Of a stretch of DNA of 51,882 nucleotides, positions 1 to 51,882 are shown one piece after another; the first letter of the stretch is position 1; the number at the start of each line of letters is the position of its first letter. Made by a program: the position numbers and the translations under genes. The stretch is from Trichodesmium erythraeum GBRTRLIN201 (lineage in GTDB: Bacteria > Cyanobacteriota > Cyanobacteriia > Cyanobacteriales > Microcoleaceae). Below the pieces are notes generated by a model. The model searched no databases, was not told the DNA's origin, and worked only from the letters and a program-made list of their open reading frames with translations. Where the stretch lies: positions 1-51,882 of the forward strand of contig JAGGDU010000041.1 of the NCBI GenBank assembly GCA_018457135.1. Direction: 5' to 3'.

Positions 1-1335
1 CTGTTTAGCCCAGACCAAATTGCCATTGCTGTCGAACTTGGCTACATAACCATCCAGGTCGCCATTAGAGGTCAAATCATTGTTCCAATCGCCGTCGATG
101 TCAATGTTGCTCCGAAAAGAACCCCCCACCAAGACATTGCCACTGCTGTCTGTGGTTATGCTATAAACATTGCCACTGCTGTCTGTGGTTATGCTATAAG
201 GAGAGTCCCAATTGCTACCGCCGATCTGTTTAGCCCAGACCAAATTGCCATTGCTGTCGAACTTGGCTACATAACCATCCCCGAAGCCATCAGGGATCAA
301 ATCAATGCTCCCATCGCCGTCGATGTCAATGTAGCTCTCAAAAGAACCCCCCACCAAGACATTGCCGCTGCTGTCTGTGGCTATGCTATTAGCATTGTCC
401 CAATAGCTACCGCCGATCTGTTTAGCCCAGACCAAATTGCCATTGCTGTCGAACTTGGCTACATAACCATCCCCACCATCCCCGAAGCCGTTAGAGGTAA
501 AATCATTGTTCCCATCGCCGTCGATATCAATGTTGCTCCGAAAACTGCCCCCCACCAAGACATTGCCGCTGCTGTCTGTGGTTATGCTATTAACATAGTC
601 ATCAATGCTACCGCCGATCTGTTTAGCCCAGACCAAATTGCCATTGCTGTCGAGCTTGGCTGCATAAATATCCCAGTCGTTATTAGAGGTCAAATCATTG
701 TTCCCATCGCCGTCGATGTCAATGTTGCCCTGAAAAAGACCCCCCACCAAGACATTACCGTTGCTGTCTGTGGTTATGCTACTAACGTCGCCAGAGCTGC
801 TAGCGCCGATCTGTTTAGCCCATTCAAATTGCAGGTTGAGGGTATCGGAGTAGCTGGCCATCGTTTCTACTTGCAATGCTAGAGAGAGCTTGCTTTTACC
901 CGTCCTCACCTCCAACTCCCAGTTCCCCCCTTTAACTGCCGCCCCAGTCAAAGACTTAGAAGCCGCTATCTCAGCCCCCGTCAACCGATGCAACTTATCA
1001 ATAAACTCTTCTCCCCCATCCCCGGCAGCGACGTTACAACCATAGAGCAGAAGGTTGTCCAGTTGCCATTGTTGTAGTTGGGGCTCATAGCCTTTGAGAG
1101 TATCCAAACTCAATTGGCTATTTCCCAGATACAGACAACCAGGAGAACCGTGGGAGATAATATGAAGGGTATCCGTTTCTGGATTTTTTTGGAGGATATC
1201 CCCTATCTGTTGGATACCGTCAGTGTCGCCGCCGAGGAGAAAAGGTTTAACTCCCGTAACGACTCCCTTTAATAGTTGCTGGTAGTTTTCTACACTAGCA
1301 TCTATTATTACTATACTTTTTGTGTTTAGTTTCAT
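1..1335 (-). CDS. DUF4347 / beta-propeller-repeat surface protein, N-terminal part (runs off left edge)
   Basis: An open frame of 445 codons runs from an ATG at 1333-1335 to the left edge without a stop, so the gene is partial. Residues about 1-160 match the DUF4347 type seen in large cyanobacterial secreted or surface proteins (SIVIIDASVENY, HIISHGSPG, LLLYGCNVAAG, GGEEFIDKLHRLTGAEIAAS). After it come four complete units and part of a fifth, each of about 64-75 residues, built on WAKQIGGS, SITTDSSGNVLVGGSF, NIDIDGDGNND and GYVAKFDSNGNLV. These resemble SBBP (seven-bladed beta-propeller) repeats, with a DIDGDG loop that could bind calcium. No signal peptide is visible; secretion by a C-terminal type I signal is common in such proteins but the C-terminus lies outside the window. 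Function is probably adhesion or cell-surface structure; this is inference. The codon positions are GC-richer than the flanking DNA. Confidence 0.85.
   Translation of the reverse strand, partial: MKLNTKSIVIIDASVENYQQLLKGVVTGVKPFLLGGDTDGIQQIGDILQKNPETDTLHIISHGSPGCLYLGNSQLSLDTLKGYEPQLQQWQLDNLLLYGCNVAAGDGGEEFIDKLHRLTGAEIAASKSLTGAAVKGGNWELEVRTGKSKLSLALQVETMASYSDTLNLQFEWAKQIGASSSGDVSSITTDSNGNVLVGGLFQGNIDIDGDGNNDLTSNNDWDIYAAKLDSNGNLVWAKQIGGSIDDYVNSITTDSSGNVLVGGSFRSNIDIDGDGNNDFTSNGFGDGGDGYVAKFDSNGNLVWAKQIGGSYWDNANSIATDSSGNVLVGGSFESYIDIDGDGSIDLIPDGFGDGYVAKFDSNGNLVWAKQIGGSNWDSPYSITTDSSGNVYSITTDSSGNVLVGGSFRSNIDIDGDWNNDLTSNGDLDGYVAKFDSNGNLVWAKQ
134..199. repeat. Perfect 33-bp tandem duplication inside the DUF4347 gene
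   Basis: Bases 134-166 and 167-199 are identical. The duplication is in frame and adds 11 residues (a second SITTDSSGNVY-like strand) to one propeller unit. That unit is 225 bp long, while its neighbours have periods of 192, 201 and 192 bp. The perfect identity suggests a recent slippage event. Confidence 0.9.
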
Positions 1336-2353
1336 TATTTTTGAGAGATAAATTAAATTTTTAGATATTTTGGGGTCTGAAATTTCCTATGGGGTCTAAC
1401 TGCGATATAGCTGCTGTACTTGCCGCTTTACCCAAGCTTTCCCAAAAAGGAAGTACCATTGGGGCCCAAAACAGACAAACCTAAGATAATCTACATAAAT
1501 CTTTTGTTTTCTATAAAAAATCACTCCTATTCCTGGTAATAGTCTGCCAGTCAACTAAAGCATTTGCTGAAGAAGGTACCTAGTTTGACAGTAAAAGTAT
1601 CAGCCGAAAAAATATTAGTGATACCAGTACCGTGAGCGCTATCTTTAACAGGGTTAATATTGAAACTATTAGGATATCCTAAACCAGTGAACCCCTCTAC
1701 AGTAATAGTGCCTAGACCAGACAGAGTTCTGTAAACTATTAGGGTTAGCAGGATAGTAGTTAAAAGCAGTAGCAGAAGCATGTTTCCTATATCTGAACAT
1801 TACTATTCTCAATGCTAAAAAGTGCAGAACCTAAAACACCACTTTCACAAGTACGAGCTACAGTAGCACACCTCAAAGCGCTCCAAGAACTAGTCTGCTA
1901 ACTACAGTGAAGCAAGAAATGATTTGGTTTTTCATTTTCAACTTTTTTAATTCCGAGGTAACTTCTGTTTTCTAATCTTAAAATAATTTTTGTTTTCAGG
2001 TAACGTAAATTCTATAGTATTTTTTAATGACATATACTATTTATATTTATATTATTTATGTAAAAAGTTATATAATTTATCTAGTTTAATTTTTTTTTAA
2101 ATAACAAAATTTTCCAAAAAATGCAATAAAATAATCTGTGTAAACAATGTTAAAAAAGCCTTAAATTCTATTTCAGAATACATATCAAACGGTCAAAAGA
2201 AAGTATGTAAGCATTCAGCCATTGAATGCTTATCTAAGTTGACGGTAAACTTGGAGTAGGAAAAAAAATATTTAGCCCGAATAAAATCACAACTAAATTT
2301 TATAAAACTACAGCAAACTTGTTATCAAATATATAAATCAAAAACAGTCAAGT
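1336..2353. other. Intergenic, 1.0 kb, no confident gene
   Basis: AT-rich spacer between two minus-strand genes. A 76-codon minus-strand frame (1551-1781) starts with a run of leucines that could be a signal or membrane segment, followed by about 50 residues rich in Gly, Thr and Asn. I do not recognise it, it has no clear ribosome-binding site, and I do not call it a gene. The part from 1980 to 2150 is almost pure A/T. Confidence 0.5.
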
Positions 2354-3631
2354 TCAGCTCTTTTGCCGCCAATCAGATATAACCTTTTCCAAATACCAAA
2401 TCCGAGCTCTACCCGGATATTTTTCCTCAACTTTTGCAATCAACCTTTCTGCGATTTCCCAATGCCCGCCAACCATTCTTAACAACTTTTGTTCCAATTG
2501 CTCATACTTAGTATCCTCATTAATATTCTGACTTTGAATAGGAACAGATGTCTGAATTTTCTTCAAATTATCCAAAGTTTTTTGATAATTATTCCAGTCT
2601 TCAGCATCCCCAAATAATTGAGCAGCATTCTGATAGTTATCTATAGCTTTTTTGATATCTTCTAAACAAGAATAAACAATACCCCGGTTATAAAAAGCCT
2701 TAGCTTCATTAGAATTAATTTGTAATGCTTGATCATAATCTTTAATTGCCTCTTGGTAAGCACCAATATCCCGATAAACATTCCCTCTATTCACATAAAT
2801 AACTGAATTATTTGGTTCAATATTTAAAGCCGCATTACAATCAGCGATCGCTCCTTTAAAATCACCTATTTGACCACGAACAATACCCCGATATTGATAA
2901 GCTAAAACACTTTGATTATTAAGTTGCAAAGCCTCATTAAAATCTGACATTGCCCCAAAATCATCCCCTTGTTTATAACGAATAATACCTCGAAAACAAT
3001 AAGCTTCATAATCATATTTATCAACTTTTAATGCCCAGTTTAAATCCGCCATTACCCCCTGGACATTCCCTTTTTCAAACCTGCTCAAAATTTCATTTAA
3101 AAAAGTCTTACTATCACCTTTTTTCCACTGAAAATTACCATCATTTTTTACAGAAGCAGGAACAAAATTTTGTAACTTTTTAATACTATCCAAACATTGC
3201 CGACAATTCACAGCATCCTTCTGTTCTAAATACAACTCTGCACCCCGTTTCAAACTAGCAATTGCATCTGCTTGATTACCTTGTTTATCATAAGCATTAC
3301 CCAATAACTTATATGCCGGAGCATACTTATCATCAATCCCAATTATCTGATGAGCATCCATAATAGTCCCAGCAATATTTCCTACTATTAACCTAGCAAT
3401 ACCACGACCAAAATAAGCATTAATATAATTAGAATTAATTGCCAAAGCCTCAGTATAATCTGCAATAGCTTCTTCCCAATTTCCTAAATCAAACTCTGCC
3501 AAACCTCTGCGATAATAAGCTTCAGCAAAACTAGGATTAATTTCTATAACTCGACTCAAATCTTGAATTGCTCCTTCATAGTCTCCAGCACAAGATTTTG
3601 CTACAGCCTGACTATATATTTCCTGTTCCAT
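2354..3631 (-). CDS. Tetratricopeptide repeat protein
   Basis: 425 residues from an ATG. The protein is almost entirely TPR units of 34 residues with the usual A..Y..RG......G....AI.D...A..I signature: at least four between about residues 1 and 140 and four more between about 195 and 350. A more variable linker (about 140-195, with a CRQCLDSIKKL segment) separates the two blocks. The last 70 residues are charged and end in a tryptophan-containing tail. There is no signal peptide or membrane segment, so it is probably a cytoplasmic scaffold for protein-protein contacts. The partner is unknown. A HIP1 octamer lies inside the gene at 2844-2851. It stands alone, with about 1 kb of non-coding DNA on either side. 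Confidence 0.85.
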   Translation of the reverse strand: MEQEIYSQAVAKSCAGDYEGAIQDLSRVIEINPSFAEAYYRRGLAEFDLGNWEEAIADYTEALAINSNYINAYFGRGIARLIVGNIAGTIMDAHQIIGIDDKYAPAYKLLGNAYDKQGNQADAIASLKRGAELYLEQKDAVNCRQCLDSIKKLQNFVPASVKNDGNFQWKKGDSKTFLNEILSRFEKGNVQGVMADLNWALKVDKYDYEAYCFRGIIRYKQGDDFGAMSDFNEALQLNNQSVLAYQYRGIVRGQIGDFKGAIADCNAALNIEPNNSVIYVNRGNVYRDIGAYQEAIKDYDQALQINSNEAKAFYNRGIVYSCLEDIKKAIDNYQNAAQLFGDAEDWNNYQKTLDNLKKIQTSVPIQSQNINEDTKYEQLEQKLLRMVGGHWEIAERLIAKVEEKYPGRARIWYLEKVISDWRQKS

Positions 3632-4699
3632 TTTTTTCTATTAAAGGTAAATTTAAATAAAAGTTTAACTAATTTCACTATCCCATTGTATGGCAGCTAT
3701 CTGCTATTTGCCAAACAACCTTCCCTTATTCCTTGCCCCTTTTATTATGCCCCTTCTCTTATTCTGTAGGCGATCGCCACTTAAACTTATCTATCAAATA
3801 GTGGGAAAACTTTTAAATTAATAAACCATTATCCAGGAAGCAATACTAAGCCATCACCAGAAAACCTACCGACCTCTGTATAAACTTTTTCTATTAATTC
3901 TCAGATTAATATGCTTTGAGTTTCTGAGCCAAAAACTCAGTATTCAGGAAAACCAAAATCTTGATATTTAACTATTTTAATAATCTAATATTTATCTCTT
4001 TGTAAATATCCAAAAAAAGCAATTTTAACAACCTAATAAAAGAAGAAAAATAGACAACAAAACACTATTTTTTTGTCAGAAATTTTGAATTTGTTATTCT
4101 CTGATAATAGTCAAATTCGGATAGTAATTTTTAGGTTTACCTCTCACCTTTAATTCCAAAATTTTGTAATATTTATTTTTACTTATAAGCTTCATAGTTA
4201 TGCATGGCTTTTAATCACTAGTTTTATATACTATATTTTGACCTGCACAATGTAAGATATAAATATCAGATAGGCTTTTTAAACTATAAAGCCGCAAAAA
4301 AAATTCCTAGGAACAAGAATCAAATATGATCCACAAACCTTGGCGCTTAAGCATTGCACAGAAATGCTCCTGTACAGAAAATCTAGAAGTTAATAAATTC
4401 TGATTCCTAAACTAAACTGTATTGGTTTAAAATATAGTTTATACAGCTATATTGAATCTAATTGTAACTTAATTTTATACACAAATGATGCTACCGGAGG
4501 GGAAATAAACCTTTAAAGACATTTGCTGATGCTTAGAAACTTTTTGTATAGCCATGCCTTTCCATTTTACTGATTAACCAACAAAATTAACGTCCTTACC
4601 TTTCAAACAAAAGTTTGGGCTACATTCGAGCTTAAAAGTTGTGTAAGTCCAGCCATTAGTAAACCTGAGTACAAAAAAAAATAACTACATTAGGTCTAA
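3632..4699. other. Intergenic, 1.07 kb, no gene seen
   Basis: AT-rich spacer with many short stops in all frames. A HIP1 octamer lies at 3770-3777. Poly-A/T tracts and scattered GGAG-like strings occur, but I see no tRNA, terminator of convincing strength or conserved frame. Confidence 0.6.
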
Positions 4700-5134
4700 C
4701 TAATCTTCCTCAATATACTCTGCTATATGAGGTAATTCTCCCATTTTAGCAGTAAGTAACTGGGGACCAGCAACCACAATTTTTGTTGCACCTTCCTCCA
4801 CAAGCTCAAACAAAAACTTATCTATTAACGGTCTTTCTATTATTTCCTGAGATTCTAATTCTACATCCTTTTCTTTTGCCTTACGTTTCACCCGTTTCAA
4901 AACATCACCAGCTAAAGCGCGATAACCTTCCAACATTGAGCTTTGTAATTTATGCAAAGGATTAGATCCCAACCAACCACTCTGCCCCAACTCACCAATA
5001 ATATCATGAATTGAGTTATTATTAATAAAAAATACAACCCTCAAATTACCTTGATGTTCTTGTGTTGCTGAAACTGCTTTCCACATTGCTTTATCATAAG
5101 CGTAAGGATTTGCAATTACTAACCAGATACTCAT
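4700..5134 (-). CDS. Universal stress protein-like (USP) domain protein, coupled to anion transporter
   Basis: 144 residues. The N-terminal strand (WLVIANPYAYDKAMWKAVSA), a middle helix and a C-terminal GATKIVVAGPQ strand fit the USP alpha/beta fold. The classic G-2x-G-9x-G(S/T) ATP-binding signature is not clear, so nucleotide binding is doubtful. The ATG lies 3 bases after the stop of the upstream SLC13 transporter gene. Its GGGGAG ribosome-binding site is inside that gene, which implies co-transcription and probably translational coupling. USP domains commonly sit next to or inside membrane transporters as regulatory modules, so this protein may modulate the transporter; that is inference. 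The C-terminus is acidic (EYIEED). Confidence 0.65.
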   Translation of the reverse strand: MSIWLVIANPYAYDKAMWKAVSATQEHQGNLRVVFFINNNSIHDIIGELGQSGWLGSNPLHKLQSSMLEGYRALAGDVLKRVKRKAKEKDVELESQEIIERPLIDKFLFELVEEGATKIVVAGPQLLTAKMGELPHIAEYIEED

Positions 5135-5137
5135 ATT

Positions 5138-6565
5138 TTACACTCCCCACCCAAATAAAGGCCAATAAAATTTCGCCATTGCCAAGAAGATCAAAGTTCC
5201 CACTAATTTTAGCAATAAGCCGCGCTTAAAAGCTTCAGCAGGCGACACATAACCACTACCCATAATAATAGCCATTACCGGAGTACTGACTGGTAAAAGA
5301 AAAGCTAAACCCGATGGTAGAGTAATACCCAACGTCATTGCCCTTGGGTCTATTCCATATTTAGCAGCCAAAGCAAGTCCCACTGGCATCAAAACAGCTA
5401 CTGCAGCAGCATTACTCATTCCCTCCGTCAAAAAAGTAATAATTAAAACCATTGCCACAAAACAAACAAAACCAGAATTTATCCATGACCCCAACAAATT
5501 TTCTGCCAATGCTTGTGCTGCCCCCGTATCCCTTAAAACTGCACTTAGAGCAATAGCACTACCATACATCAAAAAAATACCCCAGTTAACATCCTCTTCT
5601 ACCTCTTGCCAAGTTGCCAAACCACAAACGAAGCTACACATAACCCCAAAGAAAGCTATTGTATCCAGTCCCCAAGCTTTTCCCTTAAAAACCCATAATA
5701 AAACTATTCCCGTCACTAACGCTAATGTACCAATTTCCCTAGATGAAATTGTCCCAAGACTTTGCGATCTAACTTCAAGAAACTTTCGGGCACTAGATAA
5801 AGAAACTACTATACCTTTACCTATTTGTAATAGCACAAGATAAGCCACTATTAACATCAGCACAACTAAGGGAACAGACCAAAGAAACCACTCCACAAAA
5901 GTGATATCATATTCTCCTTTTGTTGTGCTGCGAAGTACTCCTAATGCTAGAGGAGCTCTTGCGCCCCCCAGTAAAGTAGCGATACCACCAATACCGCAAC
6001 CCCACCCCAAAGCCAAAAATGCTGCTAGACCAAAACGTCCACCAGACTTTGCACCTGCTGCTTGAACCACTTCTATGACCACTGGGAATAACATAGCTGT
6101 GACAGCATAGGAACTAATTACAAAAGACATCAAAGCTGAAAGAATTAAGATAGAGGCAATTAGAGTATTTTGGCTATTACCAAAACGGGAAACTACTGTG
6201 AGAGCCAGACGAGTGCTAAGTCCTGAACGTTGAATAGGGCTGGCTAGAATAAATGCTCCCAATACAAAGAATACTGCTTTATTGCCAAAATAGGCGTATG
6301 TGTCCGTAGCAGACATACTGCCACTTAGGGGAATTAAAAATAGTACCATCAAGCCTGTAACTGCTACTGGTAGAGTATTAGTTGCCCAGAGGAAGGCTGT
6401 GACTCCAAACACCGCTAAAGCTCCTTTTGCTTCTTTTTCGACTCCTGCCATTGGAAACAGAAGAATACCTAAATAAATTAGTGCTGCGGCTACAAACCAA
6501 AGCCAACGGTACTGAGGTTGACGAGATATGCGTAACCAAGTACGAAGATATTTGATATTTTCCAT
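5138..6565 (-). CDS. SLC13/DASS-family anion:sodium symporter
   Basis: 475 residues and about 11-12 hydrophobic segments, the usual size of divalent-anion sodium symporters. Family marks include ATNTLPVAVTGL near residue 60, VFFVLGAFILASPI near 100, GWGCGIGGIATLLGGARAP near 190 and the C-terminal SNAAAVAVLMPVG near 385. The C-terminal SN motif is present as SNA rather than SNT; the first SNT motif is replaced by SSYAVTAM. Members move dicarboxylates, citrate, phosphate or sulfate; the substrate cannot be read from sequence alone. The USP-like gene follows after 3 bases. An APS-kinase homologue starts 510 bp away on the other strand, which weakly suggests sulfate. The short N-terminus carries RISRQPQYRWLW before the first membrane helix. 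Confidence 0.85.
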   Translation of the reverse strand: MENIKYLRTWLRISRQPQYRWLWFVAAALIYLGILLFPMAGVEKEAKGALAVFGVTAFLWATNTLPVAVTGLMVLFLIPLSGSMSATDTYAYFGNKAVFFVLGAFILASPIQRSGLSTRLALTVVSRFGNSQNTLIASILILSALMSFVISSYAVTAMLFPVVIEVVQAAGAKSGGRFGLAAFLALGWGCGIGGIATLLGGARAPLALGVLRSTTKGEYDITFVEWFLWSVPLVVLMLIVAYLVLLQIGKGIVVSLSSARKFLEVRSQSLGTISSREIGTLALVTGIVLLWVFKGKAWGLDTIAFFGVMCSFVCGLATWQEVEEDVNWGIFLMYGSAIALSAVLRDTGAAQALAENLLGSWINSGFVCFVAMVLIITFLTEGMSNAAAVAVLMPVGLALAAKYGIDPRAMTLGITLPSGLAFLLPVSTPVMAIIMGSGYVSPAEAFKRGLLLKLVGTLIFLAMAKFYWPLFGWGV

Positions 6566-7075
6566 TGTATATGTATGAATAATTTTTGACGTAGAGATTT
6601 GATTATACTTTTTATAAAACTAGAGAACAGAAAAGAGGAAATGAAAAAATAAAAATCAAATTTTTCTTTCAAACTTTTACTCAAAGATTCAGATCATCTT
6701 TTGAGTTGACAACTACTTTGATCACTGATTTAGTATTTACATCTGAGAAAATTAGATTTTAATTATTATAAGCTAAGTATTAAATTTATCACATAAAACC
6801 TTTTTTTGTCAATCTATATAAATAGACTTTTCCAGAAAAGGTTCTCAAACCCTTATACTACTCTTTCCCAATTGATACTTTTGCCAAAGGTCTAATAGAG
6901 CCAGGACTTAAGTACCCAAACAATAAACTTGATTTATTGCCCTAGTTATTGTTTTTTTACTCTAGTTAATTAACCAATAAATATCCTGGATAAATCCTGT
7001 CTCTGCCGAAGTATTAATAACTTTAAATCTTTTTTTATCAGGATTTAAATTTTGTTTTTCAGAGGATGAATGTGA
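6566..7075. other. Divergent spacer between anion transporter and APS-kinase homologue
   Basis: 510 bp, AT-rich, expected to hold promoters for both flanking genes. An AGAGGA ribosome-binding site lies about 10 bases ahead of the plus-strand start at 7076. I see no clear operator palindrome or riboswitch-like structure. Confidence 0.5.
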
Positions 7076-7657
7076 ATGGAAAATAACAATCAAACTGGTG
7101 TAACAGTATGGTTTACTGGTTTAAGCTGTGCGGGCAAAACAACTCTCAGTTTTGCTATTGCAGAAGAATTGCAATCGCTCAATTACACAGTAGAAATTCT
7201 TGATAGTACTATTGTACGTCAAAACATTGGTAAAAGCTTGGGTTTTAATAAAGCTGATCGAGATGAAAATATCCGCAGAATTAGCTTTTTAGCCCATCTT
7301 TTAACTCGTAATCGTGTGATTGTTTTAGTATCTGCTATTTCTCCTTATAATCAAATTCGTTGTGAGGCTAAAAAACGCATTGGTAACTTTATTGAAGTAT
7401 ATGTTAATGCACCTCTAGAAATTTGTGAAGCCAGAGATAAAAAAGGACTTTACCAACTTGCTAGAGCTAAAAAAATTAAAGAATTTACTGGTATTGACTT
7501 ACCATATGAAGCACCACTTAATCCTGACGTTGAATGTCGCACTGACTTAGAAACAGTCGCAGAAAGTAAAGAAAAAGTTATCCTAAAAATGGTAAATTTA
7601 GGTTATTTAAAACCTCGGAATTTTTCCCATAGTAGTGCTTATTTTTTCGATATTTAG
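7076..7657 (+). CDS. APS kinase homologue with altered active-site motifs
   Basis: 193 residues, the normal length for stand-alone adenylylsulfate kinase, which makes PAPS from APS and ATP in the cytoplasm. Most family blocks are present: GVTVWFTGLS with a P-loop GLSCAGKTT at 15-23, GFNKADRDENIRRI at 56-69, LVSAISPY at 84-91, YVNAPLEICEARD at 109-121, KGLY, FTGIDLPYEAP at 137-147 and CRTDLET. Three well-conserved places differ from usual cyanobacterial CysC. The P-loop has Cys instead of Gly at 18. The LDGDxxR motif that binds APS and magnesium reads LDSTIVR (42-48). SPYR reads SPYN (92). Because the second Asp of DGD is important for catalysis in characterised APS kinases, activity may be reduced or changed. 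The gene is monocistronic and faces away from the SLC13 gene. It could be a paralogue of a normal cysC elsewhere. Confidence 0.8.
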   Translation: MENNNQTGVTVWFTGLSCAGKTTLSFAIAEELQSLNYTVEILDSTIVRQNIGKSLGFNKADRDENIRRISFLAHLLTRNRVIVLVSAISPYNQIRCEAKKRIGNFIEVYVNAPLEICEARDKKGLYQLARAKKIKEFTGIDLPYEAPLNPDVECRTDLETVAESKEKVILKMVNLGYLKPRNFSHSSAYFFDI

Positions 7658-7790
7658 AAGTTAAATTATATCCGGAATATTTCATTTCATAATACCAGAG
7701 TAGGGGGTTGCCCCTACCAGATTTTAGTTATGACATTGTTTTGAGTTTTTATTCTCTAAAATAGTTAAAAATTAATCCGATAAATTTGAA

Positions 7791-8939
7791 TCAAGTATTC
7801 TGATACAATTTAATTCTTAATCTTTTTAATTCTGTCTCCAATAGCTGATTTTGAGATTTTAATAACCCCAATTCTGCTTGAGAATCATATAGCCTACTTC
7901 GTAACTTTTCTAATTCTGACTCAACAGTTTGAAGCTGAGGTTTTAAAACATTCAGTTCATCCTGAGACTCCATTGCTATAGGTCGCAGTTTTACTAATTC
8001 CTCCTCAAATTGTAAGAGTTGATATTTTAATCTTTCTATCTCATATTCTTCTGGATTAATTTCTATTTTATCTTGATTATAAACATGATTAACTACTTCT
8101 CCTGTAATTATATTCTTAACTTCCTTGAAATGAACTCTACATAAAAATGGGTCAGATAGCAAAGGAATATAATACATACAATCAGAAAAATAATAATGTG
8201 TCACCTGACTATATCTAGTCCTATTTTTATCTAAAACTGGACTACCTCCATGAAGTAAATTTGCTGCCCAAATTAAAGCTTGACCTTTCTTAACATAAAG
8301 TTCTACTTTTTTTAAACCATTGTATTCAATTAATGACTGTAAAAACTCTTCATATACAGGATAAATATCATAAGGTTTATTCTGATAACTACCTGTAATT
8401 CCTAAATCATTTAAATCAAAAATTGGTAATTTATGACTCCCAGGATAATAATGCAGCGGACCATTATTAGCATCTATATCTTCCAAAGCCACCCAAACTC
8501 CACACATAAATCTAGCTGGAACTGAACTAAAATGTATGCTATCACTATGAGTAGATTGTTCAGTACCAAACCTGAAATTTAGAGTTTGAAAAGGGATTGG
8601 TTCTCGCTGATAAAGTATTTTTAATAGATTAATAATATGGGGAGCCGTAGCAATTTTTTTAACATCTTGATTAAAAGTCCAAGCATCTTGAATTCTATCA
8701 TTATAAATCCAAGCTGATTTTACTTTCCCTTTTTCTCCATATATGGGAGTTAAATCTTTAACTATGCGATCTACAATTTCTGAAATATTTTCTATACCTA
8801 AGTCATCTATAATTACATATCCTTGTTCTGCAAATTGTTTGACAATTTCTCTAGTATAATTGTCTAAATTTAACTGATTGAAAATTTGTTCAAAAAAAGG
8901 AGAATCTACCCAAGGCAAATTCATTTCAGGAATAGTCAT
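7791..8939 (-). CDS. PhyH-family Fe(II)/2-oxoglutarate dioxygenase with C-terminal coiled coil
   Basis: 382 residues. Residues about 30-285 are a phytanoyl-CoA dioxygenase (PhyH) type double-stranded beta-helix. The iron ligands are visible as H131-S-D133 (STHSDSIHF) and H230 (LLHGGSPV), with R240/R242 placed to bind 2-oxoglutarate. ALEDIDANNGPLHYYPGSHK at 151-170 is the family's typical loop. Residues about 298-380 form a Leu/Glu/Lys-rich heptad coiled coil with internal repetition (LRSRLYDSQAEL, LKRLRIKLYQ). Bacterial PhyH enzymes hydroxylate varied small molecules and halogen or sugar substrates, so the substrate here is unknown. The coiled-coil tail probably drives oligomerisation. No biosynthetic neighbours are seen. 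Confidence 0.85.
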   Translation of the reverse strand: MTIPEMNLPWVDSPFFEQIFNQLNLDNYTREIVKQFAEQGYVIIDDLGIENISEIVDRIVKDLTPIYGEKGKVKSAWIYNDRIQDAWTFNQDVKKIATAPHIINLLKILYQREPIPFQTLNFRFGTEQSTHSDSIHFSSVPARFMCGVWVALEDIDANNGPLHYYPGSHKLPIFDLNDLGITGSYQNKPYDIYPVYEEFLQSLIEYNGLKKVELYVKKGQALIWAANLLHGGSPVLDKNRTRYSQVTHYYFSDCMYYIPLLSDPFLCRVHFKEVKNIITGEVVNHVYNQDKIEINPEEYEIERLKYQLLQFEEELVKLRPIAMESQDELNVLKPQLQTVESELEKLRSRLYDSQAELGLLKSQNQLLETELKRLRIKLYQNT

Positions 8940-9671
8940 TTTTCTATATTTTGTTTAGCTCAATTATTTATTAATAATAGAACGTCAGCAGCAAGCTATC
9001 AATAGAGTTATTGTTAAATAGAGATAAAAAATAACTTCAACCTAGACATAGCAATAATTTCAAATTTTTTCCTTATCAATAACTACAATCTTTACAGAAC
9101 AAACTTTTTAGTTATGTTTTAAGTAATAAAGCGACAAGTATAATAATTAACTTACAGTATATTCCACGCGTTATCAAGTAGAAATATTAACAATCAAACT
9201 TTTGTAGTGCTAGCATCATGCTAGGGACAGCATTACCTCAAGTTTAATCAAATGTTTTGTATTCTCAGATATGCTTTAACAGAGAAATAAAAGTTAAATT
9301 ACTAATCTTAGCTATGCCAAAATCAGGCTTGTTCTATCACCCAAACCCTTACTTAGCAAAACCTATCACTCAAAAAAAAAAGAAGAACCTCTCACACTTG
9401 GCGTATTTAATATTATATCATGTTCGAGTCATCAGTAATCAAAAAAAAATTCTGGTGATCAGTGCTAACTCTATCCTACTGCTGATATCCACAAAACCTC
9501 CTGCCTTAACTCCTCCAAAACGTAAGTATATAATATTGATCAAATCCCCTGGCAATAGAAGCATTAGAAGAAACCGGGTTTATAGGAGAATGCTAGTCAG
9601 TATGGTAGGAAATCTAATACAAACCCCGTTTCTGTTTCAGTATTTTTAGGCTCTAGCTTCAGCTATCGGTA
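8940..9671. other. Intergenic, about 0.73 kb, no confident gene
   Basis: AT-rich spacer. A 130-codon plus-strand frame at 9257-9649 begins with a TTG-like start, is rich in Lys/Ile/Leu with no recognisable domain, and lacks a ribosome-binding site. I treat it as chance. The 3' end leads into a heptanucleotide repeat cluster. Confidence 0.5.
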
Positions 9672-9692
9672 CTGATAACTAATAACTGAAAT
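9672..9692. repeat. Heptanucleotide tandem repeat (STRR), CTGATAA type
   Basis: Three 7-bp units: CTGATAA, CTAATAA, CTGAAAT. The preceding bases (CAGTATTT, then GCTCTAGCTTCA, then CGGTA) resemble those before the clusters at 10943 and 24980, so the repeat is part of a larger dispersed element. Confidence 0.7.
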
Positions 9693-9694
9693 AA

Positions 9695-10813
9695 CTATTC
9701 TTCAATTTGCCATAAGTCTTTAATAAGCTCTTCATCAAGAATCTTTTTAGGTCTTAAGATTAACAAAGCTCGTCCAAGCAACGGTACATTAGGCTCCTCA
9801 TCAAACCACTGCATGATTATTTTACCCCCTTGGTCTACAATAAAATAACCATCTTTATTCCATTGACGTTGACTTCTATCTATAATCAATAAAACTTCCT
9901 CAGTAGCACCTGGTATAGGAGTAGGCAAGCGATCGCTATTTTCAATTATCGCCACTGGATCAACCGCATGGATGACAACTTGCCATCCAGGTATCGCTAC
10001 CCAAGCACCTGCTCCACCAGAAAATTTAACCATTCTAAATGGTTCGACTTCTTCCACAAGAGGTACTGCCTTAAAATCTTCTGTCTTCAGCGGTAATTTT
10101 CCGATCACAGGTAAAATGCGAGGTAAATCTTCTTCTAACTCTAGTCGATAAACTGGCAGACGGGGAGCAGGTCTTTGAGAAACAACAGTAAAATCAGTTA
10201 ATAGTTCTTCAAGCTGTTTTCTAGCTGTTTGAGAATCCACCAATTTTAGACCTTTAGCAATCAGACGAGACCTATGTTGTAGCTCGCTTTGTTGCCTAGC
10301 TTGTTTCCAACATTGATACCCTACTATATCTCCAGGAGAATCAGAAAATCCTTCTGGTATTGTTTTCATCTGAGCAAAATCTTTGATCGCTTTTACTACA
10401 TCTTTGACATCATCAACATCAAGATCGTGAGCAACTATAAACTCACTTGCAATGATTCTTTGTTCCTGACTTAAAACCCTCAACTCGTAAAGAATATCAC
10501 TACCTGTTCTCTCAAAGCGTGATAAAATATCAGCTTTGCTTAGTTTGAGAACATTTTTTTTAATGTCAGCATTGACAAGACTTGCATATACTTGAGACCC
10601 GACTATCACCTGATTTTGGTGTATCGGTTCAAACCCTGTTTCCTCAAAAATGTTCTGAGAAGTATATCCAGCTTTTTGTAGAGCAGCACAAGCGTTTCCC
10701 CATTCTACCCAACTACCTTCTTTGCGACGCAGCAAACCAATTAAGTTTTCTGGATCTACTAGATTTGTTAATTGTTGTTCCTGGTTAGGTGAGTTTTGTG
10801 GTGTTTCAGTCAT
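9695..10813 (-). CDS. raf1: Rubisco accumulation factor 1 (Raf1)
   Basis: 372 residues, the usual length of cyanobacterial Raf1, a cytoplasmic chaperone that acts after chaperonin to bring Rubisco large subunits together before small subunits replace it. The N-terminal helical domain carries LIGLLRRKEGSWVEWGNACA and LQKAGYTSQNIFEETGFEPI (residues about 23-65), which are diagnostic. A helical middle region and hinge lead to the C-terminal beta-sandwich dimerisation domain (about 215-355), with PVYRLELEEDLPRILPV and FSGGAGAWVAIPGWQVV. The ATG start is backed by a short acidic, Gln-rich leader typical of the family. A HIP1 octamer lies at 9929-9936. The gene is monocistronic, flanked on both sides by STRR-bearing spacers. 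Confidence 0.92.
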   Translation of the reverse strand: MTETPQNSPNQEQQLTNLVDPENLIGLLRRKEGSWVEWGNACAALQKAGYTSQNIFEETGFEPIHQNQVIVGSQVYASLVNADIKKNVLKLSKADILSRFERTGSDILYELRVLSQEQRIIASEFIVAHDLDVDDVKDVVKAIKDFAQMKTIPEGFSDSPGDIVGYQCWKQARQQSELQHRSRLIAKGLKLVDSQTARKQLEELLTDFTVVSQRPAPRLPVYRLELEEDLPRILPVIGKLPLKTEDFKAVPLVEEVEPFRMVKFSGGAGAWVAIPGWQVVIHAVDPVAIIENSDRLPTPIPGATEEVLLIIDRSQRQWNKDGYFIVDQGGKIIMQWFDEEPNVPLLGRALLILRPKKILDEELIKDLWQIEE

Positions 10814-10849
10814 AATTTAGAATGTTTTGTTTACAAATGAATATACTTT

Positions 10850-10960
10850 TGACAAAAAAAATCAGGTTAATAGCTTTCCCTATTTAAGGGGATGAGAAAA
10901 ATCAACTTCAGTATTTCAAGTCTCTGGCTTCAAAAGTCGGTACTGATAACTGATAACTGG
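10850..10960. repeat. Composite dispersed element ending in CTGATAA heptamers
   Basis: Begins TTTGACAAA, contains AATCAGGTTAATAGC and GGGGATGAGAAAAATC, and ends with two perfect CTGATAA units at 10943-10956 after GTCGGTA. Similar blocks occur in the same order at 24665-24705 and 24895-25014, and the terminal part occurs at 9650-9692. Confidence 0.6.
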
Positions 10961-11398
10961 TATGACCATACTACCAAAATTTTAGTTCCAGATCATAACC
11001 AAGCAATTTTAAATGTTCTCAGAAATATATATACAAAAATCAGCTAACTTTTATAATTTAGGAGTCAAAATTCAGCCATAAGAAATAGGAACAAGAGAAG
11101 ATCGCCTTGCCCTTATCAATAGAATTTTCACCAGTTCCTTTTTTGACAACTGGTAAATCATTTTCTGAGGTTAGCAGTGGCCGTAGCTGACCCATATCCT
11201 TACTTTCACTATAGTTTGATTTTCTAGTCATTGAAGTGAATATTCCCATAAGTTAGAGGCTTATGATCACCGAAGTATTCACAGAGTAAGTGCGACAGCT
11301 ACATCGCTCTCACTTGAATTTTTACATTCAAGACTTAAGTAAAAACCCGGTTGTCAAACATACAGCAGATTTCTGGCCAATTATCTAAAGGGTAAATG

Positions 11399-11466
11399 GT
11401 GAAAATTATGTAGTGGGAGTATCTTGCCCTATAGCTGGACCTGATAACAACAGAAAGCGCTATAAA
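11399..11466 (+). repeat. 68-bp dispersed repeat, copy 1
   Basis: Matches 49762-49828 in the opposite orientation. Shared blocks are GTGAAAAT, ATG.AGTG, ATCTT.CCCT, TAGCTG.ACC and ACAGAAAGCGCT.TAA. It lies in a spacer with no frame open on either strand. Confidence 0.65.
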
Positions 11467-11880
11467 ATTTCAACCAATTAAGGCCATCAACTCTTGGTTT
11501 CTTGTAGTAGTACGTTATTTCTGATAATTACAGAACTTACTGCTAATGTGTCAGGTACACACTTAGGGTGTAAAATCTGCCAATACAATAGCTTTACTAT
11601 TCACTCCTTCTAATTATGATATCTGCTCCAATCCTCCATCTCACTAACTTTATCTTACAGTTTTAAGCAATCGGAATACGAGATTTATACCATAGTCTTA
11701 TTCTGCTATAGTAATATGAAATATATTAATTTTTACTACCAAATATTGATGGGAAGATAGGTAAACAGTGTGGGAATTACTATATAGTAGTCCGTCCATT
11801 AGTTGTGACAAAATTCTATACTAAAAAAGTTTGGGAAAGTCTAATATTTGACCAGAACGCAAAAAAAATTCAAATAACTT

Positions 11881-12009
11881 AAGTAAGTCGGTGTTGACAT
11901 TGGTTGCTATGTAACAAAATTTAAATTGAACTCAAATCAACTCTTTAGAGGAGCTTGAAGTCAGTATACAAATCTTAATATAGCTAATTTTTTTCATTCC
12001 TACCTACTT
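11881..12009 (+). repeat. MITE-like 129-bp repeat with terminal inverted repeats, copy A
   Basis: Starts AAGTAAGT and ends ACCTACTT (7 of 8 bases form an inverted repeat). It shares most of its length with 21987-22114 read on the other strand, including the core GAGGAGCTTGAAGTCAGTA, the block TTAATATAGCTA, and GGTGTTGA near the left end. It does not encode a protein. Confidence 0.7.
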
Positions 12010-12754
12010 ATCTATAGATGGAGTAACATCTTTCCATCAATTATAGGAATTTATTTGATGTATCTATCCATTAACTTAGAGCAGTTTTGACCACTATTTT
12101 CTCAGGATTAATAGTTAGAATATCATTGTTTTTCAAACAAAATTACAAAAGAAAAATTAGCTAATGAATTACCTGTTATAGTAATTAAAACTATATCTAT
12201 TAAATCATAAGTAAAATCCTTAGCCAACTCTAGTATATTTTAGGTATCATTTCCCTATTTTTATTTATATATCATTCCCCCATTTTTTAAGTCTATTTAT
12301 ATTAGTATTTATCAGGAAAATTTATTTTTATATTTGATAATTTTTCAAGTTTTTCCCTTTTTATAAAATTTATAAAAATTGATTTATTAATATTTATTAA
12401 TGATAAAACTAATATTCAGTAGCGATCGCTGCTAGAGATTATACTAAATTGTACAGTATAATTTTGGGGGCAGCACTGCTGGCTGAAGTATTTACAAATT
12501 TCAGCTCAAAGTGCACTCAAGAATTGGTTGACAAAATATAATGTATAAAGTTAGCAAAATATACTGTTATAGTTAGTCTAAACTCCAGTAGTTAATGTGG
12601 CCTATAATAATTTTCGGCTTAATTAATAAAGATAAATGGCTGGAAATAGTACTTAATAGGTAGATAATTATTTAAAAGTATATCTTTGTTCCTAATTTAT
12701 AAATAGAATTTATATTATGTTACTTTAAAGATACGATTTAAGGGGTTTGTTTGA

Positions 12755-13693
12755 ATGGAAGTAATTCCTCAACAGTTAGATAGTATTAGAAATCAACTGA
12801 TGAGCCTAACCAGAAAAAAGAAACCATTAATGCTGGTAGTAGATGATGAACCAGATAATTTGGACTTACTATACCGGGCTTTTCGACGAGATTTTAATGT
12901 TCTCAAAGCTGAAAGCGGGATCAAGGCCTTAGAAATTTTAGCTTTAGAGGGAGAGGTGGCAATTATTATATCCGATCAACGAATGCCAGAAATGAAAGGT
13001 ACAGAGTTTTTAAGTAAAACTTTGCCCCAGTTTCCTAATACAATTAGAATTATTCTGACCGGATTTACTGATGTTGAAGACTTAGTAGAGGCCATAAACT
13101 ATGGACAGGTATATAAATATATTACTAAGCCTTGGGATCCAAATGAACTCAAGAAAGTTGTACAAAAGGCTGCACAAACTTATCAAGTTTTAAATCAACG
13201 TACTGAATATCTGGAAAAGTATCAAACTCAATTGCATTTATTGAACACTGTTGTCCATATTTCTCAGAAATCTGAGAGCATTGAAGAAGCTTTGGCAGAA
13301 ATTTCATCCATCTATAATGAAACTTTTTCTACAGATGTATGTATTTTACAATTGGTTGAGAATAATAGTTTAAGCTCAATTCAAGGATTTAGTAGTAGAG
13401 TTGGCCAGGTGGATAACTGGTTGACTAACGATCCCCTGGCAATTGAAGCGATCACTTCTGGGAATGTACAATCAGTGATAAATGTTTCAGAAAATACTAA
13501 GCTTTCTGATGTTGTACATTATCAGGCTTTAGGAATAGAGACTCATCTTGTCATTCCAATTTTCCACCGCCAAAAACTTCTAGCGTTAATGTCACTGCAA
13601 TGGCAAAAAAACAATACACTAGACCCAGAAGAACTGAGTACAATTAATATCTCAGCTCAATTACTAGCATTGAGTTTGAATAACTTTAAATAG
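12755..13693 (+). CDS. Response regulator with REC and GAF domains
   Basis: 312 residues. REC domain at about 25-140 with acidic pocket D30/D31, phosphoacceptor D74 in ISDQRMP, T102 and K125 in YITKPWDP; the DQRMPEMKG version is typical of RpfG-like and cyanobacterial regulators. A short helix follows (about 145-165), then a GAF-like domain (about 165-310) ending LSLNNFK. No HD-GYP, GGDEF or kinase output is present, so output is probably through GAF ligand sensing or protein contact. The partner kinase is not nearby. menG starts 30 bp downstream and may be co-transcribed. The start is an ATG preceded by AAGGGG at a slightly long spacing. Confidence 0.85.
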   Translation: MEVIPQQLDSIRNQLMSLTRKKKPLMLVVDDEPDNLDLLYRAFRRDFNVLKAESGIKALEILALEGEVAIIISDQRMPEMKGTEFLSKTLPQFPNTIRIILTGFTDVEDLVEAINYGQVYKYITKPWDPNELKKVVQKAAQTYQVLNQRTEYLEKYQTQLHLLNTVVHISQKSESIEEALAEISSIYNETFSTDVCILQLVENNSLSSIQGFSSRVGQVDNWLTNDPLAIEAITSGNVQSVINVSENTKLSDVVHYQALGIETHLVIPIFHRQKLLALMSLQWQKNNTLDPEELSTINISAQLLALSLNNFK

Positions 13694-13723
13694 CTTGAAA
13701 CTAGGAAATTTTGACTTAATTTT

Positions 13724-14425
13724 ATGACTGATGATTCCATAGAAGTTAAAGCTATATTTAACAAGATAGCTCCAGTCTATGACCAACTGAATGATTTATT
13801 AAGTCTGGGAATACATAAAGTCTGGAAACAAATGGCTGTAAGATGGAGTGAGCCTGACTATGGCTCTACTTGTCTAGATTTATGTTGTGGTAGTGGCGAT
13901 TTAGCTTATATGCTGGCCAAGCATGTAGGAAATACAGGTCACGTCTTTGGAGTCGATTTTTCTCGGGAGCAGTTAGCGATCGCTCGCAACCGCGAACCCC
14001 CTCTATTGAATAAAATTAGTCCTATTCATTGGGTTGAAGCTAACGCTTTAAGTCTACCTTTTCCTCATAATTATTTCGATTGTGCTACAATGGGATATGG
14101 CCTGCGTAATGTATCCAATATTCCCCTTTGTTTGCAAGAGTTATATCGGGTCTTAAAGCCTAATGCTAAGGCAGCAATTCTAGATATGCATTGTCCCAGT
14201 AGTTCGACTATACGATGGTTTCAAAAGTGGTATCTAGATACAGTTGTAGTTCCTGTGGCTAGTAATTTGGGTTTAACTAAGGAATATGCTTATATTAGTC
14301 CTAGTTTAACCAAATTTCTCACAGGTAAAGACCAGGTAGCTCTGGCATATAAATTAGGATTTGTCAATGCTAAACATTACCCCATTATTGGGGGTATGAT
14401 GGGAATATTAGTAATTACAAAATAA
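13724..14425 (+). CDS. menG: 2-phytyl-1,4-naphthoquinone (demethylphylloquinone) methyltransferase
   Basis: 233 residues, of the UbiE/MenG SAM-dependent methyltransferase family and the length typical for cyanobacteria. It performs the last ring methylation in phylloquinone synthesis, which supplies the photosystem I quinone cofactor. Key marks are FNKIAPVYDQLNDLLSLGIH at 12-31, the SAM-binding CLDLCCGSGDLAYML (about 50-64), GVDFSREQL, ATMGYGLRNV (about 122-131), ELYRVLKPNAKAAILD, and the C-terminal VNAKHYPIIGGMMGILV. The choice of MenG over UbiE rests on the cyanobacterial setting, where ubiquinone is absent. A HIP1 octamer lies in the gene at 13976-13983. It lies between a REC-GAF regulator and a DUF445 gene, all on the plus strand. 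Confidence 0.92.
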   Translation: MTDDSIEVKAIFNKIAPVYDQLNDLLSLGIHKVWKQMAVRWSEPDYGSTCLDLCCGSGDLAYMLAKHVGNTGHVFGVDFSREQLAIARNREPPLLNKISPIHWVEANALSLPFPHNYFDCATMGYGLRNVSNIPLCLQELYRVLKPNAKAAILDMHCPSSSTIRWFQKWYLDTVVVPVASNLGLTKEYAYISPSLTKFLTGKDQVALAYKLGFVNAKHYPIIGGMMGILVITK

Positions 14426-14488
14426 TTTATCCTAAATTGTAGCAAAGAATAGACAGCGCTTTACAACTTTGCTCTTAGGTAATTAAAA

Positions 14489-15715
14489 TTGTCTAATATC
14501 TGGCTTTATTTTGTACCACCAATTGCAGGTGGAATTATTGGCTATTTCACTAATGATATAGCCATAAAAATGTTATTTCGTCCTTATCGTCCTTATTATA
14601 TTTTTAGGCGAAAGCTACCCTTTACTCCAGGATTAATTCCTGCTAACCAAGAACGTTTAGCAAAACGGGTTGCTGATACCATCATGGGATCTTTGTTAAC
14701 TCCATCAGAGTTACAAAACTTAGCACGTCGTTTATTACAAACTGAACGGATGGAAGCAGCTATTCTGTGGCTGCTGCAAATGTCTTTAGACCAATTAAAG
14801 CTCAATACAGATACCAAGAGTACCAAAATTTTGGCAAATATTCTACGGGATTTATTGGGTCAATCTTTGCCACGACTTCTTAAAGTCTGGGCGAAGAGAG
14901 AATATTTTTTAGAAGCTCAAATAAACCAAATTTTTGACCAGATTTTGCTAGAGTTTCAACTAACTGAAATACAAGCAGCCCAACTATCAGATTGGCTGCT
15001 TAAAGTAGTTGTGCCACCAGATGTATTAAGAAAGACTTTAATTGATTTTCTCACAGATCAAAATATTTCCATTATTGATGAAGGTTTTCGAGAAAAAGCT
15101 AGTGGTACTTATTGGGTAGTAGCTAATTTGTTTGGGCTGCGTAATACTTTAACTAGGTTAAGGACTTTTTGTTTAGATGAGAGAGATTTAACTAATCAAC
15201 GCTTAATGGAATTAATTACTGCATTGGCTGTTAAAGAAAGAATTACTGAATGGTTACACAGTCTTTCAATGCAAAATTTACCTGTTTCTACAGTACGCGA
15301 GTTAAGAAACACAATGCAGAATAGTGTACGTTTATATCTACAAGAAAATGGTACTGATTTGATTCAAGCTTTAAGTTTATCTGTTGCATGGGAACATATT
15401 GCAGATTTAATCATTAATCGTTTACAGGCTTCATCAATAATGAATAGTTCTCTGGAGTTAGTAAGTCGAGAACTAGCGTTAATTTTAGAACGTTACTTGG
15501 AGCGAGATTTAGAAAATATAGTCGCTCTGGCAATTCCTATTTTAAATATAGATCAAGTGATTATTGATCGTATCAAGGGTACTTCTGCTGAAGAATTGGA
15601 AGTTGCTGTTAATGTAATTGTTAAAAATGAGTTGCAAGCTATTGTTAATTTGGGTGGAGTTTTAGGTGTTGTTGTTGGCTCGTTTCAGACGATTTTGTTA
15701 GTACTACAAAGGTGA
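14489..15715 (+). CDS. DUF445 family membrane-anchored protein
   Basis: 408 residues. The N-terminal [20 protein letters not shown] (5-24) and [11 protein letters not shown] motif, [20 protein letters not shown], and a C-terminal [19 protein letters not shown] hydrophobic segment are hallmarks of DUF445, whose biochemical role is unknown. The middle is a long amphipathic helical region. The best start is a TTG at 14489, with TTAGGT about 8 bases upstream; no in-frame ATG gives the conserved N-terminus, so the unusual start is supported by homology-type reasoning. It follows menG by 63 bp. Confidence 0.85.
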
Positions 15716-15926
15716 GGTTAACTTAGAATGAAATGAAGGATGAATGCAAAAAAACCTTCTACAATAAAGAAGTCATAAGGGAGTATTGAGGGACTGAAAT
15801 CCCATTTTCAACTCTGGGTTATTTCAGTTATCAATTAGCTGAAACCAAAACCTTAAAATACTGAAAAAAATTTTACTCTCTGAGCTGCAACTATTGAAAA
15901 TATTAATAAGTCTGTTTCTTAACACT

Positions 15927-16190
15927 ATGCCAACTTCAAACTTAAACAACTCTCATCCTCAAACTAAACTTAATCCAGAAAAATATGCTCGCCTTAAAGC
16001 TGAACTAGATGCTCCTTATCGAGGATTACGAAAATTTATCTATGTGGCTTTTGCCATTTCGGGTTTTATTGGAGCTTTTATCTATTTAGCCCAAATTATT
16101 GCTGGCAACAATATCGGTTCTGCTTTTCCTAACTTTGCTTTACAAGTAGGAGTCATGGTCTTGATGATTTGGTTATTTCGTTTGGAGTAA
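15927..16190 (+). CDS. DUF3493 (LPA1/Rep27-like) small membrane protein
   Basis: 87 residues from the ATG at 15927; a longer frame back to a TTG at 15894 is possible but adds an unconserved leader. The core LNPEKYARLKAELDAPYRGLR (about 15-35) followed by two membrane segments (about 36-58 and 69-85) fits DUF3493. This family includes the domain of plant LPA1/Rep27 proteins involved in photosystem II assembly and repair. Function in cyanobacteria is less clear, so the PSII link is inference. It is likely in the thylakoid or plasma membrane. It sits 210 bp after the DUF445 gene on the same strand. Confidence 0.75.
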   Translation: MPTSNLNNSHPQTKLNPEKYARLKAELDAPYRGLRKFIYVAFAISGFIGAFIYLAQIIAGNNIGSAFPNFALQVGVMVLMIWLFRLE

Positions 16191-16850
16191 TAATAATTCT
16201 TTTGTATTAAAGCTAACTTTTTGTCAAACTTCAGTTATTAAATAATAACTAATATAAAAAAAATCACTTTTTTACTCTCTTGAGCTAAGTTAATGTTAAT
16301 CATTATTATGTTTATTTCTTCTCTACTAATATACTTACCTACTTTTCTACTCAATAAAATGTAGACAAGTTTTTGATAAATACTATAACAGGCTAAGACT
16401 TTTCTTCTAGTGTCTAATTGTCAAAATTAGTAATAGTATTTTTAAGTTAAGCATCTTTGACTTCACATTTTTTTTCTGAATAAAAAAGCCTAGGGCTTGG
16501 GTTTCTCAAGTTATAAATCTGTGAACTTCTCAATTACTTACTTAATGGCCATTAAAATATAACTATTAGCAGTATTTTATAAATATATTTACTTTTACAA
16601 TTAGACACTAGTATAGTAATACGCAAATAGGTTAAAAAATTTATCAATGCTCAAAGTTAGTTAGAGACTACTTCTGAGTTCTGACTTGCCTATAGCGCTA
16701 TAAGTCATGATTCCTCTTATATTTCAAGTAATAAAAGTTTATATTTGGTAACAAGGATATATACTTGGCCATAAAAATATAGAAAAATAAAGAAAATATT
16801 ATGAAACTAGAGATTCCTGTAATTTTATTGTCAAATAGTAAGTATAAATA

Positions 16851-16920
16851 AATTGAGGTCAGCTAATATAAAGACCTTAAACTTTAATTGGGGTTAACTA
16901 ATATAAAAACCCTAAATATA
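16851..16920. repeat. Two tandem 35-bp units, each a hairpin with the same 12-nt loop
   Basis: Units 16851-16885 and 16886-16920. Unit 1 pairs AGGTC (16856-16860) with GACCT (16873-16877); unit 2 pairs GGGTT (16891-16895) with AACCC (16908-16912). The stems differ at two positions on each side in a way that keeps pairing. The loops AGCTAATATAAA and AACTAATATAAA differ at one base. Confidence 0.75.
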
Positions 16921-16946
16921 AAAAGTCAGTTTTTAAACACGAAATG

Positions 16947-16981
16947 AAATGCCTAGATCATATTTATGGGACTAGGCATTT
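16947..16981. terminator. 10-bp stem-loop, terminator-like
   Basis: AAATGCCTAG (16947-16956) pairs with CTAGGCATTT (16972-16981) around a 15-base loop, followed by TGTGTTTTA. The T-run is interrupted, so function as a terminator for upstream plus-strand transcription is possible but not firm. Confidence 0.45.
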
Positions 16982-17018
16982 TGTGTTTTACAATTCTATT
17001 GTTGATGTACGAGTTTAA

Positions 17019-17058
17019 TTCTAGTGTCAGGCACACTAGAAGCGGGTAAGATGCCCGC
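17019..17058. repeat. Two adjacent palindromic hairpins
   Basis: TTCTAGTGT (17019-17027) pairs with ACACTAGAA (17033-17041), and GCGGG (17042-17046) with CCCGC (17054-17058). The second stands out as GC-rich in this AT-rich spacer. The string TAAGATGCC is shared with the repeat copy at 49801, hinting at a common family. Confidence 0.6.
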
Positions 17059-17188
17059 ACAAAAGGGATTTGAATGTTAATATTTATTCCTTACATATTT
17101 ATGCCTTACATACTTTGGAATTTGCTCTTTATAATTATGCCAAAATTAAAAAATAAATTAACAAAACTTTAACATAGCTTACTTTTTT

Positions 17189-17374
17189 TTAATAAGCTAG
17201 TGTTTCCAGAGTTTCTCGTAAATATAAACTAACTTGTCTATCTAACAGTATATTTTGCTGATCATTACTATTAACTTTATGTTCTAATTGCCATCTCTTA
17301 AAGCCCGAAGTTAAAGCTATCGCTTGCTTCAAACTATCCCAAACTTCAATTGAAGTAACATTAATATTACTCAT
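17189..17374 (-). CDS. Small conserved-looking protein downstream of infB
   Basis: 61 residues, starting at an ATG with CAGG 8-10 bases upstream. The sequence is coherent, with VTSIEVWDSLKQAIALTSGF and a C-terminal YLRETLETLAY, soluble, with no membrane segment. I believe similar short proteins occur across filamentous cyanobacteria but cannot name a family or function. It lies 188 bp after infB on the same strand and may be read through from it. Confidence 0.55.
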   Translation of the reverse strand: MSNINVTSIEVWDSLKQAIALTSGFKRWQLEHKVNSNDQQNILLDRQVSLYLRETLETLAY

Positions 17375-17562
17375 AACATTTACCTGATTTACGGAAGGAC
17401 ACTCTGAGAAATTGCTGATATTTCAACTTTTTCTTTAATTTAAAGATAGCTCACTAACCACAAACCAAGCATTTATATCATATTATATTGTCACCAAACC
17501 TTGACTTTATTAGATAATAAAACTACTCTAGTCTTTCCGAATTCTGTCCAATACTAACTATT

Positions 17563-20500
17563 TTAGGTAGACAGTTTCCGACGCTTAGTTACCATTTGAT
17601 AGGCCTCAATTATATCACCTTCACTCCAATTATTAAAGTTGTCGAAACTAACACCACATTCATAACCTGCATTCACTTCTTTAACATCATCCTTCATACG
17701 TCTAAGGGAGTCCAATATACCTTGATATACAATTTCTCCATTGCGACGTACTCGTACTTTGCAATTACGGACAACTTTACCAGATAGCACATAGCAACCA
17801 GCAACAGCACCACGGTTAATTGTAAATACAGCACGGACTTCTACTTGACCTAATGGTTCTTCTATAAGTTCAGGATCTAACAAACCTTCCATTGCCCCTT
17901 GGATATCATCCAAGAGTTTATAGATAACATTATATTCACGCACATCAACTCCAGCCGCATCTGCTGCCTGACGTGCTCCTGATGCCATGGTCGTATTAAA
18001 GCCAATAATTACAGCTTCACTAGCTGCTGCTAAGTCAATATCTGTCTCTGTCACTTCTCCAGCTCCAGATAACAGTAACCTTAGTTGAACTTCTTTTTGA
18101 GGTAGTTGTCGTAGAGCTGCAACAATAGCCTCTATTGAACCTTGAACATCCCCTTTTAGTATCAAGTTAAGTTCCTTGAGCTCTCCTTCCTGTGCACGAA
18201 CTGAAACAGCACCCAAACTAGTTCTACGCATTATCCGAGATTCTCTTTTCGCATCTGCTCTTTCTGTCGTAATAGCTGAAGCTTCTTTTTCATTCTTAAA
18301 CACTTTAAACTCATCACCAGCCTGAGGCACATCTCTAAGACCCAAAACTTCTACAGCAAAGGATGGACTAGCCTTGTCTACTCGATAGCCTCGATCATCA
18401 ATCATGGCCCGCACTTTTCCATAGACTGAGCCTGCAACTATAATATCTCCTACTTTTAAAGTCCCATTTTGTACTAATAAAGTAGCTACTGGGCCTCTAG
18501 CTTTATCCAAATTAGCCTCAATCACTGTACCTTTAGCTAAACGCTCTGGATTAGCTTGTAAATCTTCTACCTCCGACACCAGTAAAATCATTTCCAGTAA
18601 GGTATCCAAATTTTGTTTCTGGATAGCACTAACTGGGACCATAATTGCATCTCCACCCCACTCTTCAGGTACTAGACCATGTTCCATCAATTCTTGTTTA
18701 ACACGATCTGGGTTAGCTTCTTCCTTATCAATTTTGTTAATTGCTACTATCAGTGGTACTTCTGCTGCTTTAGCATGGCTAATAGCTTCTATAGTTTGTG
18801 GTTGTACCCCATCATCCGCAGCAACAACCAAAACAGCAACATCTGTAACTCTTGCACCCCTAGCCCTCATTGCAGTAAAAGCTTCGTGACCAGGAGTATC
18901 TAAAAATACAACTTGCTGCATTTGGCCTTCATGTTCCACGTCAACATGGTAAGCTCCTATATGCTGAGTAATACCACCTGCTTCCCCGGCTGCTACTTTA
19001 GTTGCACGAATTGAGTCTAAAAGACTGGTTTTTCCATGATCGACGTGTCCCATAATTGTTACGACTGGAGGACGACGTTGAAGACTTGCCAAGTCTGTCT
19101 CCTCAAGTATTTCAGTTGTTTTCTTAGCTGCTGATTGCTCTTCTGGGACTTCTATTGGAATTCCTTCTTCTTTTACCACCATTTCTATGGTAGGAATATC
19201 TAAGCTTTCAGTAATATTAACTGCTATACCCTTCATAAACAGTCTTCTGATAATTTCTGTTTCTGGTATTGCTAAAGCCAATGCTAATTCCTGAACTGTC
19301 ATAGAGGCACTTATCACTAACTTTTCTACGGGTTTTAGTTCTGCAGATTGAGTTTGTTCATTACTTTCAGACTGGACGGACTCATGGGATTGACTAGATT
19401 TCTTTTTAAGATTAGAAATATTACTACCAGGCTGGGGTTTATTTTTTTCAGTAAAACTTTTTGGCTTTGCCGGACGAGCTAAAGATAAACTCATTGTTAC
19501 TGGTGCAGGTTTATTCAAAAGTTCTGCTAATTCTTCATCTTCATCTTCTAGCAATGGTTTTAGACGAAGACGTTTATTCTTTGCACTAGATTTAGCATTT
19601 TTCTGAATAACTTCGCTAGTATCTTCTTCTTCTTCTTCCCACTTTGAAACTTTCTTATCTTTCGTTAAAGTCGGCTTACTTGGAGCTATAGTTTTTCGCC
19701 TTGGTTTTTCTAAATCATAACTTACAGTTTCTGCTACATTATCTTCAGGCTCTTTCCCTTCTAAATCTAAACCTAAGTTAACGTCTGTTGATTCTTCTTT
19801 CAAAGGTGTTGTTAGTTTAGGTTTTGGTGCAAGTTGAGGTTTTTGTTCTTGTTTGAGTTTAACTGTCGGCTTCTCTCTATGTTTTGGCTTGAGTTGAGAA
19901 GAAGTGTCAGAAGCAGATGTTTTTACACTTTCTCTATTTTGGAAAGTATCTTTATTTTCTTTTTTAGATGCAATAGTAGGCTTTTCAATGGAAGTATCTT
20001 TATTTTCTTTTTTAGATACAATAGCAGGTTTTTCAAAAGGTTTTTCTTCCTTATCCTTTCTTTTCTTACCTTCTTGCTTTGGTTTTTTATTTTTTTGATT
20101 CGGCTTGTTAACACCAGTATTTCGTAAATTTCGATTCAAGCTAGGAGGTGCTGGTCTTGCAGGAGGAGCTACTAACTTAGGCACTTCTACTTTGGACTTT
20201 TCATTACTATCTGTTTTCTGAGGAACATAATTTTCCTTAACAGTATTGTCTTTATTTAATGGTCTATTGGGATGTTGCACTAGAGAATTATCGCCTACTT
20301 CTGAGTTATCTTTTAGTGTCTCTGACTTTAAAGATGAGTTTGGTCTTGATATACCAACTCGTTCAACTTGATTATTTAAGACTGAGGTATTTGGAGGAGT
20401 TGTCACTAAATTATTGTTTATTTTGCTGTGATTTTTTTGTTGAGATTTTTCTAATAATGGTTTAGGTTTACGTACTTCTAGTATCTGCTGTTTTTTCTGT

Positions 20501-20742
20501 TCGTTATAACCAATACCTGAATCTTGATTTTGAGAGTTACTTTTTTCTGGAGCAGCAGATAGACTAGGAGAGTGGGGTAAGTTTTCTGCTGTAGTGCGAA
20601 TTAGTTCTGCTTCTGATTCTGTAATAGTGCTACTATGACTCTTCACTGATATGTTGAGCCTTTGACAAACTGCCAATATATCTTTGTTTTCCAAATTTAA
20701 TTCCTTTGATAATTCGTAAATTCTTACTTTTCCATTGTTCAT
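17563..20742 (-). CDS. infB: Translation initiation factor IF-2
   Basis: 1059 residues. IF-2 is the GTPase that places initiator fMet-tRNA on the 30S subunit and promotes 50S joining. The N-terminal IF2_N-like helix is at 1-50. A long, charged, Lys/Pro/Glu-rich linker (about 60-470), as is usual in cyanobacteria, precedes a second IF2_N at about 475-530. The G domain has G1 GHVDHGKT at 565-572, [20 protein letters not shown] and SAI. Domains II-IV end with [15 protein letters not shown]. The linker contains a 16-residue tandem duplication ([14 protein letters not shown] / [14 protein letters not shown], about 237-266). In many bacteria infB follows nusA and ylxR closely; here the same order holds, but with long gaps. 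The ATG is preceded by AGAGTGG. Confidence 0.97.
19944..20039. repeat. 48-bp imperfect tandem duplication inside infB
   Basis: The string AAGTATCTTTATTTTC starts at 19944 and again at 19992. The two units differ at only a few positions and are in frame, lengthening the disordered linker of IF-2 by 16 residues. Confidence 0.75.
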
Positions 20743-22130
20743 CCACTCTACCCTCTCTTTAAAAAATTTATTTTTACATTGTCATAATATTGATTTTAAG
20801 ATTACACTACAATCATACTAGATTTATGTTCAGTTGTGTTGCCGAAAAGGTTTTTTTCAGTTTTTACTCTAGCACTTTCACATTCAGATGGAATAATTCC
20901 TAGTTGATGTCCTTACCGGAGAAATTTCTAAGAAGCCGAAGCTTCTCTGTCAACTATTTAATATTTCACAGGGTCCCTTACATCATCCATCCTTTTTGTT
21001 GCCCTCCCAGAGGCAGAGTCTATTTATCGTCTTGTTACTAGAGAAAAATCTAAAAAGGGTAAAAATCCCGTATCAAGCCAAAGTTACTCAACATAAAGTA
21101 TAAGATTACAAACATCTTCTGACCATTTCAGAAATAGCCCTGCCTCAAGGAAATGGTACAGTGTGAGATAACACTTTTCTCCACATCTTCTTTTATCTTC
21201 GTTTCGCTTTTACCCCATAAAACTCGACATGAGAAGGAAATATCCTCTGCAAGGGATAGCTTGTCGGAACAATATATGATCTGCCCAAGGAGCGACCAAT
21301 GTATCTATGGCTACATTTATATCACAGTCCTGTTTAGTCCCACAGTTGCGAACAAAACTATATCTTTAACTAAAAAGTCTAACTTTCCTCCTGGAAATTC
21401 ACAACACCAGGAAGCTTGAGATTTGGGTTCCCTTCTATATAATTACTTTAAAATCACAACTATCTGTTTCCGCTTTTCCTTATATAAATTCTCGTATAAG
21501 TCGCTAGACTAGATCCTACGGTACTCAAAAGAATTTATGGCCTTTTTGTGCTCAATTCTATAACAACTCTTGTCATTGGCGGTGCCACACTGCTTTTTGA
21601 TCATTTCATAATTCAAATCCTCTCAAACAATTTTTTGGAAGTTGGCTGAATTTCAGTATATAATTTATACAGAAAATATTAAGTATGTATTTCAATTTGG
21701 CCATATTTTTTAGTAAATAGTAGTACTTTTTTACAGGATTTTGACCCTCTACTTTTCTCAAGATGTTCAGTATTTCAACTAAAACATTCGATTCCTACTG
21801 TCAAAGGAAATAGGCAGCAGACAATAGGAAATATAAAGTCTAAATTAGTCTAATCTTAACATAAAGCTATAGTAGAGGTAGAATCTCATTCTAGACAACG
21901 CCTTTCCAAACAAATATTTCTGCACCTAAGAATTTAGCTGTCAGCCATCAGCTTATTTATGATGCTTAAATCTAGCTTTAGTGACTAAGTAGGTAGGCAT
22001 AAAAAACCTAGCTATATTAATATCTATGTACTGACTTCAAGCTCCTCTATACAGTTTATTTGAGGTTAATTTACATTCTGTTAGATAACGACAAATTTCA
22101 ACACTGACCTACTTGGACTGTAGTTTTCGA
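20743..22130. other. Spacer of 1.39 kb between ylxR and infB
   Basis: No convincing gene. An 88-codon plus-strand frame at 21153-21419 lacks a recognisable domain. The 3' part holds a MITE-like repeat (21987-22114). The region between 20880 and 21450 is less AT-rich than its surroundings but stays closed in all frames beyond short runs. Confidence 0.55.
21987..22114 (-). repeat. MITE-like 128-bp repeat with terminal inverted repeats, copy B
   Basis: Bounded by AAGTAGGT (21987-21994) and ACCTACTT (22107-22114), a perfect 8-bp inverted repeat. Read on the minus strand it aligns along its length with 11881-12009; the two differ in length by one base. Confidence 0.7.
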
Positions 22131-22385
22131 TCATAAACTTTCTAATCTTTGCCATAATGATTGATATATTTCTGGTGATACATAAGCTTTTAGTGAACGA
22201 CCCAACTTATTTTTTTTATGAGCAATTTTCAAACATTCTATTTGTCCACAACAAATGTAAGCTGAACGACCTTCTCCTTGATCTAATTTAATAGTATCAG
22301 ATTTCTTGCTCCGAACAACTCGCCAAAATTCCTCTTTAGGAGCCAGTTTTTTGCAACTAACACATCTACGGTAATTGGGTTTCAT
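22131..22385 (-). CDS. ylxR: YlxR (DUF448) RNA-binding protein
   Basis: 84 residues. The start NYRRCVSCKKLAPKEEFWRVV (with the RRC..C signature) and GRSAYICCGQIECLKIAHKK are the two conserved blocks of DUF448, a small nucleoid- or RNA-associated protein almost always encoded between nusA and infB. The usual GRGAY strand reads GRSAY. The ATG has a strong AGGGAG site 6-8 bases upstream, so it can be translated efficiently despite the 526-bp gap to nusA. Its role is probably transcription or RNase P modulation, by analogy with characterised homologues. Confidence 0.9.
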   Translation of the reverse strand: MKPNYRRCVSCKKLAPKEEFWRVVRSKKSDTIKLDQGEGRSAYICCGQIECLKIAHKKNKLGRSLKAYVSPEIYQSLWQRLESL

Positions 22386-22911
22386 TTTAACTCCCTTTGT
22401 AACTAATTTTTTCAGTCAATTATGAGCGCCCTTTCTGTGGGAATTTATTGGAATAACGATTGTAAGCTTTAACTTTCAGCCATCTCAAAGCTCTTAACTG
22501 TCTCCCAATAAATATAGTTAATATTGTACCTATTCCTTTATAACTTGCACTATTAAAAGTAAGTTGTTTTTAGAAAAACTTTCTACTTTTAGATATTCAT
22601 ATTTTTTCAATTCATAATCAGTTAATCTAAAATTATAGTTTTTTCTACTTGATGAAGTAACTATATTCATAATTATAGTATAGTAGAGAATAGGGAGCCT
22701 ACTAGATGAATTGGAGAAATAGGAAATAATCCCCAAATATTTACTTTGTGAATTATACCGAATCTGCTGTAATTTACAAATTCAGACCCAGAGAAGTTGC
22801 TATTAAATAGTAAAGTTGTTCTTAATTAAGAAAATCTTCTCTGAGTAATAAATGTTAATTATTTCATCAAATGCGAGGAGATAAAATTAATTAGATTAAT
22901 TGTAATTTGAA
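22386..22911. other. Spacer of 526 bp between nusA and ylxR
   Basis: AT-rich. A 68-codon minus-strand frame at 22530-22736 (rich in Ser, Asn and Leu) has no recognisable features, and I regard it as accidental. No clear terminator or promoter motif seen. Confidence 0.5.
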
Positions 22912-24192
22912 TTAAAAAGAATCATCTGGTTCATTAAAATTTTTGTCGAAAGTATTTTCTATTACTTCTAATTCTGATTCCTCAATTTTATTTTCTTCTT
23001 GTTCAGCTAACGCTTGACGATGAGAGACTTCAGCCGCAACTTTGCTATCTTCTTCAGCATGGTCATATCTATTTGTGTCCTTAATATCAATTTTCCACCC
23101 TGTCAAACGAGCAGCTAAACGCACATTTTGTCCTTCCTTGCCGATAGCCAAACTAAGTTGGTCTTCAGACACCAAAATATGAGACCTCCTTTCCTCTGGA
23201 TCAATTAAACGAACTTCATCTACTCTAGCTGGACTAAGAGAATTAGCTATATATATAGAAGGGTCTGGAGACCAGCGAATTACATCTATTTTTTCACCTC
23301 TCAACTCATTCACAACTACCTGAATTCTTGAGCCCCTTGCACCAATGCAAGCTCCCACTGGATCTACATCCCTTTCTAAAGTATCAACTGCTATTTTAGT
23401 TCTGGGACCAACATGCCGAGATGGGGGATTTGCCTCTCTAGCAACTGCCACAATTCTTACGACTTCATCTTCAATTTCTGGGACTTCATTTTCAAATAAA
23501 TAAACCACTAAGCCGGCATCAGCTCTAGACACAAGTAATTGAGGCCCACGAGTTGACCCTTCACAAACTCGCTTCAAATAGACTTTAAAAGTAGCATTAG
23601 CACGGTAGTTATCATTAGGTAGTTGTTCTTTTTTAGGCAGTTCAGCTTCTACTTCTAGTCTACCAAATCCACTACTTACAGCTAAGATAACTGACTGTTT
23701 TTCAAATCTCAAAACTCTGGCTTGGAGAACTTCTCCTTCTAAATCTTGAAATTCTTCTTGAATCATTTTTCGTTGTTGATCTCGTAGCTTTTGAGCTAAT
23801 ACTTGTTTAGTCTGTATAGCAGCCATGCGACCAAATTCATTTTTTTCGGGTGTCACATCCAAGAATACTGTATCATTTAACTGAGCTTCTGAGGCTACTT
23901 CTAAAACTTCTTGGAGAGCTATATGATGATCTGGATTTGTTACTTCTTCAACAATAGTTTTTGTAGCTAATACTCGATAACCTTCTTCTTCAATATCCAG
24001 TTCTATTTCAAAATTTTCGAAGTAATCATCTGTGAAGTTGACTCCATCTACACGTTGAGTTCGTCTGTAGCGTTCATATCCTTTTAATAGAGCTTCTCGT
24101 AAAGCAGTCTGAACTGCTTGTTTTGGTAAATTACGTTCTTTACTAATATTTCCGATTAACTCTTTAAGTCCAGGCAAACTAACCATTGACAT
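22912..24192 (-). CDS. nusA: Transcription termination/antitermination factor NusA
   Basis: 426 residues. The N-terminal RNA-polymerase-binding domain (about 1-125, [19 protein letters not shown]) is followed by S1 (about 135-200) and two KH domains (about 200-350, with [14 protein letters not shown] and [21 protein letters not shown]). The C-terminal tail is acidic (about 370-426). The E. coli-type duplicated acidic repeats are missing, as is normal for cyanobacteria. NusA binds RNA polymerase and promotes pausing and intrinsic termination. The ATG at 24192 has GAGGAT upstream; a second ATG lies two codons later. The gene lies between rimP and ylxR in the conserved order. Confidence 0.95.
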
Positions 24193-24739
24193 ATTTTTTT
24201 ATCCTCTAAATTGTTATGAATTATTGTTATTGAGGCTAATTTATTTAAATCTTGGTGATATTAGGGCATTAATAATCTGGGTTACTCTAGATATTTTTTT
24301 ATTTTTTTAAAAGCTAGATGTTGAAAATAGAAAAAACAAAGATAAATATGAAGTACTGGTTTTGAATTTGTATTTAGTTGAAACTCATACATTTTCAGGA
24401 GACTACTAGGATCTTGATTGTCCTTTCCAGTCAAATCCTAATTATTGATTCTCAATTTGTAAGTCCTACAAATTATCAAATAAAAAAGCATCACCATAAT
24501 ATTTGCTGCTTAAACATTTTCGATTTTCTGCAAGGTATGCAAAGTGCAAAGAGAGTATAGCAAAATATTATTTGTTAAAAAAACTGAGTAAAATCATTGG
24601 CCTTATAAAATTTGGATTCTTAGTCCAAATTCAAACATCCCCTTTCACACTCTGAAAAATCTAAATACTGAGTATTGACAAACAAATCAGGTCAATAGCC
24701 TCCCGTTGAATACTATGCTTTATCAACATTTTTCTTAAG

Positions 24740-24777
24740 AAAATACTTGACAAAATAAATTATGTGTCAAGTATTTT
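24740..24777. repeat. 13-bp perfect inverted repeat with 12-nt loop
   Basis: AAAATACTTGACA (24740-24752) pairs with TGTCAAGTATTTT (24765-24777). The transcript of either strand could fold into the same hairpin. On the minus strand (the rimP to nusA direction) the stem ends in a short U-rich stretch interrupted by C, so it may act as a weak terminator or processing site. Confidence 0.6.
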
Positions 24778-24979
24778 TAGAATCAAAGGTGTATTATGTG
24801 GAAAAATACATTTTTTTGAAATTTAAGTAGTTTTGCCCAATTACTATCTCTTTCGCCCTTATTCCCCAGTCCCCTTATTCTCACAAGGTTTTCATCAGTT
24901 CCTGATCAGGGATAGCCTTGGATAGGGGATTAAAAAAATTAACTTTATTATTTCAGGCTTATGGAGGGCTAGCTCAGTA

Positions 24980-25014
24980 CCGATAACTGATAACTGATAA
25001 CTGATAACTGAAAT
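24980..25014. repeat. Heptanucleotide tandem repeat (STRR), CTGATAA x3 plus variants
   Basis: Units CCGATAA, CTGATAA, CTGATAA, CTGATAA, CTGAAAT in a row, directly after rimP. This is the longest of three clusters of this type in the window. Confidence 0.8.
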
Positions 25015-25032
25015 AGCCGTTTTTTTTTATTT

Positions 25033-25494
25033 TTACCTTCCTTCTTGTAGTTCAACGGTATTAATGAGAGAACGTGGAATACTTGCTTGTCGACCTTTTT
25101 GGTTAATGTAAACAGCTGTTTGATCGCGACTAACCAGTTGTCCTATCCAGTAATTTTTACCTTTATAGGGTTCGCTTGTATTCACAGCTACATTAAAGCC
25201 TTTAAAGGCAATGAAATCTCGGTCATTATCCAAAAACTTAGAAATACCAGGACTAGATATTTCTAACAGATATGGTTCAGGAATTATATTTGCTGCATCT
25301 AGTTGTTCTCCTATGGCATTACTCATTCGTTCACAGTCATCTAAACCTGTGTCTTGATGAGGGTGTCTAATGTCCAATCTGAGAATTGGTGGATGCTGGT
25401 TTGTATGAAATACTGCTCCTACTAATTCTAATCCTAGAGATTTAGCAATAGGAGTAGCAAATTTAATGATTTGTGGTACTAATGGATGACTCAT
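25033..25494 (-). CDS. rimP: Ribosome maturation factor RimP
   Basis: 153 residues from the ATG at 25494, beginning [17 protein letters not shown], the conserved cyanobacterial N-terminus. A longer frame back to a GTG at 25551 would translate the hairpin just upstream and is less likely. RimP assists 30S subunit assembly. Visible blocks are [22 protein letters not shown] (alpha/beta N-terminal domain), [31 protein letters not shown] (family signature) and the C-terminal SH3-like domain to VELQEGR. It heads the rimP-nusA-ylxR-infB order. No ordinary ribosome-binding site fits between the hairpin's T-run and the ATG. Confidence 0.93.
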
Positions 25495-25506
25495 GACAAA
25501 TGCAAT

Positions 25507-25529
25507 AAAAAAAGTGGGCTTTACCCACT
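25507..25529 (-). terminator. Intrinsic terminator-like hairpin in the rimP leader
   Basis: On the minus strand AGTGGG (25529-25524) and CCCACT (25518-25513) form a 6-bp, mostly GC stem with the loop TAAAG, immediately followed by a run of six to seven T. It ends 12 bases before the rimP ATG, so it lies inside the transcript leader unless the promoter is immediately adjacent. This is the shape of a transcription attenuator. In Bacillus subtilis the rimP-nusA operon is known to be controlled by a NusA-dependent leader terminator; the same logic here is inference. Confidence 0.65.
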
Positions 25530-26332
25530 CCCCATTGACAATTGTTAACACTTTAATTAACCTCTAATATTGTATATCTTTTTGGTTTTATGTTGACATT
25601 TTTGCTTTGTAAAATTGAAAAAATTTGATAATTAAGTTAAGTTTCTAATTCTTAAGAGATTTTTTAGTTATTTTTTTAAATATATCTGTTATTGCATTTT
25701 TTAATTAATTAGTGGAAGTTGTTGGCCACTAAGTCATTAAATAAATATAAATGGCCATTAAGAGTCAACAAATGAGGATAACCTCGACTTGTGAATAACT
25801 CTTATTACCTTGTAGGCGAGATTTATATTTTAAGGTATATCAAGGTAAAAAGTAATAAATCCCTTTATGACAGCGACTGGAATTATTTGACCAATAGTAT
25901 AAAAATCAGGGGAAAATTCTTACTCGGTATTTCTTCTATAATTCTTATTTATCTGTACTCTCCAAAAAGACTTTTTCAAGAAAACCTAGATCATTAAATA
26001 CTTATATTATGATCACTTTTGGTAACAAGCAAGATTCTTTTGTTCTCTGGTTATGATAGTTTTAATTTCCCTCACTATAGATATTATATGACGGTTTTTA
26101 TAATTAGTAGATAAAAACAGTAGCAACTTTCTATTAAATATCAATACAGGGTTTTGGTTGTCATTTGAACTTGTTACATACAATGCTAAAAACTGCACTT
26201 CAGTACAGGTAAATAAAAGGGTAAAATACTTGAGGATAAGAAAAATCTTTGATGAGAAGTAGATATTTAAGAAGGTTTTCTACAGTACTATACCAACAAA
26301 TATAATATTAATGATTTTGAGGTTATAGCATC
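25530..26332. other. Intergenic upstream of rimP, about 0.8 kb
   Basis: Contains the presumed rimP promoter region. Also contains a 68-codon plus-strand frame (25791-25997) whose middle overlaps a dispersed repeat also found at 45505, so it may be a transposon-derived fragment. Otherwise no gene is seen. Frames on the minus strand at 26013-26198 look accidental. Confidence 0.5.
25898..25960 (+). repeat. Dispersed repeat of about 63 bp, copy 1
   Basis: Shares ATAAAAATCAGGGGA, AATTCTT and TTTATCTGT with 45505-45569 on the same strand. The plus strand could encode SIKIRGKFLLGI-like residues, which have the look of a transposase fragment, though I cannot assign a family. Confidence 0.5.
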
Positions 26333-27766
26333 TTAAAATTTATTAGATTTAAGCTGTAATTGTCTGGTTTCTTCTAAAATTTTCTCAATATCTTCCTGAC
26401 TCATTGCCATTACATAGTTAATCTTTACTTCTTCGAGAAATGCTGAGACTAAGGATTGAAGTTCTTCTAAGGTTTGTTCCTGTTGTAATTCTACACCTAC
26501 CACTTTGCTGAAGTGTTGAACTAACTGTTCAGATAGTTTTATTCCCTCTGGATCTGCCATGGCAGCTTTAATTATTTCATAGGCATTTTGAGGTCCTTCA
26601 GTGGCAATATTGGATAATTGTTTGACTAATCTTTCTGATAATTGATTGGCTAGGTTTTCTATTCCAGGTATTTGCTGAAATCTCTTAAACGTCGGTGATT
26701 CAGAAACTATTTTTTCTACGTTATAACGGATTATAGCTTCTATATCTGGTTGAATTTGAGGTATTACTTTACAGACAGTTATTTGTACTAATTTAGTGGC
26801 GATCGCTTCGATTTCATTGATGTTATTTAGATCGATATAAGTTCTATCTTGATAGGAAAATATTCGCTTGGCTAATTTACCGTTTTTTACATCTTTTTGT
26901 ACTTGATTAATTACTTGCATTATTACTACTTCTGTTAGTTCTTGAGCAATGGAAGCAAGAAAACCTCGGCTAGCTTGTGCCCTAATTGTTTCTAGGTCTA
27001 TAATTTTAGATTCATTGAGGCGAATTGCCACAGGAATTATGCGCAATATTTGTAGAAATGGCAATAGTAAAAAAATATCATACCAACGCCATAACATTGC
27101 TTCTAGCCAATTAACACTGGGATAACGGCGACTAATAAAAAATGTTCTACCTAAAAATTCTAAAGTAAATATAATAATGAATGGTAAATCAATTATACTG
27201 AAATAATCAGTTAATCTTCCACTTTCACTAATGCCTCGATAATAATTTTTAGCCATTAATGGTTTAATTTCTTTTTGAAACCAATCAAGTTCTTCATTCC
27301 ATTTATTTTTTGTTAAGTATTCTTCACTCCAAAAAGTTGTAAATGATTCTTTAGCAGAATATTCTGGATTAGAAACTCGATCTCGCATCCGATTTTTTAT
27401 TTTTTCTAAATAACCACTTTTATTAGCAATAGTAAAAGGATTTTGATTTATCATTTCTATAGAAAGTTCTCCTAGTTCCTCTAATTTTTTCTGTACTACT
27501 AAAGAATCAATACCTCTAATAATTTTTGTTTTCAATTCTTCAAAACTATCTAGGTATTTTTCTGTGTCGCGATGAGTTGTAATTCCTTTAAGAGGGTCGT
27601 ATATTTTTATGAGACTAGGAATATAATCAAAATAGAAATCTCTAAGACTAATATATGTTAAATCAAATAATACCAAGATGAAATTTACTAGGGCTAAAAA
27701 TGCCATAATTTTTTTGAATACTGATACCCGGCGAGTTTGGGAATGAATATATTTTGTAGTTGCCAT
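26333..27766 (-). CDS. Conserved membrane protein with voltage-sensor-like segments
   Basis: 477 residues. Hydrophobic segments lie at about 19-41 (S1-like), 190-212 (DLPFIIIFTLEFLGRTFF, which resembles an S2 helix of voltage-gated cation channels) and 224-250 (WRWYDIFLLLPFLQILRIIPVAIRL, which resembles S3 to a short S4). A hydrophilic insertion of about 145 residues sits between the first two. There is no pore or selectivity filter. The C-terminal half (255-477) is a long, soluble, helix-rich region with LSERLVKQLSNIATEGP and LEEVKINYVMAMSQEDIEKI. A role as a membrane-anchored sensor or structural protein is possible; function is unknown. A HIP1 octamer lies at 26799-26806. It is monocistronic. 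Confidence 0.65.
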   Translation of the reverse strand: MATTKYIHSQTRRVSVFKKIMAFLALVNFILVLFDLTYISLRDFYFDYIPSLIKIYDPLKGITTHRDTEKYLDSFEELKTKIIRGIDSLVVQKKLEELGELSIEMINQNPFTIANKSGYLEKIKNRMRDRVSNPEYSAKESFTTFWSEEYLTKNKWNEELDWFQKEIKPLMAKNYYRGISESGRLTDYFSIIDLPFIIIFTLEFLGRTFFISRRYPSVNWLEAMLWRWYDIFLLLPFLQILRIIPVAIRLNESKIIDLETIRAQASRGFLASIAQELTEVVIMQVINQVQKDVKNGKLAKRIFSYQDRTYIDLNNINEIEAIATKLVQITVCKVIPQIQPDIEAIIRYNVEKIVSESPTFKRFQQIPGIENLANQLSERLVKQLSNIATEGPQNAYEIIKAAMADPEGIKLSEQLVQHFSKVVGVELQQEQTLEELQSLVSAFLEEVKINYVMAMSQEDIEKILEETRQLQLKSNKF

Positions 27767-27927
27767 TTGTGATTTACTTGTTCATATATTTGTTTACGAG
27801 ATTTAAGATTTTATATTTTTATATTTTTTGAGATTCTGAAATATTTTAGTAATCTCTTTGTATTATAGATTAGTATCAAGTATATTCCACATCATAAAGT
27901 TAGATTTAATTGATGGAAAACTTTGAA

Positions 27928-28638
27928 ATGAAGAAATTACTGAATAGCTTAATCATTGGCACTATTGCTTTAGGTATTGGCCAACCAGCTAGAGCGATTA
28001 GCATTTTCTATGGCGAAGATTTGGGGGCTGGCGGTAGTTTTGTGCCTAATGGCAATGCCGTTCAGGCCCAGAATGATTTTCTGAGTCAACTGTCTGGTAT
28101 CAGTACCGAAGATTTTGAAAATTTCATAGCAAAAGATACCGGTCCCCTTGACCTCATCTTTACAGGTAGTGCCGGTACAATTAAAGGTACTTTGACTTCG
28201 ACAGGTAGTGGTCTTGTGAGAAACCGTAGTTATTCCGGGTCTTTTCCCACCTCTGGTAATCAGTTTTGGGCGACTACTAGTCAATTCTCAATCAATTTTG
28301 ATAAGCCTATAGTCGCTTTTGGCTTCTTCTTTAGCGATTTTGAGCAAAATCCTCTTACCCTGGAACTAGGTCTAGTCGAAGGTGGCACTCAAGACATTTC
28401 GACTTCTGCAACAGTCCCAGCATCTAATGGAGCTCTTGCTTATTTTGGGCTCATCAATATGGATAATCCTTTTACTAGCGCAACCTTTGTTGGGGCAACA
28501 AAACGTGAGCTATATGGCTTTGATGATTTAACAGTTAGTGATTTAAAACCAGCTAAGACTGTACCTGAGCCTTCAACTGTTCTAGGCATATTTATGGCAT
28601 TAGGCTTAGGTGCATTATTCCAGAAGAAAGAAGCCTAG
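27928..28638 (+). CDS. PEP-CTERM sorted exported protein
   Basis: 236 residues from the ATG at 27928 (MKKLLNSLIIG). A frame start five codons earlier at 27913 is also possible. Residues 1-23 form a Sec signal peptide ending QPARA. The C-terminus has VPEPSTVLGIFMALGLGALF then KKEA: the PEP motif, a membrane helix and a basic tail, the signal recognised by exosortase. The middle (about 80-190) is a Gly/Ser/Thr-rich beta domain with GSAGTIKGTLTSTG and PIVAFGFFFSDFEQNP, like cyanobacterial PEP-CTERM proteins of unknown role. It is probably surface-attached or released after cleavage. No exosortase gene is nearby. Confidence 0.85.
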   Translation: MKKLLNSLIIGTIALGIGQPARAISIFYGEDLGAGGSFVPNGNAVQAQNDFLSQLSGISTEDFENFIAKDTGPLDLIFTGSAGTIKGTLTSTGSGLVRNRSYSGSFPTSGNQFWATTSQFSINFDKPIVAFGFFFSDFEQNPLTLELGLVEGGTQDISTSATVPASNGALAYFGLINMDNPFTSATFVGATKRELYGFDDLTVSDLKPAKTVPEPSTVLGIFMALGLGALFQKKEA

Positions 28639-28709
28639 TATTGATAATTGAGTCTCTCCAACTAATTTGTAATATAATCTCACAAAGGAATTTAGCAATC
28701 TAATTAAAT

Positions 28710-28747
28710 GCATTTTTAAGCTCACCTTCAACAAGTTTTAAAAATGC
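28710..28747 (+). terminator. 10-bp inverted repeat after the PEP-CTERM gene
   Basis: GCATTTTTAA (28710-28719) pairs with TTAAAAATGC (28738-28747) around an 18-base loop, 70 bases after the stop codon of the PEP-CTERM gene. No T-run follows on the plus strand, so it may be a stabilising 3' stem rather than a strict intrinsic terminator. Confidence 0.4.
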
Positions 28748-28798
28748 CCCAGCAGGAGAGGGAGTAAGATTAAGACATCTCAATTGTTCGGTTGATTT

Positions 28799-29060
28799 CT
28801 TGACATTCTCCCCGGCTGTTAGGCGCGGGGGAACAATTGAGCCGTAGCTTTGAGGTGAGTATAAATTTCATAGGCTGCTGTGCCTACTACTCTTGCTGGG
28901 AATGAGTTACGCTTATTTCTACCTCCATTTTTTGTCTCCTTGTGTCTAAGGAGATACTAATATATCTGTTGCTCCATTGAAGGGTTATCGGTCATATTTT
29001 GTCCCATAGTTGAGACATTTCCATTTTCGCGCCGGAAAAGTTTAATTTTTTCACCTTTGA
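28799..29060 (-). pseudogene. 3' remnant of an IS200/IS605-type element (TnpB-like C-terminus)
   Basis: Read on the minus strand, an interrupted frame gives CCDVKGEKIKLFRRENGNVS, an in-frame TAG, then HKETKNGGRNKRNSFPARVV, GTAAYEIYTHLKATAQLF and PRA, stopping with TAA at 28819-28821. This looks to me like the C-terminal tail found at the end of cyanobacterial TnpB-type elements. The bases after the stop, ending GAATGTCAAG (28808-28799), resemble the element's right end. A double palindrome covers the junction: CTCAATTGTTC (28779-28789) with GAACAATTGAG (28831-28841) enclosing CCCCG...CGGGG. Upstream, the frame is closed by several stops. Assignment is from memory of the family, not a search. 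Confidence 0.5.
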
Positions 29061-29868
29061 CATCACAACATGAGAGGGACTTTGCAAAAGGTCTTAATTT
29101 CTAAATCAAGACCTACTAAATTACTATTTTTAAGTAAAGTTTTTGGCTATATTTCTACTACAAAACTTAAAAAAATATCTATTGGAATCTTTAATTACTA
29201 TTACTGAAGAAGGTTGGTTTAGCAGTGGTCAAGACCAGGCTAACTCAAACTATCCAGTCTTAGCCAAATAAACTTTTTTTTCATATACTTTACAACCCTC
29301 TAGTGGTTAAACCTAGAAGCTTGCGCGTAACTTCATAGCGTTAACTGGAGTCGGTTAGGCTAGCTTCCAGGTTTGTTTAGTCTCTCGGAAACCCGAGCGT
29401 GACTTACAAAAAATTTTTGTGAGTCCTTATTGTGCCCTGCTGGAAAAAAGCTGCTGCGAAACCTGAAAGCTTCCCAAGTTAAAATCTCAATTTTATGAGT
29501 TTCAATAAACCCAAATTTTCCGATAAATTGCTGATGCTCAAAGATTTTCGCTTTTCTTGTCACCCCTTTAAGTTTCAGAGTTACAGCAGATTCCATCCAG
29601 AGCATTCAAGATGCCCAAAATAGAAACATTTAATTGTTAATATCTGTACTTTATATACTTGGAATCTGCTGTATATGTATCTAAATACTTGCTATAGTTT
29701 TGATTTACTTGTTCAAGATTTTGGCGTCAGTCTTCTGAGCAAGAAATTTACTATTGCCTATTAATTTAATTACCTGAAACTATTGCCTTTTCAAAGTTTT
29801 TAGTCGATCAAAAGGTAAATCGTGTCTTCTGACTTCTGAGTTCAGTGAAATGATATAAAAAATCCTGC

Positions 29869-31257
29869 TTAAACAGTTACACCTTCAGTACGAGCTGCTG
29901 AAGCTACTGCACCTGCAACCGCAGTAGCTACCCTAGTGTCAAATACTGAAGGAATAATATGTTCTTGGTCAAGGTCTGAAGTTTTGACTAATGAAGCGAT
30001 CGCTCTAGCAGCTTCTAAATACATTGTAGAGGTGAGAGTAGTAGCCCGACAATCTAGAGCGCCCCTAAATATGCCTGGAAATGCCAAAACATTATTAATT
30101 TGATTCGGATAATCACTCCGACCTGTGGCCATCACTGCTACTTCTTCTGCAACTAATTCTGGCTGTATTTCCGGAATAGGATTAGCCATTGCAAAGACTA
30201 TAGGGTCTTTGGCCATAGAACGGACCATTTCTGGAGTAAGAACTCCCGGGACACTAACACCTAAAAATACATCAGCTCCCATTAAAGCATCTGCGAGGGT
30301 TCCTGAAGACTCAACGGCAAATGCTTGTTTTTCTGAGTTAAGACCAGTACGACTTTTGGAGACTATACCTTTAGAGTCACATAAGCAAATTTGATTAGCT
30401 CCTGCTTTTTGTAATAGACGAGTGATAGCTATTCCAGCAGCACCAGCACCATTAATAACGATCCGAATATCTTCTATAGATTTTTTGACCAATTTTAAAG
30501 CATTGATTAACGCAGCTAAACTAACTATTGCTGTGCCATGCTGGTCATCGTGAAATACTGGAATATCTAATATCTCTCTTAGCTTGACTTCTATTTCAAA
30601 ACAACGAGGAGCAGCAATATCTTCTAAGTTAACTCCACCAAAAACAGGAGCAATATTTTTAACTGTCTCGACAATAGCATCAGTATCTTGAGTAGCCAGA
30701 CAAATAGGGAAAGCGTCGATTCCAGCAAATTCTTTAAATAACATAGCCTTACCTTCCATTACTGGTAAAGCTCCTCCGGGGCCAAGATTTCCTAGTCCTA
30801 AAACTGCACTGCCATCTGTCACAATAGCAACTGTATTTTTTTTGATGGTGAAATTATAGATTTGTTGAGGGTCTTCTGCAATTGCTTTAGAAATTCTTCC
30901 TACTCCTGGAGTATAAGCCATTGATAGATCGGCTTGGGATTTGAGAGGTATTTTGCCTTGAACTGTGATTTTACCACCTTTATGTATATCGAAGGTTCGG
31001 TCATACACATTGACGAGTTTTATTTCTGGCAGGGTTTTGACAGCTTGAACAATTTTTTCAATATGCTCTGTACTGTAGGCATCGACTGTAATTTCTCTAA
31101 TTATGATTTGGCGACTTTGTTTTATTAGGTCAACGTTACCTATATTGCCTCCTTCTGATGCGATGGCTTGGGTAACCTTGGCCAACATTCCAGTACGGTT
31201 AGGAGTTTCGAGGCTAATTGTTAAACTAAATGAGGGATTTGGTGTTAGTTTTACCAT
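29869..31257 (-). CDS. NAD(P)-dependent malic enzyme with N-terminal ACT domain
   Basis: 462 residues. Malic enzyme decarboxylates malate to pyruvate and CO2 with reduction of NAD(P). An ACT domain fills about 10-90 (SLTISLETPNRTGMLAKVTQ), suggesting allosteric control by a small ligand. Catalytic features are Y115 in AYTPGVG, K170 in MEGKAMLFKEFAG, metal ligands E212/D213 (NLEDIAAPRCF) and D237/D238 (FHDDQHGTA), and the nucleotide fold INGAGAAG at 268-275. The protein is the short bacterial type without a phosphotransacetylase domain. The ATG follows AATTTAAC with no strong ribosome-binding site. A HIP1 octamer lies at 29996-30003. It is monocistronic. Confidence 0.92.
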   Translation of the reverse strand: MVKLTPNPSFSLTISLETPNRTGMLAKVTQAIASEGGNIGNVDLIKQSRQIIIREITVDAYSTEHIEKIVQAVKTLPEIKLVNVYDRTFDIHKGGKITVQGKIPLKSQADLSMAYTPGVGRISKAIAEDPQQIYNFTIKKNTVAIVTDGSAVLGLGNLGPGGALPVMEGKAMLFKEFAGIDAFPICLATQDTDAIVETVKNIAPVFGGVNLEDIAAPRCFEIEVKLREILDIPVFHDDQHGTAIVSLAALINALKLVKKSIEDIRIVINGAGAAGIAITRLLQKAGANQICLCDSKGIVSKSRTGLNSEKQAFAVESSGTLADALMGADVFLGVSVPGVLTPEMVRSMAKDPIVFAMANPIPEIQPELVAEEVAVMATGRSDYPNQINNVLAFPGIFRGALDCRATTLTSTMYLEAARAIASLVKTSDLDQEHIIPSVFDTRVATAVAGAVASAARTEGVTV

Positions 31258-32425
31258 GTTAAATTTGGTTTTAGGTTTTAAGTCCTAAATTTTATTTAGT
31301 GACATAGTAGTCCATCTTAAGTTGTGAGTGAACATTTCTTGGGTTTAGCTAGGAATTTCTTCAATCTGTAGTTTTTTATCTCTAAAAATTTACATTTTTT
31401 AGGTGGCGACAATTTGTAAAATCTGGTAACTCTCCAAAAGTTCTGCTTGAGTTGGAGCAAGAATAGTTGACCAAGTTCCTATTACAAGGTTTAAAAACAG
31501 TTTAAGGTGGCTGTTCAAAACTTAGAAATGGGAGAGGGTATCTTGGCTACTTAACAAGTTTCATTTGAAAATTTGCGTCTTATTGTCTCTAGTCTAGAGA
31601 TCAATTTAGATAAATGTAATGATATTTTTTATATCAGGTCAGAAATTGAAATCAATTATACTAATTCTCAAAAGCTTTACTATACTTAGATTTTTTATTT
31701 CTAAATACTATTTATTGAGGTGATTTTATTGTTAAATAACCTCAGTCATTTTTCTAGTATTTTTTACTCTCTTATAAGTATAGAAATACTTTTAAGAAAT
31801 AGTATGATACATTTATACAGGCTAAATTATTGGCTTTTTTATTTTCTGAGCTCAAATAATTAGAATTAGCTGAATAAAATGCAAGCATTTACTTAAATAT
31901 TAATAAGGGCTTTGTTTGTATAAAAAATGTATAAGAAGTTGGTTTGATTGTGGTTAACATGAGAAATTATGAGTTATTAAAGGGAGAATATTGAAATAAA
32001 ATCTTTCCAACTACATCCTTTATAATACCCATTTATCCTTACCTCCCTGCATCCTACCCGAACCCATAAAACGTATTAAGTAAGTCCTAATTAGGGTGGG
32101 TAAATAATTTTACTTATGCACTTACCTTTAATCTTAACTAGTTGAGAAAAGTGTAAGCTTGGAAAAAGTTATAACATTTACCGAGGTTTTGGTCCTCTTA
32201 GGTACTAATTTGATTGGTGATTTAGATAGCGATCGCTTTATTAATTGTGCTTTGTTTATAAGAAGAATCAGTAAATTAGATAGGTGTGCCCTGATATAAT
32301 TTACAGCATATTTCTCATCAGGATTTGCAATATGCTTTTAGTAACAACTGAAGTCTGATCTTCCGATTTATTCTTTCACAATTAATTAATTATAAAAGTT
32401 TGCATACACGCCCTCAATCGAAAAA
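31258..32425. other. Intergenic, 1.17 kb, no gene seen
   Basis: AT-rich spacer with only short frames. It holds a HIP1 octamer at 32229-32236 and minor palindromes (CCTAATTAGG near 32087). No tRNA, terminator or conserved small frame could be recognised. Confidence 0.6.
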
Positions 32426-32827
32426 TTAGTCTTGATTTTTATTTGATAAATCTATAGGAAAAATTTTACAAATCATATAGTGGGGCAGAAATTTTTGGTC
32501 TTTATCAACACACTCTTTAGATGATTCTGATTCCTTTTTTTCCAGCAGTGGATTCACGCAGATCGCAAGTTTGCCTACTGCTGGCATTAATAAAATTACT
32601 CTATTTTTGAGGCTCTCAAGATCTTGACCTAATTTATCTGCTTCCAATGTAGAAGAAGTAATAATGAAAAAAGTTTGGACCCCTAGTGAATCTGGGGCAA
32701 AGCCAAAAGTACAATTATCTAATAAAGATTGAGTCGAAAAGTTTAAAGTTTCATAAAAGCAATTAATTAGTGCTTGGTAAAAAGATTCACTTAGGGAATG
32801 ATCGTCAAAGGTCTGTCTAGATAACAT
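32426..32827 (-). CDS. Uncharacterised small protein
   Basis: 133 residues from the ATG at 32827, which has GAGG about 11 bases upstream; an in-frame TTG five codons earlier is a weaker start. Soluble, with an alternation of strands and helices and no signal peptide (FYQALINCFYETLNF, VQTFFIITSSTLEADKLG, VILLMPAVGKLAICVNPLL). It contains five cysteines and a charged Lys/Glu/Ser stretch (about 96-110). I do not recognise a family. It is the only plausible gene in about 3.3 kb, and the start signal supports it being real. Confidence 0.5.
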   Translation of the reverse strand: MLSRQTFDDHSLSESFYQALINCFYETLNFSTQSLLDNCTFGFAPDSLGVQTFFIITSSTLEADKLGQDLESLKNRVILLMPAVGKLAICVNPLLEKKESESSKECVDKDQKFLPHYMICKIFPIDLSNKNQD

Positions 32828-33419
32828 GATAAATTTCCTCAAGTCGCATTTTTTTTTCTTGATAGTGAAACAAAAAGCCGTTGGATACCTTCATCTGGGG
32901 ACAGTCATTATTCCTCAAAACTTGATGCATTAATTATTGTGCTGTCATAATTACAGTGTACAAACATCAGAGAACTGAAAAAGGAAAGCAAATATACAAG
33001 TTTTCTCCTAAAATAGCAAAACCTTACCCGAACATTTCCACAGTTTTTACAATAGTTGTCTCCTCGACCCAGATGAAGTTCATGCCCCGCAGAAGAAAGT
33101 CGTGTGTGAGAGATTAGCCACATTAGTGGCAGAGCTAGGGCGACAGTTGTCTATATAGTCAGAGACCCTAATCAAAAAGCAAAAATTATGTACAACAAGG
33201 TCTTTAGTTGTAAAAGTTAGTAATATTTTTTTGTCTGACCAATCTTAGTTTCCAAGCTTTTTATCTGCTCAATAAGTATATGAATTTATCCAATTAGACA
33301 CTAAAAGTAAAACAGATAAACACACAAAAAGTTATTGCCAACTAGGAAAGCTAGTAGTGGGAGGTTAGATTCTGTGAGATTGGATCAAATGTAGCTCACA
33401 ATAGTGACTTAATTCTCTG

Positions 33420-33680
33420 AGTTCAAGTGAAGAAGCACAACAATGAGTTCACCGAAGAATTGCTCAACACCACAATAAGAAGGAAAAACTAACTGTCTCA
33501 ATTCTCAGGTCAATAGTAGAGAGCAGTGATGAACGGGTGCTAGCTTCGTAGGTCAACCTAAAAATTGGCAAAGATTAAACTAGGGAGTGAAACCTCAGGG
33601 AACAGAGATGATCACATCGGCGACTGAAAAAATTTGCCAAAGTTTCGGAGTAGACAAAAATTATCTCATGGTCAGTGGTC
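33420..33680 (+). other. Possible 5' fragment of a group II intron
   Basis: The stretch has a more balanced base composition than its surroundings, no open frame, and strings such as GTCAATAGTAGAGAGCAGTG, GGTGCTAGCTTCGTAGGTCA and GGGAGTGAAACC. These remind me of domain I of cyanobacterial group II introns. No domain V hairpin or reverse-transcriptase frame follows, so at best it is a truncated remnant. Low confidence. Confidence 0.3.
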
Positions 33681-33996
33681 AATTATTTAAACTGAGTTTG
33701 GGTTTATATTAGGCTCGGAACAACAGCAGCCCAGAAGACAGGCTTGACTAAATTATAGGTAGATTTAGAAGTAATTGGCGATTTATCTCACAGTCTGTTG
33801 ATACACTACACTTTTTCTATATATTGAGATATTTAATTATATCTTAACGTTCCTTAAAGTTATGTATATATTGTTATCTAAGCTTAGTTATCTAAATCAC
33901 AAAACTACCACTATAATTATTACTAGTCTCAGGAACCCAGATCAGACATAAAACTATTTTTAATTTTTCTATTTTTAACTTTTTGTAATTCACTGT

Positions 33997-34157
33997 AGAG
34001 TACAAAATTTTCCTAAAAAACTATTGCCTTTAAAGGCTGAAAGTATTATAGGAATTGGCTTATAGCATTTATAGTTATTTGGAGAAAGTTTCTAACCTTG
34101 AGATGGCTATAAGCATTAGCTAGCAATAGTTATTTCTAGAACTTCCCACTGTCTAGT
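33997..34157 (+). repeat. Dispersed repeat of about 161 bp, copy 1
   Basis: Aligns end to end with 49273-49438 on the same strand. Common blocks are AGAGTACAAA, ATTGCCTTTAAAGGCT, AAAGTATTATAGGAATT, GAGAAAGTTTCTA, GCTAGCAA and CACT.TCTAGT. It includes the palindrome CCTTTAAAGG. Neither strand encodes a protein. Confidence 0.75.
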
Positions 34158-34589
34158 AATTCAGATAGCTTAAAAACAACTGTAGTAATTATCAGTGGTG
34201 TTAGTCATGTACAAAATTCTGGATTGTAGGAAACAGTAATGACTGGGTACCATAAATTATAAACTCAAGTTTAATTTAATCCTCAGAGATATTATAGATA
34301 TAAAAAAATATTATGGTAATTAACTTTTAGTTCTTACAAAATTAAGATCCAGTAAAAAGCAAAAAATATCAACAATTTATACCCTGTGTCTTTTATTTCA
34401 TGTCCTGATATTTTTGCTGCAATCTACAATACAATATATGTGACAAAAATCCCGTTAATGATCAAGAATTATAAATTTAGTTCCTCAAGATTGATAATGA
34501 GTGTATTCAAGCATTAATGTTTCTTGATGATTGTAAAAGGCTTTTTTTGTAAAAGCTTGAAAATATTAAATATATATTAAATATCAAAG

Positions 34590-36347
34590 ATGGAACCTAT
34601 TGTTGAACAACTTAAAAGTAGATTTGACAAAGCTTTAATTACTGCCTTTGGTCAAGATTTAGTAGGCACAGATCCAATGATTGTTTCTACTACTAATCCT
34701 AAATTTGGAGATTATCAATGTAATGTAGCAATGTCTTTAGCTAAAAAATTAAAGGATAAACCAAAGGCGATCGCCACTCAAATTATTAACAACCTCAACA
34801 TTAATGACTATTTTTACCCACCAGAAATTGCTGGACCTGGATTTATCAATCTTAGCCTTAAACCAGAATATATAGAAAATTGTCTAGAAACAATAATTAA
34901 AGATGAAAAACTGAATATTTCCCCGACTAAAAATCCCCAGCGAGTTGTAATAGATTTTTCTAGTCCTAATATTGCTAAAGAAATGCACGTTGGACATTTA
35001 AGGTCAACAATTATCGGAGATTCTTTAGCAAGGGTCCTAGAATTTCAGGGGCATAATGTACTAAGACTAAATCATGTCGGGGACTGGGGCACTCAGTTTG
35101 GAATGTTAATTAGTTATTTACGGGAAGCTTTTCCAGAAGCTTTAAAAACTGCTGATATTTTAGATATAGGAGATTTAGTTGCTTTTTATAAACAGTCAAA
35201 AAAACGGTTTGATGAAGATCAAGATTTTCAGGAAAAATCCCGACAAGAAGTAGTAAATTTACAGACTGGTGCTGAGGATAGTCGTCACGCTTGGGAACTT
35301 TTATGTAATCAATCTCGGCGGGAATTTCAAGTGATTTATGACTTACTTGATATTAAGTTAAATGAGCGTGGAGAGTCTTTTTATAATTCTATGTTGCCTG
35401 GAATTGTAGAAGAATTAAATAGGTTAGGTTTATTGGAAGAAAGTGATGGTGCTCAATGCGTATTTTTGTCAGGATTTACTAATAAGGAAGGTGAGGATGT
35501 ACCTTTAATTGTCAAGAAGTCTGATGGTGGTTATAATTATGCGACAACAGATTTAGCTGCCCTAGTTCATCGCATTGAAAAAGAGGGAGCAACGCGATTA
35601 ATTTATGTTACTGATGCTGGTCAAGCTAATCATTTTTCTCAAGTTTGGCAGGTAGCAAAAAAGGCTGGTTGGATACCAGAAAATGTAGAAATTGTGAATG
35701 TTTTTTTTGGTTTGGTTTTGGGAGAAGATGGGAAAAAATTAAAGACTCGTTCTGGAGAAACTGTGAGGTTGATAGATTTATTAGATGAGGCTATAAATAA
35801 AGCGCGGAATGATTTGGAAAAAAGGCTCAAAGATGAAAAGCGTTTGGAGAGTGAAGAGTTTATTAAAAATGTTGCTCAAGTTGTTGGTTTAAGTGCAGTT
35901 AAATATGCAGATTTAAGTCAAAATCGGAAGAGTAATTATGTGTTTAGTTTTGATAAGATGTTAGCTTTACAAGGCAATACTGCTCCTTATTTGTTATATG
36001 CTTATGTAAGGGTACAAGGAATTTCTCGTAAGGGAGAAATTAATTTTGAAAAGTTGAGAAAAGATGCCAAAATTATTTTGCAGGATGAGCCAGAGTTGGT
36101 CTTAGGAAAACATTTATTAAAGTTGAATGAAGTCTTGAATATAGTAACTATTGAATTGTTGCCTAATCGTCTTTGTGAATATTTGTATGAATTGAGTGAA
36201 AAGTTTAATAAGTTCTTTGAAAATTGTCCGGTTTTGAAGTCGGAGGAACCTTTGCGTACTTCTCGATTATTGTTGTGTGATCTAACAGCAAGAACTTTAA
36301 AGTTGGGGTTGTATTTGTTAGGGATTTCTGTTTTGGAAAGGATGTAA
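34590..36347 (+). CDS. argS: Arginyl-tRNA synthetase
   Basis: 585 residues, full length for bacterial ArgRS, the class I enzyme that charges tRNA-Arg. The N-terminal Add1 tRNA-contact domain is at about 1-110. The HIGH signature appears as HVGHLRST (133-140) after [29 protein letters not shown] and [19 protein letters not shown] (KMSK-loop region, non-canonical as usual for ArgRS) follow. The DALR anticodon-binding domain runs from about 465 to the typical C-terminal VLERM. It is preceded by a long AT-rich leader with no clear ribosome-binding site beyond weak A/G bases. A HIP1 octamer lies at 34767-34774. Confidence 0.96.
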
Positions 36348-36854
36348 TTTGTATATAAATTTAGTTTTTTTGCTTTGATAGATATCAATAGTATGATTTA
36401 GCAAAGTTAGAAAAATTAAACTTTTAAGATATTCCTTTAATTTCTAATTAACTATAAAAATACATTAAATATGAGCAGAAAAATCAACCATTTTAAACTT
36501 TGAGTTTCCCGGAATAGTATTTACAAATTATTAATGATTTTTTGAGGAAAATTACTAGTATTGCAGCAATAATATTTTTTTATTTAAGGAGGTTTTCCAA
36601 GGCGAAAAGTTGATTATTGGAAAATCTTATTGATTAGACAAAAAAAACAGTCTGTTTTGAAAATATTTCCTTAACTGTAAAAAATTAATATTGCATTTTA
36701 CAAGCTAATAAAAAACTAAATAAGTTTTTTATTATCAAGCTGTATGATAACTACATATTAATGTGCTAAAGTATAACAAATAAAAAAATTACACACTTTA
36801 TGAAATCCAGTCTTTGTGTATTTAGGTGCTAATTGTAAGGCAGAAACAAAATTT
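36348..36854. other. Intergenic between argS and the decayed IS element
   Basis: 507 bp of AT-rich sequence. No gene or strong terminator recognised; AGGAGGTTTTCC near 36590 resembles a ribosome-binding site but is not followed by an open frame. Confidence 0.5.
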
Positions 36855-38386
36855 GCTACAAAATGTCATTAGTAACAAGTTAAGAAAAAGGGAAAATTGT
36901 CAAGGGCAGGCTTTCCAAAGGTCAAAAATATTGAGAAATTCAATTTAGATAATTAATTGAGTGATTGAGGCCAGCCATGACTACTAGTAAAAAAAACCAA
37001 CAGAGACCACCCAAAAAAAGAAGTAGCGACCAATAGTGGAAGATGAAGTTATAGCCAAGCAATTGGAAAAATAACTGGGACTAGCCATTACAAATAAAGA
37101 AAACTACTACTGACAAATAGAACTCAGGAAACGGATATTAAAATTTACCGTTTATGATGGCTGGTGTATTAACCTTATTCTGGCCAGAGGTAGCTGGAGT
37201 TAGAGAATTGACAAGAATGTTAGCTAAAGATGGTTTTTTTGTGGTGTAATCACACAAAGGTTAATTAACAAACTGTATCACAAATATTTTTGACATTTTC
37301 CAATAAATTATTGGAGAAAGTATTTAAAGATTTATTGTCTAATTTAAGAGCAGCTTGGCAGAGCCGAAATAAGGGTTCTTTTGCTAGAAATTCTTCAATT
37401 TACCTTGTTAAAATTCCCAAGTATTTGGATAATATATGGGTCAACATAGGAGGTTTTATTTAAGAAATTCAAAAGTTGATAATAAATTAAAAAATGGCAA
37501 TTAGTAAGAAAGATGAGTATAGTTATTGATTTAATAACTAGATTATCAGTAGAGATTTGGTTTTAAGAAAATCCCAAAGCCTCTCATGCTAAACTTGAAG
37601 AAAATATTTTGAATTTAGTAACAGAAAATAGTTTTTTATTGTTGGATAGAGGTTTTTATTACTTTAATTTTTGGTTAAAATTAATAGATAAAAAAGTGGA
37701 TTTTATTACTAGAAAAAAAAGGGGATAGCAGTTCCCTATAGAACAGGTATTTATAAATAGCTATGCATTGCGATACCGAAATATATGTCTTGGTTATGGT
37801 ACTAAGAAAACTCCGTTTATCACTTTACATTTAATTGAAATTAGGTCAAGAAAAAAATGGAATTCTTATTTAACCAGTGTCCTATAACCTTATATTTTAT
37901 CCCTTTATGTAGTAGCAGATTTATATCGTTGATCTTGGAAAATTGAAGATGCTTTTGATACTGTCAAAAAACTCTTGGGTTTAAGTTATTTATGGACAGG
38001 TTCAATTAATGGAATTAAGTGACAAGTTTGAGCGACCTGGTTATTTTATGCTGTCTTAGTAAATTTAGGTGATACCTTAGCTGATGAGCTTTCTGTAGTT
38101 TTTGATCAAATCTGATTATAAATGATTTATCCTGGTTTTTATCATTTTATGAAGGGTCACCAAAAAGGTAAGGAAAAAAACTCTATTAAATATTTTGCTG
38201 ACCCTCAAAATCAAGCAAAAAGAATTATTAAACAGCAGAGAAAGCCAAATTTTAAATTAATTGTCGCACCTTTTCCTGAGCTTCAACGAGGAGCTGAACA
38301 ATTTTTTTTCAGCAATTTATTTTATCCAATTTTCTTGACAAAAGACTTATAAGCTTAACTTCTCACTAATGACAAAATTTTGAAGC
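36855..38386 (+). mobile_element. Decayed IS4-like insertion sequence with terminal inverted repeats
   Basis: Left end GCTACAAAATGTCATTAGT (from 36855 to about 36884) and right end (38354-38386, read inward as CTTAACTT, ACTAATGACA, TTTTG, AGC) form an imperfect inverted repeat of about 30 bp. The 1.53-kb span fits an IS4-type element. It encloses a transposase frame broken by many stops. No clear target duplication could be made out. Confidence 0.75.
36977..38352 (+). pseudogene. IS4-family transposase pseudogene
   Basis: Pieces of an IS4/DDE transposase are readable in shifting frames: ENYY then QIELRKRIL near 37100, VAGVRELTRMLAKDGFF near 37190, LRAAWQSRNKGSFARNS near 37350, the DDE-site FLLLDRGFYYFNFWLKL near 37640, YVVADLYR near 37910, IEDAFDTVKKLLGLSYLWTG near 37940 (the Y-(2)-R-(3)-E-(6)-K region), and a 76-codon open end (38122-38352) with GFYHFMKGHQKGKE and PFPELQRGAEQFFF. 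At least ten in-frame stops and frameshifts, and a partial loss around 37430, make it inactive. Confidence 0.85.
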
Positions 38387-38523
38387 TTAAGTCGGTAGTT
38401 TTAAAAAGCATTTTACTTCTAAATGTAATTTTGAACTAATTCTGTTCATTGAGACTGCTACTTGGAAAATAATCAGAGGTGCAAGCATTGGTAATTTTTA
38501 ATCAATAGTTTTACTATGTAGTT

Positions 38524-38964
38524 ATGCTTAACAAGAAAGTATTAATCGTAGATGACTGTAAAATTGTCAGAACATTATTTTCCCGTATCCTGACAGATAT
38601 AGGATTAAATACTATATTAGCAAGTAATGGTTTAGAGGCATTAGAAAAAGTTAAACTATATCATCCTGACTTAGTAATTTTAGACATTATTATGCCGAAA
38701 ATGAATGGGTATCAAGTTTGTCGTCAAATTAAATCTCAGCCTAAAACTATGAATATACCTGTAGTCTTTTGTTCTAATAAAAGTTTAGAAGTTGATGTAT
38801 ATTGGGGTATGAAACAAGGGGCTGATGGCTATATTAGTAAACCCCTAAAAAAGTCGGAACTAATGACATTAATGGTAAGATTTAATATTATTAAAAATGT
38901 GAGTGAAGAATATAGTATTCAGTGTCTTTATAAAAAGGGAAAAGTCAGAGTTTTGCCTATATAG
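38524..38964 (+). CDS. Single-domain response regulator (CheY/PilH type)
   Basis: 146 residues. One REC domain (about 4-122) with D10/D11, phosphoacceptor D54 in LVILDIIMPKMNGYQV, S84 and K106 (YISKPLKK). A 20-residue tail follows, with no output domain. In cyanobacteria such proteins often act with chemotaxis-like motility systems (PilG/PilH, PixG/PixH), the QVCRQIK segment being typical. No kinase is encoded nearby. It begins 137 bp beyond the right end of the dead IS element, so its promoter may be partly altered by the insertion. Ribosome-binding site is weak. Confidence 0.85.
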   Translation: MLNKKVLIVDDCKIVRTLFSRILTDIGLNTILASNGLEALEKVKLYHPDLVILDIIMPKMNGYQVCRQIKSQPKTMNIPVVFCSNKSLEVDVYWGMKQGADGYISKPLKKSELMTLMVRFNIIKNVSEEYSIQCLYKKGKVRVLPI

Positions 38965-39061
38965 TATAAATACAATTTCAGTAAAATTCTGGAGAAAGAT
39001 GTTGCGTTATTTGTAGAATTTTCTATAAATATTGATATTTAATTAAAGTTAATAATTAAAA

Positions 39062-39976
39062 TTAATTATATTGTTTTTCTAAATTTCTGGAAATTAGTTC
39101 TAACAAAAGTAAACCTGCTACAGAATTTCCTTGTTGATCGAGGGGAGGACTATAGCAAACAATTACTCCTTTAGCAGGAACTAATCCTAAAACAATTCCA
39201 CTGATACTAGATTTAATTGGAATTCCTATATCCATAGCATAACGATTTGATGTTTCATATAAACCACAATTAGTCATCAGTGTTTTAACTGTAAAACAGT
39301 GTTTTTGCCATTCAGAATGAGGTGAGTTTACTAATAAAATTCCTAGATTAGCTATATCAATAATTTTACCAGATAAACAACAGATTTGATTGTAAGTATC
39401 TAAAGTAATTTTAGCATCTTTTATAGAACCAGATTCTACTAATTTTTGAGCTATATTTTGATTATTCTGGTTAGGTAAAGAACGAACCGAAGCCAACATA
39501 TTTTCATCTAAAAATAATTGACAATTTCCGTAACTATTTAGCCAAGAACAAAAATTATTGCACTTTTCTCTAGCAGTATTTCCTGGTATTAAGGATGATA
39601 AAGCGATCGCTCCACTATTAATCATAGGATTTCTCGGCCATCCCCCATCAAATTCTAGTTGTTCTAAAGAATTGAATGGCTTTTCTGAAGGTTTTTGACC
39701 GACTTTTTTAAAGATCAATTCATTGCCAAATTGAGATAATAAATAAAATAACAAAAATGGTTTTATTGCACTCATCAAAGGAACTTTAGTTTTGATATCT
39801 CCGAATGAAATGATATGATGATCAATACTTTGTAAAAGTATGGCAAAACTGTTAGGGTTAGCTTCTGCAAGTAAAGGAATATAGTTAGGCAAATTGCCAG
39901 ATTTAGTTTGAGTTAATACTTGTTTGACCCAAGTATTTAGTTGTTGTTGATTAATGTTTGATAAATTTTTAAACAT
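39062..39976 (-). CDS. Glutaminase, divergent
   Basis: 304 residues, the length of bacterial glutaminases (serine beta-lactamase-like fold), which release ammonia from glutamine. The SxxK catalytic pair is S69 and K72 (MSAIK, normally SISK). KPSEKPFNSLEQLE (95-108) and GWPRNPMINSGAIA (112-125) are strong matches, and YNQICCLS supplies the conserved Tyr. The C-terminal glycine-rich loop, usually VPAKSGVGGGI, reads IPIKSSISGIVLGLVP, and SPPLDQQGNSVAGL follows. The catalytic frame is kept, but the loop has lost most of its glycines, so altered kinetics are possible. A HIP1 octamer lies at 39603-39610. Confidence 0.85.
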   Translation of the reverse strand: MFKNLSNINQQQLNTWVKQVLTQTKSGNLPNYIPLLAEANPNSFAILLQSIDHHIISFGDIKTKVPLMSAIKPFLLFYLLSQFGNELIFKKVGQKPSEKPFNSLEQLEFDGGWPRNPMINSGAIALSSLIPGNTAREKCNNFCSWLNSYGNCQLFLDENMLASVRSLPNQNNQNIAQKLVESGSIKDAKITLDTYNQICCLSGKIIDIANLGILLVNSPHSEWQKHCFTVKTLMTNCGLYETSNRYAMDIGIPIKSSISGIVLGLVPAKGVIVCYSPPLDQQGNSVAGLLLLELISRNLEKQYN

Positions 39977-40202
39977 AAATATCTTTACTGACTCAACTGA
40001 AAGTAAAATAAATTAGTGAGGAGACAGGACTTATACCAAATATTGTTTTTACTGGAGGTTTATTCAAAGAGTAAGACATTTATGCTGGAGGCAAAAGGCA
40101 GAAGAATTAGAAAGATTTAGACTCATTAGTTTGTCATAAATTAATTTGGTATTATATAGCAATCCTCAAATAACTAATTTTAACTAAAAAACTTGAAAAT
40201 TG

Positions 40203-40284
40203 TGACTCCTGACTCCTAATAACTAACAAAATATTGCAACTTAGATAGGATATAACTAACAAAATATTGCAACTTAGATAGGAT
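40203..40284. repeat. Heptamer pair and perfect 33-bp tandem duplication
   Basis: Two TGACTCC units (40203-40216) are followed by two identical 33-bp units, 40219-40251 and 40252-40284, each containing ACAAAATATTGCAACTTAG. The block lies 58 bp ahead of the short-chain dehydrogenase gene, within its likely promoter region. Confidence 0.85.
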
Positions 40285-40341
40285 TGTTATAAATTGTTTT
40301 ACTAGAGAAAATGTGATTTATTTAATATCTATTTATTTGAG

Positions 40342-41022
40342 ATGAAAAAGTTAATTGTAATTACAGGGATAAGTCGAGGCTTAGGTAGAGCGATAACCGA
40401 AGAATTTATTAATTTAGGCCATACTGTTATTGGTTGCGCTCGTTCTAAATCTGCTGTGGAAAATTTAACTCATAAATATTCTAATTCACATCAGTTTAGT
40501 TGTGTGAATGTAGCAGATGAAAATAATGTGCAAGAGTGGGCAAAGTATACACTGGCTAATTATTCAGCGCCAGATTTATTAATAAATAATGCAGCTATAA
40601 TTAATCAACCTGCACCTCTTTGGAAAGTTGATAGTGAGGAATTTTCCCAATTAATTGATATTAATATTAAAGGTGTGGTAAATGTGATACGTTATTTTGT
40701 GCCAGCTATGATTTCTAGGGGAAGTGGTATTATTGTTAATATTAGTTCTGGGTGGGGACGTTCCAGTTCTCCACAAGTAGGGCCTTATTGTGCTTCTAAG
40801 TGGGCTATTGAAGGTTTGACTGGTGCTTTATCTCAGGAGTTACCGAACCCAATAGCTGCTATTGCTCTTAACCCAGGAATTATTCATACTGATATGTTAG
40901 ATATTTGTTTTGGAGAGGATGCAAAATCTTTTACTTCTGTTAAATCTTGGACAAAAAAAGCTGTTCCTTTTTTATTAAATCTAAAGCCAGAGGATAACGG
41001 AATACCTTTAACTATATCTTAA
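40342..41022 (+). CDS. Short-chain dehydrogenase/reductase
   Basis: 226 residues. Classical SDR fold with a cofactor motif TGISRGLGRAI at 8-18, NNAA near 85, and a catalytic triad of Ser (VNISSGWGR, about 134), Tyr and Lys (YCASK, about 149-153). NPGIIHTDM follows. The Arg following the Gly-rich motif and CARSK in strand 2 suggest NADP(H), which is inference. The substrate is unknown. Shorter than the usual 250 residues at the C-terminus. The tRNA-Leu gene lies convergently 29 bp after its stop. Confidence 0.87.
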   Translation: MKKLIVITGISRGLGRAITEEFINLGHTVIGCARSKSAVENLTHKYSNSHQFSCVNVADENNVQEWAKYTLANYSAPDLLINNAAIINQPAPLWKVDSEEFSQLIDINIKGVVNVIRYFVPAMISRGSGIIVNISSGWGRSSSPQVGPYCASKWAIEGLTGALSQELPNPIAAIALNPGIIHTDMLDICFGEDAKSFTSVKSWTKKAVPFLLNLKPEDNGIPLTIS

Positions 41023-41050
41023 AGACTAATATCTATAATCTTCTTAAAAG

Positions 41051-41132
41051 TGCGGATGAAGGGACTTGAACCCCCACTTCCGAAAAAACTAGAACCTAAA
41101 TCTAGCGCGTCTACCAATTCCGCCACATCCGC
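41051..41132 (-). tRNA. tRNA-Leu (anticodon UAG)
   Basis: 82-nt cloverleaf on the minus strand. The acceptor stem is GCGGATG/CATCCGC, the D-arm contains AATTGGTAGAC, the anticodon loop TTTAGGT gives UAG, the long variable arm is typical of a class II leucine tRNA, and the T-arm contains GGTTCAAGTCC. The discriminator base is A, and the 3' CCA is not encoded. Confidence 0.97.
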
Positions 41133-41320
41133 ATAATTTAAATATAACACACAAATCAAATTTTTTGACATTTACTTCTAGTTTTTTTTTTATTTTATCT
41201 AGTAGTGGCCATGACTGCTAGGAAATTCGAGATCCTCTCAAATTTAGTTTCTGGGATCTAGGGATTTTTATGATGAGTTTTTACTAGTGGGGGGTGAATG
41301 GGAGGGTTTAACTTATGATT

Positions 41321-44300
41321 TCATGGGATAACTTTTTTTCCCTGTAAAAAATAAGTTTTCATGTATCCCTTACCTTTAATATGAATAAGTCCCCGTTCTG
41401 TAAACAAAAATTTGTGTTTTAATATCTGATAAGTTGCCTCTGTGACTTGAATAACTCCTGGTATACCTTGAGATTCCATACGACTAGCAATATTTACAGT
41501 ATCACCCCATAGATCATATATAAATTTTTTACGTCCGATAACACCAGCCACGACTGGACCAGTATTAATACCAATACGGATTAGAAAATCTTGTTTACTT
41601 TTATGAGCAAAATGGGCTAATTCTTCCCGCATATCTATAGCTATGAGAGCGATCGCCTCAGCATGATTTTCCATTGGTGTAGGCAACCCACCCACAACCA
41701 TATAAGCATCCCCAATAGTCTTAATTTTTTCCAAACCATACTTTTCTGCTAATAAATCAAACTTCGAAAAAATCTCATTTAACCAATAAACTAATCTCTT
41801 TGGATAAACAGAACTTGCTAACTGAGTAAACCCAACTAAATCTGCAAATAAAACTGTAACTTCGTCAAATCCTTCTGCGATTATATCTTGATTTTCTTTC
41901 AATTTATCAGCAATAGGTTTAGGGAGAATATTTAGTAATAATTTCTCTGACTTTCCCTGTTCTAAAAGTAAAGCTTGTTCTACTTTTTTTCTTTCAGTTA
42001 TATCACGACAAAGAGCTAAAACTAAATTACCATTGCCTGCTTTTAAGAGGCCGAGACGTACCTCTACTGGAAAAGTTGTCCCATCTTTACGTTTATGAGT
42101 TCCTTGTAAAGTTATAGGTATACCAGGAATGAGTTTTTGCCACTTTTGATAAAGATATTCTAAGACAAAATTTATCTCAATATCTTCTATAAAAAGATGC
42201 AATAATTCTTCGTAAGTATATCCTAAAGTTTGACAGGTACTTTGATTGACATCAACAATTTTTCCTTGCAAATCATGAATAATAAAAGCATCTGCAGCTT
42301 GTTCCATAACAGCTCTAAATTTTTCCTCGCTTTCTCGTAAAGCTTTTTCTGCTAGTTTCCGCTCAGTAATATCTCTAATGGCGCTTACTCTATGTTGATA
42401 ACTACAATAAAAGAATGTTTTAGCTTGTATTTCTATAGGAAAGGTAGAGTTATCTTTTCTAATTCCAACTACTTCATAGGGTTTTTCATATCCAGAACTC
42501 ATATTTTTCCATACTAAATTTTTATATTTGGAGTCAATTAACTCTAACCCGTTCATGCCAATTATTTCTGATAATTCATACTTAAACATTTGAAGAGCTG
42601 CTGTGTTTGCATCTACAATTTTTCCTTGTTCATAAATAATAATCCCCTCAAAAGTTGCTGTAGATAAACTCCGAAATCTTTGTTCATTTTCTTTGAGTTT
42701 TGCCTCTGATTCTTTCCTTTCAGAAATATCTCTAAAAGTGCCAGTATAGAAATTTTTTTGATTTAATTTAGCTTCCCTAACAGCAATTTCTATAGGAAAT
42801 AAAGAACCATCTTTACGAATACCAACTAACTCGTAAAGATTTCCAGTTTCAGCAATTAACGATATCAGTCTTTCTATGTAATATTTTTTTTGAGTAATTT
42901 TTTTTTCAGTCTCTAACTCTATTTGAGTATCTGCTGAATTTTTATCGAATAAATGAATAAAATTCGGAAAATAAGATTGTAAATTTTCAGGTTTAATATC
43001 CTGAAAATTAAATGTATAATAAGCATTGATAATTTCTCTAGTGGGAAAGGAGATAAAACTTGGGTTAACCCATAACTTTAATGCTTCTACTGTTGACTTT
43101 TTTCCTTCGGTGATTAAATCATTACTATCTATTTTTTCCCTCATTAATGGATTAATAGTAAAATCAAGTATTTCATAAATAGGCATTCCCACTAAATCTT
43201 GAGGTTTGTAGGAAAAAATTTTCTCGGCACTAGGATTTACACTAATAATTTCTAGTTCTGATTTATTAAAAGTAATAATTGCATCTGTAGCGAGTTTAAT
43301 AATGGCATCATTTCTGGTAGTAACTTCCTCTAAAGTATCCATAACATGATTATATCTTTCAGCAATTTGACCAACTAAAGTGAAAGGTTCTACAGGCACT
43401 CTTAAAGTTAAATCTTGGGTACTAGCTTGAGAACTCATAATTTCAAATAAATCTAATATTTCCGTTTTTGCATGGTGTTCAGAAATATTTAAACCGATAT
43501 GTTCATCTTCTGTAGAAACTCGCAATAAAAAAAACTTATTTGTAATTAATAAAATTGGGTATACAACAAAAAAACCTAATAGGAAAGCTGTACAAACTCC
43601 TAATAATTGAACTGTTAATTGTTCACTTAAGCTAAGACCAGTACCTAATATTTCTGGTTTTCCAAATAAAGCTACTGCTAAAGTTCCCCAAATACCTGCA
43701 CCGAGATGAACTGGAATAGCTCCGACAGCATCATCCACACGAATTTTCTCTAAAATTTGCTCTACTAAAATAGTGACTATGCCACCAATAAAACCAATAA
43801 TTACAGCAGAAAGAGTTGTAACTGCATGACAACTTGCTGTAATGGCAACTAGGCCTCCTAAAGTTCCATTAATGATTAAGTCAACACCAGGAATACCTCT
43901 AATAGACCAACCAATGCTAAGACCAGTTATCATTCCTGCTACACTGGAAAAGATTGTATTAACTATAATGCCTGGTACTTGTTCATTTAATGCTAGGGTA
44001 CTTCCACCATTAAACCCAAACCAACCAAACCAAATTAGCATTACTCCTAAAATTGATAGGGGTAAGTTGGAACCATGAATTTTTTCTGGTGGGCGATCGC
44101 GAGGAAATCTACCAGTACGAGGCCCAATGACCAATAAAGTTGCTAAAGAAACCCAGCCACCAATACTATGAACAACGGTTGAACCTGCAAAGTCAATAAA
44201 ACCACGTTGTCCCAGCCAACCTCTTAATACACCTGTATCAATTCCATTCCAGGCCCAATGACCAAATATAGGATAAATAAAACCTGAAACTAGGAAAGCA

Positions 44301-44950
44301 ACGAATAGATAGGTACCAAATTTCATCCGTTCGGCTACGGCACCTGAAACAATAGTTGTAGCTGTGCCACAGAACATAACCTGGAATAAAAAGAAGGCCG
44401 CATCAAGGGGTTGCACATTAGTTGCGAAGAAGAAATTGCTATGGCCAATTATTCCAGAAGCAGAAGTCCCAAACATAAAAGCAAAGCCAATACTCCAAAA
44501 GCAAAAAACTGAAATACCAAAATCTGTTAAGTTTTTAAAGGCAACGTTAATGTTATTTTTTGATCGGGTAAGTCCAGATTCTAAACACATAAATCCAGGC
44601 TGCATTAAAAATACTAATCCAGAGGAAATCAAAAGCCATAAAATATCAGTTACTTTGTATGTAGAATGAGGTTTTGACGTTGATAGATTTTTATATACAG
44701 GTAAGTCTTTTTTATTAATAACAGTTTGAAGATGATCAAACTTTTGGGGTTTGATAAAATCTTCTTCTGAAGATTGATAGAAGTTATATTGTTCTTTTTC
44801 TAACTCAGAAGTTTGCCATGTTTTAACTTCTTTTATTTGATTTGATAGTTGGTAATCATTTGTGTTTTTACTGATTACTGACCCATGTAAAATAGTTAAT
44901 GTCAAGGTCAGTAAGAATAAAATAAATCCTAAAATACATTTTCGACCCAT
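41321..44950 (-). CDS. Ammonium transporter fused to three PAS domains and an adenylyl cyclase
   Basis: 1209 residues, one uninterrupted frame from an ATG. A membrane or signal helix (about 5-22) and a variable region precede a complete Amt/Rh channel at about 102-475. The channel keeps its twin histidines H261 (DFAGSTVVHSIGG) and H415 (DDAVGAIPVHLGAG), GHWAWNG and FGWFGFNGGST. A linker follows (about 476-545), then PAS/PAC units at about 545-746 (with a 100-residue insertion), 755-865 and 874-988, each ending RDI(S/T)ERK. A class III cyclase fills about 1010-1205, with metal Asp D1037 (FADLVGF) and D1081 (IGDAY), adenine-selecting K1077 and D1146, and transition-state N1153 and R1157. This residue set predicts cAMP rather than cGMP. 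The design implies that ammonium passage or binding, plus PAS input, controls cAMP formation. No glnK/glnB neighbour and no obvious NtcA site were seen. HIP1 octamers lie at 41649 and 44093. Confidence 0.93.
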   Translation of the reverse strand: MGRKCILGFILFLLTLTLTILHGSVISKNTNDYQLSNQIKEVKTWQTSELEKEQYNFYQSSEEDFIKPQKFDHLQTVINKKDLPVYKNLSTSKPHSTYKVTDILWLLISSGLVFLMQPGFMCLESGLTRSKNNINVAFKNLTDFGISVFCFWSIGFAFMFGTSASGIIGHSNFFFATNVQPLDAAFFLFQVMFCGTATTIVSGAVAERMKFGTYLFVAFLVSGFIYPIFGHWAWNGIDTGVLRGWLGQRGFIDFAGSTVVHSIGGWVSLATLLVIGPRTGRFPRDRPPEKIHGSNLPLSILGVMLIWFGWFGFNGGSTLALNEQVPGIIVNTIFSSVAGMITGLSIGWSIRGIPGVDLIINGTLGGLVAITASCHAVTTLSAVIIGFIGGIVTILVEQILEKIRVDDAVGAIPVHLGAGIWGTLAVALFGKPEILGTGLSLSEQLTVQLLGVCTAFLLGFFVVYPILLITNKFFLLRVSTEDEHIGLNISEHHAKTEILDLFEIMSSQASTQDLTLRVPVEPFTLVGQIAERYNHVMDTLEEVTTRNDAIIKLATDAIITFNKSELEIISVNPSAEKIFSYKPQDLVGMPIYEILDFTINPLMREKIDSNDLITEGKKSTVEALKLWVNPSFISFPTREIINAYYTFNFQDIKPENLQSYFPNFIHLFDKNSADTQIELETEKKITQKKYYIERLISLIAETGNLYELVGIRKDGSLFPIEIAVREAKLNQKNFYTGTFRDISERKESEAKLKENEQRFRSLSTATFEGIIIYEQGKIVDANTAALQMFKYELSEIIGMNGLELIDSKYKNLVWKNMSSGYEKPYEVVGIRKDNSTFPIEIQAKTFFYCSYQHRVSAIRDITERKLAEKALRESEEKFRAVMEQAADAFIIHDLQGKIVDVNQSTCQTLGYTYEELLHLFIEDIEINFVLEYLYQKWQKLIPGIPITLQGTHKRKDGTTFPVEVRLGLLKAGNGNLVLALCRDITERKKVEQALLLEQGKSEKLLLNILPKPIADKLKENQDIIAEGFDEVTVLFADLVGFTQLASSVYPKRLVYWLNEIFSKFDLLAEKYGLEKIKTIGDAYMVVGGLPTPMENHAEAIALIAIDMREELAHFAHKSKQDFLIRIGINTGPVVAGVIGRKKFIYDLWGDTVNIASRMESQGIPGVIQVTEATYQILKHKFLFTERGLIHIKGKGYMKTYFLQGKKVIP

Positions 44951-45000
44951 GGATTTTGGTCTTATACCTTAATTTAGTGACTTTTGTACTAATTATTTAG

Positions 45001-45028
45001 CCATTAGTTATTAGCTATTAGTTTATAA
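45001..45028. repeat. Heptanucleotide tandem repeat (STRR), xxATTAG type
   Basis: CCATTAG, TTATTAG, CTATTAG and the variant TTTATAA follow one another at 7-bp spacing, 50 bp ahead of the Amt-cyclase start codon and probably inside its leader or promoter. Confidence 0.7.
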
Positions 45029-45504
45029 TATAAGTATAAGTAAAAATAAAGTATTGAGAATTAGGATTGAGAGACATCTAAAAAATTCAAATTAGAAGAT
45101 CAAACAATAAAAAAACTTGAACTTATATAATTCCGAAAAACCCTATTATTCAAGTCAATACAGAGGATAATTTTTAACTTTATTCAAAAGTAACTGAAAA
45201 ATTGGGTTGAAAGCTTCCCTCGCTCATGGGACAGTTTTTTAGGGTTTTTTTTGAAGACATCTGTTGTAATTAGATATTGTTAATCCCACGCCGGGAGGTA
45301 GTCCGAGACAAAAATCGGGTGCATACCCCAAGGGTAAACCAGGTAACTGAAACCTTTAGTTCTGGGATCAGTTTTAGTTAGTTCTGGCTGATTAATTCTC
45401 AAAGCATTGACACAAATAATGCTCACAGCCAAATTTTGCACGAGCACAAAAAGCTCTAGAAGTTAAGTTCTAGTGCATGAATAGGATTTTGGGCATACCG
45501 GCAG

Positions 45505-45569
45505 CATAAAAATCAGGGGACAATTCTTGCTACTACTTTCCTGGTAACCAAGCCATTTATCTGTGCTGA
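45505..45569 (+). repeat. Dispersed repeat of about 65 bp, copy 2
   Basis: Partner of 25898-25960: shared ATAAAAATCAGGGGA, AATTCTT and TTTATCTGT in the same order and spacing. Confidence 0.5.
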
Positions 45570-45889
45570 CCTGCTGAAACTGACCTGCAATAACCTTCAC
45601 CCTATTAGACAATAGATGTGCTAACCTTGGTTAAGGCAAAGTTTTGGGTCAGCAACACCTCTACTAATTCTTGGGCTTAAGATCACAAAAACCCCCCCAC
45701 GGCTAATAGCCGGAGAGGATATTAATTGGCTGATATTTAAAGAATTAAAAATTTCTACAAATCAATCTATCAGCAATGTTTAGATTCGCTAATTGCTGTT
45801 GACAAAGTTGACATGTTTTTGCTTAAATTATATTCTAGTTAAATATAAATTCTCAGACAGTATAAACTTTAACTTAGTTAAATTTGCTG

Positions 45890-46690
45890 TTACTTCTGAT
45901 TGAAAGCTTTCCAAGTTTTTTGATCAACTATCCCATCAGCTTTAATTCCTTTAGATTTTTGAAATTCTTTCACTGCTCCCGTAGTTTTGCTACCAAATAT
46001 TCCATCAATTGGACCAGGATTAAACCCCATTGTTCCTAGACCAATTTGTAAGGTTTTGACTTTGGAGCCTCTGTCTCCTTTGGCTAATATCTTCTCTACT
46101 TTGACTACTTGTTTTTGCTTTAGGGTTGGTATTTTTGCTATTTGAATAGGTGGACGAGAAGAAAATGAGGGTTTAGCTAGGGAGGTCCAGGTAAGTTCAT
46201 CAACTATACCTGTGACAGTTAAACCCACAGACTCTTGAAAAGCTTTTACTGCTTTTGTGGTACGAGCACCAAATATACTATCTACAGCACCAGGGTTAAA
46301 ACCTCTAGCTTGCAAACGTCTCTGTACTGCCCAGACTTCTGCACCTCGCGAACCCTGTGATATTTTCTTTTGATTTTCTCGTTTTTGGGGAGAGCCCGAA
46401 TAATAAGGTTTAGAGAATAGTTCAGGTTGAGCAGGTTTAGTAAAAAACCTAGAATTTCTTGGAGTAAAAGGTATCAGAAAACTTTTATTTTTCTGTTTTT
46501 GTTCCTGCTTACTTTTGATTTTATCTGGTTGACTAAAGATAGAATTATCGGAGTTTAATTGGGGTGTTAAGCTTTCTTCTTTTTCTGCTGTCACAGATTC
46601 TGTTTTATCAGACGCAATTGCCCTGTTGGAAGTCAAGCTAAACAGCGTAACTAAACTTAATAGAGTAGTAATAGTAGGTAAGCGCATCAT
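45890..46690 (-). CDS. Exported protein with two peptidoglycan-binding domains
   Basis: 266 residues from the ATG at 46690; the frame extends 23 codons further to a TTG, but only the ATG places a signal peptide at the N-terminus (MMRLPTITTLLSLVTLFSL ... RAIA). A low-complexity Lys/Gln/Ser linker follows (about 28-108). Two PG_binding_1 domains lie at about 111-173 (GSRGAEVWAVQRRLQARGF, VDSIFGARTTKAV) and 203-263 (GDRGSKVKTLQIGLGTMGF, IDGIFGSKTTGAV). No catalytic domain is present, so it probably binds cell-wall glycan in the periplasm and may act as an adaptor. It is monocistronic. Confidence 0.85.
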   Translation of the reverse strand: MMRLPTITTLLSLVTLFSLTSNRAIASDKTESVTAEKEESLTPQLNSDNSIFSQPDKIKSKQEQKQKNKSFLIPFTPRNSRFFTKPAQPELFSKPYYSGSPQKRENQKKISQGSRGAEVWAVQRRLQARGFNPGAVDSIFGARTTKAVKAFQESVGLTVTGIVDELTWTSLAKPSFSSRPPIQIAKIPTLKQKQVVKVEKILAKGDRGSKVKTLQIGLGTMGFNPGPIDGIFGSKTTGAVKEFQKSKGIKADGIVDQKTWKAFNQK

Positions 46691-47603
46691 AATAATTTTC
46701 TGGTGATGATTATTTTGTTTAGGGAAATAGCTATGAATATTGGCTAACTTTTTCCACAAGATAGAAGAAGTAATAGTATATTTTTGATGATAAAAATTAA
46801 ATTATTTATTCACTATTTGGTTTTGTCTACAAATCTTGGAGTTAGATATCCTAATCTATTGATAGATTAATAAACTGATTAATTGTAGATATTAATTGTG
46901 AAACCTATCATTATGTTCTGTCTATTAACTATTGCTTTGAAATAACTTCCCTGTTCCTGATATTCGCAATTAATATTACAGGTGTAACTGGTGAAGACTA
47001 AAAACTCTATATAGCTATATAGTTAATTTTATCATTTTCCAGAAATAATGAAACTATTTATGTCAGCATTGAACTATTTAGAAGCAAGGAATAAGAAGGA
47101 AGAAAAACAATACTGAAGTTGAAGTAAATATTAAAAAAAAGGGGAAAACGATAGAGATAATAGCTGTAAACAATTAATGGGAGGGAATCTTTTTCAGTAT
47201 TTATAATTGAGATAGACTTTTTTGTAGCATTCTTGCTTCAAGGTGGTATAGCAATTGAAACAAAGGGTGAAGACATTTCTCAATCATTATCAAAGTCAGT
47301 GATGGATTATTTTTGACTTTGGTCTTTTGAACTTTTACCTTACTGGGTAACCCTGATATTAACTATTTTAAACTACTTGATTTAATCTGATGATCCGGAG
47401 CATTTTGAGAAAAATTTAATATATATACTAATATATATTAATATATTAGCTAACTTGATTTGCTGGCTTCAAAGTAGATTTTATGCTAAGATAAATTAGT
47501 AATAGTGAATTTTTGCTAGTTTTGCATTAATTTAGTACAGGTACTTAAGCTTGCAAAAATTTTAATTGAAGCTTTAATTACCTGTTTTAATGATAACTTT
47601 TCT
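46691..47603. other. Intergenic, 0.9 kb, no gene seen
   Basis: AT-rich spacer between two minus-strand genes. Only short frames; TA-rich alternation around 47410-47450 (ATATATAC, ATATATTAATATATTAGC). No hairpin with a T-run could be picked out. Confidence 0.55.
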
Positions 47604-49142
47604 TTAAGCAGATATTGGAACTTTCATATGATACATATTGCTATATTTATCTTGAATGTAATCAATAAATGGATCAATACTTAAAGGTTTACCTGTGATG
47701 CGATAAATTAATTCATTAGCAGTGTATTTGCGGCCATGTTGATGAATATTTTGTTTCAACCATTGGCGTAAAAGATCAAAATTACCTTGTTCAATACCAA
47801 CAGGAATTTCTGGATTATATTTAATTGCTGCTTGATAAATTTGAGCAGCTATTAAGTTGCCTAGAGTATAACCTTGAAACATTCCGCCAATCATTTCACC
47901 ATACCAATGTACATCTTGCATTACTCCTTCACTATTATTGGCAGGAACAAGACCTAAATCTTTTTTATAAAGTTCATTCCAAGCTTCAGGAAGGTCTTTA
48001 ACAGCTAACTTTCCTTCCAACATAGCTAACTCTAAATCAAACCTAATCATAATATGAAGATTGTATGTAACTTCATCAGCATCAGTACGGATAGCTGATT
48101 TTGCAACTCTATTAATAGCCTGATAAAATTTGGAAACAGAGGTAGAGCTAAGTTGTTTTAGAAAAGTCCCTTGTAGCTGAGGATAAAAACATTCCCAAAA
48201 CCCACGACTACGAGCTACTATATTCTCCCACAATCTAGATTGGCTTTCATGGATACCACTAGAAATTCCTCCGGCAAGGAGTGTACCTTCTAATTCTGTA
48301 CCGATACCTTGTTCATAAAGAGCATGGCCGGCTTCATGGATGGTACTAAATAGGCCTTCGCTAAAGTTATTTTCGTAGATACGGGTGGTAATACGAACAT
48401 CTCCAATAGAAAAGCTGGAGGTAAAGGGGTGAGGTGTTACATCAAGTCTGCCCCGTTGAAAGTCGAAGCCAATACGTTTGATCACAATATACCCAAAGTT
48501 TAGTTGTTGTTCTCTTGAATAATATTGATGGAGACAAGAGTCGTCTATGGGTGGGGTGTCGGTGATGGCTTCAACAATGGGTCGTAATTTTTGGCGCAGT
48601 TTGCTAAATAGAGGACGAAGAATGGAAACTGTCATGCCTTCGTCTACAAGGTCGATCAGTGGATCGGCAATATGTTTGTAGGGGAAAAAGCTGGCTAGTT
48701 CCTGACTTAGTTCTAATGTTTTTTCTAGGTAGGGTTGTACTATGGAGAAGTCTTTGAGGAACTTTGCTTTTACCCATGTTTCGTAGGAGATAGCTTGATG
48801 TTGGCAGAATTTTGCCATAAATTTTGAGGGAATTCGGACAGCACGCTCATAGTCTCGACGAGCAACGCGGATCAGGCTAGCTTCGGTAGAGTCGTAAGGA
48901 GAGCTTTGTTCGTAGGAACGGAGGTCTTCGAGTAGCTGACCCATGGTTGGGTCGGTAAGTTTTTCATGGGCAAGTTCTTTAAGGGTAGCTATTTGTTGGC
49001 CTCTGGCATAACTTCCTCCATTTGGCATATAAGTTGTTTGGTCCCAATTTAGGATGGAGGCTGCATTTTCTAAGTTTTGTATTTTTCGAAGATGGTTTTT
49101 GAGTTCTTGGTATTTTGCTGGAAAAAGACTAATGTTTGACAT
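47604..49142 (-). CDS. Metallocarboxypeptidase, M32 (carboxypeptidase Taq) family
   Basis: 512 residues, full length. All M32 signatures are present: HPF at 238-240, DVRITTR (248-254), the zinc site HEAGH at 269-273, HESQSRLWE (298-306, with E299 the third ligand), an IRTDADE block near 352 and GVMQDVHW near 403. The N-terminal SILNWDQTTYMPNGG is also typical. The enzyme is a cytoplasmic, zinc- or cobalt-dependent exopeptidase that removes C-terminal residues from peptides. The ATG follows a weak ribosome-binding site. It is monocistronic, with long spacers on both sides. Confidence 0.95.
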   Translation of the reverse strand: MSNISLFPAKYQELKNHLRKIQNLENAASILNWDQTTYMPNGGSYARGQQIATLKELAHEKLTDPTMGQLLEDLRSYEQSSPYDSTEASLIRVARRDYERAVRIPSKFMAKFCQHQAISYETWVKAKFLKDFSIVQPYLEKTLELSQELASFFPYKHIADPLIDLVDEGMTVSILRPLFSKLRQKLRPIVEAITDTPPIDDSCLHQYYSREQQLNFGYIVIKRIGFDFQRGRLDVTPHPFTSSFSIGDVRITTRIYENNFSEGLFSTIHEAGHALYEQGIGTELEGTLLAGGISSGIHESQSRLWENIVARSRGFWECFYPQLQGTFLKQLSSTSVSKFYQAINRVAKSAIRTDADEVTYNLHIMIRFDLELAMLEGKLAVKDLPEAWNELYKKDLGLVPANNSEGVMQDVHWYGEMIGGMFQGYTLGNLIAAQIYQAAIKYNPEIPVGIEQGNFDLLRQWLKQNIHQHGRKYTANELIYRITGKPLSIDPFIDYIQDKYSNMYHMKVPISA

Positions 49143-49272
49143 AATTATGAAGTAATGTTATGGATTAAAATTTTATTTCATGTTTTGCTTATTAGGAGGG
49201 GTTAGAGGATATAATTTTTAGTATTAATTAATATTCCTAGCAATTGATGGTGATAAAGATTTATATATCTGG

Positions 49273-49438
49273 AGAGTACAAAGTTATCCTAATAAAATAT
49301 TGCCTTTAAAGGCTAAGGCTAAAAGTATTATAGGAATTTGCTTACAGTGTTTATAGTTGTTTTGAGAAAGTTTCTAGCTTTAAGATAGCTGTAAGCCTTG
49401 GCTAGCAAAGTTATTCCTAGGAATTTCCACTATCTAGT
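49273..49438 (+). repeat. Dispersed repeat of about 166 bp, copy 2
   Basis: Partner of 33997-34157, same strand. Differences are spread along the whole length, with one small insertion (AAGGCT duplicated near 49315). It also carries the palindrome ATTCCTAGGAAT near 49414. Confidence 0.75.
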
Positions 49439-49761
49439 TAATATATATGGTAGTGGAGAAATTATAGATACTTTTTATTAAAGCATAGTCATTATATGAT
49501 TTGACTGTCTAAAATATGACCGCTTATGGGAATAGGTAGTGGTCAATACTTAATATTTTTGGAGTTGATTTTTTGTTCTTTAGTTTTTATAAAAATTAAG
49601 TAAATTACTATAGTTTACAACGAGGGTGGAAAATAATTAAGTTATATGAGATGAAACTGGAATTTAAACTGAATAATAAAGAGGTTTCTTTTGTGGCACT
49701 TGGAGATATAGGGCTACGGGTAAGTTAAAGTGCTACCCCTTTACTTTCTGAAAGGGGTTTG

Positions 49762-49828
49762 TTACAGCGCTTTCTGTTGTTTGGTGGTACAGCTAAGGGA
49801 TAAGATGCCGGCACTGCATGATTTTCAC
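49762..49828 (-). repeat. 67-bp dispersed repeat, copy 2
   Basis: Partner of 11399-11466 in the opposite orientation. The plus strand here reads TTACAGCGCTTTCTGTTGT and ends ATTTTCAC. Confidence 0.65.
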
Positions 49829-50090
49829 TAAATGTCTGTACGTCACTTACCGGAAGTCTAGTGTAAAAGCTAAAAATAACTTCTGAGTGAGTTTTTTCTA
49901 CGGAAATGCTCTGCAAACAATTATTAATTATGTCTATGTCCTAAATGCCTTGGTTAAGCGCGGACTTTATCCTGCTAGTTCTACTTAAATATAGGCCACT
50001 TGACTTTTGTGATTTTATAGAATACTTTTGGGCTCTATTTAAAAATAAATGGGGGAAATAGGGGGGGATACCGGAGATAGGAGGTAAGGG

Positions 50091-50122
50091 TTAGGGCTCT
50101 AGGGCTTTGGGGCTTTAGGGCT
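50091..50122 (+). repeat. Octamer tandem repeat, TTAGGGCT x4
   Basis: Units TTAGGGCT, CTAGGGCT, TTGGGGCT, TTAGGGCT. Together with upstream G-runs at 50051-50090 (a G5 and a G7 tract) this is the most G-rich segment on the plus strand of the window. Confidence 0.8.
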
Positions 50123-50270
50123 GTGTTGGAATATTTTTCTATCTATAGCTTTTATTATTCAGCTATCAGCTCAAGCCAAGTTTAATAGATTCTTTACTAA
50201 TTAATATTGATGGTTTGTAACTGAGTTTGTTTTTGTCAGTTAGAGTTCTAGGAGTTTGAAGCTATAGTCT

Positions 50271-50530
50271 GAGAATGTTCTAATAATTTTTCTGCATCTG
50301 CTAATAGTTTATCACCCCAAAGTTATTTTTGAAAATACTACAAGTTTTCTCAATTTTTATCTAATTAATTTTAACACATCTGCGGTTCTTGCTAAATTTT
50401 TTAGATTTTTACTTTTGTTATGGAGAGCAATTTCTATTGCTAGTTGAGGTTTCACGAATTGTTGCAAATGCAAATTGTTTATGAATTTTAATTGCGACTT
50501 GCAAGTTTTCTGTAGTTTTATCTGTTTTTA
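50271..50530 (-). pseudogene. Decayed 3' end of a TPR gene (paralogue of the gene at 51491)
   Basis: On the minus strand the sequence aligns with the end of the neighbouring TPR gene: residues like ENLQVAIKIHKQF, KPQLAIEIALHNKSK and WGDKLLADAEKLLEHSQ can be pieced together in shifting frames against ENWQAATEINNQL, EPKLAIGVALYKKGK and WGDKLIADAAKLLENPQ. Stops and frameshifts break it throughout. It most likely derives from a tandem duplication followed by decay. Confidence 0.75.
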
Positions 50531-51490
50531 TGATTTTATATTTAGGTAGTACTTACTAAATAAATATAGAATCCTAATAAATCACTAGTTTAAATGGTGT
50601 TATACCTAAAAAAAGTACTATCAAATACTAAATCAATTTTCTTTTCTGGTAATTTGCTTTGGTCTGCGACGGGAAAGTCTATAAAAATTAATTCTTGCAA
50701 CTATTGGAAGGGTCTTTCTATTTTGGTTCTCGGCTTTTATTGTTTATTTCAGCTTTTGCTTTTTGGTAATATCTGGTGGGTTGTGGTTCACCGGCTGTAG
50801 ATGAGGGTTTGGCTCTTCATTGGGCTACTGATGCTGAATATATGTTTGAGGGTTGGCCGTTTATGCTGCTGGATGGGACTGTTGCTAATAGCTGGGTTTT
50901 CGCGGTTGTAAGTGGTTTGAACTCTGGCTAATATCTTGAGTAGGGTCTCAGGTCTGCTTACCTCGGCTATGAGGTTGGGCTTTTGTTTGTTGGGATGTCT
51001 TTTTCAGATGTTTCTAATTTTTCGAGTATTATGGTTTTATTTTTACAAGTTTGGTGATAGTTTGCTTGAGTTTATGGGGCTTTTTTATGTGGGAGCGATC
51101 GCTTTTTTAATATATGCCTAATTCTCAAAGAATATATGGGTATTCTCTGGGTCTATATTGTGTTCATCTGCTGCTAGATAAACTACTAATATTTTTTCTG
51201 ATTTTAGATGTTGTTTTTGTCTGAGTAATTCTGTTGATTTTTTTTTTTAATGGTTGGGATAAAGTTGATTAGTTATCTTTTTTTTTACTCTAATTTTTCG
51301 GCATAAGTCTACTCAAATATTTTCTTGTGTCTGTATTTTTTGACGGTCTATATCAAGAGGGTGTCTTGGGGGTAATGGTTGAAATAGATGAAATGGTTTG
51401 TAGATATTTATTGGTGGTTTTTATATATTTATTTTTTGATTAATTACGAGAGTTAGTATCAGATGGTAAGGCTTTTATCTGTGGTTGAAA
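50531..51490. other. Probably decayed coding region between two TPR 3' ends
   Basis: About 0.95 kb without an intact gene. Short frames exist on both strands. On the minus strand, pieces such as KSEKILVVYLAADEHNID (near 51180-51130) read like protein but are soon closed. It is probably the 5' part of the same decayed gene that ends at 50271. A HIP1 octamer lies at 51095-51102. Strong T-richness of the plus strand is consistent with former minus-strand coding. Confidence 0.5.
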
Positions 51491-51882
51491 TTAAGTTAAT
51501 ACTGAGTTTTTTGTCTGAGATAGTAAGGCTTTTATCTGAGGATTTTCTAATAATTTGGCTGCATCTGCTATTAGTTTATCCCCCCAAAGTTCTTTTTTCA
51601 GGCGCTTCGAGGAACCCCAACTTTTATCTGATTTTAGGGCGGCTTCAGTTGTTGCTAAACTTTCTGGAATTTTACCTTTTTTATAGAGGGCAACTCCTAT
51701 TGCTAATTTAGGTTCTACGAGTTGGTTATTAATTTCAGTTGCGGCTTGCCAATTTTCTATTGCTTGATCTATAAAACCCATTTCATATTTAACTAAACCA
51801 AGATTAATAATAGAATATTCATCGTCTGGTTTAATTTCTAAAGCTTTTTCATAAGCAGCAACAGCCTCTTCATATCTTTCTA
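51491..51882 (-). CDS. TPR protein, C-terminal part (runs off right edge)
   Basis: The frame is open from the right edge (51882) to a stop at 51491, giving about 129 residues of a larger protein. RYEEAVAAYEKALEIKPDD, SIINLGLVKYEMGFIDQAIE and EPKLAIGVALYKKGKIPESL are TPR units. The C-terminus (SSKRLKKELWGDKLIADAAKLL, LLSQTKN) is a characteristic tail that follows TPRs in some cyanobacterial proteins, often behind a protease or other N-terminal domain that lies outside this window. A decayed copy of the same tail lies 1 kb downstream. Confidence 0.8.
   Translation of the reverse strand, partial: ERYEEAVAAYEKALEIKPDDEYSIINLGLVKYEMGFIDQAIENWQAATEINNQLVEPKLAIGVALYKKGKIPESLATTEAALKSDKSWGSSKRLKKELWGDKLIADAAKLLENPQIKALLSQTKNSVLT

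Follow-up and report, generated by a model that had tools for sequence, protein, structure and literature searches.

A gene with Amt, PAS and class III cyclase domains

The window, by which we mean the whole 51,882-nucleotide stretch analyzed, contains at 41321-44950 on the minus strand a single uninterrupted frame that begins with ATG and encodes 1209 amino acids; only one plus-strand frame of at least 100 amino acids lies within these positions, and it encodes 101. The protein is composed of an N-terminal extension, an Amt domain, a linker, three PAS domains and a class III cyclase, in that order. The preliminary description had proposed one Amt-PAS-cyclase frame without naming a strand: the gene is intact as described, and the strand is minus. 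Its features are as follows.

41321..44950, minus: whole gene, sensor-type Amt, HAMP-like linker, three PAS domains and class III cyclase, 1209 residues (open reading frame, Pfam, orthologues)
44654..44950, minus: hydrophobic N-terminus and variable extension, residues 1-99 (sequence, identity and dN/dS)
43466..44641, minus: sensor-type Amt domain, residues 104-495 (Pfam, Foldseek, AF2)
44600..44602, minus: Q117, equivalent to Ks-Amt5 Q24, putative NH4+ site and sensor marker (residue table)
44522..44524, minus: D143, equivalent to Ks-Amt5 D50, putative NH4+ site and sensor marker (residue table)
43274..43462, minus: HAMP-like linker, residues 497-559, with helix 497-511, connector and helix 525-559 (hhalign, AF2)
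42728..43270, minus: PAS1, split by an insertion, residues ~561-741 (Pfam, alignment, model)
42881..43153, minus: variable insertion in PAS1, residues ~600-690 (alignment, dN/dS)
42362..42646, minus: PAS2, residues 769-863 (Pfam)
41999..42325, minus: PAS3, residues 876-984 (Pfam)
41924..41998, minus: helix connecting PAS3 and cyclase, residues ~985-1009 (conserved in A2; low-confidence model)
41339..41878, minus: class III cyclase catalytic domain, residues 1025-1204 (Pfam, residues, PDB matches)

The Pfam scores for the Amt domain (Ammonium_transp, 398 bits), PAS_9 (four stretches, 134.5 bits in total) and the cyclase (Guanylate_cyc, 217 bits) are all far above the curated cut-offs. A structure model of the full-length protein was weak (pLDDT 50.4, from 10 sequences) and was used only to place the PAS strands roughly. 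The N-terminus, judged by eye, resembles a signal peptide or membrane segment; residues 1-99 are 54-61% identical to those of four orthologues, with dN/dS of 0.50-0.87.

The PDB matches of the cyclase part are adenylate cyclases. As had been predicted, the residues presumed from class III cyclases to bind metal (D1037 and D1081), recognize adenine (K1077 and D1146) and stabilize the transition state (N1153 and R1157) are all present, and all six are found in each of the 12 PAS-cyclase members examined (this protein and 11 relatives).

A search for this architecture, which the preliminary description had suggested, found the fusion near full-length and in one frame in 10 of 59 genomes, the present one included, and pieces of it in four more. 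Single-frame orthologues in other assemblies are 60-83% identical, which excludes chance. The dN/dS is 0.18-0.28 for the Amt and 0.15-0.25 for the cyclase. An assembly artefact or a decaying fusion gene is very improbable: G002 does have one frame break, G006 has a cyclase-only frame, and in the tandem pair of G018/L079 one copy no longer has a cyclase in its frame, but this stands against the ten near-full-length copies, members in other families and a whole-gene dN/dS below 0.4 against each of four orthologues. Misassembly as the cause of the fusion is refuted for practical purposes by the orthologous fusions elsewhere and by dN/dS.

The Amt domain and its putative ammonium site

Both by sequence and by fold, the closest match to the Amt part is Sd-Amt1 from Shewanella denitrificans (PDB codes 8qj3, 8qj4 and 8qpf), followed by Ks-Amt5 from Kuenenia stuttgartiensis (6eu6); the AF2 model of residues 100-560 has a pLDDT of 94.5. 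The PDB entries of the former are titled ‘Receptor Sd-Amt1’, in OFF and ON states. The domain had been called an ammonium channel. It belongs instead with the sensors (receptors), may conduct as well, and has the additional NH4+ site described for Ks-Amt5, which includes Q, E, N and D residues according to the parts of the published account consulted (PMC5764959). Five of the seven Ks-Amt5 site residues (Q24, E31, N47, D50, T51, T109 and T112) are identical in our protein; T51 is replaced by F144 and T112 by S202. Sd-Amt1 has F and S at the same two places, and shares the Q, E, N and D in the alignments.

Two of these positions separate sensors from plain cyanobacterial Amts. Residue 117 is Q in 82/82, 30/30 and 19/19 sensors of three sets, the first of which was collected by two patterns, one of them containing Q117, so that its Q count is biased; all 33 plain Amts have N or T there, and this comparison set was taken from the top-scoring end of the matches. 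Residue 143 is D in the same 82/82, 30/30 and 19/19 sensors and V, L or A in all 33 plain Amts. The 30- and 19-row sets were assembled without pattern selection and have eight genes in common. Q117, E124, N140 and D143 occur jointly in 131 of 131 sensor rows (111 distinct, as the sets overlap) and in none of the 33 plain Amts. E124, N140 and T199 are found in 23 of the 33 plain Amts too, and only Q117 and D143 discriminate alone. With both of these and an effector within its 1209-residue frame, the protein differs from a plain, assimilatory cyanobacterial Amt, and its sequence places the Amt part in the sensor family, from which the structures of Sd-Amt1 (Amt-GGDEF) and Ks-Amt5 (Amt-kinase) have been solved.

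The pore motifs are kept: histidines H261 and H415, correctly named beforehand, gate residues F193 and F313 and filter residues W234 and S317 are all in place. Across the sensor rows, the gate, both histidines and the filter W are invariant and the filter S is present in all but a few. Of the Ks-Amt5 pore-blocking trio F27, Y30 and F34, only F27 is kept, and F is found at that place in 23 of 33 plain Amts as well; both others are L in our protein, which gives no ground for inferring a loss of transport. These observations would suit a transceptor: the Amt part would conduct ammonium, and the cyclase would respond to flux or to the state of the pore instead of to a dedicated binding site. We consider this possible but unlikely, as a dedicated site is expected to give just such a separation at Q117 and D143, which holds without exception among the rows examined. 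Ks-Amt5 is moreover described, in the consulted parts of PMC5764959, as non-transporting despite intact pore motifs, and the two other Amt genes in the genome could serve uptake.

The linker and the PAS region

The segment between Amt and PAS1 had been put forward as a candidate for signal transfer, and its resemblance to HAMP domains speaks for that role. Aligned by hhalign to 11 HAMPs of the same genome, it scored 94.2% over 30 columns. Among the controls, neither the reversed profile nor any of eight column-shuffled profiles exceeded 0.51%, and the same holds for nine of the ten Amt segments; the remaining segment shares residues with the linker and reached 25.6%. The AF2 monomer model shows the topology helix-connector-helix. 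None of six family linkers reaches the cut-off of Pfam HAMP (PF00672; best 16.4 bits against 25), and that from the window has no match to it, so we use the term HAMP-like only. In relative L027, a stretch past the aligned linker scores 26.9 bits for Pfam HAMP.

This linker recurs in the family irrespective of the effector downstream. Effectors attached to the sensor include kinases, kinase-receivers, Hpt-ATPase proteins with CheA-like order, PP2C phosphatases, GGDEF-EAL proteins, AAA-ATPases and adenylyl cyclases. The PAS-cyclase fusions form one clade in the tree, and a second design, Amt-kinase-receiver-cyclase, is placed elsewhere; an adenylyl cyclase has apparently been joined to the sensor Amt twice, separately.

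The four PAS_9 stretches represent the three PAS domains that had been described, PAS1 being divided by the insertion. The insertion measures ~80-90 residues rather than the reported 100 or so. It is absent from L081, L082, L084 and L085, its place is taken by dissimilar sequence in L086 and in G042/L038, and its dN/dS of 0.52-0.78 indicates weak constraint. It is therefore a poor candidate for signal transfer, the role suggested for it, and the relatives that lack it, together with dN/dS, rule it out as a general signaling part. The first 36 residues of PAS1 are also weakly constrained (dN/dS 0.42-0.93), which counts against the receptor model given below.

It could be argued that the Amt is mainly a membrane anchor and that the actual stimulus, such as light, redox or a small ligand, is perceived by the PAS domains. 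Throughout the clade, the cyclase is preceded by two or three of these, and cyclases without an Amt are common in the same genomes. PAS3 and the cyclase are ~42-54% identical to many other cyclase proteins of related genomes; cyanobacterial PAS-cyclases of this kind have neither the Amt nor its linker. However, the effector directly follows the linker in L026 (HK-REC) and in L101, L108 and L111 (HisKA_2 kinases), so PAS domains are optional in the family, and the Amt has a lower dN/dS than PAS1. We regard this explanation as quite improbable.

Probable ammonium sensing with cAMP output

We conclude that the gene product is probably a membrane ammonium receptor with an adenylyl cyclase output, and that it most likely sets cAMP synthesis in that capacity. 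External ammonium would pass the selectivity filter of the Amt to an acidic site within the membrane, formed by Q117, E124, N140, D143 and T199, and its binding would change the shape of the Amt trimer. The HAMP-like linker would turn this change into helix movement, which the PAS domains and the connecting helix would pass on to the cyclase; the PAS domains may perhaps contribute a second, cytoplasmic signal. cAMP would be formed once two cyclase domains pair, and would act through the cell's CRP-like proteins. Amts are trimers and class III cyclases work as dimers, a mismatch that weighs against this explanation.

In support, the genome contains ten cNMP-binding matches, nine of them above cut-off, and some of the proteins look CRP-like by eye. 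A nifH-type match of 441 bits bears out the suggestion of a probable diazotroph, in which the proposed ammonium-to-cAMP sensor is likely. The route had been pictured as operating without PII. One gene for such a protein is, however, present in the genome; at most, the route may not need to involve it. Matches to nifH above 400 bits occur in 11 of 14 genomes with a whole or partial fusion versus 16 of 45 others. Kinship confounds this link, which is suggestive only, and in G042 the fusion occurs although no such match is present. Neighboring genes are conserved only among the Trichodesmium, Okeania and MO_207 loci and differ in L081, L082, L085 and L086, so the neighborhood points to no partner. 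The motif GTAN8TAC, which we take to be the NtcA-type box, has no match between 44951 and 45889, and its nine matches in the whole window are not above chance (mean 10.2). Promoter-like sites between 40900 and 46000 number 11, fewer than in shuffles (19.7).

Fusions of Amts to signaling enzymes are already published. The preliminary description named only those with histidine kinases, of which Ks-Amt5 is one: it likewise joins a sensor Amt to a signaling enzyme, and has neither PAS nor HAMP linkers according to the consulted parts of PMC5764959. Sd-Amt1 is a solved example of another kind, in which our linker can be aligned as far as residue 448, ahead of a GGDEF domain (462-628, 57.7 bits). 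Like our protein, it has a synthase of a nucleotide second messenger downstream; unlike it, the product would be c-di-GMP rather than that of a class III adenylyl cyclase, and its GGDEF follows the linker too closely for PAS domains to fit in. In fungi, Mep2 transceptors, also of the Amt family, are described in partly consulted sources as reporting ammonium into the PKA pathway. There the cyclase is separate from Mep2, whereas here both are one polypeptide.

Our literature searches found no earlier mention of an adenylyl cyclase output on an Amt, and the consulted parts of reviews on cyanobacterial second messengers mention no direct ammonium input to cAMP. Cyanobacterial cAMP is known to respond to nitrogen state: in Anabaena it rises on nitrogen starvation, and a cAMP-binding CRP acts on nifB (PMC4284465, consulted in part). 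The sequence suggests that external ammonium is probably reported directly as a cAMP signal by one protein.

We lean, with some reserve, towards a broader view in which such proteins are plug-in ammonium receptors found across bacteria (with members from seven named phyla in the present set), built from a near-invariant Amt sensor and a HAMP-like adaptor with various effectors. In the PAS-cyclase branch, external ammonium would directly set cAMP in nitrogen fixers of the Trichodesmium group, in parallel to PII, a trimeric receptor driving a dimeric enzyme via the HAMP-like converter. The fusion makes it testable how a sensor that is strictly trimeric can drive a dimeric enzyme, aided by natural relatives that swap the output while sensor and linker stay: those of this marine Trichodesmium-group cyanobacterium join the same sensor to many other signaling enzymes. 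If true, a receptor with ammonium binding on the outside and cAMP synthesis on the inside would give nitrogen fixers of the Trichodesmium/Okeania group a direct ammonium input to cAMP.

The Amt-PAS-cyclase fusion and its conservation

The gene encodes a single protein of 1209 residues, in which Pfam detects the following domains:

Window 41321-44950, minus strand: Amt-PAS-cyclase fusion gene
Residues 104-495: Ammonium_transp (Pfam, 398 bits)
Four stretches: PAS_9 (Pfam)
Residues 1025-1204: Guanylate_cyc (Pfam, 217 bits)

The four PAS_9 stretches represent three PAS domains, because an insertion of about 80-90 residues splits PAS1. Among the matches listed, the nearest named relative, from Trichodesmium sp. 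MAG_R02, shares 87% identity with it over 461 residues, so the host is probably a Trichodesmium or a very near relative. The host genome (7.22 Mb, with the window as contig 41) carries two Amt genes besides the fusion gene.

The fusion is real and conserved: the preliminary description had placed Amt, PAS and cyclase in one polypeptide, and a genome search for this architecture bore this out, returning one-frame fusions over at least 1100 residues in 10 of 59 genomes, the window's own included. Named members come from Trichodesmium, Okeania, Microcoleaceae, Oscillatoriales, Phormidium pseudopriestleyi, Oscillatoria and Laspinema. Four further genomes of the 59 contain pieces: G002 has both halves with a frame break between them, G006 the cyclase end only, and G003 and G007 the N-terminal part only, so that no effector is seen there.

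Over its full length, the window gene has a dN/dS of 0.25-0.36 against four orthologues (simple counting method). By part, the values are 0.18-0.28 in the Amt, 0.20-0.46 in the linker, 0.13-0.24 in the PAS2-containing stretch, 0.24-0.45 in PAS3 and 0.15-0.25 in the cyclase. The ratio is higher at the N-terminus (0.50-0.87), and is 0.52-0.78 in the PAS1 insertion (residues 597-695) and 0.42-0.93 in the 36 residues preceding it. The insertion is missing from the orthologous loci L081, L082, L084 and L085, and L086 and G042/L038 have unlike sequence in its place.

In Okeania sp. SIO3B5 (G018, locus L039, 2589-10558) the gene is duplicated in tandem; the frame of the first copy stops short of the cyclase, and a cyclase fragment lies separately after it.

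Two other features of the window were observed:

Window 39062-39976, minus strand: glutaminase gene (267 bits), second neighbour of the receptor gene
Window 27910-28638: putative secreted protein, with a PEP-CTERM-like tail at its end (by eye)

Glutaminase releases ammonia, and the position of its gene relative to the receptor gene is kept in six Okeania-group loci. The two do not form an operon, because an opposite-strand gene and a tRNA-Leu lie between them.

A receptor-type Amt with a HAMP-like linker

Judged by its residues and closest matches, the Amt part is of the receptor type. Its best PDB matches, in both sequence and fold, are Sd-Amt1 from Shewanella denitrificans and then Ks-Amt5 from Kuenenia stuttgartiensis, the solved sensor Amts returned by the searches, ahead of every transporter. 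According to excerpts of one report, Ks-Amt5 has a two-ion NH4+ site (Q24, E31, N47, D50, T51, T109 and T112) which assimilatory Amts do not have (PMC5764959). We set three groups of sensors, of 19 (whole-protein search), 30 (profile search of Cyanobacteriota) and 82 (pattern search) rows, against plain Amts: 33 frames at 31 cyanobacterial loci, taken as the best-scoring matches. The sensor sets overlap: their 131 rows comprise 111 distinct sequences at 99.5% identity, and pairs of sets have 8, 7 and 6 groups in common. The combination of Q, E, N and D is present in every sensor row (19/19, 30/30 and 82/82; one of the two search patterns behind the last set contains Q117), against 0/33 plain Amts. 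Q117 and D143 each separate the two kinds alone; E124, N140 and T199 are found in 23 of the 33 plain Amts too. In the window protein T51 of Ks-Amt5 is replaced by F and T112 by S, and two of the three pore-blocking residues are L; loss of transport therefore cannot be claimed for this Amt.

Two Amt genes with unusually long frames, G043:C1:3826872-3828071 (745 aa) and G116:C1:253593-254792 (640 aa), were not recovered by the sensor-profile search at its threshold.

The linker following the Amt is HAMP-like on profile comparison and in its predicted topology. Aligned across 19 sensors whose outputs differ, this stretch is strongly conserved. Among six single linkers scanned with Pfam HAMP, three scored 12.7-16.4 bits (cut-off 25) and that of the window gave no match; the tail beyond the aligned linker of locus L027 scores 26.9. 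A linker profile built from 66 of the 82 rows, compared with 11 HAMP segments from the host genome, matched at 94.2% over 30 columns, a region made up of the connector and the second helix. The controls, namely eight profiles with shuffled columns, the profile in reverse and nine out of ten Amt segments, gave at most 0.51%; the tenth Amt segment, which overlaps the linker, gave 25.6%. For residues 100-560, AF2 predicts (pLDDT 94.5) a helix at 497-511, a connector and a helix at 525-559. In Sd-Amt1 the linker stretch can be aligned up to residue 448, and a GGDEF domain comes after it (462-628).

Output domains and two cyclase designs

Sensor Amts are a modular family. The 82 rows are the window and 81 rows from 80 loci, the best 80 of at least 546 relatives among at least 585 pattern matches, and span seven named phyla. 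Output labels were assigned by hand: all HisKA_2, kinase-receiver-cyclase, Hpt-ATPase and kinase-receiver-AAA rows are backed by a C-terminal Pfam scan, as are six of seven GGDEF-EAL rows (the seventh, L139, rests on a solved relative), and most others rest on a phmmer panel and motifs.

Table. Outputs of sensor Amts (window and best 80 of at least 546 relatives).
PP2C-type SpoIIE: 17/82
PAS-kinase: 16/82
PAS-cyclase (window and both L079 tandem copies counted): 12/82
HisKA_2 kinase: 7/82
GGDEF-EAL: 7/82
Kinase-receiver: 7/82
Kinase-receiver-cyclase: 5/82
No output seen, or cut off: 5/82
Hpt-ATPase: 4/82
Kinase-receiver-AAA: 2/82

In one of the two L079 copies the frame no longer includes the cyclase. 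SpoIIE/PP2C fusions (L015, L083, L087-L089, L091, L093, L094, L096, L098, L100, L105 and others) are frequent among the filamentous cyanobacteria of the set; a phosphatase under ammonium control would be unusual. In L129 and L131 Amt, kinase and receiver are followed by an AAA_35 ATPase domain, and in L122, L134, L141 and L144 (Spirochaetota and one bacterium) Hpt and HATPase follow in a CheA-like order. Sensor-type Amts at L027, L028, L065-L067, L071-L073, L075, L137 and L146 end about 80-160 aa past the aligned part. The phmmer panel showed no effector in any of them, nor did Pfam in the four also scanned (L027, L028, L137, L146); these are possibly receptors with separate partners.

In a quick tree of the 82 rows, PAS-cyclase members form one clade (SH-aLRT 94) and kinase-receiver-cyclase rows lie elsewhere, past a branch with support 97; cyclase versus non-cyclase takes three changes, with no direction assigned. 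The adenine residue is D in 12/12 PAS-cyclase members versus T in 5/5 of the others. This second, separate design (Amt, histidine kinase, receiver, cyclase) was seen at L110, L130, L133, L135, L154, L202, L203 and L204; its cyclase is of another class III subtype (T in the five checked), and the design resembles CyaC-like cyclases. A sensor Amt (E <= 1e-150) is present in 29 of 386 sampled genomes of Cyanobacteriota; two of the 29 carry the PAS-cyclase form (G000, G042), and another three (G087, G098, G181) the kinase-receiver-cyclase form.

Proposed signalling by the fusion

Fusion of Amt domains to others was noted earlier; excerpts of PMC5764959 credit Tremblay and Hallenbeck 2009, which may already mention a cyclase fusion. 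Among the papers listed from the open-access literature, which leaves out most subscription papers, we recognised none on an Amt-adenylyl cyclase fusion. Amt joined to other domains is known; apparently new relative to those papers is the adenylyl cyclase partner.

The cellular setting includes PII, a nifH-type match and ten cNMP-binding matches in the host genome, nine above cut-off and some CRP-like by eye. The Lys-Asp pair of the cyclase, which we take to be of the adenine recognition type, argues for cAMP rather than cGMP as product. Excerpts of work on Anabaena describe a rise in cAMP on nitrogen starvation, and action of a cAMP-dependent CRP on nifB (PMC4284465). Phosphorylation of Ks-Amt5 goes up at low ammonium and down at high (excerpts of PMC5764959).

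Most likely, the window protein couples ammonium binding through linker and PAS domains to cAMP. Ammonium would bind the Amt site, the resulting change would become a helix movement converted by the HAMP-like linker, the PAS domains would relay or integrate it, and the cyclase would form cAMP; the model predicts no sign of the response. For class III cyclases the active form is a dimer. Amts are strictly trimeric, according to excerpts of PMC5764959. The mechanical point of the model is this symmetry, a trimeric Amt set against a dimeric class III cyclase.
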